Source of the DNA: Tricholomella constricta
Lineage: Eukaryota; Basidiomycota; Agaricomycetes; Agaricales; Lyophyllaceae
Direction: 5' to 3'
Length of the DNA stretch: 64,000 nucleotides
Assembly (NCBI GenBank): GCA_013368375.1
Contig: JAACJP010000002.1
Span: forward strand, 1,116,001 to 1,180,000
In this document: positions 1-64,000 of the stretch, piece by piece
How the letters are laid out: every line of letters begins with the position of its first letter
How positions within the stretch are numbered: position 1 is the first letter of the stretch
Program-made: the position numbers and the translations under genes
The notes under the pieces: generated by a model
Seen by the model: the letters and a program-made list of their open reading frames with translations, nothing else
Databases searched by the model: none
What the model was told of the DNA's origin: nothing

Positions 1-2
1 TG

Positions 3-203
3 CATGACAAGGTTCCCAAATTTGAGCCCGGCTTTCGTTCATACATCATGAATCTGGACGTTTTCTTCCCTGCAATTCAAACACCACCCATTCGGCAACA
101 ACGCGCCGTAATTCTCATCTACATCAAGTCTTTTCGCCATTGGGAAGGCGCTACATCCATCTTTGCTGACATCTCCATGCACATCCCCTGGCCGAAGGCT
201 TGA
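3..203 (+). CDS. possible 3' exon of a gene cut by the left window edge
   Basis: An open frame enters from the left edge and runs to a TGA at 201-203. It has coding-like composition (for example PKFEPGF, NLDVFF, then a hydrophobic/aromatic stretch). An ATG lies at 48, but the frame is open upstream of it, so this looks more like the end of a longer gene than a complete 51-codon gene. I recognise no domain. It could also be chance, because the next 2.3 kb contain no gene. Confidence 0.25.
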   Translation, partial: HDKVPKFEPGFRSYIMNLDVFFPAIQTPPIRQQRAVILIYIKSFRHWEGATSIFADISMHIPWPKA

Positions 204-2507
204 GCACGAAGTCTTCGACGTTTCTGGTGAGAAAAAGAAGCTACGAATTCATAACTTACCTCGACCCACTGTCGGCCAAAGTACGCTGTTTCGCCCATCA
301 GCGTGTGGAGCGCGACGATCCCCAGACTTCGGTCTCTTACTCGCGCGGGATATGCGAAGCTTTGACCAGTGCACCGGGAAACTGACTTCGCCTGACGAGT
401 CGGTGTGTCGAACGCAATCTCCAGCGACCAAAGATCATGTTACACCGGATGCCAATCCTCTTGTCATCATATTTTTAGGGTACTGAAGGCACTCCCAAGG
501 CTTTTATATTCAAGGCGAAAACAAACCGCCGGATGATCTCTTGAAACCCTGCACCTCCTGGTGTGGATGTTGCCCGATGTATTATATGAAGACTTGTGAT
601 CACCTGCCTTTCGAAGTCTGCCGCACCTTCTTATAAATCGACCCTGGAGTTTGTCAAGTCGGCATTGACCCTTGTGCGCCGAAAGGGATCCTGGGTCCTG
701 GGAGCTCACGGGGCAATGCCGCGAAGCATAATGTTCTCTACGGTAATTTGATTTAACTGCACCCGCGTACCGCGCCTAAGGACGGAATGAACAACGTCGA
801 GTCTGTACAATGACACATTGCTCCGAATATAAAACCTGTTACAAAAATAAAGAGGTACAGACGTCCTAGCTCCACTCAATTTGCAGATTATTTTGCCAGA
901 TTATTTCTCGAGACCTTCGTCCGAGGCCAAGGCGGGCCGCAAATTTTGAAAATCGGATGACGGGGGATGGAGCTTGGAGCCTGAGTACTCGGCATGTGCG
1001 TTGGTGATCAAGGCGGCTTGCACATGTGGCATCACCATGCGTGCTCAGGCGCTCAAGCTCCGATGAATGGAGCTTGAAGCCGGAAGCAAAGCGTGGAGGG
1101 AGGTCTTAGCGAGCCGCTGATGGCAAGTCAATTCGGAACGAGCGCGCCATGTGCACAATGATCACTTTGACGCTCCTAAGCTCTGTGCTCAGTGTTGGGA
1201 CTCGGAAAATATAGACATATGTATGAGTGGGTTTTCCTTTTTTTTGCATATCAAGCTTGACACAAGGCGATGAGCTGGCCATGGCAAGGGGGGGCTCAGG
1301 GCATAAATACGTTCGGAATGGATGGATAAATGGATGTTTTGACCGCAGCGGTCCCAAAAAAGAACAAGGGGGTGGCATCGAATGTATGCTACGGACACAG
1401 GAAAACCATTGCTGCAGTAAATTCAGAATCTCATGGTTTAGTTTACCTGTGTGCCTTTCTAGGAAATGTACAAGAATCAAAGCTAGATATCATATGTGTG
1501 GAAAAGAACCAATCATGATTATTTGGATAAACTGTGCCGGCTGAACAGGATTAGACTCGAACTAGCTTTGAAAGAAATCCGGAAGCTGATGACAGTCGAT
1601 TAACGCTACCGCAAAATAGGGACTGGAACATAATCTCGTTTTAGGATAGTCGCTCCTATGTTTTGAACTTAGAAGTATTTCGACGACATTGCAATTCCGA
1701 TTCGAAAACATAGCGAGGAACGTGACCGAGATGCCGCTGGGTGTAATATCATCCATTCATCCATCCATCTATTCAAACCCATTGTATCGATGGATACCGA
1801 TAGATTCAGAAATGCGACAAGACCCTCAAGGACGACCTGTGCCTTCGCGCTCTGGGTGTCTCCTCCCTTTCGTGATCTGAACCGGCCCTTCTCTTCGCTA
1901 CGTGCTGCATCTGGGTCACCGCTTTCACCTGCTAGAACTGACCAACTCTATGGCAAGGAAATTTGAAATACTGCCCCAAGCGTGCTTTATCATACTGGCA
2001 GTCTCTTGGTATATCTACTTCACGCATGGAACCCAAGAGATCATCTCAAAAGCGATGCCTTTAAATTCCTAAAGAATTTGGACAGGACGACGACTCGCTC
2101 TCGAACCTTCCCCAGAGAACTGGTATCATGCTCTGTATACCTCCGCCAGAAGTTGTGAAATCTTCTGAAGTCGAAACGTTGACGACTGTACTCAAACACA
2201 AGGTACTGGTTCGAGTCTAGAACCAGACTTGATATTCGCGATCTAGAAAGAAAAGTGAAAGAATTTCTTCCGGGCTTCTATATCTGATCAACCAACTGTC
2301 CTGGCTTCTCAAACACAAAATCTTTTGGGATTGAATTACCACTTGCGCCGTTTTGGTAAACACAAATGTTTTTCTTTTAGTCAACAACGGAGGATACCGC
2401 CTCATCGGCTTCCACCGCGACGCCCTGTGGCACCACGAGTGCACGTACGTTCAACGACAGCTGGCGTTTCGGCGAAGACGACGAGCCCGAGTCCTGCACT
2501 CTTGTAA
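204..2507. other. gene-poor stretch
   Basis: No ORF here has convincing coding character or conserved motifs. The visible structures are an imperfect inverted repeat at 969-1061 and a short perfect hairpin at about 2207-2227 (7-bp stem CTGGTTC/GAACCAG, 7-nt loop). Nothing else can be assigned. Confidence 0.5.
969..1061. repeat. imperfect inverted repeat / hairpin
   Basis: The arm GGAGCTTGGAGCCTGAG at 969-985 pairs with the reverse complement of 1044-1061 (GGAGCTTGAGCGCCTGAG). Further pairing blocks lie inside (GCATG and TGGTGAT with their complements). A third, direct copy of the motif (GGAGCTTGAAGCCGG) follows at 1069-1083. No coding function is visible. It could be a small foldback element or a remnant of one. 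Confidence 0.5.
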
Positions 2508-2897
2508 ACACCGGTCTGTCACTCAACATCGGAAACGGGCTGTCTTTTCTCCGAGTCCATCATTCACCGGGTCGCTTGGATTGGGCCACACGCAGAAATA
2601 CCGCTGCGCATCGACCCATACGGGCCAGACTAGGCATACACCTGCTACCGCCCCCAGGAGTTCATCGACACACTTTTTGAGGAAGGTGTTCGCCTAACAG
2701 TTTCTTGGGCGGGGACACTCGACTTCTTCAACGTTACGCACCGTACAGCATCTCAAGCGATCATCTTTTGAGCCTACCTCGGCGGCTTTGAGACCGCCGT
2801 CCTTGAGTCCTCGACGAACTGCGAGTCCGCGGTCTTTGTAGGGCCCTCTACGCGCGCGCGGGCGCTCTGTGGTTCGGGATTGAGATTTCTGCGGTAG
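2508..2897 (+). pseudogene. decayed coding relic, unidentified
   Basis: One plus-strand frame keeps coding character over about 390 nt (for example ESIIHRVAWIGPHAEIPLRIDPYGPD, shown here only as HRVAWIGPH; then EFIDTLFEEGVRLTVSWAG and YLGGFETAVLES). It is interrupted by TAG at 2631-2633 and TGA at 2769-2771 and ends at TAG 2895-2897. No intron joins the blocks cleanly. I infer the remains of a gene. The family is not recognised. Confidence 0.35.
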
Positions 2898-3552
2898 GTA
2901 CACACCACCGGAGTATCTTGTAACGTCGTACATCAAGTCATGTTTGTCCCCTTGCGTCTGATCTTGGTTTGAACGTCGTCGTTTCAGAGCTTGATCACTT
3001 TCAGATCCCCAACGACCTGAAATGATTTTTGAGTGGCGGATACTCATATTCTAACTTCCGCTCTCGGACGTGCGCGAATACTGAAGCTCAACGGGGAAAC
3101 TCGCCTGGAATGACGGAAAAGTTGATTCGAACCAGCTCCTCGTTCAAGTCAGTAGGGGCTAGAACTCTCTTCGCTTCACCAAGGCGAATTCTAAACTCTC
3201 ACACAAATCCAAGGAGAACTGATATAAACCATGATGAGCATTCGGCGACGCAAAGTCCAAGAAGTCAAGACCTAAGAGTGCGGGATAAAGGGAGAGGCGT
3301 CATGAAATGGTACAGTAAACGTGGCGAATAAGACAAGTGAAGGTAAGTAAGTAACAAGATATTTATAATACATGAGTTCGTCTACTATAATTATGATCTA
3401 AACGCATCGGGGAGTGGGTAGTTAAGAGTCTGGAGGTCCAATCTACACACACCATTCCCTTCGCGGCGCGATACAATAATTAATGGCATAAACGAATATA
3501 AATTGATCACCAGATTCAAGAAAAAAATTCGTTCCCAGCGGCCTGGGAGCAA
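2898..3552. other. intergenic / 3' flank of the transporter gene
   Basis: No supported gene. The stretch becomes AT-rich towards 3350-3520 and probably includes the 3' UTR of the minus-strand transporter gene. Confidence 0.4.
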
Positions 3553-5675
3553 TTAAACGCCACGAACGGCGGATGCGTACGACTTTGATTGACCGCCTTC
3601 GGTGCCCGTCTGGGGCGGCGAGTGCGCTTGTGGTTGTTGATCATGCACATGGTGATGACGCTGGATCTGGTCTTCGGGGATGATGTCGAAGCCGCCTTGG
3701 CCGAGATCGGCTGGGAGCGCGGCCGTCTCGTCCAGAATGGACGATGACAAGAGAGCATCTGCTTCGTCTTCCTCCTCGTCGCCGATGCGAATGGGGCTGC
3801 CGGCGGCAGAAGGGCCGGGGAGGCATGGGGGTGTTGATACTAAATTATTGAATAGGAACTAGTGGAGATAAGTTAGGACGGGCGTATACAGAGGAGGAAG
3901 AAACAAGGCGATTTCTTACCGTGCCGTATCTAACGGTGGAACGAGGTAATTTAGAATGAAGAAGACGTGCGTGACATGAAAACTGACTCACACGAGGAGT
4001 GAGAAGCCTAAGACTTGCAAGAGAGAGGTCGGGAACAGGAACTTCTCCCAGCCAAGTCCGAGGCTGATGAGCCAGATCGAGAGGGTCCTACAGGTGTCAG
4101 TCAGAGATCGAGCTGTTGCACTGACATGCCGTGTGACGCTGAGTCCAAAGTAGTTGAAAAAGGCGATACTGAACGCGATCGCGATCCCAGAGTTAAGTAC
4201 TGGGGGGTTGTCGACCATCTGATGCCAGCCGCGGGGGAGATCAAAGAAAGGCGTCATCTTCGAGACGGATGGAAGTGCTAAGATGGGGATGAACACGAGG
4301 ATGGAGATAACACCAAAAAGGCCCTCGTAGCCGACGGCGACGAGAGGCGCGACAGAGTATTGGGCTGAAATTGTCGAAGGCATAAGCCAACCAGTCTGAT
4401 GTTTGGATGGGGATAACTCTTACCCATAATCTTCTCTATTTTATGACGGCATAAGTAATGATTGCAGGAAATGAATAATCGAAATACCTTCAACAACAAA
4501 CTGGGTGGCAGTGCTGGAGAGGCGCATGTGTTAGCATTCAACAATCAACGGAAGAAGCACGGAAATATGTGAGTAAGCCAGCAAATGACTTACAAGATTT
4601 GTGCGAACAGAACAAAGAAGACGCCTTGAGGAGGTGTCGCAATTTGTCAGTTGACATAAGGGCGAGCGGCAGAGAAACTCACCGACGAGAACAGTAGTCA
4701 TCTCGGGTTGTTCAATTGGCTCTAGGGGAGGCAGATCGGTGCTACTGTGGCCTGCCAAAGATGGCTCCTTGATGGCGTCCTTGATGAGGGAGCCACTAAA
4801 GCCCACCAGGCCCACGCCCGTCATGACAATTATGAGGGAGATCCATCTGAGGAAGAAAGACCACAAATTGAGTGGAAAAATTAAAGGAACGAAAATGACG
4901 ACAGACTGATAGAGCCAGAGACGGCGGTGGAGAAAAATGACGCTGAATACACCAACAAAGAGGACCAGAGCGCCACGGGTCATTTGATAAACGGAGACGG
5001 GGGTGTAGAGCAGGCCGACATTCATCAACTGTATAGGAAAGCCAAGGATCAGCCGGGGACAGGTTCGACATGGGTGTCATAGAGTTACAGTTGTGCCTGT
5101 GAGATCACAGAGGGCGGGGATCCAGAAAAGCAGGACTTTCCAGCCGGTGAGATGCTGGGATGACGTGCCGAGCTTGATGGAGACATGAGGATCAAGTTCG
5201 GAATCAGGCGGGAGGTGGACCGAAGGCGATTGGTGGCGTGTGGAGAGCCACGTGTAGAGGACGGGCAGAAAACCTTGAGAGAAAGAAGAAAACAGATAAA
5301 GGGTAGCACATGGAAGGTTAAACAGCGTGATTGACATAGCATCTCTCCGACTAGGACGGTCGTCAGCGAGAGTGTGGCGAAGAGAGCAGGCAAGGGACGC
5401 ACGAAACATTTGAAGGGTCTGCCAAACAGGCTGCTCGAAGAGGACCTGCTTAGATGGATCTGGATCTGAACAATTCTCGACGCATTGCATGTCCTGTGAA
5501 GCGAGATCATGGGCTGGTAATTAATGAGCGGTATATGAACTCGCCTGCCACTTGGTCCAGAGCGAATTGCTGGAACCCTGAAGAGAGAGTGAGCGGGTGA
5601 CATTGTAGGGAGCTGGAGACTGACAGTGAGGATCATGCCCCCGAGGAGGATTGGTATGTAGAACGACGAGGGCAT
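3553..5675 (-). CDS. SLC35F6-type drug/metabolite transporter superfamily membrane protein
   Basis: A multi-exon gene starts at the ATG at 5675 (MPSSFYIPILLGGMI...) and ends at 3553. Conserved blocks in order are NSLWTKWQ, CVENC, FLGEMLC, WIPALCDLTGTT, NVGLLYTPVSVYQMTRGAL, FSVIFL, GVGLVGFSGSLIKDA, and a C-terminal run of hydrophobic helices including NYFGLSVTR. This is the layout of SLC35F6 (ANT2-binding-protein-like) proteins of the drug/metabolite transporter superfamily, with about ten membrane segments. Substrate and membrane are not deducible; animal relatives are reported in lysosome and mitochondria. A hydrophilic Gln/His-rich tail ends in SYASAVRGV. One intron uses a GC donor (5544-5543). 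The gene shares a G-rich divergent promoter with the arrestin gene. Internal exon joins are approximate. Confidence 0.75.
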
Positions 5676-5712
5676 TGTGGTGGGCGTTACGACGACAGCG
5701 GTGGCCGAGTTC

Positions 5713-5778
5713 GGGGTTCGGGGGGGTCGTGACGGTGACCGGGGTGACCGGACGGGGGGACCGAGCGGGGGGCCGGGG
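5713..5778. promoter_or_regulatory. G-rich tract in divergent promoter, G-quadruplex candidate
   Basis: Six runs of four to seven G lie within 66 nt on the plus strand (5713-5716, 5720-5726, 5741-5744, 5754-5759, 5767-5772, 5775-5778). They sit between the divergent starts of the SLC35F6-type gene (5675, minus) and the arrestin gene (about 5976, plus). The sequence fits a G-quadruplex pattern. A regulatory role is inferred from position only. Confidence 0.45.
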
Positions 5779-5975
5779 TGGCGAAAAGGGCTTGGTGTGA
5801 CGTGACGGAATTCGCACGAAGAAGATTGATGTGGCGATGGCAGGTTCGCTTCTTTACATCCGGAGAAGCGACTTGTCGACAGATCTCTCTGCCGCTTCGC
5901 AATTCCAATCCTTTTAACAATGCCTTTTATTCAGATCCAACATGTCCCATCACCTTCCTTCCCCCCCGCAAGACT

Positions 5976-8215
5976 ATGGTCCATCTAGTCCTGTCCTCTA
6001 CCAAAGGTCTGCCTGCTGTTCCCTACTCGAACCCTACTCACCCCCACGTAGGAAACCAGGGTCTCCGCTACTTTCCCTACGTCGGCTACCTGGGCCTCAC
6101 CCCAGTCAAAGTCGAAGGCGGTCAGCTTCATTCCTGCTTGCCCCATCTCCATACTGACTATTACTTAGTCGTCCGCACCAAGCTTGATGATGACGCGAAG
6201 CAGCTCCAGGCAAAATCAATAACCATCTCTGTCCGCTGTTATGAATCGCGCATCGGACGCGTCAGTGTGCTGCACTCCAACATCCTTGTTGATTACACCC
6301 AAACCCTCTGGTTAAAACCCGACGGCGAGGACTATGGCCTCATCGACGACCTCGAGTTTCCTTTCCGGATCACCATTCCAGCCAACGTTGCGGGTTTCAG
6401 TACCGCCGTCTTTGTAGACTACCGGTGCATGTGGAGGGTCGAAGCCGGTGCGCCTCTTTATCCTCGTGTTCCTATTATTTTCTCATCACCTTCTAGTCCT
6501 AAACCATGTGCCAATATCAGGCGTTGGCTCTCGTCAAGTGAAGCACTTTGAACTTCCACTAGTCCGTTTCGACCTTCCTCCCCACCAGCCAACACCTCCG
6601 AACCCATCAAAACCCTTGCTGCTCCACCAAACAACGAAACCCAGGGCTCCTCGGATACGCTACGCTATCAATACACCAACAACGCCGATTGGCCCTTTGG
6701 ACATCGTGTCCATACCAGTGCTCCTGCTCCCCATGGATGAAGGTGTTTCAATTCGCACAGCCACTGTCATGATTGAGCGCCGTATTCAGTTGAACGAGAC
6801 TGCCACACTCGAGACTCCTGCATCACCATATCCAATACCGACATCCTCAAACCCCACTTCCCCTCGAGCATCTCCATCATCGTCTCTATCATCAAGTTCA
6901 TATTCGCCTTCGACATCCTATCAAGAACGATCGTCTGCCAAATTCAATGGAGAGACGTCTGTGGCTTCCGACACCTCCTCGAATCCGACCATCACCCCCC
7001 ATTCCATATCTACATCATCAACTTCCATAAATTCAGAGACGCCGCTTCTTCCTCCCACCCATGCATCTCCCCACTTTTCTTCATCGTCGTCGTCGTCGTC
7101 TAACGTCCCTTCTAAAATCATCGTCACCCCTGTGACGGGCGCTGAATCCTCGGGACATTTCTCCCGTGACGACCAGGGCGTATGGTCCAAGAATGTTACT
7201 CTCCAATGGCCGGCCGCCAAGTCTCATAGCCGATGGGCCATTGGGGAGACCATTCAATCCGAACTAGTGTCTGTCCGATTTTTCGCTCGCGTCAAGGTAA
7301 GCTTGGCTCCATCTTCGCTTCCGTTCCGATGAATTCCTCTTAGTGGCGTCCGCTAATTAATTCTTCTATTCGTTATGACAGATTAGCGTCTCGTCACCCA
7401 ATGGAACGGAATCGATCGAACTCGGCGAGAAGGAGCTCCTCATCGTCTCCACTAACGAAGCCGAACGGCAGATGGCCATCACCAAGTTCAATGACCTCAT
7501 ATATAACCAACATGCAGAGAAGTCGGGGCGCTCGAAAAGCAAGTCTCCGCGCCGCACGCGCCGGGATCCGGACCACGACGTGCCCCCGCCGCCTGCGCCA
7601 TACAAGGCATCGGGCAAGTTTGGCGAGTGTAGCAGCACGGGCAGCGTTACGGGCACAGCGAACGGCCAGGGCAGCGGTGGGAGTGGGAAGGTCGCGACGC
7701 CGAGACGGCCGCACACAAGTGCGGGACCCCGCGATAATAAGGCGTTTGACTTTGCGGGGGCGCAGGCGAGGGTGAGGATGGCGGGCGGCGAATATCAGGA
7801 GCGGGAACGGACGGAGGCGAGGGAGGTCGAGGATGTGTTTCGAAGACACACTGTGGATTCGTCGAGCAATGGTAAACCGGCGCCTGTGAGACCCGAGACA
7901 AGCCCAAGTGTGTCGTTGTCGAAGAGGCGGAGCGGGGTGGTGGGGAGCCTGTTTGCGTCGGCGCCGCGAATCTCTACGGCGCTCAGCGGGAGTAGTAATG
8001 GGACGAGCACGAGTGCGAGCGGGAGTGGAAGTGGGAGCGTGACACGGAGCACGTCGTCGAGTGTGTCGAGCCAAGGCGGGGACGTGGGAACGGAGGAGAG
8101 GATGCGCGAGTGGGAGGAGGAACTCGCGAAGATTGAGATGCTCAGCCGGCAGTCGAGCGACATGCTTGGGTTTGCGGGAAAGCGAAAACGGTCGGCGGGA
8201 GCACCGAGGGTTTGA
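5976..8215 (+). CDS. LDB19-type arrestin-like protein
   Basis: The chosen start is the ATG at 5976, followed in frame by the first conserved block (NQGLRYFPYVGYLGLTPVKVEG). That frame is open further upstream, so an earlier 5' exon is possible. Four or more exons encode an arrestin-N-like beta-sandwich (RCYESRIGRVSV, FPFRITIP, DYRCMWRVEAVLNHVPISGVGSR) and a second arrestin lobe (SIPVLLLPMDEGVSIRTATV). A Ser/Thr/Pro-rich insert follows, then KNVTLQWP and the block IELGEKELLIVSTNEAER. The C-terminal 250 residues are low-complexity and basic. Introns include about 6119-6168, about 6448-6496 and about 7296-7381. Fungal arrestin-related adaptors of this type (LDB19/ART1 family) link plasma-membrane transporters to Rsp5-type ubiquitin ligases. 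No PPxY motif was confirmed in the part read. Confidence 0.7.
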
Positions 8216-8449
8216 GGCTCGTTCTCTGCTGTGCTGTTGCTTTGCTTGTTTCGCTTTTTTGTTCGCTGTCGATTTCATTCACGCATGTTCCCTCATCCCA
8301 CCCACACCATCCACATATTTATTTAATTTTCTTGTTGGAGTCCTCCATAGCTTACCATGCAATCTCAATCCTCCGACATGTGACTGGCTGTGACACATCG
8401 CGTCTTCTCCGCTTGCTCGAGACGACAACATTCTCCAACTTTGATCAAA

Positions 8450-9448
8450 ATGCAAAGCTTCCCATGGCTGAGGTTTACTGGTGCATCCATTGGCTGTAAG
8501 TGTCTGCTGCACTCATGTCTCATTTCCTCCTTAAACCAACGGACCTTGTGCTTCTCTCTTGTTTCCTAACCACTGCTTCGGCACGGAACCTTTTCGACAC
8601 TTGTATCTTCCATGAACGCCTGCGCGCTGTGTAATACGCTCAAACCATGTGATCGCACGATACGCGACACACGCTCAATTCACCGTTCATTCTATGGTCT
8701 TGTGTGCATCCCCCAGTGATGTCAGTGGGCTATTTGCTTATGAAAGGTGCGCATTTCACGGAACGCCTCCTTCCCGTCTCGTCGTGTAAACCATCTCGCT
8801 CACCACATCTTGCAATTTCGGTTATGCTCGGTTTTATCACTAATCAGCCACCACACCAACGGAAGAACAACTGTACAACGTGAGCGCATTTGCTTCTTTC
8901 CTTCAAGTTTCCTTCTTTTATCTTTTGCCAACCCGACTTCTTGACTTTGTCCCACATGCGTCATGGGGCATAGATCGGGACTGTCTGCGTTTGTGTTTTG
9001 ACGATTAACGATTTCGCCTTGTTCCTAAAGTCTCACTCTGCTCGCATAATTAGGAACTGGCTCCCGATCTGCGGCGTAAAGTAGACGCTGCCAAGGCTGC
9101 TCGTCTGGCCAGAGAAGCAGAGATGAAGAAACAAGTAGACGTACAGGTCAGTCCTCTCTTCAGCCTCTGCCCGCCATCCCCATGGACTATGCTCCAACGA
9201 TAACCCGTACTGATTGGCTGCGCGCTTCCATTTTCGCTCGTGCTCCGTTCCGCCCTTGTGACTGCATGCGTACGTCGTCTCCTGTCCTTTCCACAAACCC
9301 ATAAACACGACCGCGTTCGCTCATCGCGTGTTTCCTTTCTAGTCGATTCCGCCTTTCGTGTACCCACGCTTTCCTTGGCCAGGTGGCAAACGATGTAAGC
9401 CCGGAAGCGAAGAAACCCATCTGGGCCGATACGCCGCCCTCAAAGTAA
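8450..9448 (+). CDS. CBP4: CBP4-like mitochondrial complex III assembly factor
   Basis: A small gene of five exons: 8450-8495, 8717-8746, 8848-8879, 9054-9146 and 9383-9448, with introns of 101-236 nt, all GT-AG and phase-consistent. They encode 88 residues. The N-terminus MQSFPWLRF is followed by one membrane segment (GASIGLMSVGYLLM), the diagnostic TTPTEEQLYN, then PDLRRKVDAAKAARLAREAEM and a short tail ending DTPPSK. This order (membrane anchor, TTPT-E-L-Y, charged coiled region) is that of CBP4, an inner-membrane protein needed for cytochrome b/complex III assembly. Two exons are only 30 and 32 nt, so no long ORF marks the gene. The identification rests on the TTPTEEQLYN...LRRKVD block and the size. 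Confidence 0.72.
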
Positions 9449-12174
9449 CGCTTTCCTCGTCGAGCATATTTCACTACTGTTACTACAAACCCCACCTCCG
9501 CATCCCGGCGGGCGTGCCAATTGCTACGCCGTTGTATTCTAGATCGGACGGCTCACACGCATTATAATTTTTATACGCCCGTGTCACAAACCTCGGCATT
9601 CGGGATGAGAAAGCAAGCCCCGCCCGGGCATCACGCCTCGGGTCTCAGGTTTTGAGTTTCAAGTGCACTTGCAGCTGGTCGCCAGACGACGTCAATCACT
9701 CAATCTAGACCGGCGACTCTGCCACATATTTACATCCCTCGTATCAGCCCGTATCATGTCACGCGTGTCCACCCACCGATCGTGATGCTTGCCGATGCCG
9801 ACGCGATGTTTTTTTTTTCCAATCACTTTGGCCTAGGCGTGCATTCGGCATGTGGCAAAACCGACCAACGGACATTGCTTTTGGTCTGTATTTGCCGTTG
9901 CGAAAGGAAAAAGCGCCCCGTTCAACCGCGCCTAAGCTGCTTTGTACCAGTTGATGCTGACGCCAACGGACGCCTGTGCTTCGTGGCCGTGTTTTTTTTC
10001 GATCGCGGTCAGCTGAACCGTTTCATTTGATGGACTCAGGCATATTCAAAGTGGAGAAGTAGCATGAATCTTTGTAGTCTGATTGGATAGGGTATGGGCG
10101 TACTGAGAAGACGAGGAAGCATGGCAGATCGTGGAGATCGACGCTGGAGATGTGACTATCCGTCCAGAAGCGCCCGGAAAAACCCTGGCAAACACAACTA
10201 GACCTGGAAAAGACTTGAAAAAAAACTTGGGCTGTAACATTCTGTGATAAGATGCAGATGAAAAAAATTCGAAGCAGTGTATATGAATGAGCGGCTGATC
10301 GAGGTGATGTAACTTGAAATTAGTGGATTGCACCCTGATTGCATTGCACCCATGTCCTCGCTAGTCCATAAAACGCGACGCTTCCCCTTGCGCTCTCCGC
10401 GAAAAGATTTTATGCACTGGCGATGCGAGGCGTAACTGCGCGACACATTTTTATCGCCTCGACATGATGGAAACAAACACATATACTTGACGCATGGAAC
10501 GTGACAGCACCAGCGAGGACCCAGAGCTCGTCCACCGCAATCGATGTCGATGGCGCACGATCAAGAGTATTGCACTGACATGGCTGTTCCATCCGACACT
10601 CGGTTCAAGGCTCGGTCGGTGCCGAATGCTAAAACTTAAAATACTATGCGAATAAGTACTCCGAGCTCATGTCCCCTATATTTCGTTTCTTGCATGATGT
10701 GGATACCAATCGGATGGAAAATACCTCCGGATGAGGGAAATACAAAGCAGCTCACAGTTGAGTTGCCTTCTAAAGTGCAGCGCGTTCACCGCAATAACTT
10801 ACTTCCTGGGTTGATGCGGAGGTCGAGGAGTACAAGGAGAACTCCAACCTTGATCGTGATGACATCAGGATCGTGGATACTGATACGGCGAAAGAGAAGA
10901 CGAAGTGACCTTTCGATCCGCTAGTAGTGGAAGCTGAGACAAGCAGAATCTGTTATGAAACTGTCCTGTGACCGCCTTCCGACTCGAGGACCACAATAGA
11001 AGCCTCAAAATTAGCCCCAATATACACGAGTGACGATGAACAAAAATAACCTACGTGTACATACATATCCGCGACACGACAAAATGTTTTTCCGGAGGGA
11101 GTTGCGACCAGTCCAGGAAATCGCGGTCATTCAAGTTGCCGCGCGCCGCCTGCCCGCCCGAGAGATGTCAATATTGAGCCTGGGGAGAGACGATCTATGA
11201 GTCTTCGGGGATGGCGGAAATAGATCCAAACCTGATTTAGCACACGCGACGGGCCGACAACAAGGAGCTTTTTATGTCCCGAGTCGACTAGACATAGTGT
11301 CAAGTCTTGTGAACCTGTTGGCAGGCTGGTGCGTGGCGGAGGCATGGAGAGGCCTGGGAGATGCTGCGCCTCGATTGACAGGAGCTAATAAGGTCCGACA
11401 TCGGAAAGAAACGGTTGTTGCCTCGCAGGAAACGTTTCTTGAACGGTGAAGTTGACCGTAAATGAACGAGGCGGTTCAGACTAATGGCGCGGAACGCCGT
11501 CTCGGTTTGAAAACAAGAATAGATAGATTAGATCCAAACCAGCAGTCCAAAACGGAACTGACCATGGTACACGTGAAGAGATAGATGGACTCCTCGGTTA
11601 TCGATGAGAACTGCAAACGAGCAGCTGAGGGGGCGATAATGCTCATGTGACGGTTCTAGTAGTTACAGCACCAGTACACCTGAGTACAGCATAGTATACA
11701 TACACGCAGACAATCGGCAGACGCACCAAAGACTTTCGCAAGGGACTTTTTTGCTGGAGCCTGTTCATATACGTACGGCGGGCACCTCGCTAAGTGTACT
11801 GGAACTTGATGTGTCGCGTTACGCCCTTCTTTACGGTCGAATGCACCAAACCGGCCACCTGAAATGCACAGCAAAATTGAAAGCTGGGTTGTATTGAAGG
11901 GATTTAGCGATGTTGGTCCGGTGGTCTCGAGTTAGAAAATAGGATATTAACGAGTGTTTCGACCAAAACAGGAAAAAAAACGACGAGTTGAGGCAACTTC
12001 TAGATAGGCTACAAGGAGTGATGGATGGTATTCAACAAATGCCGAGAGGATAGGATAAGCGATGCTTGGTACAGTGGTCGTTAAACTCATCCTTCACCTG
12101 TGCGCCTAGATGAACACCATCAACTGAGAGGTCCGAAGACGACTCACCCGTTATAATTCTGGGCCTTGTAGTCA
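9449..12174. other. gene-poor gap
   Basis: A 2.7-kb stretch without a supportable complete gene. The only coding-like piece is at 10810-10908, described separately. Part of the right end (about 11,900-12,174) is likely the 3' UTR of the minus-strand SIP5-type gene. No repeat or mobile-element end was seen. Confidence 0.5.
10810..10908 (+). pseudogene. short coding-like fragment, possible terminal exon relic
   Basis: An open frame of 32 codons ends at TGA 10906-10908 and reads as strongly acidic/charged peptide (VDAEVEEYKE, then DRDDIRIVDTD, then KEKTK). It has coding-like composition, but no upstream exon could be joined. It may be a relic of a lost gene or an unrecognised small gene's last exon. 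Confidence 0.25.
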
Positions 12175-14154
12175 TTATGTAACGTGTTCTTCAGGCGTTG
12201 CTTTAGAGCCTAATAATGGCTCGTAAGCGACAAGTGACTCAGCCGACGAAGGCAAAATATCATACGGCGACGGTGAGAGCGGAGCAGCTGCCGAGATCTG
12301 ATCATGAGAAGGAGGGCCTGATGGCTGCAAGGGCTCCGCTTCGTTAATGGCATTCGATGAGCTAGAGGGGATGGACGAGGGCACGGAGGTGGCGGGAGAT
12401 ATTGAGGGCACGGAAGTCGCCTCGCCGTTCGCGAAGGTCCCACAGGTGCCGGTGGAAGGACTACTGCCCAAAATGGCACTGGCGGTGGAAGCTGCGCTCA
12501 TCGCGGCACTTAGAGTGCTGTATGGGGCTGGGGAGGGACTCCGATGCCAGGATGAGGATGAGGATTCGCTATTCCTCAGAGAGCCTGAGGATGGCGAAGG
12601 CGGCGTACGACTTCGCGAAATGGATGAAAGGAGCGAGTTTCGCTTTACACTAAGGGAATCTCGAGGTTTGATCTGTGATATTGGAACAGGACTGGAAGAG
12701 ACGGGCGTGGATGGTGACGGGGAGGACGAAAGACTTATTAGATGTCCTGTGGGCGGTTCCAAAGTTGAGGGTCCTGGGGTTGGAGTGGAAGTAGAAGCAG
12801 CATCGGCCTCGGATTGACCAACTGCTGCTGCTGCTGCTTCTTCTTGCTTCCTCTTTTCCTCGGCTTCCTTGCGTTGATGTTCCTCGTGGTCAATCATCGA
12901 CAGCCTCATCGCTTCCATGAGCATGAGCTTTAGGAGAGTTGCGGTAAATTCGCAGAACTCATTTAAAACTGCACAGAAATGCTCACCTCTTCAAGGTCTT
13001 GCCCGCCCATGCCCATAAATTGTTCGAAGTTCTGATTCTGAGCAGCCTGCTGTCGTCTTCGGGATCTTCTACTTCCTCCACTGTCAAGGCCCTCAGCTTG
13101 AGCTTCCTCTGGGCTTAAAGCGTGGACCCGGCCGCTCGTAACGCCAACAGGAATCAGCCTATCTCCCACCTGACGCATGATGATTCGTCGATTTGCACGG
13201 CGTGTGACTGCGGCCCGAACTGCAGCAAGCTTAGCTTCCCAGTCAGGTCGGATTTCGTCTATATGGAAGGGAATACATATAAATTGACACCCTGTGTCTG
13301 ATATTTAGACTGACCAGTTGTCACAACCTCAGGACTGTCGGCTCCGAAGCTCTTCTGACGTCGTTTATGGGTAGGATATGAAGTCGTCTCTACCGATTGC
13401 TGAGAACCTCGGGGGATATCAGTCCATAATGAGGACTACGCGGTGAAGGGGTGGTTCAAGAATGGTAATGTCAACGTTCGTGCTGGCATAGATACAAGTG
13501 AATCACTTACAGATTCGCAACCAATACCTGCCCGCCAGGGAGGAGGGCTATATACTACTCCAAAGTTATCCTGCACGCAGTATGGGCACGCGGCGGGCTC
13601 AGAAACGAGATGTGTGGTTGTAGGTTCATTGCGTTTGATTTGCACGAAACATTCGGTGCAGATCGCCTGGTCGCAGCATCTAGAATGGTTGATATTCGGA
13701 GGGTAATACTGTGTTATGTGAGACACGACAATCAAACCTGAATGAGACGGGGGAAACATACCAGAAAGCAGATTGGACATTCAACGGCACCCCTGTACAC
13801 AGCAGCCTCCGGTTTACTTGGTTCCTTCAAAGCACCAGGCCGTTTATTATGACTGGATTTTGTAGAAGCATGAGATTGCACCGAAGCTTCGATGCGCGTC
13901 ACAGTCTCGTTGCCATCGGGGTCAGTCGCTGGCAATTCCTTTCTTGCAGCAAGAATCTGGTCGTCGTCCCAGGTTTCTTGGTATTCTTCGAGAGGCCTGT
14001 AGAACGGTGCCAGTCGGCGTGCACATATGAGTTGGGTGACGACAGCTTGGTTCCAGTCCCTTGGGCCGGTGTAAACGCCTTGGGGTGTGAGATGGCCATA
14101 GTCAACGGACTCGTCGTGGTGGCCACGTCCCGACGATGAGGAACTATTACCCAT
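12175..14154 (-). CDS. SIP5-type RING-like protein
   Basis: The start is the ATG at 14154 ([11 protein letters not shown]); the stop is at 12175. The N-terminus resembles a myristoylation site (MGNSSSS). Next come the conserved blocks [18 protein letters not shown] and [17 protein letters not shown], then a RING-like zinc cluster spread over two exons: CPICF, then [11 protein letters not shown] and CPYC. After [14 protein letters not shown] and a linker come [14 protein letters not shown] and [18 protein letters not shown], with Glu/Lys-rich helix and a long Ser/Pro tail. This is the order in SIP5 proteins, named for binding the Snf1 kinase in yeast; a molecular role is not established from sequence. 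The gene is divergent from the SERCA gene, 792 bp away. Confidence 0.8.
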
Positions 14155-14946
14155 GTTGACGACTAGACGCCACAGCAAAGGACGAACAAGGTCGTGAGCA
14201 GTTGAGCAATCCCGCGAAGCCTGGCACGATTCTGCTACCGTGCGTCGGCGTCAAGTCTACACAATGATCTCAGTTGATGGCTGTTTGTAAGGTGGCGCTG
14301 CTGATCGTTTGACTCATGAAAACGACTTCGATGTCCCACATTTTCCAAAGCGACTGTACAGCACATTGTACATTAGGAGCTGCCCCTTGAAGCGTGATCA
14401 TTTGCCGAACGCTCGAAACACCGTCAGAAACGGAGAACAGTATGTACGGCATCACCTACAAGCCCGAGGCCATGCACATACGGTGCACAAATAATCAAGT
14501 TTTCAGTGTCTTTGAAAATCTCAGTCCATTCTGCGGAAAGAGCGCATGCGCAAGCTCCGCCCATAGACTCAGAGTCGGAAACCAAGCCCGTGGTTTCGAC
14601 CCTTGAGCTTGAGCCTGTCGATAGCGTGATTTGAGATTGCTTTCACAACCTGAATATCGGCTCCTGCCGTTTCCGTCCCATCTTTCGCGTTCTAACAGCT
14701 AACATTACTGCAAGCATAGCTTTACCTAGCTTTTGGGCAAAATAAACCCCGGAAGGCTTCAGCATCTGTTCCGTGCGACTCGCGATGCAAACGCGCCACG
14801 TCACTCCTCCACGTGGGCCGCCAATATTTTGAGCGATCGAGAATTAGTAAATTTCGCACCTCCACGCCTTCACGTTCCTTCAATCCACCTTTAATTCCTG
14901 GTCGACGACTGCTGTGGTTTGTACATCACATCCTGCTCGGCCTGTC
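14155..14946. promoter_or_regulatory. divergent promoter region (SIP5-type / SERCA)
   Basis: This is the intergenic region between two divergent starts. Close to the SERCA gene lies the palindromic E-box CACGTG at 14810-14815, followed at once by a CCAAT pentamer at 14821-14825. Both are common fungal promoter elements (bHLH and HAP-complex sites). Use is inferred. No gene is visible in the stretch. Confidence 0.4.
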
Positions 14947-18554
<3,608 letters not shown>

Positions 18555-18922
18555 TTACTATATAGCACACACGTATGTATTTTGTAGAGGAATTACAAAA
18601 TATGTAATCACATTAGGGACGCCATTTGTGTTTGAGGGTGGCATAATAGAGCTTATAGCAACGCCGCCCGCGGTAGTTCTATATTTAGCATCGTCCATCT
18701 GGGGGTGCTCGTTACGTAAGATCGGCAGAGACGAGTTCGCGATGATTTGATACGGGTCACATTTTCCCAGCGTCCGACAGGACCTAGAGGCGTTAGAGCT
18801 CTGTTTCATTCTTCTTGTCTTTCCCGTCTTCAGCTAGTGAACGCGTCTCTCCTGCAGGCGTTTCTGCCATACCACGTTCTCTACACAACCACTGTCCGAC
18901 GACATCAGATATCTTTATAATC

Positions 18923-19883
18923 ATGCGTTTCTTTACCTCTGTTGTCACTGCTATCGTGTCCTTCGCCTTCCTCGAAGCCGTCGTTAGCGCTCATAATGTG
19001 GACGCTTCCGTTCGAAAACGTCACTCTGGGCGAGCACCAAGTGCGCCACCCCTTGGCAGGAATGTCTCCTCAGCTCACGGAGGAGAGTCGACCTTGGTGA
19101 AAAGGTTCGATAATACCAGATTCTCCTACTACAAGGCTGGATTGGGCGCCTGCGGAAAAACCAACTCTGGAAATGATTTCGTAAGTGAGATTCTGCCAAG
19201 TACGCCCTCTTTTAACGTGCCCCCAACCTGCTCAGATTGTCGCCATGAACCAAATCGTAAGTTCATTAGCAAGGTATTAAAATTATTGCCATTGATGTGT
19301 TTCGAAACAGCAATTCGACAGTGAAGATTTCTGCTTCAAGACGATCACCGTCAACTACAAGGGTAAAAGCGCTCAAGCGCAGATCGTTGACCGGGTATGT
19401 CGTGAAGTGTTCATGTATGATATATGTTCACACCGTTCTGAACAGTGTGTCGAATGTCCATACGGCGCACTTGACTTCTCTCAAGGCCTCTTCGAATACA
19501 TGTCCAACAATAACCTCGACCTTGGCTACCTTTACGGTTCTTGGAATTTTGGATCTGGAGAACCCAAGCCGACCCCGAAGCCAGAGCCTACTACCACGAA
19601 GGAAAAGCCGACTTCCTCGTCCACACCCACGCCCACGCCCAAGCCGACAACAACTCCAGAGAAGACATCAACCAAGGAGTCATCGACCACCACGTCCCAC
19701 TCGACCACAACATCCTCCAGTTCGACTTCCGTCATAGAATCGAAGACTTCGACTTCCAGCGCCGCCCCGTCTGAGACCACCATAGCGTTCCCTACAGATG
19801 GCATCTCTCAGCTTAACCTGGTTCTGCTGAACCTCGCTAATGTAGTCGTCGGTGGAGCATCCATTGGAACAGGAGGTCAGTAA
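18923..19883 (+). CDS. secreted double-psi beta-barrel (RlpA/expansin-like) protein, paralogue A
   Basis: Exons are 18923-19180, 19236-19256, 19311-19394 and 19446-19883. The product has a signal peptide (MRFFTSVVTAIVSFAFLEAVVSA) and dibasic sites suited to Kex2 processing (RKR, VKR). A double-psi beta-barrel follows, with SYYKAGLGACGK, DFIVAMN, CFKTITVNYKGK, IVDRCVECPYGALDFS. It is followed by a long Pro/Thr/Ser-rich tail and a weakly hydrophobic end. Such cysteine-containing barrels are common in secreted fungal cell-wall proteins; no enzymatic activity can be assumed. It is the first of three tandem copies and the most diverged: CVECPYGALDFS replaces CPGCPYGGLDLS. Confidence 0.85.
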
Positions 19884-20181
19884 GTAGCTGTAAGTAGTTG
19901 ACGCCGATCACGCACATTGCATAGTTATATACGGATTCATTTCTTAATGTTTACACGATTCGCACGGGAAGTTGTTGTATTTCATTTCTGCCTGCCGCTG
20001 AGTTTATAGTTGAACTTTGTTCTTGTTTTGTCATGGAAAGGGACAGGTAGTTACATTTGTGACCCCATTTTCTTCTTTACGCCTCGTTAATCTCTTCAGC
20101 CTCTGCCCGTGTATAAGGCTCTCCAGGCCTCGTCGTTCCCTCAAACACCCACGTTCCTTATCCGCATACCCTACACTTCCA

Positions 20182-21215
20182 ATGTTGGCAAACTTATTCA
20201 GCTTTTCCCTCCTCCTTGCCGCGCCCTTGGCAGCGTTGGCAAATCCCCATGGTTCTGCCCATTTCAAACGCCACGTCGAGGTTGCGAAGCGCCAGGGAGG
20301 AGACGTGCAACTTCACAAGCGTTTCTCCGACACCAGATGGTCCTTTTACGATGTTGGACTGTCCGTTGATACCCTTCTCCTGTCCCCTCAACTTTAACTC
20401 ATCAATTGCCTTTCAGTGGAGCATGTGGGAAATATAACGTCGAGAGCGACTTTGTGCGTACTGTTTACGTTTTACCAACCGTAGCGTGCTAATGGAATCA
20501 CAGATTGTTGCATTGAATACTCCTGTATGTTGATATCCCCGTTTCGAAAGATTTGCGCACAGTCACTCATTTTTTCTCCAGCAATATGGTGGAGGCTATC
20601 CCGGCCCTAACTGCTTCAAGACCATCACCATGACATACAACGGTAAAACCGCTGTTGCAACCATCATGGATCAGGCAAGTTCAGCATACACGTTGAATGT
20701 GTCGTTTCTAATTTAAGACGACCCAATAGTGCCCCGGATGCCCTTACGGCGGTCTCGATCTGTCGCGTAGTCTCTTCAGGTTCTTTGCAGCGGAGTCTGT
20801 TGGAATCATCCACGGAACCTGGAGCTTTAACGATGGCAGTGGCGCTCCTCCCCCTCCCCCTCCACCCCCTCCAAAGCCAACAACCAAGGAGTGGAAGCCC
20901 CCTACCACCTGGATCCCCAAACCCACTACTACCTGGAGGCCCAAACCCACCACCACCTGGACACCTGAGCCTACCCCCACCTGGACACCCGAGCCTGAGC
21001 CCACGACGACCAAGGAAAGCTCCACCTCTAGTAGCAGCTCGTCCTCCTCCTCTAGCAGCCAGGCGTCCTCCACCCATTCCGTCATTTCCAAGTCGACCTC
21101 GTCATCGGCTACGCCTCTCGCTACTCCGTCCGTCACCCCGGAGAACCCCCAGAACTTGGCAGTCCTCAACCAAGGTCTCCTTCAGCTAGGCGTCCTGATC
21201 GTAGCCGCCGCGTAG
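20182..21215 (+). CDS. secreted double-psi beta-barrel protein, paralogue B
   Basis: A five-exon gene from the ATG at 20182 (LANLFSFSLLLAAPLAALA signal peptide) to TAG 21213-21215. Dibasic sites (KRH, AKR, HKR) precede the barrel: WSFYDVGLGACGK, ESDFIVALN, CFKTITMTYNGK, TIMDQCPGCPYGGLDLS, SVGIIHGTWSF. The tail is Pro/Thr-rich with repeated TTTW-P-KP units, then a Ser run, ending in a hydrophobic segment (LLQLGVLIVAAA) that could be a GPI-attachment signal. The intron after IMDQ uses a GC donor (20675-20676), whereas the same intron in A and C uses GT. It is closest to paralogue C. Confidence 0.87.
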
Positions 21216-22025
21216 AGTCAAGTTTTTTTAACGCCGGAAGCGGGAGTGCTTTGGATATCCTACCAGAATATCTGGCATATTGGCCTTATACATCTTCCCT
21301 TCCTTCCCTTCCCGTTATCTTATCTCCGTTGATTTGGATGCTAACGCTCGACCCCCACGATACCCATTACTTTCACTTCCGATCTCCTCTTCCACTTCAT
21401 GACATGTCCTCTCCATCGTATGTAGTCTTTTATGGGCGTAATTACGATCTGGGAGCCGTTAGACATCTGAGGAATTTATTTCTATTGATCATGGACCATG
21501 CTTGGCCCCCTTCATTTCTGGAGCGCGTAAAGTGAATGGATTCCCTTCCCTTACGAACCCTGCATGCATGCCGCTCATATGTATTGTCGGTTCCAACACG
21601 ACTCCATCAACCTGCGCAGGCCATGCCTACTGGACATATCTCGACAGGTTGTTCCTGATTGAACCCCATCCGACCGAATGTTCCGAGATCAGGTGCCAAT
21701 TCCAGTTTCCAAATCCATTTGTCCTAGCACTCGTCGAAATAAGAAGAGCATGGAGTGGGTGTGGAATGTGCGTGTTTCATCAAGTTCTCGTAGAGTTTAC
21801 TGACATGTTGTACCAGTGACACAAGCCTGTAGCAACGTTGTTGTCAGAACTCTGAAGGCGCTCGCCGTCACCACACTGTATGTCTTGGCAATTATCTGAT
21901 GGAGAGAAATCAAGCATTGCAAGTATCAAGTTTCTTGTTCCTATCCCCTGCCCCCATCATCTTTTTTCCCTGCCCCCGCCTCTCTTTAAGAACCACACTC
22001 ATTAAGTCCCACTAGAGACCCACAA
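21216..22025. other. spacer between paralogues B and C
   Basis: There is no supported gene in this 0.8 kb. It holds the B 3' UTR and the C promoter. Pyrimidine-rich tracts occur just before the C start (about 21940-22020). Confidence 0.4.
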
Positions 22026-23035
22026 ATGCTTCTTAGCGCTGCCCTATTGTCCCTTGCGCTGCCCTTGGCGACCTTGGGCACCTCGTCCCACGATCATACC
22101 CACAACAGCCGTCACCAGCAGATCGCGAAGCGCCAGTCTGGAGAAGTAGAGCTGCACAAGCGCTTTTCGGGCTCGAGGTGGTCTTTTTATGACGTTGGCC
22201 TGTGAGTTTATCAAAAACCCTTTGCTCTTTGTCCTTGGACTGGAAAAATAATCGGGCCTACCTACCATTCAGTGGTGCTTGTGGAAAACATAATGTCGAG
22301 AGTGACTTTGTGTGTACCGATCCGCTGCTCTTATCGTGTCGTACTGATTTTTGAACGTACAGATCGTTGCGTTGAACTCTGCCGTGCGTCGCATTGTTCA
22401 TACCACCCTCGCGCCGTACACTGAACCAGTTTATAGCAATACGGCGGCGGGTACCCTGGACCTCAATGCTTCAAAACCATCACTATGACATTCAACGGCA
22501 AAACAGCTCAGGCGACGATCATGGATGAGGTCCGTTTTTCAGCTCCTTTATCGCTCCGCCCCTGATATTCACCTTCCAAACCTTCCAGTGCCCCGGATGC
22601 CCCTACGGCGGCCTCGATCTTTCCCGCAGTCTCTTCCGCTACTTCGCTGCCGAATCAGTTGGTATCATCCACGGCGAGTGGCACTTTGGCGCAGGGGCGC
22701 CGCCTCCTCCCCCTAAGCCCACCACCTCCAAGTGGACCCCGCCACCCAAGCCGCCCAAGACGACACACAGGCCGACAACGACTTGGACCCCCGAGCCGGA
22801 GACGACCACCACCTCCCACAAGCCCAAGCCCACCACCACCTCGAGCTCCAGCTCGAGCACCCGCTCTAGCTCGGCTTCCTCCACGAGCTCCAGCTCGTCC
22901 ACGTCCGAGTCGGCACCCGCGCTGGTCCCGACGTCCACGCCTGCGGACCAGATGGGCAACCTCCAGGACATGGGTCAGATCATTCTCAATATGGGTGGTG
23001 TCGCGGTTGCGGCTGCGGCTGCTGGGGCGGCTTGA
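22026..23035 (+). CDS. secreted double-psi beta-barrel protein, paralogue C
   Basis: The start is the ATG at 22026 (LLSAALLSLALPLATLG signal peptide); the stop is TGA 23033-23035. The exon plan is the same as paralogue B. The barrel reads WSFYDVGLGACGKHNVESDF, IVALN, CFKTITMTFNGK, TIMDECPGCPYGGLDLSR, SVGIIHGEWHFG. It is followed by a Pro/Lys/Thr-rich and Ser-rich linker and a final Gly/Ala hydrophobic segment (GGVAVAAAAAGAA), possibly a GPI signal. The near-identity of the barrel with B and the divergence of the linkers indicate a recent tandem duplication. Confidence 0.87.
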
Positions 23036-23632
23036 GCTTGACGCTCAAGTTGTAGATGCTTTGGTGTCGGTAAAACTTTTCTATTTCAAGGCGAGGGGCT
23101 GGATATATCTTTTTTGAGGTGTATAGTACCTTCGCCCGCTTGATTTCTTTTGGCCGTCGTGCCAGTGTTCGAGGTACATAGTTGTCATCGACCATGGCGC
23201 ACAGTACCCCTGTTGTTTACTTAGAACTTCCCGTCTTCTTGTTTGGGTATATATTTGAGTAAAATATGTTATGATATGTACTCGTCGGGTCTTTCTGAGC
23301 ATTTCGAAGAGCAAAAGAAGAAGTGGGCGTGTATGTACTGTACGGTATGTATACATCAGACTACAAGTATTGGTACATCTTTCTAACACGGTATCACCAA
23401 TCGAGAGACAAAGTACAACTTACGGGAAGAAAACACGGGCATGGAACAATCGAGGGGTGGGGAATGGCCAACGAAAGGGGTGGGTTGGGAGGAGCAGGAT
23501 AGGACGCGGGGAAAGACGGTTACGGTGGTACACAGTCAGAGTCAGGACTGTTACGCATCAAGAAGCGACTGGGAAGGGTATGGTGGGTAACGATAGAGCG
23601 ATGAATAAGAAGGAACACGAAATCAACCTAGT
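23036..23632. other. convergent 3' flank
   Basis: This region lies between the end of paralogue C and the end of the minus-strand gene at 23633. No gene is seen. An AT-rich stretch at 23200-23400 fits overlapping 3' UTRs. Confidence 0.4.
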
Positions 23633-24737
23633 TCAGTGGTAACACTGGACAAGGAGAACCTGGAGCCCGCTGTCCTTGACCCATCCGAGCGGCGCCTTGT
23701 TCCTGTTTTTCCTGATATCCTTGATCAAGGAATTGCGACTGGGGTGCATAATACGCTGCACCGCCGCAGGGCCCTGTTCCCGCACCGCAAGGTATTCTCT
23801 GATGTTCAGAAACGCCCGGGACTTCAAGAACGCCTTGGCAGAGGTGAGCGACGCGGGAAGGGAGGAGGATGCGAGACCCAGTTCGATGATGAGAGCCTGA
23901 AGGAGTGTGAGGCGGCATGCGGAGTCTTTGCGAGCTGCTGGGTTGGAAAGGAATCTAGTAGTGCGACCAATAATTAGCGACCGATTTGTAACAGAACAGT
24001 GGTGTAACCTACGATGTGATGTATCCAACTGCTTCATCGTATATGGAAGGCGAGCCATTCTCCGACTCCCCGTACTCGGAAAATCTTTCCGAAGCATCGT
24101 CAACGACGGAACGCGCTCCCAGCCCAGTTGCCTTCTTCTTATTCTTCTTTAGCACGACTTTGACCACCGCCTTCTGTGGTGGGGGAGTCGGTGCTGCAGA
24201 AGAGGTGCGCTTAGGCCGAGCAGGAGATGGGCCAGGCGAGGGGTACGAAGCGGCAGCTTCTTCGGCTGAAGGTCGGGTGTAGGAGTTCTTCGACTTCCTT
24301 GTCGCACCAGCCCCAGCGCCGGCGACGACAGGTGACTTGGACAATTTCCCTTTCCTCTTACGATGCTTATTGCTGCTTGCGGACGCCGAATCCTTCACTG
24401 CGAGCGTAGCTAGATCGGCCGTAAGGCTCCCGAGGCTCAGCGTATTCGCGCGATGGCCGTCGTCGCCGTTTGGGGTGGAAAGGCCGGTTACCAATGCGTT
24501 ATGGGGTGACCTTGGTGGGCTCAGGACGACAAAGTCGTCATCGGAGGCTGGGTCGCCGGTAGATGAGCCACTGGACGATAAAAAGGATTCTTCGGAGACA
24601 CTGTAGACAATTTCGTCCTCTGAGTCGTCGGAAAAAATGGCTCTCCGGGACTGATCACTGTCGGAGAGCACCACGAAGGATGAGGCAGATGAAATTGCTG
24701 AAAGAGTCGGCGAGGCTATGAGATTAGGAGACACCAT
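23633..24737 (-). CDS. unrecognised Ser-rich/basic protein
   Basis: A two-exon minus-strand gene starts at the ATG at 24737. The first exon encodes about 240 residues: a Ser/Asp-rich N-terminus (FVVLSDSD, SDDSEDEIVYSVSEESF, DDDFVVLSPPRSP), a lysine/arginine-rich patch (NKHRKRKGK) that could be a nuclear localisation signal, Pro-rich linkers, and a block KVVLKKNKKKATGLGARSVVDD. After an intron at about 23960-24010 comes a compact helical C-terminus: RFLSNPAARKDSACRLTLLQ, ALIIELGL, SAKAFLKSRAFLNIREYLAVR, IRKNRNKAPLGWVK. The conserved C-terminus suggests a real domain, but I cannot name the family. Confidence 0.65.
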
Positions 24738-25249
24738 AGTGAGCAGCTCAAGGAGTGAGACAGTCGGATCAGCTATTAAGAACGTGAGATTTTAATGTCA
24801 ACTGGATAGCAACGGATGACTGACAAAGATCAAGGACACAGGAGGAGTCACTGTGTCGGGTAATGGTGGTGAGGAGGAGGAAAGAGGGAGATTTCGCCAA
24901 GTTAGGAGTACTTCTGACTGTATTCCGACTTTTATCTAACCGACCTAAAATTAGACCTCTTATGCAACCAAGGTTCCAGTCGTCTATGTCAAGCTATACT
25001 ACGCTAGAACTGTCACCTTTATTGCCCCCCTGTGCGCATTTTTTGTGTCGAAAGGTTTTTGTTGCGAGAACAACGCGAAAGGCGTCTTTATAAGTAAAAA
25101 CACCTATCGTTGCGGCAGCCATTGATGCAGTCGGAAGAGCAGGGGGTGCTTATGCATTTCACGATGTGTCCTGGCAATTACGATGTCCTAACATAATTTA
25201 ATCAGTCCATAAAACCCACTCCAATTCCCTCACCTCCACGTATTCAACC
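24738..25249. other. intergenic
   Basis: This region contains the promoter of the preceding minus-strand gene and the 3' flank of the FMP25-like gene. No gene or repeat was seen. Confidence 0.4.
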
Positions 25250-27370
25250 TCATGCTGAAATCCTCCAGTACACCGCACTGTTCCCGAAACCCACGATCGC
25301 GCATTGCTCAACCTTAACGCCGCGTTTCCACACCTTGCCATGCAGATCTTTTACCTCCTTGGCCTTGCGGCGGCGAAGCATGAAGCGGCCACCCTCGGGG
25401 GTCTCGAGCGTTGTCGGCACGGGAACGCTAGCCTTTTTGCCATTCCCGAGCTCGGACTCATAGTTCTTCCCCCACACGATGAGGTCGCGCCCGCCGACGT
25501 CGACTGTGGACGCGGTGTTTAGCGTCAGCAGGACGTGCCCCGTTGGAGAGACGGTGACTGCGTGTGGGCCTATGGGCTGGAGACTCTGTGTGACATCGCT
25601 ATCTGTAGGTGGAGATCATTTGAATTTGCGGGACGCTCAAGTGGATTATTCCACTCACATTCAACTAGCCCGCTGACGTTCTTAGCGCGTAGTGGAGAGC
25701 CCTGCGCACTGCTATATATGTTGCTTCCGAGGCCGCCCCATTGCCCGTTTCCGCACATGAGGAGATCGATGGTTGAGCGAGCTGAAGAGTCAATACGCTC
25801 AACAGTGAAAGCGGTGAGATCCCCGCCTGCCATGAACATGAATAAGGTAAACGGTAGCTCTCTAAATTTCGGAGTAACATGCGTACCTGCTGCAATGTCC
25901 ACGCATTTTGTGTTGCCACGGTTGCTAGTTGAGTTCCATAAGACAACTTCGGTGGGAACAGTGATAGTGTCCAAGGCCACATTACTGCCTAATCCGATTT
26001 GGCTGACCCGGCTTGAGCATCAGGGATCAAACGCAAGAGCGAAGCAACATACCCATACTCATTGGCACCCCAACCAAGCACTCTTCCCGTCGTCGTGCGA
26101 GCGAAACTCGTTCTTCCGCCAGCGGCGACTTGTTCGATTGGTATGTCTTTCAGAATCGGAATCTCGAACAAATGGGTGCAGAACCTGATGCTTGAATCGT
26201 CGATACCTTCCAAGTTTTCAGACATCATGGGCGCTGGACCCGGGCGACTTGCTCGATTAGATCTCGCATACGGGTCGGCGATAGATTTAGGGATGAGTTC
26301 GACGTCGAGGTGGCCGTTCACTGGAGAGCGATGATGCACAGTGGGATCGGGAATTTGAAACTTGCGGAATCCGAGCTGGCCGTAAGCATTGGCGTTCTTG
26401 TTTACGGGATGGGCGAAGGCTCTCCCTTTCGATGTAAGGGCGAGGACATGGTCATTTCCGGCTTCAATAGAGACGAATCTGGACATGCATATTAGAACCA
26501 AAGGCCGAGCAGGCCGGCGAGAGGACTTGCTTTTCTCCCCATGCGAGGTGTTCATTGGGTGTAATTTCAATAAAGTCGACCGTCTCATCTTCGCCCCACA
26601 GCCATCCGGTACCCCACCAGGAGTCGCTGGATGGGGTAGGCGAGCCTGGCCGAAGCTCTTGTTTGGCGGCTTCCGTTGATATTGCATAGACTTTCCCAGA
26701 TGCAGACAACGCGTAGAGACGCCCCTCCGTGAGCTTGAGTTGCGTGATGTTCTATAAGTGCAGTGTTATGTACTGCACTCAAAGCGAGTGTGGAATTACG
26801 CACCTTTTCCCTTAGCGTCAATGTCGGCTTTTGGCTCTTAGATAAGTCGTGCCCCGCATATCCACTTCCCCATTGATAGACGTCCCCTAAAGCGTCAACA
26901 CACGCTGCATGATCCCGGTGAAGCACAAGGTCCCGAAGCGCAACACCATCCAACCATTGTGCAATCGACGGCGTCCGGATGACATCTGCATCCTCCGGAG
27001 TAAGCGTGTTTGACCTCATGACGAAAACGCGTGAGAAGTGGGCCTTATAAGTGGGAGTGAGAGTTAGCACAACACACCTGTTTGAACCCCATACTACTGT
27101 TCGCAAATCCTCTGAATCTGACGCATCCCCACCAGCGATAAGCCCAGGTGCTGTTTGCGTGATTTTTTGCAGCGTTATTGGAGAAGCAGAATCGTTATGG
27201 ACGGTTCGGGTGTTTGTGTACCATAAAATATAGGCAGCGACTGCACCAGAGGACACGAGAGCGCCGGGGTGCGCTCGTAGGCCTGTGCGGACGCCGCTGG
27301 CCGAGGAGGACGCCTGAGAGTGAAGCTTGCGAAGATGAGGGGCAAGGGAGCTCCCTGCGCGCTTGAACAT
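25250..27370 (-). CDS. FMP25-like mitochondrial RCC1-repeat protein
   Basis: The start is the ATG at 27370 (MFKRAGSSLAPHLRKLHSQ, an Arg/Ser-rich presequence); the stop is at 25250. A membrane segment follows (SSGAVAAYILWYTN). Then come RCC1-type blades: LRTVVWGSNRCVVL, GDVYQWGSGY, GKVYAIS, SIEAGNDHVLALTSKGRAFAH, VAAGGRTSFARTTTGRVLGWGANEYG, LLMCGNGQWGGLG, DLIVWGKNYESELGNG. A presequence, a single membrane helix and an RCC1 propeller is the layout of yeast FMP25, an inner-membrane protein needed at an early step of complex III assembly. A generic RCC1 protein remains the alternative. At least six exons; joins are approximate. Confidence 0.68.
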
Positions 27371-28983
27371 CGTCTTGGGTCTTTACAGAAGAATACCGCG
27401 TCACCCTGAAACAACGACGATGACCGTCGGCGCGTCGAGAACGATCACGTGCCGCGTTTCCGATACAAATATTCCCGGTTTCTCTGCGGCCTCTCAAATG
27501 TGGCTTTCTGCTATGCGTCGAGCCCCACGAGACAACGGACCAGTTTTATTAGTTCGACTGACATCGCGCTGAATGATTGTTTCCCTTGAATTTCTCCGCA
27601 AATGAATTGTGGCACATGCTTTTTATCTGGAAGGTTATCTCTGACGCCACGAATCGTATTATCAAGGAGGGAAAGGTTTCTTCATTGACATCCTGGAACC
27701 TCACATGTTTTTTATAAACTTCCTGATAGTTCCACTGAAATATTTCGCTTTAAGGCACTGTTCATGAGCCCAGCATCGAAGATAATCTCCACGTTAAAAC
27801 GAGAATCTTCGAGTTTGAAAAGGCACAGGGTGCTTCGTCCCACTGCACTGAACAAGGAGGATTATATATGCCACCGACACGTGTTCTCGACCAATATGAG
27901 CCCACTGCAGCTGCAGTTCCTGCGGTTATGGAGGCATCAGAGGGGAAGAAGGCGAGGTCGATAACGTAACTTTTGCTGACGGTGAGGATGTGATTCTGTG
28001 AGGTACTTAGTCGAGAGTAAGGAGTCTTCAGAGGACGAGACTATGGACGAGGTAACAGTCGAAACAGTTGCGTAAATGGCCTCTGAACTCTGAGATGTGT
28101 AACGATTGGGATACTTGCATGGAAGTGCTCGGCTCATAGAGTCAGGGCACGGTAAATGGAGACACAGGCGTTCAATGCTCCAAGGGAAGCCACGTTGCCA
28201 TTCAGCAGTAGATTGTCCAGGAGCCGTCTAAGCCTGGGTGGACTTTCGCTTGCTCAAGGAGAGATCTATACCCACAGGGCATCCTGGAAGTAGAGCCTCG
28301 AGGGATCGAGTGAGGACATGTGATCAGCGCAGCATGAATCGTGCTAGTGCTTTACGAGACATAATTTCAAACGTAAAGCTCTCGTTTCATCTAGCAAAGA
28401 TGCAGGACTCCATATCTTACCGGGGACTAGGTCTCGTAAGCCTAGTGTGACGGTCCTTTGACTCGAGCAAAGACTAGATCCGGTCCAAACGACGCAGCTA
28501 GCCGACATTCCTACTATGACCCCAAAATACAAGCTGAAAGAGGCCGGTTCCAGTTCCGTTTCGCCAAGCAGCCGGGGCATACCAAGGAGCATGGAGAACA
28601 CGACAACAGTCCCGTGGGGCGCGGCGTCTGCGTTGGAAGGTGCTTTGCGTTATATCCACCGGGGCCCCGATGTTAAGGACGACTGGGCAGACACGCTGCC
28701 TCCATGCCGAGAGATTTGCTCGCACTTTCAACCTCGAGGCTTCTATCAGATTTTCCAATCTCAGGAAATCGCCCCAGTACGTGGATTCTGGGGTGAACAA
28801 GAGGATTTGCAGCCCGCGGACTCCAGAAAATGCAATGAGTGGGGAATTTGCTATTAAAGAGTCTATTGACCCTATTAATGATGCCTGCATATAATACATA
28901 CTTTGGTTTACTTTTGAAGATGCGGTTTGATCCAGACAGCCTGAGCGAATGATGATGGGGATAAGTAACGCGTCAAAGCTTTG
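27371..28983. other. gene-poor gap with coding relics
   Basis: There is no complete gene in 1.6 kb. A broken acidic coding fragment is at 27868-28075. Further weak coding-like pieces occur around 28,240-28,680 but in different frames with many stops. Confidence 0.4.
27868..28075 (+). pseudogene. frameshifted coding relic, unidentified
   Basis: Three short frames succeed one another, each with coding-like composition. They are MPPTRVLDQYEPTAAAVPAVM (from ATG 27868), then EEGEVDNVTFADGEDVIL, then YLVESKESSEDETMDEVTVE to TAA 28073-28075. Reading them as one protein needs two frame changes, which suggests a decayed acidic protein. No family is recognised. Confidence 0.25.
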
Positions 28984-29638
28984 TTAGTGGGGCTGAGCAC
29001 CACGCACCATCATCATGACACTCTCCTCTCCGTCCTTCTCCACAGTCCTGACAGCTGTCCCACCCTGCACGCTGGGACTCGTCACAAACCGCGTGAGATT
29101 CTCCAGTTTCGCCACGTCGATGCCGTACTGCTTTGCCAGCCGCTCCACGTCCTGTGCAGACCTGGCTGCCTTCTGTTTGTCAAGCAGCTCGCTGAGCGAA
29201 GCGGCGTGCAGGCGATTATGGACAGGCAGCAGAGAGGAGGCCTCGTGCTCTGACTCCAAACGAGATTTGAAAAGTTGTTTCGTTTCTGTCGTTTTCTAAA
29301 TGCCTCGTGTAAGCAGCAGTCAAATAGTACTGCAATAATGAACGCACTGGACGAATTGTCTGCATGTGATGGTCTACACGCACAGGACCTAGTCGATTGA
29401 GGTTTGCTAGAAAGTCAGGATCTCGCGCATCTCTGTCGATTTCTGTAATGGCATGAGAAGGAAATATGAACACAAGTAGTTGGTTCCGACCTTCCGTCCG
29501 GGTCTCGCTGGCGCGTCGGTCGGCGAGGGGCTGTTCGGAAGCATGAGGAGTGCGCACACCAGCCCAGGAAGGAGTTTCTGCGCGTTTGGGGAGCTTGCGA
29601 CCAGCCTTCGACGCTGCCTTGGATGCTGCACCTCCCAT
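28984..29638 (-). CDS. small conserved-looking protein, unrecognised
   Basis: Three exons with canonical introns. The first starts at the ATG at 29638 (MGGAASKAASKAGRKLPKR) and runs to ETRTE. The second reads EIDRDARDPDFLANLNRLGPVRVDHH to QTIRP. The third reads KTTETKQLFKSRLESEHEAS, LLPVHNRLHAASLSELLDKQK and ends VRGAQPH. The Arg/Ser/Ala-rich N-terminus could be a mitochondrial presequence. Both intron phases are consistent and the blocks look conserved. A TTG codon six residues upstream extends the frame but is not a plausible fungal start. Confidence 0.6.
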
Positions 29639-30086
29639 CGAAGTTGGGCCTGGCAAAGTTGCAGTTCCCTTACGTCATACAGTCGAACGCAAATCATTTG
29701 TGTCGAGCTCTCTATATTTTCATGACCGCCTTTGGCAGCCGTCCTTTGTTGTACAGTATAAGTAAAAAGGAGGAGAAAGAGTATGTAGGCAGCAACATTG
29801 GGAAATAACAAGCCATGTCAACAACACCGCCTGGTACCGTGCAGGTATTAGCGCCCCAAATTTTGGTTCAAAGGAGTGTGAAGAGGCATGTACAACGCGT
29901 TGTGGAGGGAGAGTATGGGTATAAAATGGGTGAGGGTTAAGGGTTGAGGAATAACAATCCAAATGATAAACCAAGCGCGCACGGACATTCGAAAGATGGA
30001 TGAGCAGAACTAAGCAAACGAGCGTGATGCATAGCATATAGAAATTCGCGGAAGGAGCGGAAGTCGTGAGGGTCATATTGGGGCAT
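29639..30086. other. intergenic
   Basis: This lies between the starts of the small gene and the end of the PUF-type gene, both on the minus strand. No gene is seen. Confidence 0.4.
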
Positions 30087-33000
30087 TTACGCATGGAAAG
30101 TTCCCATGTTCGCGGGGTTCGGTTGATAAGCTTGATACATGTATTGTTGATAGACGTGAGGCGGAACGGATTGCACAGATTGAGGGGGAGGAGCCATGCC
30201 CCCATAGGAGGGCTGACCCATCCCGAGCATGGAGCCTGCTTGAGAAAGGCTAGGCGACTGGTTGCCGTATGAGTTTGTGGGAGTCAACGATCCGTTCGAC
30301 GGCGGAATCCCGCCCGCACCGCGACGAATGCCACCGCCAGAGCGAGGGTTGATGTCGGGCGAGCGCAGAGCGAACGGGTTGAATGGATCAGAGGAGGGCG
30401 AGAAAGCCGTCGCGGAGTTCGCATTGCGTCTCGGGGCAGCAGAGTTAGTATATACCGGATCGATTTGGAGTTGAGACTGAACGGGGCCTGCTTGTGGGTT
30501 TTGGCCTCCCATTTGAAGAGCTGCCATCATGGACGCGAGTCCCTGATCATTGGAGGGATAACCTGAGGGTAAACCGGGCATCCCGAATGTGTTCTGAGGT
30601 GCTTTAGCCTTGCCGCCAGTGGGAAGGTTGGTGTAGGTGGGCTGGAAGTTCGGGACGGGTAGCCCGACTTCCTCAATGAGTCTGCGGTAGGCTTGAGTGG
30701 CAATGACCTTTAGCTCAATGAGGACGCGTTTGGTTGCTTCTACGTAGTCGGGTTTGGCAACGGGGTCGATGAAGGGACTGGTCAAGATCTTGTGGACAAC
30801 GGCAACACCGTTGACCTGGTCGCCGAGAACATCCGTAAGAACATGATCTCCAGGCGAAGAGAACAGAGCGCCAACAATCTGTCGCGAAGCATCGGGTTCG
30901 ATCTTTTGATTGACGATACGAAGGACGGTGAGCGAGGCCAACTTGTGAGTACACAAGTGAGACAAGTGAGGGGTGAAGCGCGGGGCGAGCAGGTTGTACC
31001 GCGATGGGAAGCCAGACGTGTCAAGAAGCCAGGTCAGCAAGAGAGCGCCGTTGGGGTTAGTTGCCAATGGGATCGAGTTCAGAATGACTGCGGTGGCAAT
31101 ACGGCGCTGCTGGCTGATAGTGATATGGGGGCTCTCGAGACAGGCTCTCATGCTGCGTGCACCGAAACGTCCTTGTGCAACTTCCCACATGCGATCCACG
31201 ATGGCGTCGAAGATGAAATCATTGGCGGGAGCACCAAAACGGAGGCAGCATCTGATAAAATAAGACTTAGTATGGCGACATTTCCGATTGCATGATATAC
31301 ACGTACTGCACAACATAGTTTCCAAACTGATCCAACAGAAGAGGGGGAGCGTAAGCCCTCAGGTTCTGAGCAATTAAAGCCACTTCCTCTTGACTAGTGA
31401 CACATTCAATGATCTTTTGGGCGGCCCAAGTGCCGTTTTTGTGGATACCAATCATGGCAAGATGAGGAGTGATGCGCTCAAGCATCATAAATCTAGGACC
31501 AGGGGAACACTTCTCGAAGAGTTTTTGAACAACCTACACAGGACGATTAGGAATACCCACCATACAACGTTCAAGGTACTCACAGTGTTGCCGAGCCAAT
31601 CAGCTGCCAGGTCTACAATCTCCCCGTCAAGGAAGTCGGCAGCGACCTGATCAACCTCGTCGACAGTCATGGTTCCTGAATCTAAGCGTTTACGCAGTTC
31701 GCGCAACTTTGAAGCATCCCATCGCCTGTTATGGGGTCGTTCAGAGACCAGGGGGATGGTAGTGTAATACATCGTAGGAGGGCGGAACTCTGAAGCCAAC
31801 AACAGAATTAGTATATACCCCCGTAAAATTGCAACAAATACGAACCGGAAAGAGCTTGGATATCTGCCTCAGCGTCAGCGCTCCCCGCGCTGAGTTCCCT
31901 CATGATCATCTGTTGCTCGGTGACCGATGGCGCCCAGCCAGCAGGTTTAGGCATTCCATCGTTGAGATACGATGCTGTGTGCGCCCCAGAGGCAATCATA
32001 CTGAGCAGAAGATTCGACCGGTAATTTTCTACGGCCCCACCAAGGACCTGTTGGTCAGCCGGAATGGTCGAGGCGCCCTTGACGGAACGGAGCGCATGAA
32101 TAGTCGCCCCGACGCTGAGATCTCCAACCCCTTGAACAACCACGTTCGCGTTCTCTTCAGTCCCTCCGTTACCTTCCTGTCCATTCTTGACAGGGACCTT
32201 GGCAAATCCAATGCGAATGGCTCCGACATCGCTTCCGAGAACATCACGACCGTTGAGAGCTTTGCGGGCTCTGACAGCATCATCTAGACGCTCGAAATTG
32301 ACTGCAGGAAACATTTCATCAGGTTTTGCATTCTAAGCCCCACGGCAATAAAATACTGACTGAATCCGCAATTCTTGTGTGTCAAGACCCTGGCAGACTC
32401 GATAGGCCCATATGGGCTGAACACGCTCAAGATAGTAGCAGGCGTGGTGGTCGACGGAATCGAGCCTATCCAAAGAGCGCGTGTCGGCGTGGACTGCAAT
32501 TGAGCATCCATCGGACCCAAGTTAGCGTTGGAGCCAGCATTCTTCCCAGGACCGGCACCAGGGGAAGTAGGACCTGGGCTTGTCGGGGTTCCCTTGGCGG
32601 GTGCTACTGGAGCGCTATCCGCCTTGCCAAACCCAATGCGCACGGTTTGGCCGTTGGGCATGCCAATGTCCCCACCAAGTCTATTAAGAACATCTTCCTT
32701 GGCGCGGACGGCGTCCGTGAGGTCGACGAAGTTTACAAAACCACATTCCTAGAAGAAAATCAAGTCAGAAATGGATAACTGGAGCGTGTTTGTGGCTTGA
32801 CCTTTTCGGGCAAAAGCCTCAGACTTTCGATAGCGCCATAGGGAGCAAATACGTGAATGAGCTGCTCGCTAGTAACAGCGCTGTCGAGATTCCCAATCCA
32901 CAAGGAGCGGGTTGGGGTCTGTGTCTGGGAAGAAGGTCCCTCTGACTTGGGAGAGAGGGACCGATTCTGGGAGGAAGGTGCAATAAGGTATGCCGAAGCC

Positions 33001-34314
33001 CCGCGTCCTGGAGTGATGGTACTATCTCCACCCGGGAAATGAACTGTGGGAGAAGCACCAGTTCTCGACCCAGAGATGGATTTTAGGATACCAGCTGGCC
33101 CGCCCATGCTGTTGACCACGGAGAGGCCGGCACTCTGATGCGTGAGTTCGTTGATGTAAGGGTGTGTATCTGCGGCGGTGGTAGCACGGCGCTGAATCGA
33201 GCGCATTGGATCATCGAGGTTGCCAACCGAAATGGCGCGGGGCCTAACAGTCAAATGATCGGTTGGTTTAAATCCTTTTGCCATGTAGGCAGCAGAGGGA
33301 TAGCCGCCCTCAAGATTGGACGTTTCGTAAGAGTTTATGCGTTGACGGGTGTAAACGTGTTCATCATAATTATCGAAATACTCCTCCTCCTCTTCAGCGG
33401 CGGGAGTGGCGAGCAAGGATCCACCAGCAGACGGCCGGCTGCGGTACGGGTTGGAAACTGTGCTCGCGCGCATCCGAGATGGGTGTCCGGCGAGATTTCC
33501 TGCGATGGCAGCCTGAGCTTGGTTGCGCAGCTCAGTTATGGTTGCTGCAGGGGGAGGACGATAATCGTCTAAGCCGAGGTAATCAAGGGTGTGAACGTCG
33601 AAGTCATCTGCGCCGGAATCCGCAGAGGTGACGGATCGCAATTCGTCCAGAACAGGAAAACCATTCCCACTGCCATTGGTCGAGGACAACCAGGAGGAAG
33701 AAAAGATGGACGGGCCAAAAGCATTGGAAAGGCCGCCAGTCGGTAAAGTCAATGATCCTGATCGGAGTCGGCTATTGCGTTCAGTCACCGCCGATGATGC
33801 GGCGGTGGATGCCACTGATGTTGCGTGACGCAGACTTGGGCGTGCAGGAGCTGCGATACTGCTAGGGAGAGGGCCGGGAGCCTGCCTCTGTACTTGCTCA
33901 GTCATGGAATCAGTCGACGCTGGAGTAACACCCAATGTGCTCGACGCCGCCGCGAAACGTTGCGCAGCAAGTTGAACATTGGAAGGTAGGGTCCCAGCCC
34001 TTGCCCTCCGGAACCCGGGTGGGTAATTAGTGGGAGGCAGTGTAGTGCCATCCACAGGAGTCGTGACAGAGGGTGATTGATCATTAGGTGGGGAACCGCC
34101 AGAAGCTCGGGCGCGCAGCGCAGGGGGCAGATATCTGCCACCCAATCGTTCCTCAGCCTCCCGCGCCCTGTTAAACACGTCAGTCAAAAAGGATAATCTA
34201 TAGGGTTTCCTGTCACCTTTTGGCAAACGCGGCCGATGGCGCAGGAGGGGGTGTCTTCCCAGGGGGCGGAGCCCGAGTATAGGAGCCGTTGTTGTCAGAG
34301 GCCGATAATGACAT
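30087..34314 (-). CDS. JSN1/PUF1-type RNA-binding protein (two RRMs plus Pumilio repeats)
   Basis: The first exon is short and starts at the ATG at 34314 (MSLSASDNNGSYTRAPP), joined by a 50-90-nt intron to AREAEERLGGRYLPPALRAR. A long Ser/Pro-rich region precedes RRM1 (TRSLWIGNLDSAVTSEQLIH, FAPYGAIESLRLL) and RRM2 (RALWIGSIPSTTTPATILSV, FVNFERLDDAVRARKALNG). After a linker, Pumilio repeats are visible (DWLGNTVVQKLFEKC, HKNGTWAAQKIIECV, QFGNYVVQCCLRFG, GRFGARSMRACLE). The end is Gln/Pro/Asn-rich (YQQYMYQAYQPNP). RRM plus PUF repeats is the arrangement of yeast JSN1/PUF1 and PUF2, which bind mRNAs of membrane and mitochondrial proteins. At least six exons. Confidence 0.88.
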
Positions 34315-36630
34315 TATAGTGGGTTTTGAATGAAACGATTAGGGATTACGAAAGTGATGGGCGGACGCTTGTCCGTCTGAATACGAAGACCGTGAAGGAA
34401 AGGGCCAATTAAGTCGAGAAAAGTTCGTCCACAGAAAAAGCGAGCTGGACGAAAATTTTGTCGTAATAATGATGCCTCCGGATCAGGGCGTTCGATAAGA
34501 GAGCCAAATTTTGAGGGGCGAAGACAGACAAGAGTTGCCCACAACTACTATGGTAGAGGTGCCGCCAGAAAATACTAAGTAATAGTGAACGGGGTGGAAG
34601 TCGAGGAGCAAGTGTCAACGAATCTTTCCTCGCTGGCTTTACCTTCCCACGCCTCAATTGCCTTCTCCCATGCCCGTCGGCGGAACCTTCGGCAGATTCT
34701 TCCATCACTGTAAACTTGAATCTGTCACAGGTCCACCACTCGTGCAGGGAGGCTATTCCAGAAAATTTCATTGACTCTCACTCTCACTGGACTTTCAGAT
34801 GGACAAAATTGACGCGAACTGATTCCTCGCCCAAATTACTTATATATATTTCACGCTCGTCTGACCCTTGCGGACCGTCTTACGCGATGTGCGACTGCAA
34901 AGCTAGTCAGGAGGAAGAACGTGCGAGCGGAATTACATTTACAGTGCTGGATAACCTTTTGAGAAGGTTCTCGTAGAGTCATTGTGCCTTAACTCCGCAT
35001 GGAGAGGGAAATGGAAGGCATTCGAAATACTGGGGATGCCTGAGGGGCACGCTTAATAGCTGGATTACCCCGGGTTTTTTGAGAGATGTCAACCTGACGG
35101 GCCTTGTGTGTGATCGCGTGGTGCTTGAAGAGGAGCAGTGCCAGTACAGCGAACGTTTGGCCTCGAGGTTCGTTCATGATCTCTATGATCTGAACGACAA
35201 TCCAGAGGCATGGCCTTTTTCGCTTCAACCTTAGTGGTGGTGAGGACTCTGACGAGAGCGTGGCGTCGTTCAGCCGTGTTGGTAAACGAAACCGTGTATT
35301 TCTCGCAGCGCAACAGATGCCCCAAAGTACGAGGCAAAAGCGCGTGACCCAAGAGACCCCTAAGTTATGACTGACGTGCCCTTTGTCAAATTCCCTACCA
35401 CAGATAATAATAAGAGGCGGCCCGTCCTAGTGGAGTCTCCATGCATACCATATATGTATCGGGCAGCAATTCAGGTCAGGAGCTTCAAGTAATGCGACTG
35501 ATACGCCATCCATTGAGCGAATGACACCCTGAACGTACTGTATCAGCCAAGTTCAAATTCTGATACCAACACCTTCAAGCCATCATAGATCACAGAAGCC
35601 AACGAGTGTGAGAGACCTATCAGAAACAGGAAACAGTTGGGCGGAGGCTATCATCCTAGATGGCGAGTTTCAGGAAACAAAATACGGTTCCCCTGTTGGG
35701 CGGGCCGTGAACGAGTGGGGCGCATTAGTATTCTGCCAGTCACAACGGTGGTTTCGATGAACCCTCCTTTTCGGCAAAGACCTTCAAAATAAATAAACAA
35801 CCCCAGATTCACATGCATTTCAAGTCGTCAAGTGCGTTCGTTGGTTCTAGGCCTGTCTCCTAGATTACTCCCAAGTGCAAAGTCGCCTTGTCAAATTATC
35901 ACGACATACGATTTCAACTACTAGTAGGTTACAAGCATGACATGGGCGATTCGCAAAGGAAGCTCGAAGGGATTGGGGATGGGACATGAGAAGTAATAGT
36001 TCCATGAGTGGGGGGGTTGCAATGTATGTATCAATGTTACGTATGTATATGTGGGTGGTAGTAATAATAATGGGGGGCTCATGGCGACACACAGGGGGGG
36101 ACCGGACCAAGAATATCAATACACATACGGAGACGGGGGTAACTATTTTGGGAACGTGAAAGGGGTATTCAAGGCCGTCGCGACACGAGAGGTCGATTTA
36201 ATCTGCATGTGCGGGCACCAAAAAAAAAGACAAACTTCATCAAAAAAGCGGGGCGAAGAGGAAGGGGTAAGGATCAAAAGGGGAGGGAGAGGGTTGGAAG
36301 GATGGGGGCGATAATCCTGGAAGCCCCTCGTGCTAAAAGTCGCGTTGAAGCCGTTGAGGGTTGAAGTATGCGCGAAAAGATTTCAAAGGTGACGGAGGGG
36401 TGGCGAAAGACAACTATATCTGATACAAATCTAATATGGAGAGGTTCGGTATCACGAACAATAATAAGCGACTGCAACGGAGGAGCAGGCTCATGATCAC
36501 AAGCACAGTATCGATAAACGAGAAAAAGGAAACGGGAAATGCGGATCGGAGGAGAGAACAAGGGGGAAAATGCAAAAAAGCATTGTATGAAAGCAAGCAC
36601 GTACATGGTGTCCACGATAAGCGGCAGCTT
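34315..36630. other. gene-poor gap
   Basis: A 2.3-kb stretch: the 5' region of the PUF-type gene, a coding relic at 35037-35370, and the G-run-rich 3' flank of the next minus-strand gene (runs of 6-7 G around 36,008-36,100). No complete gene is visible. Confidence 0.45.
35037..35370 (+). pseudogene. coding relic in two frames, unidentified
   Basis: A plus-strand frame from 35037 to TAG 35232-35234 has strong coding character (LNSWITPGFLRDVNLTGLVC, then EEEQCQYSERLASRFVHDLY, then NDNPEAWPFSLQP). A second frame continues (GGEDSDESVASFSRVGKRN) to TGA 35368-35370. There is no start codon at the head and no clean intron between the frames. It may be a gene remnant or a terminal exon of something not recognised. 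Confidence 0.3.
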
Positions 36631-39600
36631 TCATGATAGCGAGTTCCGTGAGCCGCCCCGGCGAGAGCGCGTGCGCGTCTGCGTTTGCGCAGCAATGGCG
36701 TCCGCGACACGCTTCGACCGGCGTAGGGGCCGATCTGCGCGCTCTGAGTCTGGTGCTGGCGGTACCAGCGCCTGCCCCTGCTTCGTTGAAGACTCGGCGT
36801 CCAGGGACTGTGCCCCCCCAGGAACAGCAATCACAATCTTCTGCTCGACCAGCATAGGCGAGGACGGCGGCGAGTTCTCCTTATCCCAATCTGGAATATC
36901 GCACAGAGCATGGAAGATCTCCTGTTCCGTTGCGCTGAGTGGAAGGTCTGCCTCCTCGGCGCTGCGATCTGGCGAGGACAGCGCCATAGAGAGGGTGAAC
37001 GCACCACTAGGTGGTGCAGACTCCTCCCGGCTCTCCCAAGCTTTGCCTAATGTCTGCGTTTCCGCCGAGCCGCACAGCTGCGTCGCCTGCAGCGTCGATC
37101 CAAAGTGCGGCCCAAAGTGGCCGAGCATGCGTCCCTGTTTACTCGAATGGTGGAAGTCCTGAAGCGCCGAGGGGAAACGCTCGAAAAGGTTGTCGGAAAG
37201 AAATGTCTTGAGCGGGCCGTTTTGCAAGCGCTGGTGATCGCGCACGTACGCCTGCGCTGCAGATAGCGGCACCCATGTGCCGGAAACGACTGGGGAGCCC
37301 TTTGTCACGGACGTGGCCTTGGGGATGGTGCTGAGCACGGGCCAAGGGGCTCCCGAGTAGGCGACGATGGGCGAGAGGTTGACGAAATCCGTGTCGATGC
37401 GGCGGAGAAGCTGGAAGGAACCAAGCATCGTCTGATACACTGATATGCCTGTGTAATGTTAAAAATATGTTCTCGTGATCAGAAAAGACTTCTATCACGG
37501 GTAAAAATTGGGCACGTACCTTCGATCTGCGTTGCACTTATGGCAGGAGTGCAGGGGTGGCAAGTATGTACCACGACAACATCAGAAGGGTTCCCACGTG
37601 TTTCATGAGGGGAGATGCATGACGGAAGCGCAAGCAGTGAAGACGGGGCTACAGCAGTGGGGGAGTTCATTGACATGGACCGTATTAGACTCGCCAGAGA
37701 ATGCGAAGTTGTAGGAGTGGGGGCTAGCACGAGTTCTGGCCTTGATGGTCCGGAGGGCTCGCGCTGAGGCGTCAAAGGGAGCGAGAATGAGGTTGGCGGT
37801 GGAGAAGGGCCGTTGAAGTAGTTCGGCTGGATCTTTGTACGTGGACGAAGGGTCGCAAATTGGTCGTCGTTCCACTCGGTAGGTTCTCTAGAGCCTTCCG
37901 GGCTGGGAGAATCGGAATATGACAAACCAGGGAGCTGAGATAAGGGCGATTGGGGAGACGACAGCCCAAAATCAATGTGTAGAGAGGGTGGGTAAAAGGA
38001 AGAATCAAGGTCGATATCCTCCTGCTTGACGCGCGCTGTTAGCTCGCCTTCTGCGCCTAGAGACCAACGTTGAGTGGGGTCGGTATAACCAGACTCCCAG
38101 CTCCAATTGTCAAACGACTCCGTCTTAATGTTGGCTGTCTCGTTCACCAGCACGCTCGCTGCAGCCTGTGCGATAACCTCCGCAACCTTGGCACCAGCCA
38201 ACGAATCATCAAAGTCGTCCCATGCCGCCACTATGCCCTGAACATCGGTAGGCTCCTCTTTCACAGACACTTCAGGCAACATCACCGGGGCAGACGGAGA
38301 CCTCGGGCCAGGACTTTCGCCAATGTCACCATCACCTTCACTATCCAGGTCGGCATCCCAGCCATCAGGGTCGTCCACCGAAGAACGCGGAGCTGTCGAG
38401 TGCCGGCGAGCACCAGTCATGGTGATATGATAGTCGTCATCTTCGTCTTCAGAGTCGGGTGGAAGCGAGCCGATGCTGTATGGAACGGAAGGAGAGCGTC
38501 GGTAGGGATCGACGTCGGCGGAAGACCATGGTACATGGGGGTACGGTGCGTCGTTGCAGGGTGTATAGCAAGGGATGGAGATGGACTTCCTAGGGTAAGG
38601 GGGTAGTGACCATGGTTGCTCTTCTACCGAGGGTTGGGGTGGCGATGGCGCCTCGTCCACCTCGGAAGAAGATGAGTCTACTGACATGGAGTCATCGTCC
38701 GACGATTCTGAATCAGAATCACTATCTTTCGACATATCAATGGTTCTATTCGAGGTAGAACTCGAGTGATCCGTGGTCATCGAAGTCGATGTGGAGGTCG
38801 ACCTGCAGTGGAGGGGTTTAAGGCGGAGTGTGAGTTTAACTTTGGGCGGTGGTTGTTCTTCGTCGATGTCGGACTCTGTGCCTCTAGCAGTACATCCGCG
38901 AAGTGGTCGTTTACGCTTCGACCCACACTGCTCTGCCTGACGCTCCCTCTCCCTCTGACGCTTCTTCTCTTTCGACGAAGTCAAATTTCCCGCCTTTCCA
39001 TCCTCTCCATAGTCACACAGCCTGATACCCGCCCTCGTGAACGGACACGGCGCGCCGGTTGTCCGACTCATATACCACACCATTGTCCCTCGTCTGAAAT
39101 TCGTGACCCTGTTCTCGGGATGGATGTTACAGTGTGCACCGCCGGAACGCGAATGGAGAGCGGGTAGGAGGTCGTCATCGGAGGCGGTGCCGGAGAGCGT
39201 ATGACGTAGTAGTAGTGGCTGGTCCTGTTGCACCTCGCAGCGCTGCATATGAGTTCGGATGTACGTGGTGATAGCCTGACTGGCTGCGGACACGCTATGG
39301 AGGGATAAGTCAGCAACATGGGCAAAGAATAGGCACAAAACCCACTTTTGGCAGACGAGACCGAAAGTGACAGTCATCTCGGCAAGGTCTTTGATCGTCA
39401 TAGCACGGTTGTCCTAAAACGAGAATTAGACAAAGAAAGGAGGTGATCGGGAAGGGGGACGCACGACTGATAGAAAGGAGCGCCCAATGGCGAGGAAGAC
39501 CTTGCTAGTTGCGTCGTCGGGATGAAGCACGATGCCGGGTGGCGGGAACTGGGGGAAGCTGTGCTGGGAGCTAGGGGGCGGTGCGGACTTTAGGGGATGG

Positions 39601-39764
39601 GCTGGCTTCGGCTTGCGCTGCTGCTGAGGCTGTGGGTCGGGTGACTGGCGCAGACGAAGAGAGGGCTTTATTAGGATGTTTTGACGTATACGGGTGCCAT
39701 AGGAGTGGTTGATACGGGGGTCGGGAAGGGAAAGGGGACTGCTAGAGTGCTGGGGCTGGTCCAT
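36631..39764 (-). CDS. putative transcription factor: GDS1-like winged helix plus APSES/KilA-N-like domain
   Basis: The start is the ATG at 39764 (MDQPQHSSSPLSL). The second and third exons carry SKVFLAIGRSFLSVDNRAMT, IKDLAEMTVTFGLVC, SQAITTYIRTHMQRC and FRRGTMVWYMS, which resembles the winged-helix region of fungal GDS1. A long acidic Ser-rich middle follows. The last exon reads YQTMLGSFQLLRRIDTDFVN, then SPVVSGTWVPLSAAQAYVRDH, the pattern of the APSES/KilA-N DNA-binding fold (LLRR-x-D-x-VN ... G-WVPL-A). An RTRSRRGGSR basic tail ends the protein. A role in transcription is inferred from these two domains; targets are unknown. The transposon lies 387 bp upstream of the start. Confidence 0.65.
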
Positions 39765-40144
39765 GGCTTGAGGGCATGAAGAGAAACCGTCGACCAGCGA
39801 AAGAATGGCGAAGAGCGTGTGTGGCGGGATGGCGATGGGGGAAGGAGTTTGAAGAAACAAAAATCAGGGCAACCTCCCTTCCAATTCCTTTTTCTCAATT
39901 CCTTACGCAGCACATTCCCTTCCTGGGCCCCCTGTCACCCCCCTTTTGTCCCCGATTCTCGTCCATATCAGGCTAGATTCCGGGGTCCCTGCTCTTTCCC
40001 TGATTGCCGCAGATTGCCGGTCCTACGTATCCAGATCTGCCGTTCCATCACCAGGGCGCGTCAATAGTCTGACTGTTCTCAACACCAGGAACTCTCTATA
40101 ATTGCCATCTGCAATCTCCTTTTTCGACCTCCAGAGGCTAGCCA
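39765..40144. promoter_or_regulatory. upstream region of the GDS1/APSES-like gene, left flank of the transposon
   Basis: This is 380 nt of non-coding DNA between the ATG at 39764 and the 7-bp target duplication. Before the transposon arrived, this promoter would have continued into the sequence now at 46571. No specific binding site was recognised. Confidence 0.4.
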
Positions 40145-40151
40145 CCTTAGC
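40145..40151. repeat. target-site duplication, left copy
   Basis: CCTTAGC lies immediately outside the left inverted repeat and is repeated exactly at 46564-46570 immediately outside the right one. No shorter or longer duplication fits the element ends. Confidence 0.88.
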
Positions 40152-40174
40152 CCCAGTCAAAACCCCATATGTTG
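40152..40174 (+). repeat. left terminal inverted repeat
   Basis: 23 bp beginning CCCAGTCAAAAC, then one variable base (C here), then CCATATGTTG. It matches the reverse complement of 46541-46563 at every position except the thirteenth. Confidence 0.88.
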
Positions 40175-40417
40175 AGGGATGTTTGGGTCTGATGCGGTCG
40201 GTTTCGGTTCAGTCTATCTGTTGTTCATCTGTTCGTAGCGGTCTATATCAGATAGATACCCATTGTGTCATGCCTCACTTTTCAAAACACTGCACTTCCA
40301 TAGTTTTCTTAAGTTTCACCGACGCGCCGAGGGCGTCGTCCGCGTTTGTTTTGAGTTTGGTCAAGTTTGGTCAGATTCGACGTCTCTCACAGACACCCGT
40401 TTGCGCTACCACCTCCG

Positions 40418-43400
40418 ATGTCATCTGACGGCCTGTGGAACTGCAACTGCCAGCGTTACTGTGGTGGCATAAATGTCAATGTCTCTAAAGCCACATACTA
40501 TAATCATCGACCTTACCGAAATGCTCTGCCCTTGATAAATTCTGCTCTACTTCTCGCTCATCAAACTGAAACCGCTACTGCCGCATCCACCTTCCTGCCG
40601 AGAATGGAACATACTCAGGGACTAGATACAGCTGAGATGACGAAGAGACCTGCGAATAACAACAACTCTCGATGTGCGCACACTGAGGAGGTCTCTGAAT
40701 TTTCGGACAAGAGGCCGAGATTGCAACCCGACTCTGAGGTGAGAATGAAATTAGTACAATTATTTGCTGAGCACCGCCCTTATACATTCCTATCCTGACA
40801 GGAGCACCTCTCTCAGCACAATTCATCAAGTAAGTCATGTCATGTGTCTTTCTGTCGTGAAATGTGTGTGACTTGAAATGTGCTTGACAGGTTTGGACCA
40901 GGCCTCGCCGGCTGCTGCACCTGGAGACGGAGATCTTCTGGACATGGGAGCTGATGCGGGCGATGATGACGATAATGTATCAAGTGAGTAACACTGTGTT
41001 AATCTATTGGGAATAACACCTGATGGAAAATGCGCGCTTGACAGGCTCCTCCGCTGGCAGAACCGTGAACGAAGACCTTCCTGACTTAGCAGGTGCCTAC
41101 GAGGATCGCGTAGACGATGAAGATGACGAAGGCTTGCTACCGCTACCTGTTCTATTCCCAAATAGACCTGTCGGAGAGGATATAAATGATAATTTTGTTC
41201 CCCGCACCGAAGACCTTAGGATTGCTTTAGAATTTAAGAAAGCTTTGGAGGCAGCTTCTCTCGACAACGGCGATCTTGATGCTGAGCAAATCTATGCTCT
41301 GCGAAATCCCACTCAACAAGTCCTCACCATCGACGACAAGGATCTTCTTCTATCGTTGAAACTCTTCATCTCAACAACGAATTCTTCGAACCAGACTTAC
41401 ACGGATGTTCGAGCGGATGTCATGGAGCACCACCCGGAAGACGCAATCCTCTCACACGCTGCAGTGAAGAAAGCCGTCGCCAAATTGACGGGAGTCACAC
41501 CCATTGTAAAAGACATGTGCCCAAACTCGTGCATAGCCTACACCGGCCCCTATTCCCATCTCGAGTCCTGTCCTTACTGTGATGAACCCCGCTATGATCC
41601 TGTGCAGCTGGAGCTCAGTCACGGACGGAAGAAGAATCCCCGGCAACATTTCTTGACTATTCCCTTGGGACCCCAGCTTCAGGCTCTTCAGAGGACAATT
41701 CAAGGTGTACACGACATGGGTCATCGTATGCGATGCACACGGGAGATCCTGAAGGAGCTAGAGCAAAATCACGGCATCATTAAGTCGTTCAATGATATAT
41801 ACCACGGACGAGCTTACCTGGAAGCTATTGCTCGGGGTGACATCAGAACCGAAGACATGGTGCTCATGTTCTCGATGGATGGAGCACAGCTATACCGAGA
41901 CAAGCAATCTGACTGTTGGATTTATATCTGGATTGTATTTGACCTTTCACCAGATTTACGGTACAAGCGGAAGCGCGTCCTCCCTGGTGGTTTCATTCCT
42001 GGACCACATAATCCCCGGAACCCCGACTCATTTTCGTTTACCGGTTTTCATCATCTCGCTGCTTTACAGAAGGAAGGCCTTCGAGTGTGGAATGCATCGA
42101 CAAATGAGGTTTTTACCTCATACCCTTTCCTGCATCTAGGTGGTGCCGATGGACCAGGAAGCACTCACTTTACCGGCCTGGTGGGTCATCAGGGAGCCTA
42201 CCCCTGCTGCCTCTATTGTGATGTAAAAGGTCGACACAAGCCTGGGGGACCCCAATACTACCCTGCCCTTCTCAAGCCAGTCAATTATGATGTTCCTGGA
42301 TGCAATCATAGTGATATCCATCCCAGTGAGATCCGCGGAGGATCATCAAAAGAGTATGCAGAGAATCTCAATTACCTCCTCAATTCTCGCAACCCGACTG
42401 ATTACAAGCAGCGCCGGAAGGACACAGGAATTTCTTCTATCAGTATATTTAGTGGATTGCCTGCCCGCCATCGTCTGCCTCTTCCACTGGGCTTTCCTGG
42501 AGACTCCATGCACGTACCGACTCTTAATCTTGGGGAATTGCTTCCCCCTCTCTGGCGAGGAATGTTTCAGTGTGCTCCCAGTGATGATATAACAACCTGG
42601 GATTGGGCTGTACTTGTGGGAGATGTTTGGAAGGATCACGGCGCTGCTGTTGCAAAGGCCAGACCATACATCCCTGGCTGCTATGACCGTCCTCCACGGA
42701 ATATTGCAGAAAAGATCTCCAGTGGCTACAAGGCAAAGGAATGGCAAAGTTACTTTTACGGACTTGCTCCCGCTCTCCTCCACAACATCCTTCCGAAGCC
42801 ATATTGGCAAAATTTCTGTAAACTTGTTCACGCCATTCGCATCCTTCATCAACGAACAATTCCTCGCGCACAGTTACAAGATGCTCATCAATACCTCCAA
42901 GAGTTTCACGAGGCATTCGAGCTTTTGTATTACCAACGACGAACAGACCGCCTTCACTTTATGCGACCCTGCCTCCACGCTCTACTTCACCTCACATCTG
43001 AGACTGTTCGACTGGGACCAGTGCCACTATACTCAACGTGGACTATGGAGCGTGTCATTGGTGATCTTGGTGGTGAAATTAAACAACCATCAAATCCTTA
43101 TCAAAATCTCTCGGAACGTGGTGTTCGACGTTGTCAAATTAATGCTCTCAAAGCTAGCTTTCCTGCTCTGGACCGTGCACAAGAGTCTCTACCTCAGGGA
43201 GCACTTGATATAGGTGGAGGATATGTGCTGCTTCGAGCAAAGGACAGCTATGCACAGAACATTGTTGGACATGCAGGCAATGTTATTAGGTCGTACCTGT
43301 TAGAAGAAGAGGAAAAGCTAGGCAACCACCCACCAGCTGATTGGATCGGACCAAAGGTAGTTCGATGGGCACGCCTTCGTCTCCCAACAGGTCAAGTTGC

Positions 43401-43851
43401 TCGATCAGCTTGGAAAGAGAATACAAAGCCTTTGGATAAGCTACGACGCTCACGATGTGTCAAGGTATGGATCATTACTTGTTCTGGTGAATTTATATTC
43501 ATTCTGCAGCCCTTACAGATTTTATCAAACGGAAACATCACATTTGCGGATGTAGAATTTTACTTCAATGCTGTTGTCGGTGGAACACGTCGCCACCTTG
43601 CGCTGGTCTCTTGCTATGGATTGCCTGATAATACCTTATTCAGGGAGTCCTTTTACACAGTTTGGTCTATCGCAAAGCTTGGAGCCGAGGGTCTCTCTGT
43701 CATCGAAGCAAAGTCAATCCAGGCTGTAGTGTCTATACAGCCGCACGACCACCATGTCATTGTTGGTGACACTCGTTATTTTGTGTGGGAGCAGATGGGG
43801 CTAGAAATGACGCTACTATCCGACACTCTACCTATCGAGGAAGAAAACTGA
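40418..43851 (+). CDS. Tnp2-like transposase
   Basis: Exons are 40418-40738, 40802-40829, 40891-40983 and 41045-43851, giving 1,082 residues. The N-terminus has a Cys cluster (CNCQRYCGG ... TYYNHRPYR) and an acidic linker. A second zinc cluster follows (MCPNSCIAYTG...CPYCDEPRY), then the core: FSMDGAQLYRDK, GGFIPGPHNPRN, HHLAALQKEGL, ADGPG, CCLYC, PGDSMHVPTLNLG, ARPYIPG, TMERVIGDLGGEIKQ, QINALKA. These are the landmarks of transposase family Tnp2 common in agaricomycetes. Candidate DDE residues are D at 41878-41880, D at 42502-42504 and E at 43048-43050 (inferred). An in-frame 45-nt GT-AG segment (43465-43509) may be a fifth intron, giving 1,067 residues if removed. It would cut and rejoin DNA at the element ends. 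Confidence 0.85.
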
Positions 43852-44243
43852 CAGGACAATGACGAGGGATAACATTCAAATAGAGTCAAGTAAAATACAC
43901 TTTATAACCAGATGACATGGAGGAGGAGGAGTGTTCGTAGAGTGCGAATGACATACCTTTGTAGCACTAGAAGTATTCGGCGTGGCCACGTGATGGTCGA
44001 AAAAACGGTGATTTTTTTGGTTTCTGTCTGTGGTTTCGACAGCGTTGTCCTGTCTTGAGGAAATAATGGACCCACACACCTTGTTGGGAGGCCATAACGT
44101 GTTCTTCTCCCCAGGGCCGCTGGCGTATAATTCTGTCAACCAGGAAGGCCTAGCGTTCACGCCGACAGTGAGTTTACGGTTTTATATTCAATTTAGAACT
44201 AAAAGAACACACCTCGCATTAGAAAACATCGATATCCAGTAGC

Positions 44244-46272
44244 ATGCTGCAAAACCTTCGCAACGCAAGCCACGAGATGCTTGTCCAGTCCGGAAACCCC
44301 ACTTACAGCCAGGTCCTCGTCAAAATGATTGCTCTCGAGGCTGAGCTAAAAGGAATAAAGTGAGGTCCAATGCTCCTGTAAATCACAATAAAGCTATACC
44401 TTGTGGTCCATGTTAGGTCGTCGTATGATCTAATATTGGATAGAATACCATCAGCAGCAGGCAGCTCGGTCGGCCAATTGACGGCTGCCACCTCATCAAG
44501 TCCCAAAGTTACTTACCTTCAGGACGACTATCCGCTCGTGAAGTTTTGGCACGAGAAGGACTGGAACCAGCATAAACGGAGCAAGAAGAATGATGATGCC
44601 GGCATACACCAGCGATCGTCGAAGGGCAGATCGAGGGACCACGACGCAAGCCGCAATACACTGGCTTATATACAGGACAAGTTAGGTGTAGTTGTTACTG
44701 AAAAACAGGCATCTGACCTCTGTACGCGTGCACGGTCGATCTGGGAGTACCTCGCCACAGTTGGAATGGCCCCCAAATCGTGGGGGAAAGCCTCGGCACC
44801 TGCTGTGGCATACTACCTCGACAACATGTACTACGATAACGATAATTTGCGACTGTGCGAGGGCAATTGGAAAGTTGGTCGTCTTGCCACTGATATTTAT
44901 CCAGGGTGGGCTCGTGGGAGGAAGGATCTGGGAGGAGGAGACGAAATTGCGATTAAGAGCGAACCAGGAGACAGCGGCGAGTCTGACGTACCAGCACCGA
45001 GCGCTACAAAACGGAAGGATCCCCCCCAGTCTTCATCTGCCCCTGCGAGGCCCGAAAAGCATGCAAAAAAGACGGAGGAGAGCATCGCCAACAGCGTGAG
45101 TGTATACATCAACCCATCACTGTGTCCCTTACTCTCGCACGAGTCAGCGCTAAACTCCGTGCTGCTCCCAGGCGCCGAACTCCTCTCAACTCATCTTCCC
45201 CACGTCAAGCACGACAGTGGCCTTAGAATGCCCTCCTAAACAAAACCTGTCAACTCGCAGTGGATCACCGCCATCCACATCTATCACTGCCGCAGCTACA
45301 CCAACCCGAGACGACTTCATCCATCCCAGTCTACGGCCATCTTTATCTCAAGGCCCACAGGACACCGCGCCAATAATCACCTCGCTTTCAGGGGTAGGTA
45401 CTCTCGTGGACTCCCCGGTGTCAGAAGAAACCTCTGAATCATCCACGCCATCACTGTCTGCGAGCGATGCGGTCCCGAAGATACCCCACGAACCTACTGA
45501 CGACGCCTCGACGGCACATATGAGTGCAGAAAATGCCGAGGAAGCGCAATCTAAACCAGGAGATCCTTCCAAGATTTCGGTGAGTTTTTTAAAGGTCCTT
45601 CACTGTAGTCTTACTCACAATAGGATTTACTTTACCGGCGCACTTTTTAGTTGAATTTGGTGGACCCGTTGTGAGTTTTTCAGAGGAGAGTATCCTCCGT
45701 GAATTTATCGTAACTCGACCACAGTGCGCCTTCGTCTCGATTCAATTTGGACACATCGCGTGTTTCCGCTCTACAAAGACCTTCGTCGGATTCTCTTCAC
45801 GGTTAGATCTTCTCACCGCTTCCTGCCCTCACTCTGATCTTTTTGTCTCCCAGGTGTACCCGAGTCTGGAGACAGCAGACCCGGACCCGACATGTACGAT
45901 GGTTCCTTGTCAAGCACGGTCCACACCGCCGATCCCGTTTCCAGTTTGACGAAGCCGATGTCCTCCATTCTCGCATCAACACTCTTCAAGCCATCAAAAA
46001 CATCTTGTTCTGAATTGTAAGGTCTTTCTTTCATTATTACTTCATTATTAAGACTGACAAAACCATGTCTTCTAGGAACCTTTTCGGCATCGAGTACTGC
46101 AAGACACATGCAAGACCAACAAAGTCCGAAGTCAAGACCGCCTTGGACACGCTCTCCCCAACAGAACGGCTGGTACGAGGCTTCTATTCTACAGCAAACC
46201 TCCTTCTGATGTGGTCTCCAGCACTGGACAAAGCTTCGCACTGAGAAGCTGGCTGCAAAGAAGGGCGTGTAG
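44244..46272 (+). CDS. transposon-borne second gene, function unknown
   Basis: Exons include 44244-44359, 44417-45095, 45172-45579, a region around 45725 to 46016, and the last pieces to TAG 46270-46272. The joins near 45580-45725 are uncertain. The N-terminus is helical (MLQNLRNASHEMLVQSGNPT, VKMIALEAELKGIKSSYDLI). A conserved-looking middle follows: YPLVKFWHEKDWNQ, SRNTLAYIQDKLGVVVTEKQ, LCTRARSIWEYLATVGMAPKSWGKA, LRLCEGNWKVGRLATDIYPGW. Next come a Pro/Ser-rich acidic stretch, then LDSIWTHRVFPLYKDLRR, NLFGIEYCKTH, LDTLSPTERL and KLAAKKGV at the end. Similar proteins are multi-copy in agaricomycete genomes. Lying inside the element in the same direction, it is probably an accessory transposition or regulatory protein; this is inference. 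Confidence 0.65.
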
Positions 46273-46540
46273 CATTTGGATAGCTGCTTCCCCGCGCCCG
46301 ACAACATTCTATATACTTTAAATGAGCTGTTTCGTAGCAGTACAAGATAATTTCAATCACATTTATTGATGCAAAAAAGCGTACCGAGACTGACAGATGT
46401 CGACATACCCAAACCGATACTCGCATCTGCAACTCACATATCATGGCAGACCTCAGCATATTTTCATCTGCTATAGTCTAAATTTCGGTCGCCATCTGCT
46501 CTCAACGGCAATACCGATCACAACCGTTCAGAGCCGATCA

Positions 46541-46563
46541 CAACATATGGAGTTTTGACTGGG
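46541..46563 (-). repeat. right terminal inverted repeat
   Basis: 23 bp ending GTTTTGACTGGG on the plus strand. Its reverse complement equals the left repeat except at position 13 (T instead of C). Confidence 0.88.
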
Positions 46564-46570
46564 CCTTAGC
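46564..46570. repeat. target-site duplication, right copy
   Basis: An exact copy of CCTTAGC, directly adjoining the right inverted repeat. Confidence 0.88.
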
Positions 46571-47062
46571 AACATATCACACACACTAGCGCGCTCTGTA
46601 CACACGTGGCCGGAGGAGCCATGACTCCACTCCATGTCTTAGAGATATCAGCCGCTTCCGAAGGACACAAAGGCAATGCTAGGCAATGATGCCCATTTTG
46701 CGTCCATTTCAATCACGTTTTCGGATGAAAATCGCCGGGATCGAAATTACAATCGATCGTTTGTCCTCGGCGTGATCGATGCTAATGATTACATTACAAC
46801 ATACCACGCCGAGTCAGCGTGGTGCGCTTATGGCGTTTATCTTGCGAAACATGTTCTGCCGTGAGGTCGATTATCTCCAAATCCTATAGCAGGCAAGATA
46901 CGTATGATAATGGTGACACTAAAAGTACAACCAGCGGAAATACACTAATAATAAAAAAGGACAAAATGAGCAAACAGACAACCTCCCAAATCAACAATCA
47001 AGCCGCCACCTAGAGCAGATGAGCGAGTCAGTCAATGGACATCGCCGTAACGGGACTGTACG
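46571..47062. other. intergenic, right flank of the transposon
   Basis: 490 nt of non-coding DNA lie between the element and the end of the first histone H1 gene. No gene or repeat was seen. Confidence 0.4.
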
Positions 47063-48173
47063 TCAATCAACCTTCTTAGCCCTGGACCCCGGTTTCGCTG
47101 AAGCCTTTGAGCGAGGCTTTGCGGCAGCCTTAACAGATCCCATCCGTCAGCTGTTGACACAATAATAGGATATGATGAGGACCCACTCTTACTGTCGCGG
47201 CCTTCGTCGTCGCAGTCTTGGTGGCAGCAGTCTTCTTTGCGGGTGTTTTCTTCGTAGCGGCGACCTTAGCCTTCGCAGCCGCAGTGGTGCCAGTCACGGC
47301 CTAAACACGCGATGAGATAGGGAAAAGTCGGGTTTAGGACAATACAAGTCGTACCTTCTTGACTGACCCCCGCTTGGCGGCGGTGGTCGTCTTCTTCGCG
47401 GGTGCGGCGGCTTTCGCCTTCCCAGCGAGCGTCTTCTTTACGGGGGCAGCCTTCTTCACAGCAGCAGGTTTGGCAGCCACAGGCTTGGTGGCGGCGGGCT
47501 TCTTGGTGGTGCTCGACTTCGCAGCTGGCTTGGACGCAACCTTGGAGGGAGGCTTTGAGTTCTGTGAAATGCATGGTGAATATACGGACAGTTCTTCAAA
47601 CTAAGATACGAACCTCCTTGGCACCACCAGCACTCTTGACTTTGGGCGCAAGCTTAACTTTTCCTGATGGGCCCTTGGGCAGAGAAAACATGCCGGTTTC
47701 GGCGCCAGTCGTGATCGCCCGGTTCAGCTGGTAGATGTTGGCAGCCGTGGGTTCAAGGTGGTATTTCTCCTCAGCGTACTACGGTGACGATGATCAGCAA
47801 ACACATTTCACGAGATCGAAGAGTAAGCCGCCTACCTTCTTGATGGTGGAGCGCGACACGCCCTGCCGCGCATCCTCGCGGTTGGCGGCAATACATTCCT
47901 ATGATGGAAGGGGTCAGGCGGGACACGGTCAGCTAGGAGGAAAGAACATACAGCGACGATGTCCTTCCAGGAGGGGTGCGACGACATCGCGGCCCGTGCT
48001 TTGGTGGTTTTGATAGCAGCCTTAGTGGTGGACTTCGTCTTGGGGGCGGCCTTGGCTTTGGGGACAGCGAGCTTCGTCACAGTGGCAGGCTTCCTCTTAG
48101 ACCTCGCCTTAGTGGTGGGCTCTGTGACGGCGATAGGCTCAGGCTCAAGGGACGCAGAGGTGTTTGAAGACAT
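47063..48173 (-). CDS. linker histone H1, paralogue 1
   Basis: The start is the ATG at 48173 (MSSNTSASLEPEPIAVTEP); TGA is read at 47065-47063. A Lys/Ala/Thr-rich N-terminal arm precedes the globular H15 winged helix: SSHPSWKDIVAECIAANRED, GVSRSTIKKYAEEKYHL, IYQLNRAITTGAETGMFSLPKG, PSGKVKLAPK. A long Lys/Ala/Pro-rich C-terminal arm follows, spread over several exons and ending RAKKVD. It binds the nucleosome dyad and linker DNA. This copy has the longest N-terminal arm and the most diverged globular domain of the three H1 genes here. Introns split the globular domain at the same places as in the other two. Confidence 0.93.
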
Positions 48174-48856
48174 GCTAGTATAGCACTAGGGTTGGGTTAG
48201 GGAGGAGAAAATGTGGAAGGCGAGGTACGATGATGGGGGTCAGGAGCAAGGGTTGAAAAGTCTGAGAATGGGCGGCAACACCATTTTAAACAAATCCAAG
48301 GCGCGTTCTCTTGTTGTCCGCGTCATGTGACGATCGATATGGTGGCTGTGCTGGATTTCACTTTTGTTGATCGCTCGACGCGCTACGCGTCAGTCACGTG
48401 GGTCGCGTGCTGGTATTTTAACCGCGATCAGCGTTGTTAATTCTGTGTTTGCTCCCCCATCGCCCCATTGTATGGTGGCTGTAACTCTCTGGAAAGTAAC
48501 GGAGTCGTAGTCGAAACACAAACTGTGGTCATACAGCTTGTTGCTAAACCATTAGAACCAGTTTAAGCAGGTTACGAAGTCAAACATCTGTCAAATTCAT
48601 GCAAGCCATCGTTCGTTCGCAATTGTTTTACTAAGTATTCCAAGGTAATGCATTAGAGACAAGAGTAGATACGAAGGCGTTACGATACACCGTTTAGGGT
48701 CATAGAGTTTGTCGGCAAAAAATCAGCACCACTTTAAGCAGGTTTAAGAAGTTAAACATGTTTTTGGCGTCAAATCCATGCAAGCCATCTTCGCTCCCAT
48801 TTTTCCACTGAGTATTCCCAGGTTCTGCAGTATGGACAACAGTAGATACAAAGGCT
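48174..48856. promoter_or_regulatory. H1 promoter side with E-box, and tandemly duplicated 3' DNA
   Basis: Upstream of the minus-strand H1 gene are CACGTG at 48395-48400 and GTCATGTGAC at 48322-48331, both bHLH-type E-boxes. From about 48555 the DNA is a diverged tandem duplication, described separately. No gene is seen. Confidence 0.4.
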
Positions 48857-48864
48857 TTACGATA
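48555..48864. repeat. diverged tandem duplication of a gene's 3' end
   Basis: Unit 1 (about 48555-48687) and unit 2 (about 48726-48864) share, in order, TTTAAGCAGG, GAAGT-AAACAT, ATGCAAGCCATC, AGTATTCC, ACAAGAGTAGATAC or its variant, and GTTACGATA/TTTACGATA, with scattered differences. Unit 2 overlaps the stop codon of the minus-strand AMP-binding-like gene. So the repeated unit is that gene's last codons plus its 3' UTR, and unit 1 lies further downstream of the gene. Confidence 0.75.
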
Positions 48865-50870
48865 TGATCTTGAACGCGCCGTTACTTTGTACTTTTACTC
48901 GAGCGCCCAACGCAACCCATCCCTCCTTGTCATCATCGGACGGGATAGAAACATAGTCGTCGTTACCCAGTAGTTTTCCCACCGACGGGCCTCGGATCAG
49001 GAGATTCCCAACGGGGTCAGCACCGCCTTCCACTTTCTTATCATCGAGTCCCACCAACTTGGCCTCAATGTTGACACTGGGAGGCCCGACATGCGCGACC
49101 AGGGAGTCTTTCAGCCCCGGGAAGTCTTGCAAGTCGAGCGGGTGTGATGCGAGGACAGGGCCCGGCACTAGCGGATGCGTGAAACTGTTCACGATCGGAA
49201 TAGACAGGGCGATTCTGGCGGGTGTCATGATGGCTGCGTTCAGAGGTCCTAGAGGGGGACACAGGTCAAGAAATTGGAACATTGTAGATTTGAATAGAAG
49301 GCTTACCACCGCTGACAACGACGCCTCTAAGAGAACCCACTCCATCACCAATAATTTTTGCGCGCGCGCCATCGAAAACAAGGCGATCCCAAAGGCTCTC
49401 TTTGGTAATGAACCCTTCGTTTATGCTGGCCACCTTGTGCCTCCGAGCGAATGGATAAAGGACGAACGACTCTGTAGCTTTCCTTATAATTGCCGTGACG
49501 GTGCTTTCCAGATTACTTGGCTTGACGAACAAGATCGTGGGGGAGGGGATGGGGTAGACGTTGGACGATAGCGTGTCCTCCACGTCGTTCTCGATCGTCA
49601 CTGTGCGTCGTTTAGTATTGGATATATGTTGCTGTCAGTGTAGTTCAGCTTACTTTCTTCCGGGTGGTATACCTTGGAGCTAGCCAAGGATGCGAAGCTG
49701 GTGCCTTCAAAGATAGCTGTGTATGCAATGGACCTTCCGTAAGAAGTACTGAGAGAGTGTGCGGAGACGAGAGTGTCGAGGGGTGATAACGCGTGGGACA
49801 TGGGGAACAGGGCGCGTACTGCGGCTACTCCCGCAGTCATGTTTTCGTGTGTCAGTTGAGCACCTTGAACGTGGCCTGTTTCAGTCTCGAAGAAAGATAC
49901 TGTAAAAACATCGCTGGGGTCTATAGAAACAGGCGCAAAACACTTTATGAGCACGAAAAAAAACGAAACGGTCATTGAAACTTACTAGGTAAGGGGCTGT
50001 TGACCTTCGGTACCCGTACACCTTCCCTTTCGACTTCAGCAAAGTTCAAGACCTTGATATTGCTTGCGACACTGGCCATATCCTTCGGGGTAGTTTCTCC
50101 CACCACAATGATGGTATGGTTTCCAGTTCTATCGCCGTCATAAATAAGTTCGAGGATTGATGGTAGAAGGCTGGCATGGGTGATAATAGCGTCGGGTGGG
50201 AAGGATTCGAGAACGTAAGAAAGCAACTTGGAACACGACAGCGTATGCGAGAGGATTGAGTGTGAAGCCAAAGCAAGATCACTGATGATAAATTCTGCAA
50301 CGCCGTTATTATTGCTTTTCGCATATCAAGGAAGCGATGGAAAGCATACCGAGGCCATCGTTCAGCAGGACCAGGACGCGAGATTGTTGAGGTCGAAGAT
50401 TAGCAAGGCGGAGAAGTCCAGTTCCGAAAGATGCCACTCTGTCTTGAAGGGTGTGGTTCGTGAGCTATAATGAAACTATCAGAGCGGCGCGTAGGAATGC
50501 AAGCAAAGGTGGCACCCGAGTGGACCAAAGAGTTCGGGCACTTTCGGCCTCTGACCTGATAAAATCAGCCAGTATGTGCACATCCTTGGTAGGCCTTAGC
50601 GGGAACTAGACTTGAGTTTGAGCGGTACGTTGCTGTTGAGTTGAAACGAAAACATACCCTGCCCATAAGGCCTGTTCCATAATTTCTGTAAATGGCGCTC
50701 TCGCCGGGATTTCTAACCCTTCCTACATCGCTCTGTCGTCCTAGAAGAATGGGATGGACGAGGGGCTGAGGCTTGTAGAGGTTGTTCAGGAGAAAGACGG
50801 TTGCGGCAATGAGGCCAAGAAGGATAGTCAAGTCATCGGTAACGAGGTACTCGGCGGCAATGGAAGACAT
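48857..50870 (-). CDS. AMP-binding (acyl-CoA synthetase-like) protein with degenerate active site
   Basis: The start is the ATG at 50870 (MSSIAAEYLVTDD); the stop is at 48857. An N-terminal membrane segment (LTILLGLIAATVFLLNNLY) is followed by HPILLGRQSDVGRVRNPGESAIYRN. The body follows the ANL-superfamily order: LQDRVASFGTGLLRL, QLTHENMTAGVAAVR, SPTILFVKPSNLESTV, SLRGVVVSGG, AHVGPPSVNIEAKL, NLLIRGPSVGK. The ATP-binding loop, normally TSGTTG-PKG, reads FETETGHVQG. The GW-RTGD motif reads EGWVALGARV, so the catalytic Asp is missing. I infer a non-catalytic or altered-function membrane protein that basidiomycetes conserve. The alternative is a decaying synthetase, but the frame is open. At least six exons. 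Confidence 0.7.
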
Positions 50871-51413
50871 TTTGCCTGCAGCTGAGCTAGAGTGCCCGTC
50901 GCTGGCCAACGTTGAGGAGCGTTGATGAGAAATATGTATTGCGTAAACTCCGATCGTGTTAACGGCGATTTCCTTCTCTCGCCACAACTTCACGCATCTC
51001 TCACCAGAACTCAACTTTCTCGAACCCTTGTCAGCCAGGGATTCCACTTTAACAAGCGTGCTACCGGTACCCAATGCTCTTCTTGTCTAGCCAAGTACTT
51101 ATGTTCGCCCGTGTATAACTGACCAAGCCCTGGGACTCTGAACTTTTTAGGACTTGCATACCTTTGACATGCCTATGTCGCCTTGTGGCTCTCACTGGCC
51201 TCTGACATCCTTTCGGACTCTCTGTGGGCTGCTTTTCTTGTCGTCGACCAGTCTGCGTCCGTGCGTCAATTAATACCACGTGACTTTAAGCAGTGGCATA
51301 TGGGGGGTTCGGAGCCACAAACGATTGGTTTTCCACCCTCCTTTGCCCTCTGTATTCTCTGTCCTATATCCGCTCCTGCCACCAGCTTACTGTCTCTGCC
51401 TCCAATCACCTCG
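50871..51413. promoter_or_regulatory. divergent promoter (AMP-binding-like / H1 paralogue 2)
   Basis: 543 nt lie between two divergent starts. CACGTG lies at 51277-51282, 132 nt before the H1 start. No gene is visible. Confidence 0.4.
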
Positions 51414-52584
51414 ATGCCTATAACTGCTAAGAAAGCCAACACCAAGGCTGCCGTAAAGGCCAATGGCGCCGCCCACAAGTCTCGTGTCTCGCCTCATCCG
51501 CCATGGGTGGATATGATCAAGGTTGGTTGCAGCTTCATCCTCGGCCACTCGTCTTGCCGCAGTATCTTATCTAGGGCTATAGGAATGTATCATTGCCCAT
51601 CCCGGAGATGCTCGTGCTGGTGTTTCACGTCCCATGATCAAGAAGGTCCGTGCTCGGCGTCCCACATTGCCCCCTTTCATCCTTATCCGACTATACAGTT
51701 CGTCGAGGACAAGTACCGCATTGCTCTTGACCATGCTGCCGCCGGTCAACTCAACCGCGCAATCACCTCAGGCAGCGAGAAAGGCACTTTCCTGCTTCCA
51801 AAAGGTAGAAGCTCTCCAATCCTGACATGATACATTTCTCAGTAAGCACTTTCCTCTAAGGTCCCTCTGGGAAAGTAAAGCTCGCTCCTAAGGCTCGTCT
51901 TGATGCCGCGAAAGAGGTGTGTATTCTTTGTTCTGGTTTCTGGTTTCACAGATAACATGGCTATTCTTCTACCCTCAAGAATACCAAGCCCGTTTCTAAG
52001 AAGCCAGCGTCTACGAAGGCTGCGGCGACCAAAGTACCGGCCACCAAAGCGAAAGTTGCTCTCGCGAAGCCCATTGCTGCGAGAAAGGTTTCTATCGCTC
52101 GGTCGCCGACTAAGGCCAAGGCTGCAACGGCTGCTAAGACCAAACGCGCCACCGCTAAACCTACTATCGCTACGAAGCCCGCCAGGAAGACTACCACTAC
52201 TACGGCGAAAACTGCCGCAGCCAAGAGACCGTCGGCAACGCCAAAGAAAGCCACTACCGCCAAAAAGGGGGTAGCGAAGAAAGTAAACGCCTATGCTAAG
52301 TGTCATATGAAGAGTTACTTATCCTGGCATCCTTTAGGCCGTCACAGGTGAAGCGAAAAAACCTGCAAGGAAGCCAAAGTCGGCCGCAACTACCAAGGCT
52401 CGGGCAGCTGCGCCTTCCTCCAAGGCCAAACTCGCCACAAAGGCTAAACCTGCTTCCAAGGCTAAGCCTACTTCAAGGACTGCTACCGCGAAGAAACAGG
52501 CATCATCAAAGATGGTCAGTATTATTATGGTCCATGTGGCTGAAACCTTAGACTGACGTGTGCATTAACGTATGGTAGGCTTAA
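51414..52584 (+). CDS. linker histone H1, paralogue 2
   Basis: The start is the ATG at 51414 (MPITAKKANTKAAVKANGAA). The globular domain reads SPHPPWVDMIKECIIAHPGD, GVSRPMIKKFVEDKYRI, GQLNRAITSGSEKGTFLLPKG, PSGKVKLAPKARLDAAKE. The C-terminal arm is made of Lys/Ala/Thr repeats with SPTK, a possible CDK site. The last intron sits just before the end: KM is joined to a final exon holding only GCT TAA (52579-52584). Intron positions in the globular domain match the other two H1 genes. It faces paralogue 1 across the AMP-binding-like gene. Confidence 0.93.
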
Positions 52585-54504
52585 TGACGTTGATTTTTTG
52601 AAGCACCCACGATATGGCGGTGTAATAATCTATCTTTCTGGCTGAAATGACCTTGTATTGTTTTTTAAATATCGATATGTGGTATATATGGGTTCCCCAG
52701 CGGCGCGCACACAGCCGACCTACCGGCTGATGTCGCTTTCTGTACTCCTAGTAGTTACAATGTATGTATGTGCTCTGTGATTTTGGACCACCTTCAAATG
52801 ACATTATACGACTTTCTATGTAATTCGATTGCACAGTGTGCAAACACAACGGTCCGAGGATGACATCGACGTGGGTAAGATTGGTATAATATTGCGTGTT
52901 TGAATACGGAACGAAACGTGCTTTGGGAGTACCCTCTCCGCAATACCAGTCCAGATGGCCGCAGAATATTCGACACTACCAAAGGCACTCATTTCAAGTT
53001 GACAGGATGGCCTTGTATTCTGCGTGGCTTTTTTGAATACCATCTTCCTTTGAAGACAACGGGGAAGGACTATGTGTACCTTCTGGCTTTCTTTGTTGTG
53101 CATGCCAAAGCCGAGCCTTCAGGTTATACTTTGAATGCTGTTCATTAAGCCAAATAACGATGAGCCAATGGGAGGCATTAAACCGTACGTCTTAAATTGC
53201 TCTCTCACAAATCCAGAGGTGCGAGCTTATGTTCCTTGAAGTTCAGCCCTGTTGAGAAGCGAGATCAGACAGATGATGATCATATTAATGGAGGTGGGGA
53301 AGAGGCGCGTATCTTGATCTCGTCTTGGGTCGTCCGGAAGTGAGATAACGTGTCGGTAGCGTTGAGATACCACATCCGCTACATGCCTTGCAGCCTACGC
53401 TTTCAACTCCTGGAGCCCAGGGAACAAGCTCAGACCAAATGCAGTGAAGTCCTTGGCAGAGAAACATGCAACAGCGAGGTCGCCGCCAGTGTCCTTATCA
53501 TCGAGCATATAAAATTGAGCGAAGTTATTACTCTCGTTCAGAGGTGGTAACGTAGGGTGAAGTTCCGGTGGCAACTCGATGTCCGATAGAGGCGCTCCAT
53601 CAAAACATAATATTCATAGCATGTCGTTTGGCGTCTCCAGAGCTGATATAGGGCTGTTGCTGGAAGTATGAAATCGGGTCAGTCGAATGCGCGTGGTGCA
53701 AGTGGCGCGGCAGTCTTTCTGCCGATTGGAAAAAGAGTGGGTAATTTCTGTCAAGCTCAAAAGAGACAGACGTACTGAGCTCAGCTTTCCAAGGTTTGCG
53801 ATGGCAACATTGTATGCCTCGGGGGCAATATATATACACTCTCTGGGAGAGTCTAAGCAAACTTGCAGTCATAGCAATAGTTGTAGACTCCAGTGACCGT
53901 CGTTGACGCGAAAGAACAATACATATTCAGAAGGTAGTGAAAGTCCAAGCGGTAGCATTGTTGACTGATTCTGTTCGCCTTCAAGTCATAAAATCACGAT
54001 CGTGCCAGTATGGTTTTGGCGCTTAAGTTAGATGATTGATTAGAGTATGAAACGCAAGTGTCTTGTTCGCGACCTCAATGACCTGTATACAACAACAATA
54101 GAATCAAGTTCAGTACGCCACGGTAAAACGTAGTCAAGACTTTACGTCTACCTCAATCCTGGGTTCAACTGAAGTTGCAGACGCACTTGCTTGACTAGGC
54201 AAAACCCATTTCTTCCCGGCTATAGTCGTGCATGGATCAATGGGCTTCGCGCCCGAAACTGAGACTAGGCCAAAGAGCGTTATCCCGGCAAAACACTTCG
54301 TCGGTCATGATTTTTGTGGCGTTTCGAATTCTCGAAGCTCGACCAAGTCTTTCACCATCTTGTCTCCGTCCTCCTTGGGGCTCTGCATACCCAAGCGTTA
54401 AAAGAGGCATAAAACCAGTATCCTGTTCTACACGACTTTTCCAGATCCACTTGACCCATCACAACCCGCCCAAATCTATGGGAATCTCACAAACTCGTTG
54501 CATA
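52585..54504. other. gap with a peptidase relic
   Basis: 1.9 kb without an intact gene. It contains the S41-like relic at 53395-53872. The rest holds scattered ORFs without conserved motifs. Confidence 0.45.
53395..53872 (-). pseudogene. relic of an S41-type peptidase-like protein
   Basis: The minus strand reads SVSFELDRNYPLFFQSAERL ... QQQPYISSGDAKRHAMNIMF, then needs a one-base shift to continue DGAPLSDIELPPELHPTLPP, NNFAQFYMLDDKDTGG, FSAKDFTAFGLSLFPGLQEL, followed by an in-frame TAG (53397-53395). Coding character continues beyond that stop for about 40 codons. The YMLDD-TG-LA-FSA-F-GL-LK pattern is like that of secreted fungal S41-family (ustP-type) peptidase proteins. The shift and the stop mark it as broken. 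The family call is from memory of the pattern only. Confidence 0.45.
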
Positions 54505-55421
54505 TCAAGCGGCTTTGTCCACATGATCCAGCCAAGGTGGAAAAGCCGTGGGCAAATTATCAAAATGGACGTCCGGATACGTCTCACGGATCGTCTTTAC
54601 CAACTCTTTATACATGAGCTATGCATGCAACTTTGAGTAAGGAGACAACGTTAAGATGTCGTCCGATCCGACGCACCTGATATCCCTCTCGATTCAAGTG
54701 GAGCCCGTCGTACAGGAACTGGCTCAGTGACTGTTCGCCCTTGCCGGCTGCTTCCCACAAGGCGGTCCAAACGTCTGTGAAGCCTACGTGCTTTTCCTGT
54801 GCGACGTCTCTTACAGCCTCAGCGTATTTCCTTGTGGTTTCGAAGTGCCGATCTAATGATTGGGGTGGGCTCCTCGACTCCAGATCTGCCCGTCGCTGAT
54901 AGGTGTTCACCGGTGGCGGGGATATTAAAATGATGCGCGTAGTCGGAGAGTGATAGCGGGAATCGGGCGAGTGGACAAGGTCAACCCAATCCCTCAGATT
55001 CGAGGCAAATTTCGTGAGCGAGACATGCTGTGGCGACGGCCAGATGCAAGCATCATTGGCTCCGAACCAGATAGTCAGAAGACGGATCTTTGGTACGTTT
55101 TCCTGGTCGCGAGTAGTCGCGAGACACTGGATCGAGATGACCTTAATTGTAACCTCGGCATAAAAAGTAAGGCGACACTCACTTGCTTGAAAACGGGCAT
55201 CGCCCAATCCGTGCTATAGCCCGATAGACCCCGATTCAATACATCGAGCTTTCTTGCGTACACATCTTCAACAGCGCCGGCATCGATTGCAGCGCCCATA
55301 TTGATCACTGTCGACACTTACGAGAGAGTTGCTGCCCGAAACCCTCTAGCCCTGGAGTCCATGCACCCTGCGTGATGGAGTCCCCAAACAGCATAATGAC
55401 ATCCTGAATGTTCGCCGCCAT
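54505..55421 (-). CDS. IAH1: IAH1-type SGNH esterase (isoamyl acetate hydrolase family)
   Basis: The start is the ATG at 55421 (MAANIQDVIMLFGDSITQGA); TGA is at 54507-54505. All SGNH blocks are present: GDSITQG with the catalytic Ser, YARKLDVLNRGLSGYSTDWA (block II Gly), IWFGANDACI (block III Asn), and YDGLHLNREGYQ with the catalytic Asp and His. The last exon reads YKELVKTIRETYPDV to HVDKAA. The size (about 250-260 residues) fits IAH1, a cytosolic hydrolase of short-chain acetate esters. Four or five exons; the second joins LS to YARKLD, its acceptor being uncertain by a few codons. Confidence 0.85.
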
Positions 55422-55850
55422 CCCGATCCTCGATTTTTTTACTATAGAGGTGCAGTGGGATGTGACTGAACGTGAAATGAGTAGCCGATTTGACCGATCA
55501 TATATATGTAATCTATCCATCCATCCATCGCGATATCCATCAATGGTGGCTAAAATTAAAGATATAAACAGTACTTGGCATCGAAACATACCGTGACCTG
55601 ACTGTGCATTAGATGCAAAAGTTTCCAAAGACTTAAACAGAGTGGTCCTTAAGGTCACGATACTGCTCGCAATACTCGGCACTGATATTGTAATAATAGC
55701 GCACGAAATTCCCATAAGAAATTCACTGTAGCTGCATTGGTGAGCGAGCCGCAAGCTTCCGCGTTGATCATGGTGGGCAGGATGACAGAAGTGTTAACCG
55801 AGTCCCGATTCATCGTGACTTTTTCGTTTCTGAACTGATCGCCCACTTCC
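55422..55850. promoter_or_regulatory. divergent promoter (IAH1-type / SEN34)
   Basis: 429 nt lie between two divergent starts. AT-rich DNA is near 55,440-55,600. No gene or recognisable site was seen. Confidence 0.4.
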
Positions 55851-56995
55851 ATGGCCGCAGACTTGCAACGAATACGGCTTCGTATTTCCAACAAGAAGGC
55901 CTATATATGGGATGTAGATGGTGCTGTATCCCTTTCAAATACTTTGATGGAAATGAAGGGCCTGATCCTCGTTAAGGATAGACATTTCGACGGTCCGGTC
56001 AAAACATCATATCTGTGGTATCTTAACTGGGACCTTGCCCCATCTATCGCAACAAAATGCTTTTCTTGGGATACCCCTTGTACTCATGCCTGAAGAAGTA
56101 GTTTTGCTGGTGGAGAACGGTGCGCAATCACTCATTGACTTCGATGCTTCTTACCAGGATTTCCCCTCCATTTAGAATACGCAATACTGGTTGACGACCC
56201 ACATGCTCACCATCAACCGAATCTCGAACAACTCGAAAAGTGGAATGTAGAGCAACAAGAGGTTATCAAGCAACAAATAGCCGTACTGGAGGCGAAAGGA
56301 GCGAAGGAGAGCACCAATACAGGTCGCGCCATGTCCGCCGAAGCACTACGAAAGCGCCAAGCGCGCGAGGAAAACAGGGCCGCGAAAGAGAAGTTGCTTC
56401 AGGCAGGCGGCGACCCCGAGAGCCTTGGAGGATTGTTAGCTCCCGAGGTCAGCTTAGAGGCAGGATCGCGTCCGCAAGGTCAGGATACACCTGAAAGCAA
56501 GACCTTGTCTTCCGGCCACACCGTCGTAATCCCAGCATCTTCCACTTCATCACTCGATTGGTACGATCCGAATGCATCATGTTCTTACACTACTATCGCT
56601 GCAGCGAAAGCGGCCGGAATTTGGGATTACCCTTCTACATTGCAAGAACGCGCCAAGTGTGGTGTTTTCAGGAGTCTTTGGGAACAAGGCTACTTCATGG
56701 GCGGAGGTATCAAATTTGGAGGCGATTACTTGGTCTATCCCGGTTCGTTTCTATGTTGCTTGTGTGAAGCCAAGGAAATTAACTGTCGACTTGTAATTTA
56801 GGCGATCCTCTGCGTTACCATTCGCATTTCGCGGCCTCAGTGTTGGACTCGCCGCTCTCTTCGTTACGAACCATGGAGATCGTCGCGCACGGGAGACTGG
56901 GAACAGCTACGAAAAAGGCGCATCTACTGTGTGGCTGGGATGACGAAAAGAAGGATGTTTCCTACCTAACCATCGAATGGGCAGGCTTTGGTTGA
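55851..56995 (+). CDS. SEN34: tRNA-splicing endonuclease subunit SEN34
   Basis: The start is the ATG at 55851 (MAADLQRIRLRISNKKAYIWD); TGA is at 56993-56995. The second exon carries SKHHICGILTGTLPHLSQQN and GIPLVLMPEEVVLLVEN. A charged coiled middle follows (LRKRQAREENRAAKEKLLQ). The catalytic half reads LQERAKCGVFRSLWEQGYFM, FGGDYLVYPGDPLRYHSHFA and TKKAHLLCGWDDEKKDVSYL, ending TIEWAGFG. The YLVYPGDP tyrosine region, the His of HSHF (56819-56827) and the Lys of TKKAHLLC form the nuclease triad. SEN34 cleaves the 3' splice site of intron-containing pre-tRNAs in the SEN complex. It converges with the EI24 gene, 72 nt away. Confidence 0.92.
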
Positions 56996-57067
56996 TAAAG
57001 TCGAGGTCGAGAAACATGTACATGAATGTATTCAGGTATAACGTCATGCACGCATCTACAGGTCCAG

Positions 57068-58506
57068 CTAGTCAAACTTTCGCCGACCAATATTGACTCG
57101 ATCTCTTGCTGGGCGTATTGCTGGTCGGGAAATTTCCTTGCGCTCCATGGTTTCTCCTTCCTCAACGGCATCAGTGGTATCGCTCAGTGTACGGCCATGT
57201 CCAGGCCGTTTACGAGGACCAACGCTGAGTATCCTTACGATTGTGTCGTTCAGCCACATTACAAGGGCAAAGATGGGTAGACGAATGGGTACGAATGGCG
57301 AAGGATGTCGGATGATATCTGAATTTTCAGGCGCTGGCGGGAGTGGGTTATACGGATCGCTCGGAACAGGTCGAGCAACCATCGCCAGGATAATGTACTG
57401 CATCCTCGAACGTCAGGATACGCACCGGAATAAATGAAATAGACACCCACTAAAGGGAACACGAGAGCGAAAATTGCGGCATTAGCAAGTCCAGCGCCAC
57501 ACGTACACAGAGCGGCGGAAGGTAGGCCTGATGATGGATAATGGCATGACGGACGCGAACAGGGGAGATAATGACGAACCGAAAGCAAAATAGTAGGCCC
57601 ATCTTTCCTCGAGATGTCGAATTCGACGTGGTAGTGACAGTCCACGAGCAACCCATACGAACCTAATAACCTTCAGCGCACTCATTTGTGGCAGAAGGAG
57701 ATGTGGCTTACTCAAAGCAGTAATACCTGGTTCGAAGAAGACCGTCAACTGTCTGTTAAACATTTTCCACAAGCCACGCACGCATCAACCCAACACAAAA
57801 ACACAAATCCGGTCGCCCGTCCGATGTAGGGAATGTTATGCAGAGCGAAGGATACAACGACAGAGTTGAAGACCATGACTACACGATACGCTGAAGTCGC
57901 GATTGCCGTCAGCATACCGGTGTAGGTTGCAGGCTGATGTTGGGTAGTCGCGCGAGTCCCATACTGCAATGTATAGGTACGTTTCGCTATGATCGAGCAC
58001 CAGGAGCTCTGAAAGAAATAGAACACTATTCCGTGCTTCGTGGCTCATAATCCAACAGGAGAACTCACGTTCAGATAGAATGAAACGCCCACAACAGGCA
58101 AAAGCCAAAATGCGTGATAAAACCAGCCGATATTCCTATGAAACCATCTTTGCTGGTCTTGTACGATTGGCAGAAGAAGCAGATCGAAAGTGTATATCGA
58201 AATGAGTGACAAAGAGTTCAGGAGTAGCGATTTATAGACGTTGGCACGGATCTCAGCGTCACTATACTTGAACATGGTCAAATTGTTCGACAGGGCAAAG
58301 AAGCGTTGAGCCTACCCCGCTATGGTGGTGACTACGGCATTCCAACGGAACGCATCGCATAAACCACGCCAGACCCACTTGAGCTGGAGCTTCAACGACT
58401 CCCGAAAAGAGATGAACGATGGATATGATTGGCGAGACGAGACATGGGGAGGCTCTGCGGAATTGAAAGGTTGATAGTGGGTAGTGGGGCGATATGAAGC
58501 AGCCAT
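57068..58506 (-). CDS. EI24-domain membrane protein
   Basis: The start is the ATG at 58506 (MAASYRPTTHYQPFNSAEPP); the stop is at 57068. Exons carry SLKLQLKWVWRGLCDAFRW, NSLSLISIYTFDLLLLPIVQ, WFHRNIGWFYHAFWLLPVVGVSFYLN, CSIIAKRTYTLQYG, VMVFNSVVVSFALHNIPYIG and CWVDA. Next come VWVARGLSLPRRIRHLEERWAYYFAFG, LPSAALCTCGAGLANAAIFAL, and a polar tail (LSVGPRKRPGHGRTLSD). The NIGW...LWLLPVVG and RHLEERWAYYFAFGLPS blocks are those of EI24 (etoposide-induced 2.4) proteins, ER membrane proteins linked to autophagy in animals. The fungal role is not established. At least six exons. Confidence 0.88.
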
Positions 58507-59076
58507 TAGCCACCTATTTCGCGCCGTGTGATCGAGAGGGCTCCTCCTCCCCTGCAACGAAGTGGACGTTCGGGACACGACGCTGCAAACCCTAACCACA
58601 AATTGGGGGGTACCACGTGCTGGGGTTTGATTGACATCATGCCCAACGCGTTGTGGCGTCGCTACTTGTACTCAGCCTCCTGACCGATTCGGGACCACAA
58701 ATAAATAGATCCCATGTACCTGCTCTGTTACAGAACATGTAGGCTACGGCTGAAACGAAGGACAAGCGCACGATATGTAGTACACTCTGGCGCAATAATT
58801 TACATTACACAAGATAAGGATGGATGCTAACAAACAACGACAGAAAGCGACTGGAATACGGAGGGGGGAGGGGAAATTGTACAGCCGGACACAGGATTCT
58901 ACCATCGGACCAGCGAAATTTCATGTCGAATAGATGACCAGGAAGATATAGGGAATATAAAATGAAAGAAAGGCGCTCAAAGAGGGATAAGGATGAATGC
59001 AAGTATGAATGCAAGTGATCTATGACCTCTTGGTTGGCTGTGAAGTTCAAATTCAGCATTTAGTCGTCGATCACAC
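58507..59076. promoter_or_regulatory. EI24 promoter and H1 paralogue 3 3' flank
   Basis: 570 nt, non-coding. A CACGTG E-box is at about 58614-58619, upstream of the minus-strand EI24 start. The right half is AT-rich and likely H1 3' UTR. Confidence 0.4.
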
Positions 59077-60357
59077 TTAGGCTCCTACCTTCTTCCGTGG
59101 AGCTGCTTTCGCTGCGGATGGTTTGGCGGCAGGTTTCGCAGAAGGTTTCGCAGCAGGTTTCGCAGCAGGTTTCGTTGCAGCCTTCTTAAGAGGCATCTTC
59201 TTCGCCGCTGCTTTGGCTTTCGTGGTGGGTGTTGTACCGGTGACCTCCTGTTATCAAAAGTCAGAAACTGATAAACCCATATACACGCCGTCTTACGCTC
59301 ACCTTCTTCGCTGATGCGCGCTTCGACGTCATCGTTTTCTTCTTAGTAGGCGCAGCTTTCGCTTTGCCTGCGAGAACCTTTTTCGCGGGCGGTGCAGTCT
59401 TTTTCGCGGGCGGTGCAGCCTTTTTCACAGGCGTGACGGTCTTTGACAATTTCACAATAGGTTTCTTAACAGTCGGTAACTTCGCTGCCGTCACGGCCTT
59501 TTTCGCAGCGGCACCTTTACCTTTGGTGGAATACGTCTTGACGGCGGCTTTAGTGGAAGATTTGGTGGTGGCAGCCTTGGTGGTGGAGGATTTAGCGGTA
59601 GACTTCGTGGTGGATGCTTTAGTCGTGACTTTAGGTTTGACAGCTGATTTTGGCTTCGCAGCAGGTTTGTTCTATCCAAGCATTCAGTACAGTTGATCCA
59701 ACAAACAATTAAATGGGCTTTATTGACCTCCTTAGCCGCAGATGTGTCCACTGCTTTGGTTTTCGGTGCAAGTTTAACACGACCAGATGGTCCTGGGGTG
59801 ATAACTCAATATACTGAATCGTGAGTGGCATTGGAAAGCCCGTTACCTTTTGGAAGAACGAAAACGCCCTTCTCGCTCCCCGTCGCGAGCGCTTTAGAGA
59901 GCTGAGTATTCTGTGCAGCACCAATCTCGAGTTTGTACGTCGTTTCAACATATCTAGAAGTGATGTTTAGTCGTGCGAAAGGTCGCTCGAGGAACTTCAC
60001 TACTTCTTAATCTGTGGCCGGGAAACGCCAATGCGGGCGTCTTCGGTGTGAGTAGCAATGCATTCCTGTGGGGGATAGTTGAGCGCTCGGTAAAGAACTA
60101 CGATGATGCGGCGGGTCGACTGGGAATGCTAAAATAGGGACATAGCGCTCAAAGCGCCCTAAGCCCAGGTGCATGCCAGCAAAACAGCGTTTACTGAGAT
60201 TCAAACGCACTGAGATGCCTGGAGAGGAATAGATAACATAAAACATGACGAAAGTGCAAACCTTGATCATTTCTGCCCATGGAGGATGAGCAGGTGCGGC
60301 CCTAGTGGCAGCTTTCTTCGAGGCGGGTTTGGACGTGGTTGGCTTCTTGGTGGACAT
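59077..60357 (-). CDS. linker histone H1, paralogue 3
   Basis: The start is the ATG at 60357 (MSTKKPTTSKPASKKAATRA); TAA is at 59079-59077. The globular domain begins almost at once: AHPPWAEMIKECIATHTED, GVSRPQIKKYVETTYKLE, QNTQLSKALATGSEKGVFVLPKG, PSGRVKLAPK. The C-terminal arm is very Lys/Ala-rich, with tandem AKPAAKPSAKP units and KKAAPPAKKTAPPAKK. It has six exons with the same globular-domain intron positions as paralogues 1 and 2, and the shortest N-terminal arm of the three. Confidence 0.93.
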
Positions 60358-60506
60358 TGTGTGTTTGTAACGCTCTCCGGAAGTCTTGCGGCGAGTGGTC
60401 GTTGACGGGGAAGGGCGGAGAGCGGTAAAAATGCAAGGGCACAAGAAGCGGGTAAGATAAACCTTGCTTGAAAAGGGGGGTTTGATAACAGAGGTCTGCT
60501 CGCCTA

Positions 60507-60512
60507 TTTATA
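60507..60512 (-). promoter_or_regulatory. TATA box of H1 paralogue 3
   Basis: TATAAA on the minus strand (in context GTATAAATAGG) lies 150 nt upstream of the ATG at 60357. A GTCATGTGAT E-box-like site is just upstream at 60531-60540. Confidence 0.5.
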
Positions 60513-61463
60513 CAAACACGATCGCGTTACATCACATGACCTGTCGCGTCGCAATCAACAAACTTTCGCATCATGGAACAAAGTCCATTTTGAGAAGTCA
60601 GACATGCTGTGTGTGCCGCTCTCGGCTCCGTACAAATAATGCATCCCAACAACAAGACTTGGGTGGCTTCATTTCTTGTGAAAATATGCTCCTTGTTCGC
60701 CACAGACCCTCCCGAGCCTCGTGCAATCCAAGACACATTCGCATGCTCTTTTCCAGGCCTCAGAGTAATCTACAATAGTCCATGCACTGCTTCACCGCAT
60801 TCATGTAATTGGGCCTTTGATAATAAGACGAGGCAATGACCCTTCAAAGTACTCGCGCGACCAAAATAACAGCAGAACCCGTGCAGTGTTCAGACATTAT
60901 CTGTCTACACGGCGTCGATGAGATCTGTATGTGGTCGAACTGAAATTGGGACATGAATTATAAGCGTCCCAATATACCGCCATCCAGCACATCATTCGGT
61001 GCTCGCAGCTCTCAAATATTCCAGTTTTAGTTATCGGCGTCGATTGATTTCAAGGCAGTGAAACGAACGATTGATTGGCAGTTAACAATCAATTATTTCT
61101 TTTACAACGACGGGAGGATCAAAGACCCACTTTGAAGTGCATTCAGAGCACGACACCCCAGCGAGATGAAGCCCAGTGCCATTTGATTACAGAGGGCCAA
61201 AAACAATGTCTAGTATTACTGGCAATCAATTGCATAGACTGCACAGTCTGCACTCCCAAACTTCCACTGAGGCGGCGATTAAGCCATCGAAGGCAATTCG
61301 CTTGCTTGCAGGTTCCATGGGCTGAATGCTATACCACTACCGGTGCTGCACCAGGTGCAACTCTTTTAGCACACACGCGACAATTCAGGATCAATCACGT
61401 GTTCTCCTCGAGCCCGATTTTGCAACCTGCTTTGTGTCTGTTCGTTGCATACTTTTTTCGAGG
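60513..61463. other. intergenic, divergent promoters of H1-3 and MZM1
   Basis: About 1 kb with no supported gene. The ORF track-like open frames here lack conserved blocks. It includes the H1-3 upstream region and the MZM1 promoter. Confidence 0.4.
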
Positions 61464-62098
61464 ATGTCGATAACTCCAGCAATGAATGCAGCCGCAAGGT
61501 CTGCATATCGAAGTCTCTACCGTGCTTCGAGCTCCACCTTCGCTGGTATGATTGCCCGCACATTAGCCGCAATAGTATTCACTCAACCAGTGTCAACTAG
61601 GTGACGAACATGTCCTCAAAGGTCTGATCATAACACATCATTTCCAGCTGTCTCATGCCGCTAACATAGATCATTCCTCTAGCGTTTCGTATGAAAATGA
61701 GATTCGACGCCATAGCTGCACGGGCCATTGTCGACCCGGAAACTTACGAACAACAGACACAATTCGGGAGAGAGGTTGCTGAAGTGTTGAAAAAGAACAT
61801 CGTCCAGGGAGTCAGAGTTTCTAATGCGCAGAATGAGGCCGAGGGCATGGATACATTCCGTGCGTTTTACAAGTTCCAGCGCTGGCACATGCTGATCCTT
61901 GTCTTTCATAGAGCTGCGGCTAACCAAGCATACGGAACTGGGGTCTAACGAGACAATAAAGAGCCCGCCGCCCACAGAACGGTCAAATCGCAGTGCACGG
62001 AGACGTGAGAAGAGTTTGCAGGAACATCATACGTGTGTATCTTCCTTGCTTCCTGTGTCAATGAATTTCTCAACCCAAGCTGACTTTCAGCTCCGTGA
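61464..62098 (+). CDS. MZM1: MZM1, LYR-motif complex III assembly chaperone
   Basis: Exons are 61464-61545, 61601-61621, 61683-61859, 61912-62004 and 62091-62098, giving 126 residues. The LYR-family motif is near the start ([16 protein letters not shown]). Next come [58 protein letters not shown] and a basic end. This is the full layout of MZM1/LYRM7, the matrix chaperone that holds the Rieske protein Rip1 before its insertion into complex III. The last intron is inferred: reading through it gives a stop at 62117 and about 161 residues, longer than usual. A second ATG at 61482 is possible. Confidence 0.82.
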
Positions 62099-62154
62099 CA
62101 GATGTTGCTCCGCATAATGACTCCTTCGCCTCCTTCTCACCTTCCCACCTCCCA

Positions 62155-62766
62155 ATGAACTTTTCACGACTCAAGAAAGCACACAAACAACGCGTTCTGC
62201 CGGAACTGAAGGAGGAAGACTTGGAGGAGAGTTTTGTTCGCGGTACGTTCCTTAGTATATCAATCACCCTGATCATTCATCGTTTCGTTGATGTTATGAA
62301 TAGGCAGTGGCCCGGTAGGTCACCATGCATTTGCATAATTATATGTAGCATCGTTAATATTATATTCGCGTATCAGGGTGGCCAGTCGATCAACAAAACT
62401 GAGAACAATGTCCAGCTACTTCACACACCCAGTGGCATCCGCGTCACCTGTCAGGAGACCCGTTCGCTAACGTTGAACCGGCGCCTGGCGCGGAGGAATC
62501 TTCTCGAGAAGGTTGTGATTCTGCCCTTGGGGCGTCTGCGTTGCTAATGCGTGATGTGCACACAGTTGGACAGGATCTTGAACCCAGGGCTATCGAAGGA
62601 TGATTTTCAGAGGGCCAAGCAGCGTGAGCGGGAACGCCGCCGCAGGAAGAAGGCCAAGAAGAAGGCCCTGGAGAAAGCCACTGAGGAAAACGAGGAGGAA
62701 CTTGAGGAAGACCTTGAAGAGCCGGGACCTGAGCTTGGCACGAGAGATAATGTCAAGATCCAATGA
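62155..62766 (+). CDS. GGQ-type mitochondrial release/rescue factor (RSO55/MTRFR-like)
   Basis: Exons are 62155-62242, 62304-62314, 62377-62511 and 62566-62766. From [12 protein letters not shown] the protein runs through [16 protein letters not shown], the RF-1 core [60 protein letters not shown] and a Lys/Arg-rich then acidic tail. The GGQ loop hydrolyses peptidyl-tRNA. The lack of codon-recognition domains and the basic C-terminus place it with MTRFR/RSO55-type factors that release stalled mitochondrial ribosomes. The second exon is an 11-nt microexon coding part of GSGP. The true start may lie slightly upstream to include a presequence. It begins 56 nt after MZM1. Confidence 0.82.
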
Positions 62767-62994
62767 AGCTTCCGTTATGAAAGGACCTTGCAGCTCATAA
62801 GCTAACGATTTATCTACTGTGCAATGTACCATAGTTGTTGGATTTCTCTTCAATCTTGCCTATTCTATTCTGGTTCCCTCAGGCTCCGTCATTTATAACA
62901 TGCGCAAATACCAATATATCGCAACGCGCCAGACCCGAAAGCTGTCACGACGAAAGCGCACGCCAGCTCTACCTTTACCAACTTTCATCCAAGC

Positions 62995-64000
62995 ATGTCG
63001 GGGGGACTATACTCGTTAGCAACGATTATCAAGCGGTCTGTACAATCCTAATGTAAAACCTGCTGGGGCCTGGATTGCTGAAATCCATGCTTCACCAGCC
63101 TTGAAGCGGCCACCTCGAGACTTGAGGACATCGCTGACTCGCATGGCGGTGCTGCTGAGCGAAAGCAATCAGCTGATGGTTCGTCGAGCTACCCCACGGC
63201 ACCTTCCGCTGCGGCTCCGCCACCACCCCCTGCTGCCCCTGCTGCTGCTGCGCCGACAGTCGTCGAGGATCCCAAGAGCGTTACCGCGTTCGATGAGGCT
63301 GTCATCGATGGAAAGGTCAAGCCATTTGTTGAGCTTACGAAAACGTTCGCAAGTCCGACTGTGGTTGAGATCGTAAGTGCCTCGCCTCGCGTCTAGCTGT
63401 ACATCAACTACTCTCATCGACCCAAGTGCTAATACAATGCCACAGGTTGGCCTCATAGAGAAGCAATTCAAAGACCTCCGAGGGTTCATCCATCTCAGCG
63501 CTACTTGCCAGAAGCCCGACCAGAAAGTGATAGAAAGCCTCCTGACGCCGCTCCAGGCTGGCATTGAAGTCATCATGAGCGCAAAGGAGGCAAATAGAAA
63601 GGAGCGGGATTGGTTCACGCATATCACCTTCCTCGGCGAGGCAGGGACGCACGTCGGCTGGGTTGTCAGTGTACGTCTTTATTATTTCTCGGTCTGCATC
63701 GGTCCATGTAGTGCTCACGTCACGTCTGAAGCCGAAACCTGGGTCGTACATCAATGAGATCAAGGAATCGGTCACGTACTACGGCAACAAGGTTCTGAAG
63801 GAGTTCAAGTCCAAGTGAAATGATTTCTGCGATCTCGTGCTCTTTTCGTTTCTAAATATTTGATTCCGTCAGAGACCCGAAACACGTCGATTGGGTAAAA
63901 GCTCTTATCGCTATCTTGGATGAGTTGAGGAAGTACGTCATGGAATACCATACCACAGGACTTACTTGGAATCCCAAGGTGCGTCGCCTCTAGAGGGAAT
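62995..64000 (+). CDS. adenylyl-cyclase-associated protein CAP/Srv2, N-terminal part
   Basis: The start is the ATG at 62995 (MSGGLYSLATIIK), spliced to RLEAATSRLEDIADSHGGAA, the RLE motif by which CAP binds adenylyl cyclase. A short Pro/Ala run follows, then the helical N-terminal folded domain: SVTAFDEAVIDGKVKPFVEL, VGLIEKQFKDLRGFIHLSAT, ANRKERDWFTHI, GSYINEIKESVTYYGNKVLK, DPKHVDWVKALIAILDELRK, YHTTGLTWNPK. The actin-binding WH2 and C-terminal CARP domains lie beyond the window edge. CAP links Ras/cAMP signalling with actin filament turnover. Intron after EI at 63375, and others at about 63670 and 63817. Confidence 0.9.

Follow-up and report, generated by a model that had tools for sequence, protein, structure and literature searches.

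A mushroom genome has given us a transposase and a target duplication that we did not expect to see in one element. The window, by which we mean the whole 64,000-nucleotide stretch of Tricholomella constricta (Agaricales) DNA analysed here, very probably contains a complete cut-and-paste transposon of 6,412 bp (40152-46563), with a 7-bp target duplication, a Tnp2-type transposase of predicted RAG1/Transib fold and a second gene whose product is likely a DNA-binding helper. The 7-bp duplication beside a Tnp2/RAG-type transposase is the unexpected part, and it was absent from the original prediction for this DNA. The length of a target duplication reflects the spacing of the two transposase active-site hits on the target and serves as a criterion in transposon classification; the clade with the RAG fold gave rise to the immune recombinase. 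If our reading is true, a RAG-fold group with 7-bp spacing round T-N-A means that this geometry is changeable within the immune recombinase's own clade, and it is a warning against classing elements by duplication length alone. Pattern searches for the ends of the family are now possible.

The element and its copies

Much of the outline had been predicted. The inverted repeats agreeing at 22 of 23 positions, the CCTTAGC bordering both of them and the two same-strand genes occupying most of the interior were all borne out (Table 1). The transposase was another matter: the predicted 1,082 uninterrupted codons proved to be a spliced gene of five exons encoding 1,064 aa, with no open frame beyond 944 codons (942 from an ATG).

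Table 1. Features of the transposon, in window coordinates
Feature	Position	Strand	Basis or remark
7-bp target duplication CCTTAGC, left copy	40145..40151	.	
Terminal inverted repeat, left	40152..40174	+	CCCAGTCAAAACCCCATATGTTG
Subterminal DNA, left	40175..40417	.	
Transposase gene, 1,064 aa, five exons	40418..43851	+	splice model, PF02992, conservation
Transposase exons	40418-40738, 40802-40829, 40891-40983, 41045-43464, 43519-43851	+	
Candidate DDE set	D codon 41878-41880, D 42148-42150, E 43048-43050	+	
C(3)C knuckle CxxxC	42205..42219	+	between second D and E
Gene 2, 577 aa, nine exons	44066..46272	+	splice model
Gene 2 exons 1-5	44066-44167, 44223-44359, 44417-45095, 45172-45579, 45651-45670	+	
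Gene 2 exons 6-9	45725-45801, 45854-46016, 46076-46172, 46222-46272	+	
Subterminal DNA, right	46273..46540	.	
Terminal inverted repeat, right	46541..46563	-	22/23 identical to left
7-bp target duplication CCTTAGC, right copy	46564..46570	.	

The genome holds three full copies with the same ends throughout. The second, on contig C18, is again 6,412 bp long, differs at 8 of those 6,412 positions and has both ends in common with the window element, within a different 7-bp duplication, CTTCAGC. The third (6,388 bp) is 86% identical to the window element and has a 7-bp duplication of its own. A search of the 44-Mb genome for the 23-bp end, allowing up to three mismatches, returned six matches, all of them ends of these copies, against none in a reversed control. 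Because the C18 copy keeps ends and length but not the 7-mer, and because of the six-to-none count, ends and duplication are not the work of chance. Copies with deviating ends were also sought, and none was found for the window family. The near-identical copy, the common ends and the separate duplication of each copy support what had been predicted, a complete, autonomous-type element that has multiplied recently; it is probably mobile.

Relatives reach further. On contig C15 lies a diverged one, at 42-43% protein identity, with CCCAGTCA ends and both genes inside. Two non-autonomous copies have CCCAGTCA ends like those of the window family and the C15 relative. The two-ended insertions counted below include a pair of ends on contig C30 and the second element of contig C2. 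Close to the ends of the window copy, ATCTG/CAGAT, a motif chosen post hoc, occurs 8 times in the 511 bp of left and right subterminal DNA, against an interior mean of 1.1, and CGATCACAAC stands twice near the end of the right subterminal DNA (once in the 86% copy).

Searches for more ends added little. CCCAGTCAAAAC matched the genome 18 times, against 7 in a reversed control; by eye, over 60 bases, none of 12 further matches continues like a window-family end, and three matches on contig C14 resemble one another. NYTNARNCCCAGTCA gave 23 matches (control 11), of which 8 are known ends, 2 the C30 pair and 13 single. We read all 13, and none continues like a known end by eye; five are one dispersed repeat. 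The search gave no partners for two single C15-type ends (contigs C20 and C23), which are left out of our counts. Ends were not recognisable in the stretches examined of a relict on contig C48, nor within the few kb examined round the sister Tnp2 copies on contigs C36 and C14 and round three others, and none of 44 pattern matches in viral_contigs was confirmed as a relative.

The transposase and gene 2

The introns of the transposase gene are GT-AG throughout, and so are those of the two further full copies. All 19 aligned members, the window and 18 homologues, match PF02992 at E <= 0.01, and none of them matches another Pfam family at that threshold. The window frame scores 21.3 bits and the protein of the 86% copy 17.6, and since the window's own score lies below the curated cut-off of 28.6 its Tnp2 membership rests on its homologues, among them the C15 relative at 40.4 bits, above the cut-off. 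By this sequence comparison the transposase belongs to an Agaricomycete Tnp2 (PF02992, Transposase_21) clade. When the best 7,995 candidates were scored, at least 629 homologues emerged at E <= 0.001; among the 120 matches listed, all those with an organism name come from mushroom-forming fungi, under names such as hypothetical, uncharacterised, Tnp2 or transposase-domain protein. Assemblies of Plicaturopsis, Athelia and Sphaerobolus are among those with homologues.

The original prediction also had candidate DDE residues. In an alignment of 66 sequences that includes the window's, the first D is conserved in 66, the second D in 65 and the E in 66 (codon positions derived from D286, D376 and E676, numbered in the 41023 frame), and between the second D and the E every one of the 66 has C(3)C and H(3)H. 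C(2)C is seen in two sister Tnp2 frames from this genome. The knuckle of the window copy reads C-C-L-Y-C, that of most homologues C-R-L-Y-C, and a Cys adjoining the knuckle, at a position that is Arg in 63 of the 66 aligned proteins, calls for caution about this copy's activity. By eye, the N-terminus has a Cys-rich stretch. In structural comparison the AlphaFold model matches RAG1 and then Transib, and a RAG1/Transib fold is predicted for the core. Between copies, dN/dS is 0.14 for the transposase gene and 0.25 for gene 2, so both look selected, apparently by purifying selection.

The spliced protein of gene 2 is identical over its full length (100%) to NCBI D9615_001866, a 'hypothetical protein'. 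A search for its relatives gave four proteins, the same set as in a repeat search with an alignment, though these searches scored 7,993 and 7,990 candidates and others may be missed; Lyophyllum atratum is a species with gene 2 homologues. Its structural model, built from 4 sequences, is unreliable (pLDDT 35). The C-terminal helices are HMG-box-like by eye, a likeness supported by no tool. In the penultimate exon 5 of 6 differences are non-synonymous (32 codons compared).

What might such a protein do? En/Spm is a two-protein system, TNPA plus TNPD, and that precedent favours a DNA-binding helper as the likely role. So do the position of gene 2, which is the same in the window family and the C15 relative, and the purifying selection suggested for its core (dN/dS 0.116 over 194 codons). 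A less probable, though still serious, contender is that gene 2 is selfish or host-acting cargo, anti-silencing for example, outside the transposition machinery. It would suit a protein with no Pfam match, no recognisable DNA-binding domain and a long, variable, disordered-looking middle, and TET/JBP cargo is described in other fungal elements (PMC12730594).

Seven bases at the target

All six two-ended insertions, from one genome, have duplications of exactly 7 bp, and the rule rests on these six. Within each insertion all seven bases match, and the sequence differs between insertions. In 6/6 the third base is T and the fifth is A, giving a T-N-A centre, though the C30 insertion was first found by a pattern already demanding Y-T-N-A-R ahead of the end. 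CCCAG..CTGGG closes all 12 ends, the second C2 element having been found by an end pattern derived from C15 and C30. The original prediction had looked to empty sites for confirmation. In the element's own genome we found no paralogous empty site for the window insertion; one of the six, a related non-autonomous copy with C15-type ends, does have one, with a single GATTAGT.

We picture the following. The transposase, perhaps with the gene 2 product, would bind the CCCAGTCA ends and the ATCTG-rich subterminal DNA, after which the two ends would be paired. The DDE active site would then excise them, with a first-strand nick and hairpin predicted by analogy with RAG1/Transib. Joined to a target whose two strands are cut in a 7-nt stagger around a central T-N-A, the ends would leave gaps whose repair would yield the 7-bp duplication.

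Ends of this type also occur on non-autonomous copies, so they can be used in trans, and the transposase might be a passenger beside duplications made by another enzyme. We find this improbable: transposase and gene 2 sit together within CCCAGTCA ends in two lineages at 42-43% protein identity, and selection seems to maintain both. Very improbable, too, is an ordinary CACTA/EnSpm element whose 3-bp duplication is embedded by chance in longer shared sequence. The Tnp2 family would fit, and so would the T-N-A middle of every duplication, recalling the TWA of Chapaev3 (PMC4079192), but seven bases match in all six insertions and differ between them, the empty site carries one GATTAGT, and the termini are not CAC..GTG. 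That the element is hAT7-like, as its equal duplication length might hint, is scarcely credible against PF02992 as the sole Pfam family of the 19 aligned members and a predicted RAG1/Transib fold.

Our own reading, of a Tnp2 transposase making 7-bp duplications, may extend more widely. We are evenly poised over an Agaricomycete-wide RAG1-fold lineage, marked by C(3)C and CCCAG..CTGGG, in which the cut would have gone from 2-5 to 7 nt with the T-N-A core known from CMC relatives kept, working as a two-protein system with a helper.

Comparison with known systems

Transib and RAG make 5-bp duplications, against 7 bp in 6/6 here, and RAG1, BbRAGL and Transib are 10-12% identical to the window transposase. 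CACTA/EnSpm elements share with ours the Tnp2 family (PF02992), a DDE triad whose second D and E are separated by Cys and His pairs, and a two-gene layout, as in the TNPD/TNPA of En/Spm. They differ, going by a 2025 paper (PMC12730594), in 3-bp duplications, CAC..GTG ends and C(2)C, where ours has seven, CCCAG..CTGGG and C(3)C. The CMCT clade as drawn there takes in Transib and Plavaka, with 2-5 bp duplications, mostly CA..TG ends, and a DDE triad in which C(2)C and H(3-4)H lie between the second D and the E. The 7 bp of all six insertions falls outside that range. At the active site the comparison is mixed: the D, D, E and H(3)H of the alignment agree with the description, and the C(3)C of all 66 sequences departs from it.

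Plavaka was the first guess, from the Agaricomycete host and the Cys-rich N-terminus, and this genome has it in abundance, with at least 144 matches to PF18759. It was rejected because the window transposase had no PF18759 match at E <= 1 and an hhalign probability of 6.6% against seven Plavaka frames of that genome; Plavaka also differs in its 2-3 bp duplications and TGT or CATCA ends. The literature searched, some of it seen in part and with Repbase outside its scope, yielded no 7-bp Tnp2/EnSpm/CACTA element, so priority is uncertain. In the portions seen, PMC4455052 has both '7-bp TSD' and EnSpm, the phrase referring to hAT, and the Marasmius oreades papers PMC9674265 and PMC8290104 mention CMC, Plavaka and KDZ families.

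Chapaev3 (CMC) is like our element in its T-N-A target centre and unlike it in its 3-bp duplication, CAC ends and animal hosts. CNIRT6 and CNEST of Cryptococcus are mobile fungal CMC transposons too, with 3-bp and TA duplications (PMC12810828) in place of seven. For the duplication itself the nearest likeness is hAT7 of rust fungi, a fungal group with 7-bp duplications (PMC12730594), whose transposase is of a different superfamily.

Full copies of the element

Searched as DNA against its own genome (44 Mb in 118 contigs, with the window on contig C2), the whole element was found in three places, each time at full length, which is 6,412 bp for the window copy. Its inverted ends, 40152-40174 and 46541-46563, agree at 22 of 23 positions and both adjoin CCTTAGC, a reading that the sequence check upheld. 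Allowing up to three mismatches, a genome search with the 23-bp end returned six matches, all of them termini of the three full copies, and none for the reversed control. All eight differences between the window copy and that on contig C18 are transitions; with the third copy as reference, five arose in the window copy and three in its C18 sister, and three of the four changes towards A or T lie at CpG, judged by eye from the sequence contexts. The original prediction of a complete element of recent origin was right: it is complete, and probably young. As a separate observation, the Plavaka transposase profile (PF18759) has at least 144 matches in the genome, many with stop codons, and full copies of the element number three.

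Features of the window and the wider genome (C, contig; L, locus)
Feature	Location	Strand	Length and character	Duplication
Full copy 1	window 40152-46563			CCTTAGC
Full copy 2	C18:85636-92047		6,412 bp; 8 differences from window copy, gapless	CTTCAGC
Full copy 3 (86% copy)	C2:1198522-1204909	-	6,388 bp; 86.3% identity	CCTCAGT
C15 relative	C15		5,448 bp; end CCCAGTCAAC	CTTCAAG
C30 element	C30		1,895 bp	GTTGAAC
Second C2 element	C2		2,260 bp	GATTAGT
Single C15-type ends (L088, L089)	C20:10526; C23:15763		partnerless; 10-16 kb from contig starts	
Split relict (L033)	C48:139744-141741	+	transposase residues 59-727	
Split relict (L034)	C48:184602-182840	-	residues 727-936 and gene 2	
Match to rejoined site	C8:12484-12591		91% identity	
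Dispersed repeat TTCAACCCCAGTCATTCCAGATGACC	C11:125796; C33:124346; C45:296795; C70:33510; C72:12547			
Similar repeats (L020-L022)	C14:701060, 736656, 755391		starting CCCAGTCAAAACTAA.ATAG	
Open frames resembling P-type cation ATPase exons (by eye)	window 15103-17503	+		

Two genes under selection

In each of the three full copies the transposase is split into five exons by GT-AG introns; in the window copy it runs to 1,064 amino acids. It had been credited with 1,082 uninterrupted codons, which is wrong, since the longest unspliced frame has 944. Its top protein match is NCBI 'hypothetical protein D9615_001883 [Tricholomella constricta]', from this same mushroom of the Lyophyllaceae. Gene 2 has nine exons in our splice model, and the spliced protein of 577 amino acids equals NCBI D9615_001866 at 100% identity over its full length. 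Among the matches listed in database searches, its relatives are four proteins, from Tricholomella and Lyophyllum atratum only; the C15 element and the C48 relict also contain more divergent stretches of gene 2, on the same strand as the transposase and 3' of it.

Both genes are under selection. For the transposase, the window and 86% copies give a dN/dS of 0.136 (0.087 in its core); for gene 2 the value is 0.254, and one exon of that gene (32 codons compared) has five of six differences non-synonymous. The candidate D, D and E residues of the transposase are conserved. Next to the first knuckle Cys, the window protein has Cys, as against Arg in 63 of 66 aligned proteins; the others are two with Cys (the window's included) and one with His. 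The change is a T at position 42208, where the other two full copies have C, within a CpG in these sisters, giving Cys for Arg.

The motif ATCTG/CAGAT occurs eight times in the 511 bp of the window copy's subterminal DNA (interior mean 1.1, maximum 5) and 11 times in that of the 86% copy, an enrichment that is a lead only, because the motif was picked after looking.

Seven-base duplications and their targets

The C15 locus encodes a transposase with 42% identity to that of the window. A genome search for its type of end, using a pattern derived from the C15 and C30 elements with the target left unconstrained, gave eight matches (control 0): three pairs, bounding the C15, C30 and second C2 elements, and two single ends. 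The C30 and second C2 elements are related to each other, and tblastn detected no transposase similarity in either. A split relict of the element's own family lies on contig C48, its pieces about 43 kb apart on opposite strands and both broken at residue 727, reflecting either an inversion or a misassembly.

All six two-ended insertions of this one genome carry duplications of exactly 7 bp, and all six have T as the third base and A as the fifth. With T-N-A occurring in the window at a frequency of 0.054, the chance probability for five insertions (C30 left aside) is about 5e-7, a figure for positions picked after looking at the duplications. Made symmetrical, the consensus reads S-Y-T-N-A-R-S; its outer positions show exceptions. 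The C30 element is not independent support for it, because the pattern that first revealed that element demanded Y-T-N-A-R ahead of the end; its 7-bp duplication length is independent evidence.

A genome query with the six rejoined sites showed each insertion to have its flanks present on both sides, and gave one further match, on C8, which spans the insertion point of the second C2 element. This C8 sequence has GATTAGT once and aligns gap-free across the junction; retaining two copies opens a gap of seven bases. For the other five sites, the window's included, this query revealed no paralogous empty site in the same genome. Two sets of repeats also came to light. One, dispersed over five contigs, resembles target plus end by chance; the other, three repeats on contig C14 with no partner end seen within the 3-kb loci, is possibly another family sharing the first 12 bases.

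A putative route of transposition and known systems

The transposase, with a predicted RAG1/Transib fold, would pair the two element ends and cleave by DDE chemistry, passing through hairpins if the RAG/Transib route is followed. Strand transfer with a 7-nt stagger would then occur at S-Y-T-N-A-R-S. The gene 2 product may serve as a helper, like TNPA of En/Spm.

The paper listings and passages covered by the search yielded no 7-bp Tnp2 element, and priority is uncertain. As published, the CMCT clade has mostly CA..TG termini and duplications of 2 to 5 bp (Kojima 2025, PMC12730594), Plavaka 2 or 3 bp (PMC12730594), Chapaev3 TWA (PMC4079192) and two mobile Cryptococcus CMC elements 3 bp and TA (PMC12810828); the 7-bp duplications here differ from them all. 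The hAT7 elements of rusts share the 7-bp length (PMC12730594), but their transposase belongs to another superfamily. What is noteworthy is the pairing of a Tnp2 transposase of predicted RAG fold with 7-bp duplications, a combination supported within one genome by six of six insertions together with one empty site. Its T-N-A centre agrees with the TWA described for Chapaev3, and we infer that the element recognises the same target core as its CMC relatives, with each of the two strand transfers displaced outwards by two bases.
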